A stretch of 34,403 nucleotides of DNA from assembly GCA_024635485.1 (NCBI GenBank), contig JAGXIV010000039.1, positions 1-34,403 of the forward strand, written 5' to 3'. The stretch comes from a bacterium. Its GTDB lineage: Bacteria > Patescibacteriota > Gracilibacteria > BD1-5 > UBA6164. A model generated the notes under the pieces. The model had not been told where the DNA came from and made no database searches. It saw only the letters and a program-made list of their open reading frames with translations. A program made the translations under genes and the position numbers. Every line of letters starts with the position of its first letter. Within the stretch, counting starts at the first letter, position 1. Positions 1-34,403 of the stretch are shown here, in pieces.

Positions 1-1
1 A

Positions 2-307
2 ATGCCTATCATAGCATCTGCAAAAAAAGCGCTCAAACAAAGTAAAAAGAAGAACGCTCGAAATACACATTTCAAAAAAATGTACAGCGAAGCAAGAGTT
101 TCTTTTGAAAAAGCTATCAAAGCTGGAGACGCAAAACTTGCGAAAGAAATATACCTCAATACAGTAGATGAGAAAGGGAATACAAAAAGATCTGGACTCC
201 AATCTGTTATTGATAAACTTGTAAAAAAGAATATAATACATGCAAATAATGGTGCAAGAAAAAAATCAAAATTTGTACGAATGTTAAAACACCTTGAACA
301 AGCTTAG
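2..307 (+). CDS. rpsT: 30S ribosomal protein S20
   Basis: S20 binds 16S rRNA in the body of the small subunit. The 101-residue, Lys/Arg-rich, helical protein begins MPIIASAKKALKQSKKKNAR, the usual S20 opening, and ends with the family's helical hairpin; its length is slightly above the usual 85-90. The ATG is the second base of the window, so its promoter and ribosome site are not visible. It ends in TAG, 16 nt before infC, and is likely co-transcribed with infC-rpmI-rplT. rpsT next to this cluster is not the classical order, where infC-rpmI-rplT stands alone. It contains no UGA codon. Confidence 0.95.
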   Translation: MPIIASAKKALKQSKKKNARNTHFKKMYSEARVSFEKAIKAGDAKLAKEIYLNTVDEKGNTKRSGLQSVIDKLVKKNIIHANNGARKKSKFVRMLKHLEQA

Positions 308-323
308 TTTATTACCCCTATAG

Positions 324-836
324 ATGAGAGAAAAGAAAAAAAGACTGAATGCAGATATACGAGCTGAGCTCGTACAAGTAATTACTGATGATGGTGAAAA
401 TCTCGGAGAAATGACTCTCTCAGATGCCCTCACTCAGGCAAAAAGCCAAGAACTAGATTTGATGGAAATCGGTCAAAAAGACAATATTGTCTTGGTAAAA
501 ATGCTCGATTATGGAAAATATCTTTATAGGCAGAAAAAACTTGAACAAAAGCAAAAACAAAAGTGAAAAGCGCCAGATTTAAAAACTATTCGAATCACCT
601 TTAAGATTGGAGAACACGATCTTGATGTAAAAAGAAAGCAAGCAGAGAAATTTGCTGCTGATGGACATCCACTGAAAGTAAGTCTTATGCTTCGAGGAAG
701 AGAAAATCATTATGGAGATCTTGCTGGTGTAAAAATGGAAAGCTTTATCGAAAGTCTCACTGAGATTTACAAAGCTGATGCTCCTGTAAAAAGAACTTGA
801 AACACATTCAATGTAATGTTAAAACCAAAAAAATAA
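324..836 (+). CDS. infC: Translation initiation factor IF-3
   Basis: IF-3 binds the 30S subunit, prevents premature 50S joining and checks the start codon. The 170-residue product has the N-terminal domain (residues 1-75, with DIRAELVQVITDDGENLG), a Lys/Gln-rich linker, and the C-terminal RNA-binding domain (KTIRITFKIGEHDLDVKRKQ and a LRGRE segment). Two in-frame TGA codons fall at glycine positions (just after the linker, and near the C-terminus), so under the standard code the gene would be cut at residue 80. Length matches the family. It precedes rpmI and rplT in the universally conserved infC-rpmI-rplT order. No structured autoregulatory leader is obvious in the 16-nt gap from rpsT. Confidence 0.95.
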
Positions 837-855
837 TTATATTTAAAATTCTATT

Positions 856-1050
856 ATGTTAAAAACAAGAAGTGGGGTAAAAAAAAGAGTCAAGATAACT
901 TGAACTTGAAAAATCATCCTAAGAAAAGCCGGTAAAAAGCATTTACTTATGAATAAATCTAAAAAAGCTAAAGGAAGAAATAAGTATGGTGTTGTTATTG
1001 ATACAGTAGAAGTATCAAGAATCAAAAGACAAATTCCTTTCAGTATATAA
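856..1050 (+). CDS. rpmI: 50S ribosomal protein L35
   Basis: A 64-residue, very basic protein of the large subunit. It starts MLKTRSGVKKRVKITGTGKI and carries the family's central KAGKKHLL segment and SKKAKGRNKYG. Two UGA codons (ACT TGA ACT TGA AAA) encode the glycines of the conserved GTG-K turn, which is a strong local proof of the code. It lies 19 nt after infC and 50 nt before rplT, in the standard operon order. Under the standard code the gene would be invisible, which illustrates how small genes are lost in this genome if the wrong table is used. Confidence 0.93.
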
Positions 1051-1100
1051 TAACTTTACGAGGAGCAATTGCCCTCTTTATCTCTTAAATTAAAAATATC

Positions 1101-1448
1101 ATGGTACGTGTAAAACGAGCACTCATGACAAAGAAACGTCATAAAAAAGTAATTAAGGCAACAAAAGGTTTCCGAATGCTCAATAATCGAGTATTCTCAA
1201 GAGCTAAAAATGCTTGGATGAAAGCTGGTCTCAATTCTTATATCTGAAGAAAACTCAAAAAAAGAAATTTCAGAAGACTTTGGACAGTGAGAATTAATAA
1301 TGCAGTGAGAATGGAAGGAACTACCTATTCTAAATTCATTAATATGCTCTACCTCAAAAAGGTAAAACTCAATAGAAAAGTACTTTCTAATATGGCTATC
1401 AGTCATCCAGAAGCTTTTAAAGCACTTGTAAAATCAGTAAAGAATTAA
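1101..1448 (+). CDS. rplT: 50S ribosomal protein L20
   Basis: L20 binds 23S rRNA early in 50S assembly. The 115-residue product has the canonical opening MVRVKRALMTKKRHKKVIK, the KGFR motif, the RKLKKRNFRRLWTVRINNA core and a globular C-terminal part. One UGA encodes the glycine in SYIGRKLKKR. Length is exactly typical. It is the last gene of the rpsT-infC-rpmI-rplT run: the stop codon lies inside the stem of a terminator hairpin. In many bacteria L20 represses its own operon; no clear L20-binding mimic was seen here. Confidence 0.96.
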
Positions 1449-1470
1449 TCGTATGATTAGTTCTTTTTTT
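1440..1470 (+). terminator. Intrinsic terminator after rplT
   Basis: A hairpin AGAATTAATC-gtat-GATTAGTTCT followed by a run of T. It overlaps the rplT stop codon, so translation termination and transcription termination are packed together. Confidence 0.75.
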
Positions 1471-1502
1471 TGTCTCAATTTTTAAAATTTTATTACACCA
1501 AT

Positions 1503-1769
1503 ATGCAAAGATATTCAAGTCTCGGAGGAAAAGAAGTATATCATCAACTACAATCTAATCCTGAGGGGATTTTTCCTATAACTGCAGCCTTAGTAGATGG
1601 AATAATTCAAGATTTTGTATTTGGTCACTATGATGAATGAACTTGATATACAAACACGATTAAGATGGAAATTTCCTGAGAAATACTGCGTCTTTCATCA
1701 TGGGAAGAAAGAAGAAACAAAGTCCAAGAAATTTTAAATAGTACCATTCAATCAAAAAAAGTCGCTTAA
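1503..1769 (+). CDS. Small conserved-looking protein of unknown function
   Basis: An 88-residue product starting MQRYSSLGGKEVYHQLQ. Not recognised. It is soluble and mixed alpha/beta in character, with no signal peptide or membrane segment. Three UGA codons read as Gly (twice in the DEGTGYTNT stretch and once in EISGEIL), and the frame stays open across them, which supports it as a real gene. It starts 54 nt after rplT beyond a terminator. Its TAA overlaps the TAA of the convergent gene on the other strand inside a perfect palindrome. Function cannot be assigned. Confidence 0.7.
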
Positions 1770-1788
1770 GCGACTTTTAGTTTTTTTT
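1757..1788. terminator. Bidirectional terminator carrying both convergent stop codons
   Basis: Perfect 22-nt palindrome AAAAGTCGCTTAAGCGACTTTT (1757-1778), with T runs downstream on the plus strand and an A run upstream. The central TTAA (1766-1769) provides the stop codon of the gene on each strand. Confidence 0.8.
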
Positions 1789-2068
1789 CTGGAGATGTAT
1801 TTTCATTGGCAACTCGCTGCAACAATGTTTCTTCTTCATGATCTTGATACTCCCCTGGGTTTCTATCATACTGAAGTTCCTTAATGAGTGTTCAAAAGTC
1901 ACAAGCTTCCAGTAAAAATGGGAAAAACTTTCCTAATATAAACACTCTTTCTATCTGCACTTTTGCTTTCTTTTGCTCAAAATAAATCTTATCTTCAACA
2001 CTTTTCAAGAGCTCTCAACCATTTTGAGGGCTCTTTTGTAATGGAGAATTTTGATGTATTTCTGACAT
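1766..2068 (-). CDS. Small protein of unknown function
   Basis: A 100-residue product (starts MSEIHQNSPLQKSPQNGGEL; ends EKKLKVA) not recognised as a known family. It is soluble and charged, with a predicted helical central part (residues 24-60) followed by an acidic stretch rich in Glu/Asp (YQDHEEETLLQ). One UGA reads as Gly. It converges on the 1503 gene and shares the TTAA with it. The start is the first ATG after an AT-rich region shared with the dnaK promoter. A different frame on this strand is also open for about 50 codons but has no good start and worse composition. Confidence 0.55.
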
Positions 2069-2131
2069 AAATGAAGTTATGTATATATATTAATAGAATA
2101 GCAGACTTTTAATTTTCGTGCAAAATAACTC

Positions 2132-2167
2132 ATTTTTTCTTATGAGTTAGCTGATATAATTACTAAA
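2132..2167 (+). promoter_or_regulatory. Probable dnaK promoter
   Basis: A perfect -10 TATAAT at 2155-2160, with a poor TTTTCT-like -35 about 17 bp upstream. The predicted start point (about 2167) falls at the first base of the CIRCE element, the usual geometry for HrcA repression. Confidence 0.55.
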
Positions 2168-2194
2168 TTAGCACACATTATTAAAAAGTGCTAA
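2168..2194 (+). promoter_or_regulatory. CIRCE operator (HrcA binding site)
   Basis: TTAGCACAC-N9-AAGTGCTAA. The CIRCE consensus is TTAGCACTC-N9-GAGTGCTAA; here 16 of 18 arm positions match and the spacer is exactly 9. It lies just after the -10 box and about 100 nt before dnaK. hrcA itself is not in the window. Confidence 0.88.
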
Positions 2195-2291
2195 AAAAGA
2201 TTTGACGGAAATATTTTTTTGAATAGAATTCTTACAAGTCGTTAACATCGACTCAATAAAATAAAATTATTAAAATTTAATTATTACAAAT

Positions 2292-4184
<1,893 letters not shown>

Positions 4185-4190
4185 TCACTA

Positions 4191-4217
4191 AAAATCCCCA
4201 ATACTGGGGATTTTTTT
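4191..4217 (+). terminator. dnaK terminator
   Basis: AAAATCCCCA-atac-TGGGGATTTTTTT: a 9-10 bp stem with a seven-T tract, 7 nt after the dnaK stop. Confidence 0.92.
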
Positions 4218-4262
4218 GAGTTTAAAAAATATTTATGAATTAAGGGAAAGTTTCAATAAATA

Positions 4263-4288
4263 AAAACAGCCAATGGCTGTTTTTTTTA
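4263..4288 (-). terminator. purC terminator
   Basis: The palindrome AAAACAGCCAATGGCTGTTTT (4263-4283) just beyond the purC stop codon. It has T runs on both sides, so it can act in both directions. Confidence 0.85.
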
Positions 4289-4289
4289 T

Positions 4290-5330
4290 TTATGAAAATA
4301 TTTCACTTATTTCTTTATATCTTTTGGCTGTTACCTCTCGAACGAGTTCAATAATTTGTACTGCTTGTTTATTTTGTTCTGGATTTTCTTTCCAATAATC
4401 CGCAACATAATCTCGAACGGGTTGCTTATCTTTTGCAATTGGTTCATCTCATTCTACTACACTTTGAGCCTCCCAAAGTCGAGAAGAATCCGCAGTACAT
4501 ACTTCATCAATCACGTGAAGCTTACCTCTAGAATCAAGTCAAAATTCAAATTTTGTATCTCAAAATACAAGTCACTTTTCTTGAGCATGATTATTTGCTG
4601 CATTGTACATGTTGAGACTATACTGTTCAATTTGAGCTGCAATTATTATTCCTGAAAGATGTTGAAATCATTGTATATGCAACCATTCATTTAAGACTTG
4701 AACCATACTATCAAAAGTAATATTTATGTCTCACGAATCTGATTTAGTTGATGGAGTAAATAATGCTTTACTAAATTTACTACACTTTGTAAGTCCTATT
4801 CAAACAAATTCTCAAGTTGCTAATTCTCAAGTTTCTTCGTTATATCCTTTAAGAGCTGAGCCATACATATATCATCGAACAATTGCTTCAATTGGAAGCG
4901 CTGTAAGTTTTTTAACTACTACAGATGATTCAAGAAGTTCAGGTGGAAAATCTTCTGGAAATTGAGTATTAGAAAGTTGATTAGGAATATCATCAGTATC
5001 TTTGTGTTCTGCAAAATATTTGAACCAATAATTTGCCATATGAGTGAGAGCTTTTCATTTTCACTCTATAAGACCTTTATGAATAACATCATGAGTTGAT
5101 ATTCTATCTGTAGCAATCATAATAAGGCACTTAGGATTGTCTGGATGCTCAAATGTTTCTCTCACTTTACCAGAATGAATATGCTTATATCTTTCAGGAA
5201 GCTTTGGTGATCATTCTTTTATTTCTCAAGATAGTATTCAAGATGTAAGTTCTACTACCTCAGGATTTCTACTCCCTCATTTTCGAACAGAGGTAAATAT
5301 ATGTCACTGTTCTCAAAATTCTAAAGCCAT
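4290..5330 (-). CDS. purC: Phosphoribosylaminoimidazole-succinocarboxamide synthase
   Basis: SAICAR synthase joins CAIR and aspartate with ATP in purine synthesis. The 346-residue product shows the family motifs HSGKVRETFE, IATDRISTHDVI, MYGSALKGY, the FTPSTKSDSGDINITF region, VFGDTKFEFG and VIDEVCTADSSRLW. It is longer than the ~240-residue bacterial form and closer to the longer ~300-residue type. Many UGA codons read as Gly (for example in LEFGEQGHIF and RGYMYG). No other purine-pathway gene lies in the window, so it is a solitary gene between dnaK and the small-RNA region. It could serve a salvage or partial pathway. Confidence 0.93.
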
Positions 5331-5392
5331 AATTACTTTTAAAAAAATATTATATATATTTATAATGTAAATATTAAAAATATCAATTAATT

Positions 5393-5420
5393 TTGACTTA
5401 TTAGATAAAATAATTATAAG
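5393..5420 (+). promoter_or_regulatory. Promoter for small RNA A
   Basis: TTGACT (5393-5398), 16-bp spacer, TATAAG (5415-5420). No protein gene follows on this strand for nearly 900 nt. Confidence 0.55.
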
Positions 5421-5426
5421 TATATA

Positions 5427-5625
5427 AGCTGACGATTTTGTATTGAATTCCACCTCAATTGCACTATCGAAAGCTACACAACTTGGAAATTTTGTTCGAT
5501 TCTTTACGGACAATACGGCAGCTTTATAGCTTGCCTAAGAATTTTCCAGACAACGCATCTCCCTAAAGGGGGATGCACCACTTACATGCAAAGAAATCCC
5601 ACAGTAAAATGCGGGATTTTTTAAT
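5427..5625 (+). ncRNA. Candidate structured small RNA A (unassigned)
   Basis: A unit of about 190 nt between a good promoter and an intrinsic terminator (stem AAATCCC...GGGATTT plus a T tract, 5594-5625). It contains several hairpins: TTGTTCG/CGGACAA, a GGCAGCT/AGCTTGCC stem with one bulge, and a 9-bp GCATCTCCC/GGGGGATGC stem (one U-G pair) with loop TAAA. No open frame of meaningful length fits. I found no tmRNA ends, RNase P core motif, or SRP apical loop, so the class is unknown. The size would also suit a 6S-like RNA, but the ends do not pair. Confidence 0.45.
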
Positions 5626-5645
5626 TTTTAAATTATATACAACAT

Positions 5646-5805
5646 AAAAGCCCCAAAAGGGGCTTATTACTTATCTCTTTGGAGCTCTTGAATAAAATTC
5701 AGGCTCAACAAAGTAAATTGGGTGAGTGGAAGACTAACTATCATTCAGAAACGTGCTTTGGATGATCGTCCAACATTTTTCTCTAGACTGTCTGTCTCCA
5801 CACTC
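5646..5805 (-). ncRNA. Candidate structured small RNA B (unassigned)
   Basis: A minus-strand unit of about 160 nt from a near-consensus promoter to a terminator (AAGCCCC-aaaa-GGGGCTT, 5648-5665, followed by T on the minus strand). The 5' part folds into a rod: GTGTGGAGAC pairs with GTCTTCCACTC, enclosing a TTGGA-cgatca-TCCAA hairpin. A second GAGC/GCTC + TGAAT/ATTCA hairpin follows. Only tiny frames (12-25 codons) are open. The class is unknown. Confidence 0.45.
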
Positions 5806-5811
5806 TAATAT

Positions 5812-5839
5812 ATTATAAATAATAATTATATCTTAGCAA
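5812..5839 (-). promoter_or_regulatory. Promoter for small RNA B
   Basis: Minus strand: TTGCTA, 16-bp spacer, perfect TATAAT. The predicted start is near 5805. Confidence 0.6.
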
Positions 5840-5854
5840 ATATTTTTAATAAAG

Positions 5855-6142
5855 AAAAAAGGCTTGCTTGAAGCAAGACCTTTTTTTAAATCAGAGAGAG
5901 AACATCAACAGAATAATCTGGAGTTCAATCTATCTTGAATTTCAACCGAGCGCAGCAAGCAACTCGGGAAGCCAGATATCTCTCCTCCCAAAGAGATATC
6001 GGCATACTATGCACTAAATGATATCATCCTCAGATACATAAGTGGCATAGATTCTATTTCTAATCAAGCTGACCAGCCAAAACTGGGTACAACTCAACTG
6101 GTGAGATTGTTCCTTCTTATATGAGATTGGGGCTCAGAAGGA
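5855..6142 (-). ncRNA. Candidate structured small RNA C (unassigned)
   Basis: A minus-strand unit of about 290 nt with a consensus -35 and a strong terminator (GGTCTTGCTT-ca-AGCAAGCC with flanking A and T runs, 5855-5887). Predicted helices, 5' to 3': TCCTTCT/AGAAGGA; CCAGT-ttt-GGCTGG; ATGCCACT/AGTGCAT; a perfect ATATCTCT/AGAGATAT stem closed outside by GCC/GGC; and CCGAG/CTCGG. The density of perfect stems is far above background. No family motif (RNase P, tmRNA, 6S, SRP) was recognised. An open frame runs through part of it but lacks a start and protein-like composition. Confidence 0.5.
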
Positions 6143-6147
6143 CACGT

Positions 6148-6175
6148 ATCTTATTAATAAAATATATTCTGTCAA
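6148..6175 (-). promoter_or_regulatory. Promoter for small RNA C
   Basis: Minus strand: consensus TTGACA, 16-bp spacer, TAAGAT. The predicted start is near 6142. Confidence 0.62.
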
Positions 6176-6262
6176 AACTTTTTTGACCATTATGTATTTT
6201 ATCCTCATCTAATTTTTTGAATGAGAGGTGTAAGAAAATATACATTGTTTTTATGAGGTGTA

Positions 6263-6291
6263 TTGACAATAATTTATATGAAGTACAATAG
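6263..6291 (+). promoter_or_regulatory. Probable promoter of the 6315 gene
   Basis: Consensus TTGACA at 6263-6268 with a 17-bp spacer to CAATAG. A better -10 (TATACT, 6295-6300) has no matching -35, so the exact start point is uncertain. Confidence 0.4.
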
Positions 6292-6314
6292 TGTTATACT
6301 TTATAAAGTTCATT

Positions 6315-6872
6315 ATGTTTCGATTTATTTTCTTCATACTGTTTATTGGATTTCTCATCTATGGATTTTTTAATATCTATTGAAATATTCAAGATGAATC
6401 AAATACCAATGAAAGCTATAATAGCGAGATAAACTCATTAGTAGCTCAGTATGCGAATCAAAAAGAAGAAGAAAGTGAATATGTTATATATTCTCAAGAA
6501 TTTCTTGGGGATAGATCCTATGATAGTAATAATATTTGAACCCTTGAGCCATATTTTAGTGAAAGTGATTTTAATCAAAGAAATTCTCAAAGCTATGAAA
6601 ATCCTCTCTACGTTTCTTCCTCTCAAGTACGCCTTCCAAGCAATAAGCTGAGTGTAAGCTTGTGAAGTTCTCCTACATGACGTACCTGAACAAATTTTAA
6701 TACATTTCAAAATACTTCTTGATTTGACTCTTGACTTAGTTTCACCGATGAAAGTTGTGCTGGTATTATTTATGATCCTTGTCTCAAAATTTGAGACTTA
6801 GATACAGAGGGATGAAACTTTCGACTTATAGGTTCTGGAACTCCAATCTATACTGACCCTTCACAACTTTAA
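6315..6872 (+). CDS. Membrane-anchored or secreted protein of unknown function
   Basis: A 185-residue product. Residues 1-22 (MFRFIFFILFIGFLIYGFFN) form a hydrophobic signal anchor; the rest is hydrophilic, rich in Ser, Asn, Tyr and Gly, and should lie outside the membrane. A stretch near residues 115-150 is Gly/Ser/Thr-rich (SLGSSPTGRTGTN), with many of the glycines written UGA. Two cysteines (SCAGIIYDPC) near residue 156 could form a disulfide. No family recognised. It ends just before a bidirectional terminator that also serves nhaA. The heavy UGA use marks it as native, in contrast to nhaA beside it. Confidence 0.65.
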
Positions 6873-6879
6873 TCCGGCA

Positions 6880-6907
6880 AAAAGCCCCACATAGATGCGG
6901 GGCTTTT
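6880..6907. terminator. Bidirectional terminator (6315 gene / nhaA)
   Basis: AAAAGCCCC-acatagatgc-GGGGCTTTT, with internal CAT/ATG pairing. It lies between the two convergent genes. Confidence 0.85.
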
Positions 6908-6936
6908 CATTTTTATTTGTTCTCAAGCGAGCGCCG

Positions 6937-8220
6937 TTATCGCGCCGCGGGAACTTTTTCTACTCGAAGGAACCTCCCAACCACTGGAGCAATTGCTGCT
7001 GCTCCAAAGCTAAAAAGTGCTCCCATTTTCGCTGCATCAAGAACATGACCTGCTGGAAAAGCAACACCAGCAACGAAGAGAGAAACGGTAAAACCGATTC
7101 CTGCCACAAAGCCGAGTGTAGCCACATCTTTCATCTTGACACCGTCAGGAAGTCCAAGAGTCCACGCAGCGATGCCTCCCATAATAAAGATTCCAAGAGG
7201 CTTCCCTATAAGAAGTCCACTCAGAACGAGCCATGTAGTGTCCCCCAGTGAAGAAAACTCGACTCCAGCATTCAGGAAGCCGAAGAGAAACAGAATAACC
7301 TGAACAGGAGCTTTGATTGTGTGCTCCATGACATTCAAGAGATCATGCTCATATTTCTCTTCCTCTGCAAAAATGCCAAAAGCTTTTGCTGCATGAGGGA
7401 TTACGGGAATCACAGGAAGAAGACCCAGTGCAGGATGGATTCCTGCCTGCTGAAATCCATACCAGCTAAGAATCCCCGCAATCACGTACGGTAAACCTCC
7501 CAAGTATTTGCGAACATTTGTCGAGTTTGGCCTTTGTTGCTTACCACGATCAAGTCGACGCGGAAGTTCATTGAACACGAACCAGACGAAAGAAACGGCT
7601 CCAAAAGAGAGAAGCAACCATTCAAGCTGAAGTTCTCCGGACGGATAAAACACAGCCAGAATAAGAAGCCCACCTGCGTCATCCAGAATTGCAAGAGCCA
7701 GGAGAAATTTGATTGCTGGATGTCCAGCTCCAAACACGAGACGGCCAACCAGATAGGCAAAGGCAATATCTGTCGCTGTAGGAATTGCCCATCCATTTTT
7801 CGCTGCTTCATAAGTATCAGAACCCATAATAGTAGCGATGATGAGATAGACTAAAACTGGTCCGAGCATTCCACCAGCCGTTGCGATAACTGTTGAAAGA
7901 GCTTGACGACCTCGGAGCGCTCCTCCAGGAATAGCAACTGCCTCCCAAACTTCTTTGCCAGCCATGGCAAAAAAGAGTGCCATGAGAACATCATTCACAA
8001 GATAATGGAGTGTAAGCTCTCGAACGATATGTCCATTCTCATCTTGATGAAGATGACCTACCAGAGAATCAGGAATCAGTACGATTTCCGTCAACATATG
8101 GTAGATATCAGGATTTGTATTTGCCATAAAGAGTGCAGAAATCGCACCCAATATAAGCAAAAGCGAATAATCTGAGACAAAGCCCCAGACCTTCGCAGTT
8201 GTGTTTGTGTTTGTAGACAT
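6937..8220 (-). CDS. nhaA: Na+/H+ antiporter NhaA
   Basis: An inner-membrane antiporter that expels Na+ in exchange for protons. The 427-residue, very hydrophobic protein has the unwound-helix motif WAIPTATDIAFA (equivalent to Asp133 of E. coli NhaA), the ion-binding pair in LALAILDDAGG (Asp163/164) and LLIGKPLGI (Lys300). About 46 glycines are present and none is UGA, unlike every neighbour of similar size. Base composition is also visibly richer in G+C (50% or more in sampled lines, against about a third nearby). The start MSTNTNTT is preceded by a strong AAGGGG ribosome site, which most genes here lack; the frame is open upstream but that part is not NhaA-like. Recent transfer from a standard-code donor is likely. 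Confidence 0.96.
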   Translation of the reverse strand: MSTNTNTTAKVWGFVSDYSLLLILGAISALFMANTNPDIYHMLTEIVLIPDSLVGHLHQDENGHIVRELTLHYLVNDVLMALFFAMAGKEVWEAVAIPGGALRGRQALSTVIATAGGMLGPVLVYLIIATIMGSDTYEAAKNGWAIPTATDIAFAYLVGRLVFGAGHPAIKFLLALAILDDAGGLLILAVFYPSGELQLEWLLLSFGAVSFVWFVFNELPRRLDRGKQQRPNSTNVRKYLGGLPYVIAGILSWYGFQQAGIHPALGLLPVIPVIPHAAKAFGIFAEEEKYEHDLLNVMEHTIKAPVQVILFLFGFLNAGVEFSSLGDTTWLVLSGLLIGKPLGIFIMGGIAAWTLGLPDGVKMKDVATLGFVAGIGFTVSLFVAGVAFPAGHVLDAAKMGALFSFGAAAIAPVVGRFLRVEKVPAAR

Positions 8221-8261
8221 ACATATTACCCCTTCAAGGTCAAATTGAAAAATGTCGAACA

Positions 8262-8291
8262 GTATTATTGATTTTTTTAATAAATTGTCAA
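8262..8291 (-). promoter_or_regulatory. Probable nhaA promoter
   Basis: Minus strand: TTGACA (8291-8286), 18-bp spacer, TAATAC (8267-8262). Unlike the gene, it is AT-rich like the host. Confidence 0.45.
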
Positions 8292-8310
8292 AAAATATTT
8301 GAGCTTCATT

Positions 8311-8337
8311 TTGAGCATAAAAAAAAGTCCGTATACT
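8311..8337 (+). promoter_or_regulatory. Possible promoter of the flavoprotein gene
   Basis: TTGAGC, 15-bp spacer, TATACT, 22 nt before the ATG at 8360. The spacer is short. Confidence 0.35.
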
Positions 8338-8359
8338 TGTTGAAATTAACAAAAAAGCA

Positions 8360-9484
8360 ATGACTAAAAATATATATGACCTGATTGTTATTTGAGCCTG
8401 AGCTGCTGGAATGTTTACGGCGATTCATGCTCCCAAAACAATGAAAAAACTCTTACTTGAAAAAAATAATAAGATTGGAATAAAGGTTCTTATGTCTGGT
8501 GGAGAGAGGTGTAATGTCTCAAATATAGATATAGAACCAGAAAGAGATTATTTTGGAAAAAATACTAAAGCTATGTACAGCCCCTTTAAGCAATTCTCAA
8601 ATTATGATATGATATGATTTCTTGAGGATAGATGAGTAACAACCCAAATTGAAGATAGAGGAAGAATTATACTTGCATCAGGAAAAGCTACCGAACTCGT
8701 AGATTTACTCAGAAAAGAAATACTCAACAACAATACGGAAATAGCACTCAATAGCTGAGTAGAAAGTTTAGAAAAACAAAACGATGGAAGTTTTAAAATT
8801 ATTTCATGAAGTGATACATTTTATGCTAAAAAAGTAGTTATTTCCTCAGGGTGAAAAAGCTACTCAAGCGTAGGAACAGATGGTTGGTGATACAAAGTAG
8901 CTCAAAAATTTTGACACACTATTAATGAGCCGTTTAAAGGACTCTGTGGAATGGTAAGTCGTGAAAATATGGCTGATATTTCTGGAACAACTGTATTTCT
9001 TAGTATAGAACTCTACTGCTGAGAAGAACTGGTATATAGTGAATCTGACGGATCATTTCTTTTTACCCATTTTTGAGTAACAGGACCTATGATATATAAT
9101 GCAGCCGTTCGACTCTGAGAATATATGAGAAAATCTGGAGTGAGTCCAGAAAATGAAGCTGCATTTATACGTGATAATATTTCTCTCAAGTTGAAATTCA
9201 TAGCAGATTCCATGACCAAGAAACTCGAAAAATTTTTTACACTATGAGAAGAAGATATGGAAAGAACAATTCATATTAATGATCTAAGAAGTTGGAATGA
9301 GGCAAAAGTTACAGGAGGTTGAGTACTCCTAGATGAACTGACTAAAAATTTTGAATCAAAACTCGTTTCATGACTGTATATGATTGGGGAGGTCATTGAT
9401 ATTACAGGAAAAACATGAGGATTTAATCTTCAATCAGCTTGGAGTCAATGATACGTAGTTGGACAGAGTTTCAAAACGCAGTAA
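8360..9484 (+). CDS. FAD-dependent oxidoreductase, BaiN/HI0933 (YhiN) family
   Basis: A 374-residue flavoprotein. The N-terminal dinucleotide fold is IVIGAGAAGM (residues 9-18, two glycines UGA), followed by the family signature MSGGERCNVSN (residues 47-57), a VVISSGGKSY second FAD-contact segment, LFTHFGVTGP, VTGGGV and the closing GEVIDITGKTGGFNLQSAWS. This is the order expected for the HI0933-like family, whose members are NAD(P)H/FAD oxidoreductases with mostly undefined substrates. The protein is slightly shorter than the usual 390-420. A one-gene unit, divergent from nhaA. The specific reaction cannot be inferred. Confidence 0.9.
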
Positions 9485-9543
9485 AACTTTATTTTGTTGT
9501 CTTTTTCTCTATACTTAGGCAAATATTTTTTGAGTTATAATGC

Positions 9544-10128
9544 ATGAAAAAAGGACACCTATTTTTTATTATGTGAGTTTCAGGAAGTGGAAAAGGAACA
9601 CTCAGAACTAATTTAAAAAATACCAAGAAAGAAAACATAGAATTTCTTAAGTCCTATGTCACCAGAGAAATGAGACCTGGTGAAGTTAACGGAGATCAAT
9701 ATTGGTTTATAACTCAAGATGCATTTAAAACAGCAATAGAACACAATGAATTTTTAGAATATGAATTAGTACATAAAGTTGCTTACTATGGAACAAAACA
9801 ACAAGATGTAATTCATTGACTCGAATCTGGAAAAATACTTTTCAAGGAAATTGATACGAAATGACTCAAGCAACTCCATGAAAAATATCCAGATTTTTCA
9901 AAAAATTATACATCATTTTTTATTGATGTACCCAATGAAGTTTTCAGACAAAGATTTTTTGAAAGAAGCCCTGAAGCAAGCGAAGAAGATTTTCAAAATA
10001 GACTTGAAAGTGCAATATTTGAAAGAGAACATGCCAGTGAATATTGTGACTATATTTTAAGATGAGATAATACACCTGAAGAGGTACTTCAAGAAGTTTT
10101 AGAAATCATACATAAACACAGCTCATAA
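9544..10128 (+). CDS. gmk: Guanylate kinase
   Basis: Phosphorylates GMP to GDP with ATP. The 194-residue product has the P-loop MGVSGSGKGTL (residues 10-20; the first glycine is UGA), the GMP-binding SYVTREMRPGEVNGDQYWF and the downstream YELVHKVAYYGT. The lid region carries the RFFERSPEASEEDFQNRL segment (family: R...RG.ES.E.I..RL). Length is typical. The TAA overlaps the trmD ATG (TAATG), so the two are translationally coupled. A TATAAT lies only 3 bases before the ATG; it could not serve a normal leader. Confidence 0.93.
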
Positions 10129-10778
10129 TGAAATTTCATATTATTACCATATTTCCTGAATCATTTGTGAGTTTTCTAGAATCTAGTATTATTTGACGCG
10201 CCAATAATGCAGGACTTTTTGAGGTTGAATTATATAAACTCAATAGTTTTTCTACAAAAAAATTTGGACAAGTAGATGATAAGGCCTATGGAATGCATGG
10301 ACAAGTTCTCCGTCCTGAACCACTTGCAGAATGAATTGAACATATATTTAAAAAAGTTTGAAAAAAAATACCTGTTATTTTTATGAGTCCAAGTTGAGAG
10401 TTACTTGTTCAAAAAAAAGTAGAAGAAATGAGTCAAGAAATGCAAGAGTCCATTATTCTTTGTGGACATTATGAAGGCATTGATCAAAGAATAATTGATA
10501 TCTATGTCGACTACGAGATATCAATTGGTGAATATGTCCTTTCTGGTTGAGAAATAGCAGCACAAGTATTTATAGATGCATTAGTTCGACATATTCCAGA
10601 TGTACTTTGAAATCCTGAATCACTGGAAGAAGAAAGTTTTTCAAAAAAACTTGGTAGACAAAAGGAGTATCCTGTATATACTCGACCTGCGACCTTTCAT
10701 TGACTGACAGTCCCACTCGTTCTTCGAAGTGGAAATCACGCTGAAATAGAAATTTGGAAACATTCACACCTCAGATAA
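10128..10778 (+). CDS. trmD: tRNA (guanine-37-N1)-methyltransferase
   Basis: TrmD makes m1G37 beside the anticodon using S-adenosylmethionine, preventing +1 frameshifts. The 216-residue knotted SPOUT enzyme shows the opening [13 protein letters not shown], the [16 protein letters not shown] segment (family: D...GGG.GM...), the trefoil-knot loops [11 protein letters not shown] and [14 protein letters not shown], and the C-terminal [11 protein letters not shown]...[12 protein letters not shown]. Seven UGA codons read as Gly, including one in the catalytic knot (SGGE). The DDKAYGMHG stretch lacks the usual triple glycine. It overlaps gmk by one base. Confidence 0.95.
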
Positions 10779-10781
10779 AAA

Positions 10782-11405
10782 ATGAATTATAAAGCTGACA
10801 TTATTGATGCTCCATGAGCGAGTCAGACTGTAGGTATACAACATCCCTATGTTGAATACCTCTGGCAAAATATTACACTTGAGTTTATGCTCAAATTTTT
10901 TGTGGTATATTTTTTTGCTGTATGGATTGCTCTTATTATTTGGGTCGCAGCTGATATTTCAGCACGAACTACCAGTAGGATTGCCCAGGCTCTATCTATT
11001 TTATTGATTATACTTCTCACTCCACTTGGTATACTTCTCTATTTACTTATAAGACCAAGAAAAACACTCTTTCAAAGACAAAGTTTGGAGGTTGAAAATA
11101 ATCTCAATATTTTAGTTGAAATTATTAATGACCGATTAGAAAAAACTCAAATTCTTCATTGTCCAAACTGTGATATACAGATTGAAGCAGAGTTTACACA
11201 ATGTCCTAATTGTCATACAGAACTAAAACACGATTGTTCACACTGTCACAGAGAAATCAGAAATACTTGGGATGTTTGTCCATATTGTCAAAAAAAACAA
11301 AAACCAAGAGAAGTCCTCTTTATTAAATCAGAAGATCCACTCTGACAGACACATCATTCTAAAAAACAAAACAAAAAACAAAAGCATAAAAAAAAGACTC
11401 GTTAA
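10782..11405 (+). CDS. Membrane protein with double zinc ribbon
   Basis: A 207-residue product. After a 35-residue hydrophilic start come two membrane segments (about residues 36-60 and 68-92), then a soluble part with two zinc ribbons: CPNC...CPNC (about 127-147) and CSHC...CPYC (about 153-171). The C-terminus is Lys-rich (KKQNKKQKHKKKTR). Four CxxC knuckles suggest two zinc ions. The start is an ATG 3 nt after trmD, so it belongs to the gmk-trmD unit. Zinc-ribbon membrane proteins of this kind are common in Patescibacteria but have no defined role. Two UGA codons. The TAA is shared with the opposite gene through TTAA. Confidence 0.75.
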
Positions 11406-11420
11406 ACGAGTCTTTTTTTT
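11390..11420. terminator. Bidirectional terminator containing both stops
   Basis: AAAAAAGACTCG-ttaaa-CGAGTCTTTTTT. The loop TTAAA holds the TAA of the plus gene (11403-11405) and of the minus gene (11404-11402). Confidence 0.88.
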
Positions 11421-11917
11421 ATGTAATGTCTATAATATCAAACTATATTACTGGAGAGAAATATACATTCTAATACAAGTCATAAAGGAGTGAAAATAAT
11501 AAGATTATATATAATAAAACAAGAAGTCGCTCACATCATTATAATCCTCAAGTGCTGATCTTCTTGCTGAAATACAGAAACGGTTGAAAGTAAACTTGCA
11601 CAAAGAATAAGTAAATCTAAATAATCTTTATAAAATAAAAATGTAATAAAAAATGATGCTGGGACAAAGAGTAACATCCATTTTTTATTACTTGTATGGT
11701 ATGAAACAAAAAATCTAAAAACAGCTAAAAATCAAATAATAGCAGGGACATATCTTTCAAGAAAGATATATTGAAGCGCAATACAAAAAGAAGAAATTAT
11801 AAAGAATATTAAAATTTTCTTTCTCTCCTTAAATTGAAAACTACAAATATCTGAAATAATTGCAGTTCAAGCAAACACTTGAGACATTATAAATGAAAGC
11901 GTGAGTCAAAAAATCAT
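11402..11917 (-). CDS. Polytopic membrane protein, possibly YgjV family
   Basis: A 171-residue, strongly hydrophobic protein with about five to six membrane segments, for example KILIFFIISSFCIALQYIFL and WMLLFVPASFFITFLFY. The short hydrophilic links include SYHTSNKKW and QQEDQHLRI. Helix count, length and the QEDQHLR-type loop before the last helices recall the bacterial inner-membrane YgjV family, but I cannot confirm this by eye. Four UGA codons. The start is the ATG at 11917; an upstream ATG is out of frame. It lies 37 nt downstream of leuS on the same strand and may be co-transcribed with it... but leuS ends at 11955, so this gene precedes the operon's end. Confidence 0.6.
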
Positions 11918-11954
11918 TTTTATTTTTCATTAATATATCACACTTTCAAATACT

Positions 11955-15247
<3,293 letters not shown>

Positions 15248-15322
15248 ATATCTGCATTGATGAATTAATATAGCTCTATTATAACTAAAAATCTGATTTA
15301 TCTAAGTTTTGTTGACACAAAA

Positions 15323-15348
15323 AAAGTCCTACTAAGAAGTAGAACTTT
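15323..15348 (-). terminator. Terminator after the T4SS-pilin-like pair
   Basis: AAAGTcCTACT / AGTAGaACTTT hairpin with a run of T on the minus strand beyond it. It separates the pilin-like genes from leuS. Confidence 0.75.
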
Positions 15349-15359
15349 AATTATGATTT

Positions 15360-15755
15360 TTATGAAAAGTTTTGAAGGAACATAGTAGTTGGACCAACAA
15401 TATCTGAGTCAGACATTACTGATATAACAAATCTAATGAGCTGACTTGATAGAAAAATAACAACAAGTCATATAACAACATAGATAAGTATATTTTTTCA
15501 TTTTTTTACTTTTTCTTCATCTCCTCCAGAAGTGAGTATGGTAAATCAAGCATATATTGCAAAAACAATTGATACAAAATAGAATAGGCCAATAATGAAA
15601 CCTAAAATATTATCAAGGGTAAATACAAGATCGCTTCCTCCTAGTCTGAGGTTTGGAGTAATCCTTCATACTCAAAAAGCATTCTCAGCTTCGGCAGCTG
15701 AAGCTTGTAGAAAAAGACTAGTAGAAACAAAAATGGAAAGCAATATATTTCTCAT
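15360..15755 (-). CDS. T4SS-pilin-like small membrane protein (second copy)
   Basis: A 131-residue paralogue of the preceding gene. Signal peptide (MRNILLSIFVSTSLFLQASA), short extracellular part, first membrane helix (DNILGFIIGLFYFVSIVFAI), the conserved loop TSGGDEEKVKKGK, second membrane helix (ILIYVVIGLVVIFLSSQLI) and a C-terminal tail 20 residues longer than its neighbour. The two-helix VirB2/TrbC-like layout with GGDEEKVKKGK matches the small pilin-like proteins widespread in Patescibacteria (T4SS_pilin type). Its ATG lies 1 nt after the first copy's stop (TAATATG), so the pair is coupled. The real role (pilus, conjugation or surface) is unknown. Confidence 0.82.
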
Positions 15756-15756
15756 A

Positions 15757-16119
15757 TTATACAACAACATCACTAGTACCAATAGAAATAATCCATCTGA
15801 TTATTTGACTTGCAAGGAAGATAACAATTAGACCAAGAACTGCTTGAATAAGTGTTGTTTTTCCTTTTTTCACTTTTTCTTCATCTCCACCAGCAGTAAG
15901 AATTTGGAATCATCCATAGAGAGCAAAAACTACAGCAACAAAATAGAGAAGACCTACAAGAAAACCAAGGATATTATCGAGAGTCCCAACAAAATCTCCG
16001 CTTGTACCATTATCTCAGGTAGTTGCACTCTTTGTTCCTGTAACATTAATGGCAGCACTTGCGAATTGAGCGTGAGCCGCAACACCAGATGCAAGTCCAA
16101 GTTTTAGAATATTTTTCAT
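15757..16119 (-). CDS. T4SS-pilin-like small membrane protein (first copy)
   Basis: A 120-residue protein: signal peptide with AHAQFASA cleavage region (residues 1-26), then DNILGFLVGLLYFVAVVFAL, loop TAGGDEEKVKKGK, and LIQAVLGLIVIFLASQII. The two hydrophobic helices around a charged hairpin are the VirB2-like design. It has an AAGGA ribosome site and a strong promoter, so it is probably abundant. UGA occurs in the loop before FQILTAGG. It forms a tandem duplicate with the next gene; the identical GGDEEKVKKGK loops show common origin. No other type IV secretion genes are in the window. Confidence 0.85.
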
Positions 16120-16153
16120 TTTCCTTGTAAATAAATAATAAATTACACCATCG

Positions 16154-16182
16154 ATTATATGAAACTTGCAAGAAAAACGCAA
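16154..16182 (-). promoter_or_regulatory. Promoter of the pilin-like pair
   Basis: Minus strand: TTGCGT, 17-bp spacer, perfect TATAAT, about 35 nt before the start codon, with a GCAAG-type spacer sequence. Confidence 0.65.
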
Positions 16183-16248
16183 ATTTTTTATTTTATTTTG
16201 AAGCTTTCTCTATATAAATACGTACAATTATTACACATTAGGAAATAA

Positions 16249-16808
16249 ATGATGACAGAAGAAGAAATACAGAATTTTTTAATCTCGCTTAAGCGATATG
16301 GAGAAGAAAATAATATTCCAAATATTAGTCTAAAAAATGCCAAATATCTAAGAAATCTCATTTCTAAAAATAAAAGTCATAAGATTCTAGAAATTTGAAG
16401 TGCTAACGGGTATTCTACTATACAATTTGCATTAGAAATAAAAAAGTATAATGGAAAAATTACCTCTATAGAATTTTCTCAACTTGCGTACGAAGAAGCT
16501 CAGGATAATTTTGAAGCCGTTTGAGTATCTGATATTATAACTCATTATTTTTGAGATGCGAGAGAAATCCTCCCCTTATTAGAAGAATCTTATGATTTTA
16601 TTTTCATAGATGGCCTCAAAAAGAATCACTCAATTTTTTAAAACTTGTCTGGAATAAAACTCTTCCCAATGCAATTATTGTCATTGATGATGTTATTAAA
16701 TTTCGATATAAGATGGAAAATCTGTATTCATATTTAGGAAAGCAATGAATTCAATATGAAGTAATCCAAATTGATGATGATGATGGAATCATGATTATAA
16801 AAAAATAA
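16249..16808 (+). CDS. O-methyltransferase-like protein, interrupted by one frameshift
   Basis: A class I S-adenosylmethionine enzyme of the O-methyltransferase (caffeoyl-CoA OMT/TrmR-like) type, about 186 residues if the frameshift is corrected. Motifs: ILEIGSANGYST (SAM motif I, near residue 48), KITSIEFS, and DFIFIDGLKK (motif with the metal-binding Asp), then AIIVIDDVI. After DGLKK the frame breaks: five A (16618-16622) where six are needed to give DGLKKESLNFLKL. As written, translation stops at 16641 (130 codons). Downstream sequence to TAA at 16806 stays open and family-like, so the break is recent or an assembly error. Several UGA codons read as Gly. Start: two ATGs in tandem, AGGA ahead. 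Confidence 0.8.
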
Positions 16809-16836
16809 TCTCACGATATGTGAGATTATTTTTTTA
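16804..16836. terminator. Bidirectional terminator (O-methyltransferase / tig)
   Basis: AATAATCTCAC-gatat-GTGAGATTATT followed by T. The stem overlaps the stop codon of the plus gene. Confidence 0.88.
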
Positions 16837-16843
16837 TACAGGT

Positions 16844-18166
16844 TTATTTTTTCTTCGCTTCAGACTTTTCGTCCGTGAAGAAATTATCAATGAGTTTTCT
16901 ATAGGCCATTCTTCTTTTGAGTTCTTCATAATATGAAGTACCAGGAACGTAGAGCTCTTTGAGTCTTGCTAGAACATCTTCTGATTGATATCGACTCATT
17001 ATTTTTTCTACTTCTTTTTTGAGTTCATCGTCTGTTACTTCTACCTTTTCTTTCAGCATGAGTTCATTAAAAATAATTTCTCCTTGAAGTCTTTTTAAAG
17101 CAGTAGCTTCTACGTGTTGTTTCTTATATTGTTCTACAGAAAGATTGAGAGATGCAAGGTAATCATCCATTTTTACTCCATCTTTCGCAACATTTTCTTT
17201 GATTTCATCATATACTTGATCTGTTTGTCGTGCAAGAAGCTCTGTACCAATTTCTAATTTTGAAATTTTCACAAGTTCATCAATCAAAGTACTTTCTCTT
17301 TCCATTGCATCATTTGCTTCTTTTGTTTCGAGAATTTCTTCCTTAAGTAGTTTTTTAAAACCCTCAAAATCTAAATCTTTTCCTCGAAGTTTTTGAATAA
17401 ATTCTTTATCAAATTCTGGGGCATGCGCTCGTTCTATTTTAAGAGCTTTTACTTTAAATTTGGTTTTCTTTCCTGCAAAATCAGCGTTGTGATAATCTTT
17501 TGGGAAATTAACATCCATTTCTTTTTCGTCTCATACTTTCATTCCTACCATATCCTCTTCAAATCCAGGTACTAAGAGGTTTGAACCAAGCACGAGTGGA
17601 TATGCTCTCATACTGGTAGCTTCAAGCATTTTCCCATCTGTATCATAGCCATCTGTATCTATGGTAAGTTTATCTCCAATTTTTGCTGCATAGTCAGATT
17701 CTGCATCATGAAAATGAGTAAATCTTGTTTTGATATCAGCAATTGCATCTTCAACTTCGCTTTCAGAGACACTAAGTTTTTGCTTTTTAAGTTTGATATC
17801 TTTATATGAGTCTTCTATTTCAACAGTTGGAAATATTTCAACTTGTATCAGTACTTTGAGCGGATCTTGTGATACGACTTCTGTAATTTCAGCCTGAGAA
17901 ACAGGCATGAGATTTTCTTTTTTGAGTGCTTCTTTATAGAGTCAATCTATGGCTTGTTCCACGGTCATTTGTAGAATTCTTTCTTCTCCAAATTCTTTTA
18001 CTATAACATCTTCTGGTATTTTAGATCCTTTTCTAAAACCTTTAATATTAGCATTTTGACCAGCACTTGCTATGACTTTTTTTCTATATTTTGCAACATT
18101 TTCAGTTGATTGCTCAATTACAAGCTCAATTCTCGAGTTTCCTAATTTTTTAATTTCTACGTTCAT
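16844..18166 (-). CDS. tig: Trigger factor (ribosome-bound chaperone, peptidyl-prolyl isomerase)
   Basis: Binds L23 at the ribosome exit and shields nascent chains. The 440-residue product has the N-terminal ribosome-binding domain with the signature region IKGFRKGSKIPEDVI (residues 41-55, family GFRKGK.P), the FKBP-type domain (about 155-240: AKIGDKLTIDTDG...LVPGFEEDMVGMKVGDEKEM), and a long helical C-terminal domain. Length is typical. Only two UGA codons, both at glycine (AIDGLYK and MKVGDEK). It is usually followed by clpP/clpX; neither is here. Its promoter is recognised upstream. Confidence 0.96.
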
Positions 18167-18228
18167 AGTATATATAATTTAATAAACTTCTTTTTGTTTG
18201 TATCAAAAAGTTCTAAAATAACGCGCAC

Positions 18229-18256
18229 AGTATAGTGATAAAATCACTTATTTCAA
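18229..18256 (-). promoter_or_regulatory. tig promoter
   Basis: Minus strand: TTGAAA, 16-bp spacer, TATACT; the leader is about 55 nt. Confidence 0.55.
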
Positions 18257-18396
18257 AATTTTTCCTCACTGTTTTAAATGAATATTAAAATATATTTAAA
18301 ATAATAGGCAAGGTAAATTATACAATAGTGTTTTATTATTTACTCTACTCATACTATAATGAAATTGTTATTTATTTATTATAACTCTGATACATT

Positions 18397-18969
18397 ATGA
18401 AAATTTCTTTAAGAAAGGGGTTCACGCTTATTGAACTTCTAGTTGTTATTACTATTATTGGTATTCTTGCTACAGGTGCTGTTACAGTATTTACATCACA
18501 AATACAAAAAGCTCGAGATACAACTCGTATCAATGATATTAAAGCACTTCAAAGTGCAGTAGAACAAACATATCAAGATCTCGCTGCATATCCTGACGCA
18601 GTAGCTTGAACTTGATTTGTTGATGATGTTGATGCATATATTGCTATCATTCCTAAAGATCCAAAAGAAGGACAAAACTGTCAATCAAGTGGAACAATTC
18701 AAACAACTTGTTTCTACTCGTATCAAGTTGGTGATGACGGAGGTATAACTAACTGAGTATATGAACTATCTACTGGTTTTGAGGCTGAAGGAAATATAAA
18801 TGTAAGAGCTGCTGATACTGTTGATAATGGAAATGACCCAGCGAGATTTGAAAATGGAATTCAAACTGATATTCTATCTTCTGCTGTTCCTGCTGGAGTT
18901 GCTGAAACTGATTGATGTACTCTTGCTGCATCAAGTAGTGCACTATTGCTTGGTTCTGCTTGTAATTAG
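18397..18969 (+). CDS. Type IV pilin/pseudopilin-like protein
   Basis: A 190-residue class III signal protein. The prepilin peptidase site is RKG|FTLIELLVVITIIGIL, with the Glu at +5 needed for assembly and a long N-terminal helix (residues 9-50). The globular part contains four cysteines likely paired in two disulfides (GQNCQSSG, TTCFYSY, DGCTLAA, GSACN) and a DDGGITNGVYELSTGFEAEG segment as in GspG/PilA-like folds. Four to five UGA = Gly. A strong palindromic terminator follows. No pilus assembly ATPase is near. In Patescibacteria such pili are linked with attachment and DNA uptake. The -10 is likely TATAAT at 18355-18360 with no clear -35. Confidence 0.9.
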
Positions 18970-18993
18970 TATTACAGATAATAAGATAAAAAC

Positions 18994-19019
18994 AAAAAAC
19001 CTCCATATGGAGGTTTTTT
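18994..19019. terminator. Bidirectional terminator
   Basis: Perfect palindrome AAAAAACCTCCATATGGAGGTTTTTT between the convergent pilin and pyruvyl-transferase genes. Confidence 0.92.
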
Positions 19020-19021
19020 GT

Positions 19022-20035
19022 TTATTTCAATTTTTTAAGTAGCTCGTCTGTTTTTTGAGAATAGCTCAGAACTATCTGATCAATGCCATATATATATGAA
19101 AGAATAATACTATGGAGTCTCATTGTAATAATACAATCGAGCATTTTGTGATTATAGACTGTATAGACCTCTCAGATATCAGCGTAAATTTCTCTTTCTA
19201 GATTAAGAAACTGTTTCATAAAAAGATAATCATTTGCTATGAGGTCAGTCTTATGGAAACTATGAGGGAGAAACAGTATTTTTCCACCAGCTTTTTCAAT
19301 ACATTGACAGAGCTCTTCAATCATAAGTTGCTGCATTTTGGGATTCTGAGAATTTCAAATATATCCACTTCGAAGTGCTAATCCAACCCTTTTTCAAGCA
19401 AAATCATATCACGCAAAATCACTAGGCCTAAACTTTCGGGAATTATGAGAGCTTATTATTTTTCAATGATCTTCTTGAAGTATATTATCCTGCATAACTG
19501 GATCATCTATTATTTCACTATTGATTCAAATATGCAGAAGTTGTTCTTTACTTTTTTGATCCCGAACAGTTATTTTCCATGATTTTTTAAATATTTTTCT
19601 GAGTATTAAAAAGTTTTCTTCGCGCTTAATATCGATTCATACTCTGTAAAAGTAAATCTTTTTTCATAAAAAACGTGCCCAGTTTGTTCGAAACTTCCAT
19701 TGTTTCAATGGATCAGAAACAGATTGGATTTCAGAGTCAAAAATTATTCATCCTCAACCAATAATAACTCTATCTGACCACCAAAGTGTAGAAATAAAAT
19801 TTTTGAAGTTCCTCAGATTTCGAGAGATATTTTTGAATCTACGAAAATCAATAGGAAAATATTCAATATAGCTTACTGAATCATCAATATAAAAAGGATT
19901 TTTTATATCATAGGTACAGACTCTAAATTTCGTATTTTTTCAAAACTCTTCTCTTAAAAGCGCAATTTCATTTTTTAAAATTAGTTCATCTCATAAATTC
20001 TGAGATCCTACGGCCGCAAAGATTGATATATTCAT
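19022..20035 (-). CDS. Polysaccharide pyruvyl transferase family protein
   Basis: A 337-residue product. The family opens with a glycine-rich G..N.GDE motif, here VGSQNLGDELIL (residues 9-20), and the acceptor domain shows RVIIGGGGIIFD (family: GGG) and ITMRLHSIILSYIYG (family: RxH with following helix) near the C-terminus. Enzymes of this family (CsaB, EpsO and relatives) move pyruvate from phosphoenolpyruvate to sugars of cell-surface polymers, which CsaB uses to anchor S-layer proteins. About 15 UGA = Gly. It ends 2 nt after ruvA begins on the same strand: the start is 3 nt after the ruvA stop, so the two are coupled. Substrate unknown. Confidence 0.85.
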
Positions 20036-20037
20036 AA

Positions 20038-20637
20038 TTATAGTTCTCGTATCATATAAGGAAGTATGTCTTGAAGTTCGGTTAAATTCTCTGGAATAGT
20101 CATCATAACCCTCTCAATATCACGAGTTTGATATCACATGGTCGTAAGAGTCATTTTAATATTTTCTAAAAGTGTTGCCGGAAGCATGGTTTGTTGCGCT
20201 TTTGTTTTACTAAGCGTAACATCTCAATGATATGCTTTTACAAAATCTTTATCTTTGAGTTCGAGGATTATTTTTTCTGCCATTTTTTTCCCAATTCATT
20301 TTACAGACTCAATCACTTTTTTATCATCATTTTGTACTGCCTGAATGAGTGTATTTTTTCCAAGAGAGAGAATTAATAGAGCTACTTTTCCTCCTACCCC
20401 AGATATTTTTATGAGTTCTGTAAATAGTTTTTTTTCATCCAAAGTCGTGAAACCAAACAAGCTTTGTGCATTTTCAGTAATATGATGATACACATACAAG
20501 TCAGTACTCTCAGCATTTATAAGGTGAGAAAAGGTTATTTCATGAATTCCAATCTCATAACCAAGTCAGCCCTGTGTTAATATGAGGACGGAGTGTTCAC
20601 TACACTCAATAATTTTCCCAGAAATATATCCAATCAT
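20038..20637 (-). CDS. ruvA: Holliday junction DNA helicase subunit RuvA
   Basis: RuvA binds four-way junctions and loads the RuvB motor. The 199-residue product has the N-terminal OB fold (MIGYISGKIIECSEHSVLIL), the paired helix-hairpin-helix motifs (LIKISGVGGKVALLILSLG and VKGIGKKMAEKIILELKDK) and a C-terminal RuvB-binding domain (YQTRDIERVMM). Length is typical. UGA at several glycines, including the HhH turn KGIGKK. ruvB and ruvC are not in the window. It is divergent from yidD with a 65-nt gap and followed after 2 nt by the pyruvyl-transferase gene. Confidence 0.95.
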
Positions 20638-20702
20638 TGTTTTTCATAAAAATATAATTACACTTTTAGTATATATCTTTTCAGAATAATCCCAAATTCA
20701 CC

Positions 20703-20945
20703 GTGAAAAAAATACTTATTTCCATAATTGCACTCTACCAAAAATATCTCTCACCAGACCACAGTTTTTGGGCTCAAAAAAATAATAATCCTCCATTTTG
20801 TAAACACTATCCAACTTGTAGTGAGTATACCAAAGAAGCTATCGAAAAAAAATGAGCCTTGAAGGGCTCACTCATGTGAATAGGAAGAATCTCAAGATGC
20901 ATGCCATGGAATAAAGGTTGATTTGATCCAGTAGATAAATCTTAA
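20703..20945 (+). CDS. yidD: Membrane protein insertion efficiency factor YidD
   Basis: A small 80-residue membrane-associated protein that helps YidC. Key motifs: [17 protein letters not shown] (N-terminal amphipathic helix), [15 protein letters not shown] (family C.F.PTCS.Y...A), [19 protein letters not shown] (family R..RC.P...GG.DPV). Start GTG at 20703, as no ATG fits. Three UGA = Gly. It usually sits next to rnpA and yidC; here it is between ruvA and nrdR. Its stop shares TTAA with nrdR. Confidence 0.9.
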
Positions 20946-21376
20946 TCTTGAATAAAGTCAAGGAAGTCCTTCGCCGAGGTAAAATTATGATATACAGAAG
21001 CATATCTAATATAGGATATATCATCTAATATTTTAAGTTTTTCAAGAACTTTTTCTCAAACTTTACGAGCACTGACTTCTTTTCCAGTACCAAGCTCGCT
21101 CTCTATTTCATCAATAGCTCTCTCTACATCAAGTATACTAATTCATCGTTTATTCGTTGCTTTGAGAATACTATCTTCGAGCTTATCTCTATCATATCGT
21201 TCTTTCACGTCTCCATTTTTAACAATAATGAGATTACTTACAGCTCATTTTTCAAAAGTGGTAAATCGATTTTGACATTTTTCACATTCTCGCCTTCTTT
21301 TTACTACTTTTCCATCATCAGATACTCGTGAATCTAAAACCTTTGTATCTGTATTTCCGCAGTTTCAGCAGTTCAT
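20942..21376 (-). CDS. nrdR: Transcriptional repressor NrdR
   Basis: NrdR represses ribonucleotide reductase genes, sensing ATP/dATP through its ATP-cone. The 144-residue product has the N-terminal zinc ribbon (MNCGNCGN...[14 protein letters not shown], residues 1-46) and the ATP-cone (residues 50-140: [23 protein letters not shown]). The usual zinc ligand layout CPxC-CxxC is kept, with Gly (UGA) for the normal Pro. Length is typical (150). Convergent overlap with yidD by 3 bp. No nrd gene is in the window. Confidence 0.95.
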
Positions 21377-21452
21377 ATTCCGAGAAATTAAATATTACTT
21401 TGATAGATTATAAGTAAGCTCAGTAAATTTACAACATTGAAGTAAATAAAAA

Positions 21453-21475
21453 AACACTCATAATATATGAGTGTT
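21453..21475 (-). terminator. Terminator after the 21496 gene
   Basis: AACACTCAT-aatat-ATGAGTGTT hairpin; on the minus strand a run of seven T follows. Confidence 0.8.
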
Positions 21476-21495
21476 AGAAAGCTATTTTCAATCCT

Positions 21496-22761
21496 TTATT
21501 TTTTACAACATACGGCATATGCTCTTTGAGATGCATTATTTCAGAGATATGTACTACAATCTGCAGTCCATCCAGATAAATCACCAAGTGGTCGACTCAG
21601 AGTAATCATATCATCTCTCGCAACATAACATTGAGCTCATCCAGACATTACAAACTCATCACTCGAACAATTCGCAGTAGAATTTCAAGGAAAGTTCCAA
21701 CCGGAATCAACCACTCGACAAGCAAAATTTCATTTAATTCTACCAGTCACATCAAGATTTGCCATAGTGAAGTTTGAAGCGTTATTTAGCTCACTTCCAT
21801 TTATACTGTTAGATGCAATTTTTCAAGATGTAATAGTATTTGCAGCAATATCAATTCCCTGAATCGAATAATTCTGAATACTCCCACTATCTACGGCTCA
21901 ATCTGCTAATTCACTATTTCTAATTGCATTTGCAGCAATGTCATTCCCTGTAATACTATTATCTTGTATTTCAGTAGAATCTACAGTATTATCTTGGATA
22001 TAATCTCCTGACATTGTTCCTCAGCTTATAACTACATTTCATCCTATAACAGTCCCTCCAGAATATTCTGAAGCATAATTAACATACAAAGTATCACTTC
22101 CTTTATTTCACAAAAGTGCTAAGTTTCTTGGAAAACTTCAACTTGTTCCATTTCATTCTATCCATACATCATAACTTGATCATTGATTGAGAAATAGTTT
22201 TCCGTTCGTTGTGAGTTGTCACATTGTAAAAGCATCAGCATTATTGATTTCACTATTTCATATTGCATTCGCTTCTATTTCTGATGCATCAATAGTATTA
22301 TTTTGTATATTATCTCCATTAATATTCGTAATTAGTGCTCCATCTCATTGAAATCACACAGCTTTCGCATTTCAATTTATGTCAAGTACTTGAGTCGGGT
22401 TAGTTTTTCAGATTCAAATCATTGTTCCAGTATCAGTAATCATTGAAGCTACAAATTGAGTTCCATTCCACTTTGGAACGTTATTATTATTTCCCCCCAT
22501 GATAGATTGAAGGGCCAGAATAAAATAATTCGTAATCTTTTGATTTCCATCAAAGATTCGTGCTAGTATCTCTCAGACATATCCCTTTTGACTCATTCAT
22601 GGTGGAGTACTTGGAGCTGGTGGTGTTCATGGTGTCACAGCTCATTGGACTTTTATAATGTTTGCAGTCGCTTGTGTTTCACCAATCGTAGCAGCAAAAA
22701 CACTGTTTAACGATAGTGAGAAAATGCTGAGTATCGCAATTATTAATATAATATTTTTCAT
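21496..22761 (-). CDS. Secreted protein with fibre-like degenerate repeats and a Cys-rich end
   Basis: A 421-residue product. Signal peptide (MKNIILIIAILSIFSLSLNS..FAA), then a Pro/Gly/Thr linker (TPGTPPAPSTPPG, residues 44-56), a hydrophobic helix (ILALQSIMGG, ~82-91) and a long beta-prone part with degenerate ten-residue repeats of the type xNxIxxxxIxxN: DNIQNNTIDASEIEANAIGN, DNSITGNDIAANAIRNSEL, NTITSGKIASNSINGSEL. Such repeats are seen in fibrous tail-fibre and adhesin shafts. The C-terminal 85 residues hold six to seven cysteines (CRVV, NCSS, QCYV, DCST, VCCKK), likely disulfide-bonded. About 35 UGA = Gly. A surface role (attachment to a host cell) is inferred, not shown. Confidence 0.75.
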
Positions 22762-22877
22762 AGGATTATTAATGAAATATTAGTTCATAGTAAGTATAGC
22801 ATAGTTTAGAGTAAAAATACAAATTTAGCCTCATAAAAATTATTCATCCATAAATGAATGAATCTAGTATATAAGTA

Positions 22878-22904
22878 TTGATTTTTCAAAAATTTCAATA
22901 TAAT
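22878..22904 (+). promoter_or_regulatory. rplA promoter
   Basis: TTGATT, 15-bp spacer, perfect TATAAT at 22899-22904. It predicts a leader of about 75 nt before rplA and excludes the upstream ATG at 22903 as start. Confidence 0.55.
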
Positions 22905-22924
22905 GCACGAGCCTTGTAAAGGAA

Positions 22925-22951
22925 GTTTCGATATTCACCAATATATCAAAC
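22925..22951 (+). promoter_or_regulatory. Candidate L1 autoregulatory hairpin in the rplA leader
   Basis: GTTT-c-GATAT / ATATC-AAAC stem of nine pairs with one bulged C and an 8-nt loop, in the leader of a lone L1 gene. L1 commonly represses its own mRNA by binding an rRNA mimic; here this is only a structural guess. Confidence 0.3.
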
Positions 22952-22983
22952 GCAAGTACCTTTTATTTTTTGATTATACTATT

Positions 22984-23685
22984 ATGGCACACAGAGGTAA
23001 AAAATATAAAAAAGCTCTCGAGTTTTTGAGTCCAGATATGACTTATACTGTTCCTGAAGCTGTTGAGCTTCTTGAACAAACAAACACTGTAAAATTTGAC
23101 CCTACGGTTGAAATACATTTTACGTTGAATCTTGATCCAAAATATCAAGATCAAATGATTAGAACAACTGCATCTCTTCCAAATGGAACAGGGAAAACAG
23201 CTCGAATCTGTGCATTTACTGATACTGTTTCTGCTGATGACCTCATTAAAGCTTGAGCTGCAGTAGCAGGAGGAGAAGAACTTATTGCTGATATTGAAGC
23301 AGGAAACGTAGCATTAGATTTTGATGTTTGTGTGGCTACTCCCTCAATGATGAGACATCTTGGGAAAATAGCTCGAGTACTTGGACCAAAAGGACTCATG
23401 CCAAATCCTAAAACAGGAACTGTCGGAGTTGATCTTCTTGCAGTTGTAAAAGATATAGCAGGTGGAAAATTTGAATTCAAAACAGATAAGCATGGAAATG
23501 TTCATTCTATTTTTGGAAAACTCTCTTTTGGAAAAGATAAACTTGAAGAAAATCTTAATGCTTTTCTCAAAATTATTCAAGATGTTAAACCAGCAGGAGC
23601 AAAAGGAAAATATATCCAATCTGTAGTGGTATGTAACGCTATGGGTCCTTGAATAAAACTCAATATGACAGTGGATAAAAAATAA
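22984..23685 (+). CDS. rplA: 50S ribosomal protein L1
   Basis: L1 forms the stalk that moves deacylated tRNA in the E site. The 233-residue product starts MAHRGKKYKKALE, has VPEAVELLEQTNTVKFDPTV (domain I), the middle domain with LGKIARVLGPKGLMPNPKTGTV (the family signature) and closes with KGKYIQSVVVCNAMGPGIKL. Length is typical. UGA occurs at only two glycines. The frame is open back to 22903, but that ATG overlaps the -10 box. L11 (rplK), almost always next to L1, is absent, so rplA is a one-gene unit. Confidence 0.96.
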
Positions 23686-23696
23686 TTTTATACTAC

Positions 23697-23731
23697 AAAA
23701 AAATACTCTCAAAATTTTGAGAGTATTTTTT
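23697..23731 (+). terminator. rplA terminator
   Basis: AAAAAATACTCTCAAAATTTTGAGAGTATTTTTTTT: a near-perfect palindrome plus a long T run. Confidence 0.9.
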
Positions 23732-23742
23732 TTGTAATATAA

Positions 23743-23771
23743 TTACAAAAATATTACATAAGTAGTATAAT
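23743..23771 (+). promoter_or_regulatory. Promoter of the cupredoxin gene
   Basis: TTACAA, 17-bp spacer, perfect TATAAT; 30 nt before the start codon. Confidence 0.62.
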
Positions 23772-23802
23772 ATATAGGCATTTAATTAATAATATCAATA
23801 GT

Positions 23803-24303
23803 ATGAATACAAAAATTTTAATGACAGTTGTCGGTATAAGTCTTATATTTGGGCTCGTTTCTTGTTCAGATACAACAGACGATACAAATATTCCTACTAA
23901 TACCGTTGAAATAAACAGCACTCCGGATGCTAGTTCTACACAGCTCGCAGGATCAGAAACTCCAAGTATGAATGAAGATTGAGAAACACTTGTAGGTTGA
24001 GATGCAGTATCACCTGACGCCACTCCTGGTGAAGCCTCTTTTACAGTACTTTGAAGCAATTACGAGTATGATATCAAGGAAATGAGAGTAAAAGAAGGAG
24101 ATACTGTTACTATAACATTTAGATCAGTCGGTGGATTCCATGATTGGGTCGTTGATGAATTTGATGCAGCGACAGAGCAAGTACAAACAGATGGTGAAAC
24201 AAGTGTTACTTTTATTGCTGATAAAAAAGGAACATTTGAGTACTATTGTTCTGTAGGACAACATAGAGCGAATGGAATGGTTGGAACACTCATTGTTGAA
24301 TAA
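23803..24303 (+). CDS. Cupredoxin-domain lipoprotein
   Basis: A 166-residue outer-surface protein. Lipobox FGLVSC (Cys near residue 22) indicates a lipid anchor; residues 23-75 are a flexible Thr/Ser/Asp-rich linker; the rest is a cupredoxin fold with copper ligands His (GGFHDWVVDEF), Cys, His and Met (EYYCSVGQHRANGM), i.e. a complete type 1 (blue) copper site in the order H..C..H..M. Plastocyanin-like proteins carry single electrons. In a fermentative-looking cell its partner is unclear. Four UGA = Gly. It is a one-gene unit with its own promoter and terminator. Confidence 0.9.
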
Positions 24304-24317
24304 TTATTCTCAAAAAT

Positions 24318-24347
24318 AAAAAAACTCTCAATTATGAGAGTTTTTTT
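24318..24347. terminator. Bidirectional terminator (cupredoxin / suf operon)
   Basis: AAAAAAACTCTCA-atta-TGAGAGTTTTTTT. On the minus strand it ends the suf operon, overlapping the stop of the rrf2 gene by 2 nt. Confidence 0.9.
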
Positions 24348-24741
24348 ATTTTTTAATAATTTTATCTAGAGTCTGCATTTTAAGTAAACTATTAAATCAT
24401 CGTTGCAGGTTTCAAAGAATATCAGTGGTATAACAATTTGATTTTTTTTCACAGTATATATCTTTAGTACAATCAGTAATTCCGACTTCTTCTCAAACTG
24501 CTACAAATATATCGTATAAAGAAATTTTATCAGAGCTTTTTGCAAGCATGACTCATCATCATCTTCATTGTTTTGAAGTCAAAATTCATGCTTTATGTAA
24601 ACTGGGTATAATTCTACGAAGACAGGTCTCACTCATTCATTGTGAAATTACAATATCATGAATCTGTACAAGCTCGTTTCTATCAGCAATATAACACAAA
24701 GCTTTTAAGGCATCATCTCATGTTTGTGATAATCTAATCAT
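24346..24741 (-). CDS. Rrf2-family transcriptional regulator (IscR/SufR-like)
   Basis: A 131-residue winged-helix DNA-binding protein: MIRLSQTGDDALKALCYIAD (the family opening), the recognition-helix region SQGMSETCLRRIIPSLHKAGIL, wing QGRGGGVMLAKSS, and a C-terminal cysteine cluster CTKDIYCEKKSNC near residues 96-108, resembling the Fe-S ligands of IscR-type sensors. Seven or more UGA = Gly, notably the G of the wing. As the last gene of the suf operon it probably controls the operon according to Fe-S or iron status; this is inferred from position and family. Five nt downstream of sufU. An additional cysteine lies in the recognition region. Confidence 0.88.
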
Positions 24742-24745
24742 AATT

Positions 24746-25147
24746 TTATAAAGCTAATACATCATCAAAAGTATCAATTTTTCCATCCTCTAATAACTTA
24801 TGTAGCGCATTTCGTGTTGTGAGAAGTCAGAGTACTGAGGCTTGTTTTCGACGATCAGAAATCGGCATTTCTATGAGTTCTTCGATATACAAATATCAAA
24901 AATCAAAAATTTCTTCAGCTTTCAAACCAATAATACTTTCACCAAAAATACTCGCGCAAGCAGTGGTGATTATAGCTGTATCACCTTCAAAAGACCATTT
25001 TTTTATGATTCCATTTTCAAGTTTCATATACACTTTGAGATCATCCCCACAAGTCCGATTCTCTTCCCAAAAAGAAATATCATACGCATCTAAGATCCCC
25101 TTATTTGGAGGAGTGCGACTATAAAATATAATAGTTTCGTTATACAT
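24746..25147 (-). CDS. sufU: SufU/IscU-like Fe-S scaffold or sulfur-transfer protein, atypical ligands
   Basis: A 133-residue product of the SufU/IscU family: YSRTPPNKGIL (family Y..P.N.G), ENRTCGDDLKVYMKLE (first ligand Cys and the Asp), a FEGDTAIITTACASIFGE segment, and the C-terminal RRKQASVLGLLTTRNALHKL (family R.KCA.L...AL). Two of the three usual cysteines are altered: the second (normally F.G.GC) is Ala, with a Cys six residues later, and the third (normally KCA) is Gln. So it may bind metal in another way or act with a different partner. In the suf operon between sufS and the regulator; no sufE was found. Only two UGA codons. Confidence 0.85.
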
Positions 25148-25149
25148 AA

Positions 25150-26376
25150 TTATTTCAATTCACTTATTGCTTGTAGTAATACGTCGAAAAATCTATCAAT
25201 ATCCTCTTGTGTATTATAAACTTGCAAGCTCATTCTACAAGTATGATTCACTCAGAGTGATATCATGAATGGTTCAGCGCAATGTTGTCCAGCTCGAATA
25301 CAAATATTTTCTTCTGCTAAGTAATCTGAAATATCTAAACTATGAATTCCCTCTACCACAAAAGTAAATACTCCTACTCTTTTTTTAGCATCAAGACTTC
25401 CAATAAGTCTAACACCCTCCAATCATAAAAATTTTTCTAAGGTATATTGAACCAATGTTTGTTCATGATTTTCTAGAATACTATATCCTCATATACTCTC
25501 TATATATTCAAAAGCTCGAAGTAAGCTCACAGCTCACGAAAGATTAGGAGTTCCAGGTTCGAATTTATCCGGAAGTTTTTGACTGTGGGTAAAAGAGGAT
25601 TCTTGCACCATTCCTATTGCTCCACCACCAGAAAAAATAGGTTTTAAGGTATTGAGTAACTCTTCTTTTGCCCACAGAACTCATATTCATGAATCAGCAA
25701 AGATTTTATGACCTGTAAAAAAAAGAGCGTCACATCACAGTTTTTTTACATCCACTTCAAAATGAGGAACACTTTGAGACGCGTCTATAATAAAAAGTGG
25801 TTTCTGTTTTCCATAGCGGACAGCAAGGAGAGAACTCACATTTTCTAAATCAAAAATTTGTCCTGTCGTATTTGAGACATGCGCTAGTGAAACTATTTTT
25901 ACTGTGTCAGTTAACTTATCTCGAAAATCATTGTAATCAAGATCATAATTATCATTCACTCCGATGAATTCCACATTAATTCCATAGTCTTCCTTGAGAA
26001 TAAGCCAAGGAACTACATTCGCGTGATGCTCGACAATACTCAGGAGTACAGTATCTCCAGCTTTAAGAAGTCCTGTTCTCCAAATACTTTGAGCCAAGAT
26101 ATTAAGAGCGTAGGTAGAGTTTGCAGTATAAATTATTTCTCTCCAATTTTCGACTCAGAGGTTTTTTGCTACTATTTTTTTAGAGTCTTCATAGAGTTTT
26201 TCAGAAATTTCAGATATCACGTAACTTCCACGATGAATATTCGCGTAAGAGTTTCTTAAATAATCTGCAACTCCATCTATAACCACTGCTGGTTTTTGAC
26301 TCGATGCAGTACTATCCAAATATACCAAGTCTGGATTATTCTGAAATATCGGAAAATCTTTTTTGAAATCTTGCAT
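25150..26376 (-). CDS. sufS: Cysteine desulfurase SufS
   Basis: A PLP enzyme that takes sulfur from cysteine for Fe-S assembly. The 408-residue product shows YLDSTASSQKP at the N-terminus, VLLSIVEHHANVVPW (His stacking over PLP), DASQSVPHFEVDV, the PLP lysine in FFTGHKIFADSGIG, and the catalytic cysteine region IRAGQHCAEPFM. Length and motif spacing are those of group II desulfurases (SufS type). Around fifteen UGA = Gly. Two nt downstream of sufD, so probably coupled. Confidence 0.95.
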
Positions 26377-26377
26377 A

Positions 26378-27058
26378 TTATTTTGATTTTATTCTCTCTA
26401 AAATTCTCTCTTTCGTTGATTCAAAGAGCTCTGCATGTACTCACTCAAGATCTCCAAATATCTTTGCGATATAACTCTCAAGCATAAGGACAGTGGCATC
26501 TTCTCGTGGAAGTCCTCTACTTCGCAGATAAAAGAGTTTATCATCAGAGATTCGCTCCATATTACACGCGTGAGAAGCTTTAACATCATTACTATGAACC
26601 AGAAGCGTTGGAAGTCCTCGAACTTTCCCTGTTGCACCAAGAAAAATATTTTCCTCAACTAAATATCACTCAACTTTTTCAATTCCTTCAGTAATATGCA
26701 CGATTCCATCTAAATCAATCAGTCAGCCATCAGAAACAAAGCTTACAATATGCATGTTAAGATAAGCTCATGAAGCTGCTAGTTCGCCATTTATTTTTGC
26801 TGTGATTTTTTCACCAGCTGAACTGAGAAGTGAAAATATTTCACACTTAGCATCTTGTCCATTTATGAGAAAATGCTTCTCAAATTTATCTGCTGTTTCA
26901 AAATACCCAAAATACTTGAGTGAAGCTCAGTTTCAAAAAGTAACTTTTTCAAGTATATTTTTTTCATCGTATACCAGAACCTTAGCTCCGTCAGCAATAT
27001 GGATTTCTTGCTCCAGTTCATCACTCATGTAGAGTCTATTTTCTGAAAGGATTTTCAT
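26378..27058 (-). CDS. sufD: SufD-like Fe-S assembly scaffold subunit, short form
   Basis: Forms the SufBC2D complex. The 226-residue product keeps the diagnostic C-terminal half of SufD: GATGKVRGLPTLLVHSNDVK, ASHACNMERISDDKLFYLRS (family HS..DV.A.H....G..D...LFYL.SRG), RGLPREDATVLMLESY. It lacks most of the ~200 N-terminal residues of the usual 400-residue SufD, so only the beta-helix core and C-terminal helices remain. It lies between the SufA-like and SufS genes. Eight or so UGA = Gly. Whether it replaces SufD fully is unknown. Confidence 0.88.
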
Positions 27059-27060
27059 AA

Positions 27061-27456
27061 CTACGCGTTTTTATTTTTAAAATTTTCTCTCATTTTTCTG
27101 AGTTTATCTAAATCAATTTTTGGTTGTTTTTTTTCAAAAGCAAAGCTGGTTCCACAGCCACATCGATCCAAGACTTCTTCACTGGTGAATATATATCTCA
27201 CTTGTTCCTGTCCAGTATGATCAGCTTTGACAACTCTCGTAATCTTTGCATTTTCTAAATGAATCTTGTCAGTCTTCGGGATATAGATATCAAATAAATA
27301 CTCGCTTTTTATCTGTTCTAATTCATCTGTTATCTCAAAATCTGTCAACATATCTATCTTATTTCCTGAACAACCAGCTTCATAAAAAAATACTTTGAGT
27401 TGTTTCACTCCAGCATTTTCAAATTCAGAAACTGTTTTTTTATCAAGTTGTAGCAT
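27061..27456 (-). CDS. A-type Fe-S carrier (SufA/HesB-like)
   Basis: A 131-residue HesB/IscA-type protein: FFYEAGCSGNKIDM (first cysteine near residue 29) and the C-terminal pair in DRCGCGTSFAFEKK (family C.CG.SF), followed by a Lys-rich tail (QPKIDLDKLRKMRENFKNKN) of about 20 residues not found in the core family. These proteins hold iron or a 2Fe-2S cluster between the three cysteines. It sits 2 nt upstream of sufD and 6 nt downstream of sufB on the minus strand. It has no UGA codon, but also few glycines, so this is not a sign of transfer. Confidence 0.85.
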   Translation of the reverse strand: MLQLDKKTVSEFENAGVKQLKVFFYEAGCSGNKIDMLTDFEITDELEQIKSEYLFDIYIPKTDKIHLENAKITRVVKADHTGQEQVRYIFTSEEVLDRCGCGTSFAFEKKQPKIDLDKLRKMRENFKNKNA

Positions 27457-27462
27457 ATTTTT

Positions 27463-28878
27463 TTATTCTCCAATACTTCCTTCCATCTCCATAGAAATTA
27501 GGACATTCATCTCACTGGCATATTCAAGTGGCAGTTCTTTCACAATAGGAGAAATAAATCCATTCACTATCATAGCTGCTGCTTTTTCTTCATCGATTCC
27601 TCGAGATTGCAGATAAAATAAATCATCTTCGTTTATCTTTCCAGCGCTCGCCTCATGAGCGACAATAGAATCAGCATTATCACACCTGATTTCAGGAATC
27701 GTGTCTGAACCTGAAATATCATCAAGTAAGAGTGCGTCACATTCTATTTTTGTTACTGAACCAGTTGCACTTGCCTTAATGTCTACTAAACCTCTATAGG
27801 TAGACAAACCTCCAGCTTTTGAAATAGATTTAGACACAATAGAACTGGAAGTATTTTTTCCAATATGGATTACTTTTGCTCAAGTATCCTGAGTTTGTCC
27901 AGCATTGGCGAATGCAATCCCAAGATGATCAGCACGTGAATTGTCACCAATAAGCACAGAACATGGATAGAGCATCGTAGTATTAGAACCCATATTTCCC
28001 CCGACCCATTCCATATATCACGCTTCTTGAACGAGTGCTCTTTTGGTATTGAGGTTATAAGTATCCAGTGACCAGTTCTCGACAGATGAGTATCTCATCG
28101 TTGCATTTTTTCCGACAAATATTTCTACTCATCCTGCATGCAGTGAGTTTTCGTCATACTTTGGAGCAGAACATCCTTCTATATAGTGAGCTTCCGCGTC
28201 TTCTTCGATAATAATCATAGTATGTTCAAACTGTCCACCTTTTTTCACATTCATACGGAAATATGATTGAAGTGGTTCAGAGACCTTGACTCATTTTGGG
28301 ACATACAAAAATGTTCCACCAGACCAAACTGCATAGTGAAGGCTTGCAAATTTATGATCTGTAAGAGGAATAGATTTTGCGAAATGTTTTTTGATAAGTG
28401 CTTCATATTCTGGATTTTTGAGCGCATTTGAGAGGTCATCAAAAACAACTCCTTGCGCTGCTATCTCTTGTTTAAGACTATGATAAACTGTCTCAGAATC
28501 ATACTGCGCTCACACTCCTGCAAGTGCTTGTTTCTCAGCTTCAGGAATTCCGAGTTTATCAAAAGTATTTTTAATACTCTCAGGAACATCATCCCAAGAT
28601 TTATTATTTCCAGCACCTTCTGGTTGCGCGAAATAATAAATACTTTGTAAATCAAGGTCTGATAAATCAGGCCCCCAACTTGGCATTGCTTTTTCTTCAT
28701 AGATTTTGAGCGCTTTCAGTCGAAGGTCTAGCATCCAAGAGGGTTCTTCATTTGCATGAGAAATTTGTCTCACAACAATTTCATTTATTCCTTGAACGGC
28801 CGTTCCTTTATAAATGACTTCATCTGAGAAATCCCAAGTTCCTGATGTTGTAACAGTTGATGATTTTTTATTTGACAT
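27463..28878 (-). CDS. sufB: SufB, Fe-S cluster assembly scaffold
   Basis: The 471-residue core subunit of the SufBC2D scaffold. Clear family blocks: EEPSWMLDLRLKALKIY, PDLSDLDLQSIYYFAQP, SESSVYHS-like SETVYHSLKQE, FVPKGVKV-like LYVPKGVKV, EDAEAHYIEGCSAP, ATMRYSSVENWS, the CLIGD-like CSVLIGDNSRADHLG, RGLVDIKASATGS, and the closing LFYLQSRGIDEEKAAAMIVN. The EGCSAP cysteine is one of the proposed cluster ligands. Length and blocks are typical. About twelve UGA = Gly. It starts 19 nt after sufC. Confidence 0.97.
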
Positions 28879-28897
28879 TATTTTTTAATTATAAGGT

Positions 28898-29638
28898 TTA
28901 TACTTCTCCAAATCCACTTTCACTAATTTCTTGTGCGAGTTCTTTGCCTCATTCTTTTACTATATTTCACGCCTTCATGACAAATACTTTATCTACATCG
29001 ATGTACTCGAGAATCGTGAAGTAATGCGTAATAATGATAATTGAATTCTCAGGAGAACTCAGAGACTGTAACATTGATGCTACGGTTTTAAAAGCATCAA
29101 GGTCAAGACCGGAGTCAATCTCATCGAGAATAATATATTTTGGTCCTATGAGTTTCATTTGCAGAATTTCTATTTTTCTTTTTTCTCCTCCAGAAAATCA
29201 AACATTAAGATCACGATCTAAAAAAGCTTCATCAATCTGCAATTCTTGCATATGTTTTTTGATAAATCTTTTAAAGATAAATGGTGATAAATCAGCAAAT
29301 TCTGGATTTTTCCCTTTTTCAGAAATATTAAAAATCGTTCTGAGATATTCTGAAAGCTTCACCCCCTTTATTTCAGGAATATTTTGAAAGCTCAAAAATA
29401 TTCATGCATTACTTCGCTCATTTGGTTCCATTTCAAGTAAATCCTCTCCATTAATAGAAATAGATCCAGAAGTCACTTCATATTTTGGGTGTCACATAAG
29501 AACACTTGAGAGTGTTGATTTTCCAGAACCATTTTTTCCAAGGAGGCAATAATTCTTTCCAAGTTCAAACTCTAAAGAAACTCAGTTTAATATTTGTTTT
29601 TCTCAAACGGAAACTTTTAAATCTTGTATCTGTATCAC
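28898..29638 (-). CDS. sufC: SufC, Fe-S assembly ATPase
   Basis: The 246-residue ABC-type ATPase of SufBC2D. It has Walker A GKNGSGKST (residues ~34-42), Q-loop LSFQNIPEIKG, ABC signature FSGGEKRKIEI, Walker B YIILDEIDSGLD and the H-loop ITHYFTIL. First gene of the operon; start GTG at 29638 (VIQIQDLKVSVG), the only start that preserves the N-terminal strand. An ATG was not found. A number of UGA = Gly. The -10 TATAAT on the minus strand lies at 29692-29687, about 50 nt upstream; no good -35 is seen. Confidence 0.96.
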
Positions 29639-29765
29639 GTGTTAATTTTTTATTAATTCTAAACATTACTATTTTATTCATATTTAATTATATACAATGT
29701 TTTTTTTAGTATATTTTGACACTTTTTATATATACTCACTTTATACACTTTTGCTTCAAAAAGCC

Positions 29766-29787
29766 AAATGTGAAGAAAATGTGAAGA
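29766..29787. repeat. Tandem 11-bp repeat upstream of rsmH
   Basis: AAATGTGAAGA occurs twice head to tail (29766-29776, 29777-29787). Tandem ten- to eleven-bp boxes in front of the rsmH (mraW) division cluster are how MraZ sites look, but the sequence is not the usual TGGGN box and no mraZ gene is present. Confidence 0.4.
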
Positions 29788-29809
29788 ACTCTTAAATTTT
29801 GCTTTAAAA

Positions 29810-29839
29810 TAGACAAAAATACTTTGTCGTATTTGTCTA
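29810..29839. repeat. Inverted repeat in the sufC-rsmH gap
   Basis: TAGACAAAaaTAC-tttgtc-GTATTTGTCTA: an 11-bp arm pair with two extra A. It lies 120 nt before rsmH and 170 nt before sufC; it could be an operator or a transcript hairpin. The rest of the 320-nt gap holds AT-rich sequence, a TTGACA (29717-29722) without matching -10 and the repeats described above. Confidence 0.4.
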
Positions 29840-29855
29840 GCTTAATGTAAAATTG

Positions 29856-29945
29856 ATGTTTGACTTCACTTATAAAAAACATACAAATAGATATAGAAGT
29901 TCTCTATTTTACTCAGTCAAAATGAAGAAATTCACAACTTTTTAA
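29856..29945 (+). CDS. Possible 29-codon leader peptide
   Basis: ATG at 29856 to TAA at 29943-29945, 13 nt before rsmH. The product MFDFTYKKHTNRYRSSLFYS... is basic and aromatic. There is no evidence of conservation; listed because it fits neatly between the inverted repeat and rsmH. Confidence 0.2.
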   Translation: MFDFTYKKHTNRYRSSLFYSVKMKKFTTF

Positions 29946-29958
29946 CAAATCGAAGAAA

Positions 29959-30918
29959 ATGGACGTAAAAATTGATGCAAATATCCATACTTCTGTCTTA
30001 CTCCATGAACTTGTAGAAAGCATTACAATTTCTGATACAAAACAAAATATTATTGTAGATTGTACGCTTTGACTTGCAGGCCATTGAAGTGAAATGCTGA
30101 AAAGAATGAATCCTAAAGATATTTTTATCTGATTTGACGCTGATGAGAGAAATCTTGTACTTGCAAAAGAAAGATTAGAGCAACTCCAAACAAAAACACA
30201 AAGTACCCAAGGGGTAAAAATAATTCTCATCCAAGCAAATTTCTCAGAACTCACTGAAAAACTTGCAGAACATGGAATACAAAAAATTACTGGAATATAT
30301 TATGATCTCTGAGTTTCATCACTTCACTTTGATGAAGCGCAGAGAGGCTTCTCTCTCAGACTCGACGGGCCTCTTGATATGAGATTTGATACAAACACTG
30401 GAAGAACTGCAGCTGATATAATAAATTATTCTGAAGAAAAAGAGATTTTTAGAATACTGAAAGAATACTGAGAAGAACCACATGCTCGTAAAATTGCAGC
30501 GAGTATAATAAGAAAACGACAACAACGAAGATTTGAAACGACTACAGACCTTACAGAGTTTCTTGATGAATATATAAACAAACATATAAAAACAAAAACC
30601 AGAGTATTTCAAGCTCTGAGAATAGAAGTAAATAAAGAGTTAGAAACTCTTACAAATAGCTTAAGACAAGCCGTTACACTCTTAGATAAAGACTGAAAAA
30701 TATTTGTTATTAGCTTTCATTCCTTGGAAGATAGAATCGTAAAACAATATTTTAAGCAAGAAAGCCGAGATTGTATTTGTTCTGATATGATATGCACTTG
30801 CCATCATACAGCTCAACTCAAACTTCTCACAAAAAAACCAATACTCCCCAGTGAAACAGAACAAAAAATAAATTCTCGGAGTCGGAGCGCCAAAGCTCGA
30901 CTCGCACAAAAAATATAA
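29959..30918 (+). CDS. rsmH: 16S rRNA (cytosine-1402-N4)-methyltransferase
   Basis: RsmH (MraW) methylates C1402 in the ribosomal P site. The 319-residue product: [13 protein letters not shown] (N-terminal, family H.PVLL.E), IIVDCTLGLAGHGSEML (SAM motif I, two Gly as UGA), the [20 protein letters not shown] block, [49 protein letters not shown], and the C-terminal [10 protein letters not shown]. This is the complete family set. Six UGA = Gly. In most bacteria it leads the dcw division cluster, and here a FtsL-like gene follows. Confidence 0.97.
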
Positions 30919-30945
30919 AAAATATTCTCTAACCTCTGCAAGCTC

Positions 30946-31314
30946 GTGAATCCAAGACTCATCCACAAACAACATCCTGATTCTCATTTTGATTCTCTGA
31001 GAAAAAAAGAAAAAGCTAAACTTACTTTTGGATATCAGTCTACCTACAGTGCCCTACTTGGTCTTATTGGATTTCTTCTCCTCTATTACGTTTGGATTCT
31101 GAATGCTAATGCGACACAAGGATATACAATTCGACAATTAGAAAAGACACAAAACGAACTAAAAGTAGAACTTGATCGATTGGATGTGAAGATTGCAGAA
31201 CTTGACAGTCTTGACTCTATTAGTGCAGAAAGTGCTTTAGATAATATGGTTCCTGTAGAAGATCCTGACTACCTTGTCTATAAAGAAGGAGTTCAATATG
31301 TTTTTCAAAATTAA
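30946..31314 (+). CDS. FtsL-like single-pass division protein
   Basis: A 122-residue protein with a cytoplasmic basic N-terminus (about 36 residues), one membrane helix (ALLGLIGFLLLYYVWIL, residues ~36-55), and a coiled coil (RQLEKTQNELKVELDRLDVKIAELDSL, ~65-95) ending in a short tail. This layout and its position right after rsmH match FtsL or related septum-formation proteins (which fall together in the FtsL/DivIC superfamily), though sequence alone does not prove it. Start GTG at 30946, 27 nt after rsmH. No UGA codon. A terminator follows. Confidence 0.65.
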   Translation: MNPRLIHKQHPDSHFDSLRKKEKAKLTFGYQSTYSALLGLIGFLLLYYVWILNANATQGYTIRQLEKTQNELKVELDRLDVKIAELDSLDSISAESALDNMVPVEDPDYLVYKEGVQYVFQN

Positions 31315-31322
31315 ATCATTTT

Positions 31323-31352
31323 AAAAAAGTCTCACTCTGTGAGACTTTTTTT
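31323..31352 (+). terminator. Terminator after the rsmH unit
   Basis: AAAAAGTCTCAC-tct-GTGAGACTTTTTTT hairpin and T tract. Confidence 0.9.
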
Positions 31353-31411
31353 ATTGCCAAGAACTCAAAAATTCCTACAATTTACAGCATACCTATTTTT
31401 AAATTATTCCT

Positions 31412-32020
31412 GTGCCTGAAGCCCTTAAAAGACTCATCCATAATATATCACTCCTGCCATGAATTTGAGAAAACAGAGCAACGAAACTCGCGTTTTTTCT
31501 GTTGTCTACCAATGAAAACTACCTTCGTGAACTACGAGAAAATATTCTCACTATCAAAGAAAAAACTGCTATTTGTCATATATGTGGAGCCATTACAGAT
31601 TCCCCAAAAGATATCTGTAATATTTGTAACAACTCACAAAGAAATCACTCTGAAATATGTGTAGTAGAAGAATATTTAGACCTCCTCACTTTAGAGCAAT
31701 CTGGAGGATACTCTGGAGTGTATCATGTACTTTGAGGTGCTATTTCTCCAATCAATGGAGTTTTTGTCTGAGATCTCAATTTCGCAAAGCTTTTTACCCG
31801 TATTGAAGCAGCTGACAGTAAAATAGAAATTATTATTGCCACAAATCCAAATCTTGAAGGAGAAGCAACTACGAGTTTTCTCACTGAAGAAATCACGAAA
31901 CGAAAGCTCAAACACAAAGTAAAAATGACTCGATTATCTCGCGGACTGAGTTCAGGATATATAGAATACGCCGATACCATGAGTTTAGTGAGTGCGATGC
32001 GCGAACGTAAGGAAATATAG
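31412..32020 (+). CDS. recR: Recombination protein RecR
   Basis: RecR acts with RecO/RecF to load RecA at gaps. The 202-residue protein has the N-terminal helix-hairpin-helix (LPGIGENRATKLAFFLL), the zinc finger CHICGAITDSPKDICNIC (residues ~54-71), and the Toprim domain (ICVVEEYLDLLTLEQSG...YHVLGGAISPING; EIIIATNPNLEGEAT; RLSRGLSSGYIEYAD). All blocks match. Start GTG at 31412: no ATG precedes. The Gly residues of the HhH (LPGIG) are UGA. It ends in TAG, 1 nt before the ATP-grasp gene. Confidence 0.96.
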
Positions 32021-32021
32021 T

Positions 32022-32930
32022 ATGCAGAAGAATGTCATTATGTATTTTCCACTAAAAAATGAAAATATAGCTCTTACTCATCCATATCAGGAACTTATTC
32101 AGGCCGAAGAAAAGCAAAATACACTTTTGCAATCTTTTCCTGAAACTGTATCTGTATTTATGGCTCGTTGAGAACACAGTTATCTGTGATGAGAAAAATT
32201 TAATCCTCAATTTCAAAAGTTCTGAGATACATGGATTCCTTATTCTTGAACAATAAGTGCAGACTTAGTATTAGGTTTTGCTATTCCAGCTTGAGTAAAA
32301 AATATATTCAATACGATGTACTCTTTGACTAGAAATAAACAAAATATAGAAAAGATATTTCCAGAAATAACTCTTCACTCACAATTATGTCAGAATTATC
32401 AAGTCATAGAAAAGAAATTTCCTCTCATAAAATCTCATCTAAAAGTATTAAAACCGAGAGATGGGACTCGCAGCAGATGAATATTTATTTGAGAAAATAT
32501 TCCAAAAGAAGAACTTTTTCTACCAAATAATTTCCCATACATTATTCAAGAATTTTTTGATACTTCTCATTGATTTTATGAGTTTCCGTGACTTCATGAT
32601 TGTAGAATCATACTATTAGATTGAGAGATTATTTGAAAATTTTTACGTCAACCAGAAGCTTGAAAATATACGGCAAATAGTTTTAGAAATGGAGGTTTTA
32701 TAAATCTCAAAGATTGGGAAATACCGAGTGAACTTCAAAAAATAATTAATAGGATTGAATCCTACTGCGAAACAAGGTTTAAACACAGATATTATTCCAT
32801 TGACGTATGACAATGACCGAATTGAGAAATAAAAATATTTGAGCTTAATTCTGCTCCATGACTTACTAACGACACCATTTCAAAAAAGCTATGAGACTAT
32901 ATTGTAAAAAATATCTTGAAAGTCTTTTAA
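32022..32930 (+). CDS. ATP-grasp family protein (RimK/glutathione-synthase-like)
   Basis: A 302-residue protein with an ATP-grasp core in the second half: PYIIQEFFDTSHGFYEFPG (family Q.F), HDCRIILLDGEIIGKFLRQP (family DIR...V......R), TANSFRNGGFINL, and the Mg-binding YSIDVGQGPNGEIKIFELNSAPGLTN (family D........EIN..PG). The N-terminal part (residues 1-130) has ten or so UGA = Gly and no recognised family. ATP-grasp enzymes form amide or thioester bonds with ATP; RimK adds Glu to proteins. The exact substrate is unknown. It is coupled to recR (1-nt gap). Confidence 0.82.
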
Positions 32931-32970
32931 TTTTATTTAGACTGGAAATATATTTATTAATTGGTTTTTT

Positions 32971-33204
32971 ATGTCTGAATATGCTCCACCTCCTCCAAAA
33001 GTTCGCGTAACCAAGGCTCAACTTCGTAAACAACAAGAGGCTTATAGACTGGCAGAACAACTTGCAGAAGATCATAGTAAAGAGGAAGAAGATGAGAAAA
33101 AAAAGGATGTTGAAATACTTGAAAAAAAAAATAGATGATGCATTTTAGGCATCATCTATTTTTATATATATTTAATCATTCCAGATAGCACATCTAAACC
33201 CTAA
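32971..33204 (+). CDS. Small charged protein, uncertain 3' end
   Basis: Residues 1-53 (MSEYAPPPPKVRVTKAQLRK...) are highly charged and helical, rich in Glu/Lys; no family recognised. Codons then enter an A10 run (33122-33131) and, with UGA = Gly, the frame reads on through a terminator hairpin to TAA at 33202, adding a hydrophobic tail (GCILGIIYFYIYLIIP) that overlaps the opposite gene by 33 bp. With a shift of one extra A (or two fewer) the frame would stop at TAG (33132-33134), a more natural end just before the hairpin. Which end is used cannot be decided from sequence alone. Confidence 0.5.
33126..33164. terminator. Hairpin terminator between convergent genes
   Basis: AAAATAGATGATGC-attttag-GCATCATCTATTTTT, a 14-bp stem with T runs on the plus strand and A runs giving T on the minus strand. 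Confidence 0.85.
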
Positions 33205-34403
33205 GAATCAATGTATATCAGTCGCATTGATATCATAGGTAGCATATCGAGATAAATCAATTGAATAGATTCAGGTATTTTGTTGATCATAGGCTGTTCC
33301 TCCTCTCAAGAAAGGATTACCAGTATCTCCTTGTCATTTTGCAACTGTCCCCATACCTTGAGCCTTTCAAAATCAAAATGCTGATCCATATTTCTTCATA
33401 TCAGCAGCAGCATAAACTCCGTCAGCGTCCCAAGTAGTAGTTGGAGATGAATTTGCTACTGATGTTTGTCATGTCGCAAATCACGCTCAACTGCGAGAGC
33501 TGTCTTTATTAACATGTTCCCAAAGATTTCAAGCTATATCCCAAATGACCTTTCCATTTGAAAGGGTATGTCCTCTCTTGCTATTACAATTTTCATTTAC
33601 TCCAGGTCCAGTCTTCGTTCCTCTTGGTCGTGTTTCAGTATTTCAACCATTTGCATTACATCAAAGTGTCGTATCGTTTGAGACTCCATTATAGAGAAAT
33701 CATTCTCCTACTTTTCCTGTAGACCAATTTTTTGAAACTGATTCTATATTTCGTGCAATAGTCATCCATTCTTGATCATTCACGAGGTGATATCAAGGTC
33801 ACATATTTTTACATTCACGAATAGCACTTTCTTGGGTTATTTCCGCAATAGGATATTTTCATTTTTTTGATACTAACTTCTTTCCAGATATATATTTTAC
33901 TGAATTTGATTCACCAGATTGAGTTGTAGTGTTCGGAGTGTCTGCATCCTCATAGGTCATTTCGTACTGCGCGACACAAAAACCTTCTTTTTGGAACTCT
34001 TCATTTCCTGGAATCCCTACAAATCAAACAGGACATTCATCTTTGGCTTTTCAAAATGTTCGAGTAGATGCAAGTGCGTAGAGCGCATATCAAGAGGCAG
34101 TAAGACTTTGAGTATCTGAAAAATTAATCGTAACATTTTTAGTAGTACTGATAAGTTCAAGTGAACTTGAAGGATATACTTCCTGAACGGGTTTCCCTGT
34201 TTCTGTATCTATCATTATTCCCAGTTTACTTCCATAAGTAATCAAAACCTTATCATTCGGAAGAAGTGTAGTATTATTAGCAATTGCATTTTCGAGATAC
34301 CCAGCTAATTGAATATTTTTTCTATCACTCGACACTAAGTACAAATAATTACTCCCATCTTGTGGATCTACTCAACCATTTGTATAATCTATTGTTTCCA
34401 GTG
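33172..34403 (-). CDS. Secreted FGE/SUMF1-like domain protein (5' end outside window)
   Basis: At least 410 residues; the start lies beyond the window. The last 200 residues resemble the formylglycine-generating-enzyme (SUMF1) fold: CVAQYEMTYEDADT, YPIAEITQESAIRECKNMG, HLVNDQEWMTIARN, KVIWDIAGNLWEHV (family G.V.EW..D), GDTGNPFLRGGTAYD and GFLGFRCAIWND (family GFR...). The middle part is Ser/Thr/Gly-rich, with a hydrophobic LYALASTRTF. The family uses such domains as lectin-like or carbohydrate-binding surface modules as well as true enzymes; no catalytic cysteine pair is evident. About 20 UGA = Gly. Confidence 0.75.

Follow-up and report, generated by a model that had tools for sequence, protein, structure and literature searches.

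A CIRCE operator just upstream of the inferred dnaK promoter, and a probable HrcA regulon of dnaK and htpG, in a Gracilibacteria genome

A palindrome at positions 2168-2194 (+ strand) of the stretch of DNA analyzed here (34,403 nucleotides; hereafter the window) is very probably a site to which HrcA, the heat-shock repressor, binds, and we hold with good confidence that it serves as an operator from which HrcA would repress a monocistronic dnaK gene from just upstream of the -35 box of its promoter. As read from the genomes compared, dnaK is very probably under genuine HrcA-CIRCE control, a switch of a familiar type that has been rewired in these very small bacteria. The element itself is ordinary and had been correctly recognized in the original prediction; it is the setting that is unusual.

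The operator and its conservation before dnaK

The palindrome, TTAGCACACATTATTAAAAAGTGCTAA, agrees with the classical CIRCE, TTAGCACTC-N9-GAGTGCTAA, at 16 of 18 positions with exact spacing, confirming the earlier call of a correctly spaced CIRCE on this strand, and its two mismatches of 18 lie within the limit of two applied in PMC4245973. The core TTAGCAC-N13-GTGCTAA is exact and is accompanied by an A5 tract toward dnaK; the TC/GA pairs on the inner side of the classical arms are missing. When up to three mismatches are allowed over the 18 positions, the site is the sole match both in the window and in the genome (1.137 Mb, 93% complete). Chance origin of the repeat was ruled out by dinucleotide shuffling, the mean over 100 shuffles being ~0.01 such matches in the window.

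The operator lies 98 nt before a chaperone gene, dnaK (2292-4184, + strand; PF00012, E 1.8e-245), and so within its regulatory region. The genome reads TGA as glycine, and the 630-aa dnaK frame is open only when so translated, with six such codons, the second codon among them. The gene looks monocistronic, since a terminator-like stem-loop (4190-4215, + strand; consensus scan only) stands behind it and is followed by a convergent gene; the neighbors on either side are convergent or unrelated. Elsewhere in the window, an NhaA-type Na+/H+ antiporter gene (6937-8352, - strand; 471-aa frame; PF06965, E 4e-59) has no in-frame TGA, neighboring genes using TGA for glycine freely, and is perhaps a recent horizontal acquisition. 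A leucyl-tRNA synthetase of 1061 aa (11955-15140, - strand) carries at residues 779-876, beside or inside its anticodon-binding region, a stretch resembling Ham1, a nucleotide-cleaning pyrophosphatase family (PF01725, 35.7 bits against a cut-off of 22.5).

The site is a constant companion of dnaK in the family. The search for dnaK gave a match in 44 of 48 genomes (four have none at E 1e-100, and G043 has the 3' part only), and all 43 loci holding the 5' side, which were fetched by dnaK and not by CIRCE, carry the core with two or fewer mismatches. Across these 43 loci 11 of the 14 core positions are invariant, with variation at positions 1 (8 loci) and 3 (5 loci), and the A tract before the dnaK-side arm is likewise kept (A at positions 16-19 in 40 to 42 loci and at position 20 in 34). 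In the wider order a CIRCE-like match occurs in 68 of 77 genomes, some of them by chance, as on G045:C2 and G037:C9, where no chaperone gene adjoins (positions are from the matches listed, with G056-G076 left out). Nine genomes have no such match; of the seven looked at by the core definition (all but G004 and G018), six have a dnaK site and G043 an htpG site.

The repressor and its regulon

The expectation that an hrcA gene would be found elsewhere in the genome held: it lies on another contig than dnaK (C3:38698-39396, - strand). The earlier proposal that HrcA control persists in this reduced lineage is very probably right. The first 84 residues of the encoded protein align with the Thermotoga HrcA winged helix-turn-helix (1stz residues 13-95, E 2e-13), the N-terminal domain being the only part aligned in a sequence search of the PDB; the Pfam model for this domain, PF03444, reached 12 of 21 bits, below its cut-off. 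PF01628 covers the C-terminal part with a score of 52.2 bits (cut-off 22.2; profile positions 104-212 of 215). At 232 aa the protein is short compared with the ~330-340 aa usual for HrcA (solved and Firmicutes proteins), full length not being required by the Pfam model, and when it is aligned with two HrcA proteins from Firmicutes (331 and 329 aa) the gap falls in the C-terminal half. A structural model of a relative's protein, of moderate confidence (mean pLDDT 72.6, pTM 0.53), is best matched by 1stz (Z 15.1, rmsd 10.8, 209 residues aligned; Foldseek E 3.5e-11). Because model residues 3-226 span chain residues 14-319, about 97 residues of 1stz would have no counterpart here, a domain mapping that depends on the moderate model. 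The missing stretch is presumably the inserted, dimerizing domain of 1stz.

The nearest named relatives of this HrcA are Candidatus Gracilibacteria, and 32 of 35 loci with related proteins carry the label Gracilibacteria, Patescibacteria or unplaced bacteria, with long matches; of the other three, two come from Firmicutes (L217, L218) and one is a Gracilibacteria fragment (L219). In the order 70 of 77 genomes have HrcA; the other seven have CIRCE-like sites and no HrcA match, most of them being incomplete (G052 is 94% complete). Closely behind hrcA (L002 993-1451, - strand) is a 152-aa protein with nine TGA-coded glycines.

A search of the whole genome with the 14-position core, two mismatches being allowed, finds two places, before dnaK and before htpG (reversed control, one). 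The second, divergent CIRCE (C12:39952-39978; one core mismatch) stands 29 nt before htpG (PF00183, E 6e-85) and directly after a TTGACC-N16-TACAAT promoter, so that here the site follows the -10. It departs from the classical 18-position pattern at five positions; the idea of a single CIRCE in the genome was thus rejected, as that pattern misses the drifted htpG site. The regulon would therefore comprise at least dnaK and htpG, and the earlier statement that only dnaK follows CIRCE is not supported, htpG having an operator of its own in the same genome. The htpG site is again a family trait, present with two or fewer core mismatches at 29 of 30 loci fetched by htpG itself, and at 28 of these 29 a box reading TTGAC or TTTAC starts either 26 or 29 nt ahead of the site; with five loci found through CIRCE included the count is 34 of 35, and it leaves out G049, G058, G065, G070 and G076, which have an htpG match.

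The remaining chaperone genes lie dispersed over several contigs: C29 carries groES and groEL, C32 grpE, and C36 and C33 one dnaJ gene each. In the loci examined for groESL, grpE, dnaJ and hrcA no core with fewer than four mismatches occurs; the hrcA, groES, grpE and both dnaJ loci gave only single weak four-mismatch matches, none judged an operator. In the family as a whole, no CIRCE site that could be resolved precedes groESL. Between groES and groEL of this genome lies a short frame, glutaredoxin-like by eye (L004 1055-1432, + strand). Elsewhere in the order, a search by CIRCE itself turned up further sites before groES-groEL (families f2 and f3), clpB-like Clp ATPase genes and one dnaJ. 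In genus g33 a putative small zinc-ribbon protein of ~113 aa, with weak Pfam matches under the cut-off, is encoded directly behind a CIRCE-like site (L030, L032, L033) and is a possible new member of an HrcA regulon.

Across Patescibacteria an HrcA match occurs in 301 of 379 genomes, the open frames being mostly near 240-260 aa among the matches listed, and the exact CIRCE core in 139 of 379, with a reversed-pattern control of zero, except in G276, among the rows listed. Behind the exact core at 30 phylum loci stand hrcA-grpE-dnaK (12), groES-groEL (6), hrcA with no dnaK in range (4), grpE only (1) or no gene of the panel (7). Since hrcA-grpE-dnaK follows the same core in the phylum, the Gracilibacteria pattern is best read as a broken-up ancestral hrcA operon in which CIRCE would have stayed with dnaK. 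In other Patescibacteria TTGAC or its complement GTCAA often falls in the CIRCE spacer (e.g., G216:C22:37731 and G111:C18:10242), so that the operator there may extend over the -35 box.

The place of the operator and how it may act

The dnaK promoter of the window is placed at 2202-2229, because TTGAC is conserved downstream of CIRCE in all 57 dnaK loci compared, 43 from the same family and 14 from a third family (f3) that were found through CIRCE and so inform promoter placement and not CIRCE frequency. The inferred -35 hexamer TTGACG (2202-2207, + strand) lies 7 nt after CIRCE, and the inferred -10 hexamer TAGAAT (2224-2229, + strand) follows a 16-nt spacer; together they agree with the consensus at 10 of 12 positions. 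TTGAC starts 6 nt (19 loci) or 7 nt (38 loci) after CIRCE, within these limits at 43 of 43 loci of the same family, and is followed at a spacing of 15-17 nt, mostly 16, by a -10-like hexamer with four to six matches; in the 60-mers upstream of CIRCE at the 57 loci (3420 positions) TTGAC does not occur. Transcription of dnaK would start at about 2234-2236, which would put CIRCE at about -67 to -41, just upstream of the -35.

A predicted hairpin just past this start, AGTCG (2237-2241) pairing across 7 nt with CGACT (2249-2253; whole element 2237-2253, + strand), has counterparts in the family. Perfect stems of 5 bp or longer occur just after the -10 in 20 of 43 leaders, the other 23 having none by the same test; over 300 rounds of dinucleotide shuffling the mean count was 0.67 and the maximum 4, and a search 20 nt further downstream found a stem in none of 38 leaders. 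The stem sequences differ while pairing is kept (AGTCG, GTCGC, GTCAT, GTTAG and AAGTGA with their complements). The pattern suggests a 5'-terminal mRNA hairpin and thus lends independent support to the dnaK start.

CIRCE usually lies at or after the transcription start (for example PMC7464140). That classical arrangement, with the operator overlapping or following the start, does not describe dnaK as its start is inferred from sequence, the conserved promoter lying 3' of CIRCE at every one of the 57 loci; CIRCE is thus probably not at the dnaK transcription start, where the original prediction had put it. Relative to the promoter the place of the operator appears to differ between genes and to be fixed by gene: at clpB and several groE loci, judged by eye, the -10 (TATAAT) falls inside the CIRCE spacer and a TTGAC box precedes the site.

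From this arrangement we infer a steric mode of repression. The short HrcA, a winged helix-turn-helix with a GAF-like core, would bind 2168-2194 and cover the upstream contacts of RNA polymerase and the -35 box; the HrcA footprint reported for Campylobacter is 30-40 bp (PMC7464140), and one of that size at -67 to -41 would reach the -35. Upon heat or misfolding HrcA would lose activity and dnaK and htpG would be expressed, whereupon the chaperones would restore HrcA activity in a feedback loop.

The earlier placement of the start most likely came from TGATATAAT (2152-2160), a perfect extended -10 peculiar to this genome that ends 7 nt before CIRCE, and probably from its TATAAT (2155-2160, + strand), which is not conserved. 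If this were the promoter, CIRCE would lie at the start and be transcribed, as in Bacillus subtilis. We consider this improbable and rejected the upstream TATAAT as the main dnaK promoter: the exact hexamer occurs within 30 nt upstream of CIRCE in only 4 of 57 loci, its distance differing from one to the next (0, 2, 7 and 14 nt), no TTGAC stands in the upstream 60-mers, a terminator-like stem can be made out there by eye in several relatives, and every locus sampled has the downstream promoter.

A second promoter of the classical arrangement is nevertheless possible in this genome, given TGATATAAT. Both promoter-like elements being present in the window, HrcA might block the upstream one while the downstream one fired constitutively, CIRCE then only modulating dnaK. 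This is unlikely, if somewhat less so than the upstream promoter by itself; the upstream element is not conserved even within the genus, and just 7 bp separate CIRCE from the downstream -35, too few for an HrcA footprint of 30-40 bp (again PMC7464140) to leave that box free. That the palindrome is read by some other regulator, or is a relic, we regard as very improbable: the arms have indeed drifted from the classical sequence, and seven of the 77 genomes of the order do lack an HrcA match, but the near-invariant core at the 43 dnaK loci, its recurrence before htpG, clpB and groES-groEL in the order and its presence before hrcA operons in the phylum argue against it. Repression by HrcA from just upstream of the -35 is the preferred reading.

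In Bacillus the transcribed CIRCE stabilises mRNA. A wider and more speculative scheme, which we consider rather unlikely, is that a trimmed Gracilibacteria HrcA without the inserted domain runs a regulon of dnaK and htpG from which groESL is excluded; that it represses dnaK from the fixed site upstream of the -35 and htpG from directly after the -10; that stress is sensed via DnaK and HtpG and not GroEL, with HrcA dimerizing by other contacts; and that the 5'-terminal hairpin replaces the mRNA-stabilising role of a transcribed CIRCE.

Relation to known systems and significance

CIRCE before a lone dnaK has a precedent in mycoplasmas. The HrcA/CIRCE regulon of Mycoplasma gallisepticum likewise combines a reduced genome, scattered chaperone genes and a CIRCE before a dnaK outside the hrcA operon; here, however, the regulon would comprise dnaK and htpG, and the arms are more divergent. 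Other Patescibacteria share the core and the short HrcA frames, but their canonical CIRCE-hrcA-grpE-dnaK and CIRCE-groESL units have full 9-bp arms and operons with hrcA, whereas in the present genome the operon is broken up and hrcA and groESL have no operator. Thermotoga maritima HrcA (1stz) resembles the present protein in its winged helix-turn-helix and, by the model, in a whole-chain structural match; it differs in length (338 aa versus 232 aa), with some 97 residues apparently absent here. In delta-proteobacteria (PMC545781), CIRCE and hrcA occur as they do here and groESL is the only constant member of HrcA regulons, unlike the groESL of this genome, which is without CIRCE. The novelty lies in an operator at a fixed place upstream of the -35, in a further one before htpG, in arms that have drifted and in an HrcA of reduced length. 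Searches of a PMC library for HrcA found no paper with Gracilibacteria or the candidate phyla radiation and, with Patescibacteria, a single one, on oral microbiota and drug addiction.

Little is known of how Patescibacteria, whose genomes are tiny and whose regulators are few, answer stress. In this case a single repressor can be traced together with its operator across the phylum, from a canonical CIRCE-hrcA operon to scattered genes with drifted operators in Gracilibacteria. The gene-fixed operator positions, upstream of the -35 at dnaK and after the -10 at htpG, offer ready-made tests of how a repressor acts according to its place, and the short HrcA raises the question of which part of the protein serves dimerization and which heat sensing.

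Follow-up and report, generated by a model that had tools for sequence, protein, structure and literature searches.

The island between purC and gene X

The window, that is, the whole stretch of 34,403 nucleotides that was analysed, is a contig of the 1.14-Mb MAG G000 (Candidatus Gracilibacteria), whose genes are cleanly readable only if TGA encodes glycine. The bacterium is uncultured and probably has a parasitic lifestyle. A gap of 0.98 kb separates purC, directly past which lies dnaK, from a gene here called X. The following features can be distinguished (the strand is given after the coordinates):

4290-5330, minus: purC (SAICAR synthetase)
5393-5420, plus: promoter of A, TTGACT-16-TATAAG, read from the sequence (-35 TTGACT 5393-5398; -10 TATAAG 5415-5420; spacer 16 nt)
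5427-5625, plus: RNA A, about 199 nt, predicted to fold into four hairpins and a terminator hairpin
5594-5622, plus: intrinsic terminator of A, AAATCCC...GGGATTT, by eye and from the fold
5646-5805, minus: RNA B, 160 nt, with a long 5' hairpin of 82 nt, a second hairpin and the terminator
5648-5665, minus: intrinsic terminator of B, from the scan
5812-5839, minus: promoter of B, TTGCTA-16-TATAAT, from the scan and identical in G005 (-35 TTGCTA 5839-5834; -10 TATAAT 5817-5812; spacer 16 nt)
5854-5886, minus: intrinsic terminator of C, from the scan; 30/32 conserved in G005
5855-6142, minus: RNA C, about 288 nt, predicted to fold into a chain of about seven hairpins
5900-5926, minus: 3' hairpin of C, GAACUCC...GUUGAUGUUC, with the counterpart GAGCUCC...GUUGAUGCUC in G006
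5975-6000, minus: UUUGGGAGGA hairpin of C, predicted to place UU[GGGA]GG in its loop; 8-mer common to the units of G001, G004 and G008
6148-6175, minus: promoter of C, TTGACA-16-TAAGAT, from the scan (-35 TTGACA 6175-6170; -10 TAAGAT 6153-6148; spacer 16 nt)
6171-6187, no strand: inverted repeat GTCAAAA-n-TTTTGAC overlapping the -35 of C
6315-6872, plus: X, a small protein with a predicted membrane anchor, in divergent orientation to C

The sequence-only reading had placed in this gap no protein gene and three RNA units, each with its own promoter and intrinsic terminator. Both statements hold. The longest frame runs opposite C for 97 aa from a TTG and requires code 25; the counterparts of C conserve nothing comparable. 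A conserved peptide in C itself was rejected, as these counterparts show no consistent frame. Sigma-70-like promoters were found by direct reading and by scan. In the scan, the island had 16 promoter-like and 4 terminator-like sites, where shuffles gave 7.1 +/- 2.3 and 0.5 +/- 0.9, respectively. The terminator of A is absent from the scan list because its loop exceeds the length allowed by the scan. The extent proposed for C (about 6142-5855) stands, and A and B do converge, although their terminators lie about 28 nt apart instead of 20 nt.

The units are rich in stems, as had been claimed. Compared with 200 dinucleotide shuffles per unit, A (-63.8 kcal/mol, z -7.56), B (-52.7 kcal/mol, z -4.95) and C (-91.1 kcal/mol, z -4.0) each beat all 200. 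Their G+C content is 40-41% versus 15-26% in the other intergenic gaps of the window, where strong folds are short and terminator-like.

In an Rfam search, no family reached its cut-off in the island, and relaxing the limit to E 10 brought up no credible match. The exclusion of tmRNA and RNase P, neither of which matched there, is reinforced by the detection of both elsewhere in the genome, and 6S and SRP RNA are likewise absent from the island at E up to 10. The matches listed by e-value (STnc370, SpF, MicC and others) were discarded as chance, terminator-driven hits. No match to phages or plasmids was found for the island. Three unassigned structured small RNA genes are still the best description of the island.

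Expected conservation in relatives was borne out to a different degree for each unit: it is present for B (in one congener), partial for C (position, promoter and loops) and lacking for A. RNA A has no homologue among 46 relatives and was found only in G000. Its neighbour purC is an orphan as well, missing from the congeners save for one marginal partial match. Relative to G005, purC and A separate dnaK from B; apparently, purC was inserted together with RNA A between them. Short BLAST matches of A, B and C in other relatives were set aside, being mostly coding or low-complexity DNA, and homologues may be missed through MAG binning and incompleteness.

In the congener G005, RNA B is flanked by dnaK and X and is identical at 147/160 positions (92%). 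A contiguous stretch of 154 nt is identical at all 154 positions, and comprises the 5' hairpin with its linker (97 nt), the promoter (34 nt) and the upstream spacer (23 nt), whereas in dnaK the two species agree at only 67% of third positions and 57% of four-fold sites. The 13 substitutions fall in the 3' part of B; of the 55 pairs that the G000 sequence alone predicts, 52 are intact (chance about 0.03), and one terminator pair has changed from A-U to G-C by a compensated double change. When the dnaK loci of relatives were scanned with a covariance model of B, no other copy turned up, and a 20-mer of its hairpin had 0 matches in 84,980 genomes and in viral contigs. To judge from this pattern of identity, B would be either under extreme constraint or part of a short stretch exchanged between the two species, and its near-identity could reflect recent exchange instead of constraint; either way, B appears to behave as a unit.

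The covariation anticipated for the island turned out to be thin: in B, the compensated terminator pair and two changes tolerated as G-U; in C, one change in the 3' hairpin (GAGC/GCUC to GAAC/GUUC, by eye). It is minimal because B is represented by two sequences and the bodies of C are too diverged.

The protein encoded by X combines a hydrophobic stretch at its N-terminal end with a cysteine motif (CAGIIYDPC) conserved in the C-terminal part; it evolves fast, belongs to no Pfam family and has homologues only in the genus.

Counterparts of RNA C between dnaK and gmk

The DNA downstream of dnaK was compared among relatives for units located before X or gmk. A recurrent gene order, dnaK - variable cargo - (X) - gmk - trmD, was seen, and six genomes (G001, G004, G005, G006, G007 and G008) have, in front of X or gmk, a positional counterpart of C with the same orientation. 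These counterparts are bounded by a promoter and a terminator, and are folded (z -2.3 to -12.6). Their bodies are rewritten from genome to genome: sizes range from 136 to 583 nt and, apart from weak similarity, most of them cannot be aligned by BLAST. The promoter regions, on the other hand, are similar between species (E up to 3e-11), and the inverted repeat GTCAAAA-n-TTTTGAC supplies the -35 at this locus, exactly in G000, G001, G004 and G008 and as a variant in G007. Among 20 examined loci with this repeat, a clearly structured unit lies downstream only between dnaK and gmk and at one site in G005. As a regulon marker the repeat was rejected, given this distribution and the second copy in G000, which sits within coding sequence.

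Some similarity among the bodies can still be traced. The best four local alignments of 78 unit pairs all involve C units of the dnaK-gmk locus (P 2.5e-4 to 6e-3, as single-pair, uncorrected values). The C units of four genomes (G000, G001, G004 and G008) have the GC-rich 8-mer UUGGGAGG in common, always within the predicted mini-structure UU[GGGA]GG; in a shuffle control, any 8-mer was present in four units in 8/300 shuffles and a GC-rich one in 0/300. Shared 8-mers are more often unpaired (0.41 versus 0.35, P 0.014). C has one GGGAGG hairpin, whereas G004 and G008 have two. Loops that are complementary to each other, CUCCUCCC and GGGAGG(AG), were found within G001 and within G008, and none was seen in G000. 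Finally, the minimum free energy is lower on the strand inferred from the promoter in 11 of 13 units, which argues for RNA rather than DNA hairpins.

Other observations were made in the same genomes. The dnaK to gmk interval (L118, L149-L154) is a variable-gene hotspot with a different cargo per genome (TehB-type methyltransferase, transporters, hypothetical proteins). At an unrelated locus of G005, a structured unit (L162:1501-1760, plus strand, z -7.9) has a GTCAAAA-n-TTTTGAC promoter and has GGATGATG in common with the counterparts of C. In L184 and L186, 1-2 kb before trmD, there are near-perfect GC-rich palindromes (e.g., CCCCTCTCCTCGAGGAGAGGGG) that lie in-frame inside protein genes of other Gracilibacteria; as palindromes within genes, these structured stretches were rejected as RNA units.

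An EcpR1 domain and an alpha-r14-type loop

In G008, the 583-nt counterpart of C includes an EcpR1 domain (RF02500) that scores 84.3 bits (E 5.5e-12), above the cmscan gathering cut-off of 60 bits. This domain is located at L152:5495-5609 (plus strand), and the same DNA is present in L182 (CALDZK010000004.1). Its loop 1 reads UUCGCCGCAUCU where the invariant sequence is UCCGCCGCAUCU (11/12 in loop 1), and 20/21 nt agree over C16-G36, the best value for this region in a random 1-Mb sequence being 15/21. The motif UCCUCG occurs in the second loop, and the two stems, although rewritten, stay paired through compensated changes. The G008 unit thus resembles EcpR1 of Rhizobiales in its two-hairpin domain, C16-G36 region and UCCUCG loop, but here the domain sits within a 583-nt chain and belongs to a distant phylum, and it is lacking in A, B and C of the window, which gave no EcpR1 match at the gathering cut-off or at E up to 10.

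EcpR1 represses dnaA and gcrA, with whose mRNAs its loop 1 base-pairs (PMC4414408). A match covering loop 1 in the plasmid collection lies, in S. meliloti, between a response-regulator gene and rpmG, a position that agrees with the published site of ecpR1 downstream of divK-pleD (PMC4414408).

The alpha-r14/NfeR1 (cuckoo) RNAs present an unpaired CCUCCUCCC seed on hairpins with unrelated stems (PMC10746234). This sequence occurs once in the second unit of G001, in an apical loop, and the second unit of G008 has CUCCUCCC. Unlike the alpha-r14 RNAs, there is one such hairpin per unit and no Rfam match, and C of G000 has the complement, GGGAGGAG; the pattern of three hairpins, each with a CCUCCUCCC loop, is absent from A, B and C. 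The second unit of G001 also contains an MmgR/suhB-like segment (L154:3281-3349, plus strand), CUCCCU-AGACUU before the terminator, with an E of 0.08, below cut-off.

Proposed base-pairing loops and alternative explanations

We favour, at a little under even odds (about 0.45), the reading that A, B and C each represent an independent non-coding RNA gene, and that C is the local member of a fast-evolving family of RNAs that would base-pair in trans. Predicted from sequence comparison, the members of this family would be lineage-restricted hairpin-chain RNAs, encoded between dnaK and gmk-trmD and transcribed from a promoter whose -35 region is palindromic; in these RNAs, rigid, freely exchangeable stems may present short seeds on apical loops. 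Candidate seeds are UUGGGAGG in C and, in the units of relatives, CUCCUCCC and the EcpR1-type loops. Such seeds would pair with the translation-start regions of mRNAs or with complementary loops of partner small RNAs. The retention of loops on changed stems, as in the EcpR1 and alpha-r14 small RNAs, favours trans-acting base-pairing RNAs. Shine-Dalgarno motifs are rare upstream of starts in the window (2 of 34 inspected start codons), so seeds of the Shine-Dalgarno type would lack obvious targets inside the own cell, and would perhaps pair with other loops (CUCCUCCC with GGGAGG) or with RNAs in a different cell. Regulatory RNAs of the Candidate Phyla Radiation (CPR) seem to be little known; a literature search on them found nothing relevant.

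The last of these options leads to an unlikely explanation in which hairpin-chain RNAs of an epibiont copy or sponge the seeds of host small RNAs and, once transferred, act inside the host. Consistent with it are the EcpR1 loops on rewritten stems in G008, the identity of the CCUCCUCCC loop in the second unit of G001 to the alphaproteobacterial alpha-r14 seed (PMC10746234), the complementarity of the GGGAGGAG loop of C to that seed, and the scarce use of Shine-Dalgarno leaders by G000 itself; moreover, a published account (PMC8080830) describes a CPR relative that preys on other bacteria. Nevertheless, no RNA export route is known, the loops of the window match no host small RNA, a single module (EcpR1 in G008) scores above a family threshold, and a simpler account would be that it was acquired horizontally for internal use. 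A 44-nt match of C to Ensifer at 80% was rejected, as it lies opposite a coding frame. Slightly more doubtful is the full version, in which an epibiotic or predatory CPR bacterium would maintain a hypervariable RNA locus whose loops mimic (EcpR1, alpha-r14) or sponge (UUGGGAGG) small RNAs of proteobacterial hosts, with C, and perhaps A and B, as its local form. Chains of near-perfect hairpins, together with the loops CUCCUCCC and GGGAGG(AG) that are complementary within G001 and within G008, could also suit RNA-only scaffolds assembling via kissing loops, in the manner of GOLLD, ROOL and OLE, elaborate bacterial non-coding RNAs with no protein product that form homo-oligomers (PMC12286853). 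Those RNAs are, however, far larger than units of 136-583 nt, conserved in sequence and classed in separate Rfam families, to none of which the island or the counterparts show a match, and with no complementary loop pair in G000 itself this reading seems quite improbable.

We consider it just as improbable that the hairpins are DNA-level marks of an integration or recombination hotspot, with the RNAs incidental: the cargo between dnaK and X does differ in each genome (purC, TehB-type methyltransferase, transporters or none), but every unit has an oriented promoter and terminator, the transcribed strand folds more strongly in 11/13 units, and neither an integrase in the neighbourhoods examined nor a shared core site was found. 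Untranscribed or decaying gene remnants that fold by chance would account for the quick turnover of bodies, for the restriction of A to G000 and for long frames, which arise by chance under code 25; such an origin is very unlikely in view of the z of -4 to -12.6 in most units, the conserved promoter, the near-identity of B in G005 and an EcpR1 domain that exceeds a curated cut-off. Least plausible of all is a protein sponge like CsrB/RsmZ, with GGA in hairpin loops. The likeness consists of hairpin chains with GGGAGG in the apical part, in four units; against it, there are just one or two GGA loops per RNA, and none of the 47 relatives has CsrA (PF02599), although the control genomes expected to have it did match, hence a CsrB-like sponge is unlikely.

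The locus is a fixed address at which the position and promoter of an RNA gene persist across a genus while its body is rewritten, and thus offers a natural series for learning which part of a small RNA is constrained. The EcpR1 domain in G008 links a CPR bacterium to a cell-cycle small RNA of Rhizobiales and makes RNA-level manipulation of hosts directly testable. If such manipulation were true, it would mean an RNA-level arms race between bacteria, in which the stems are free to diverge.
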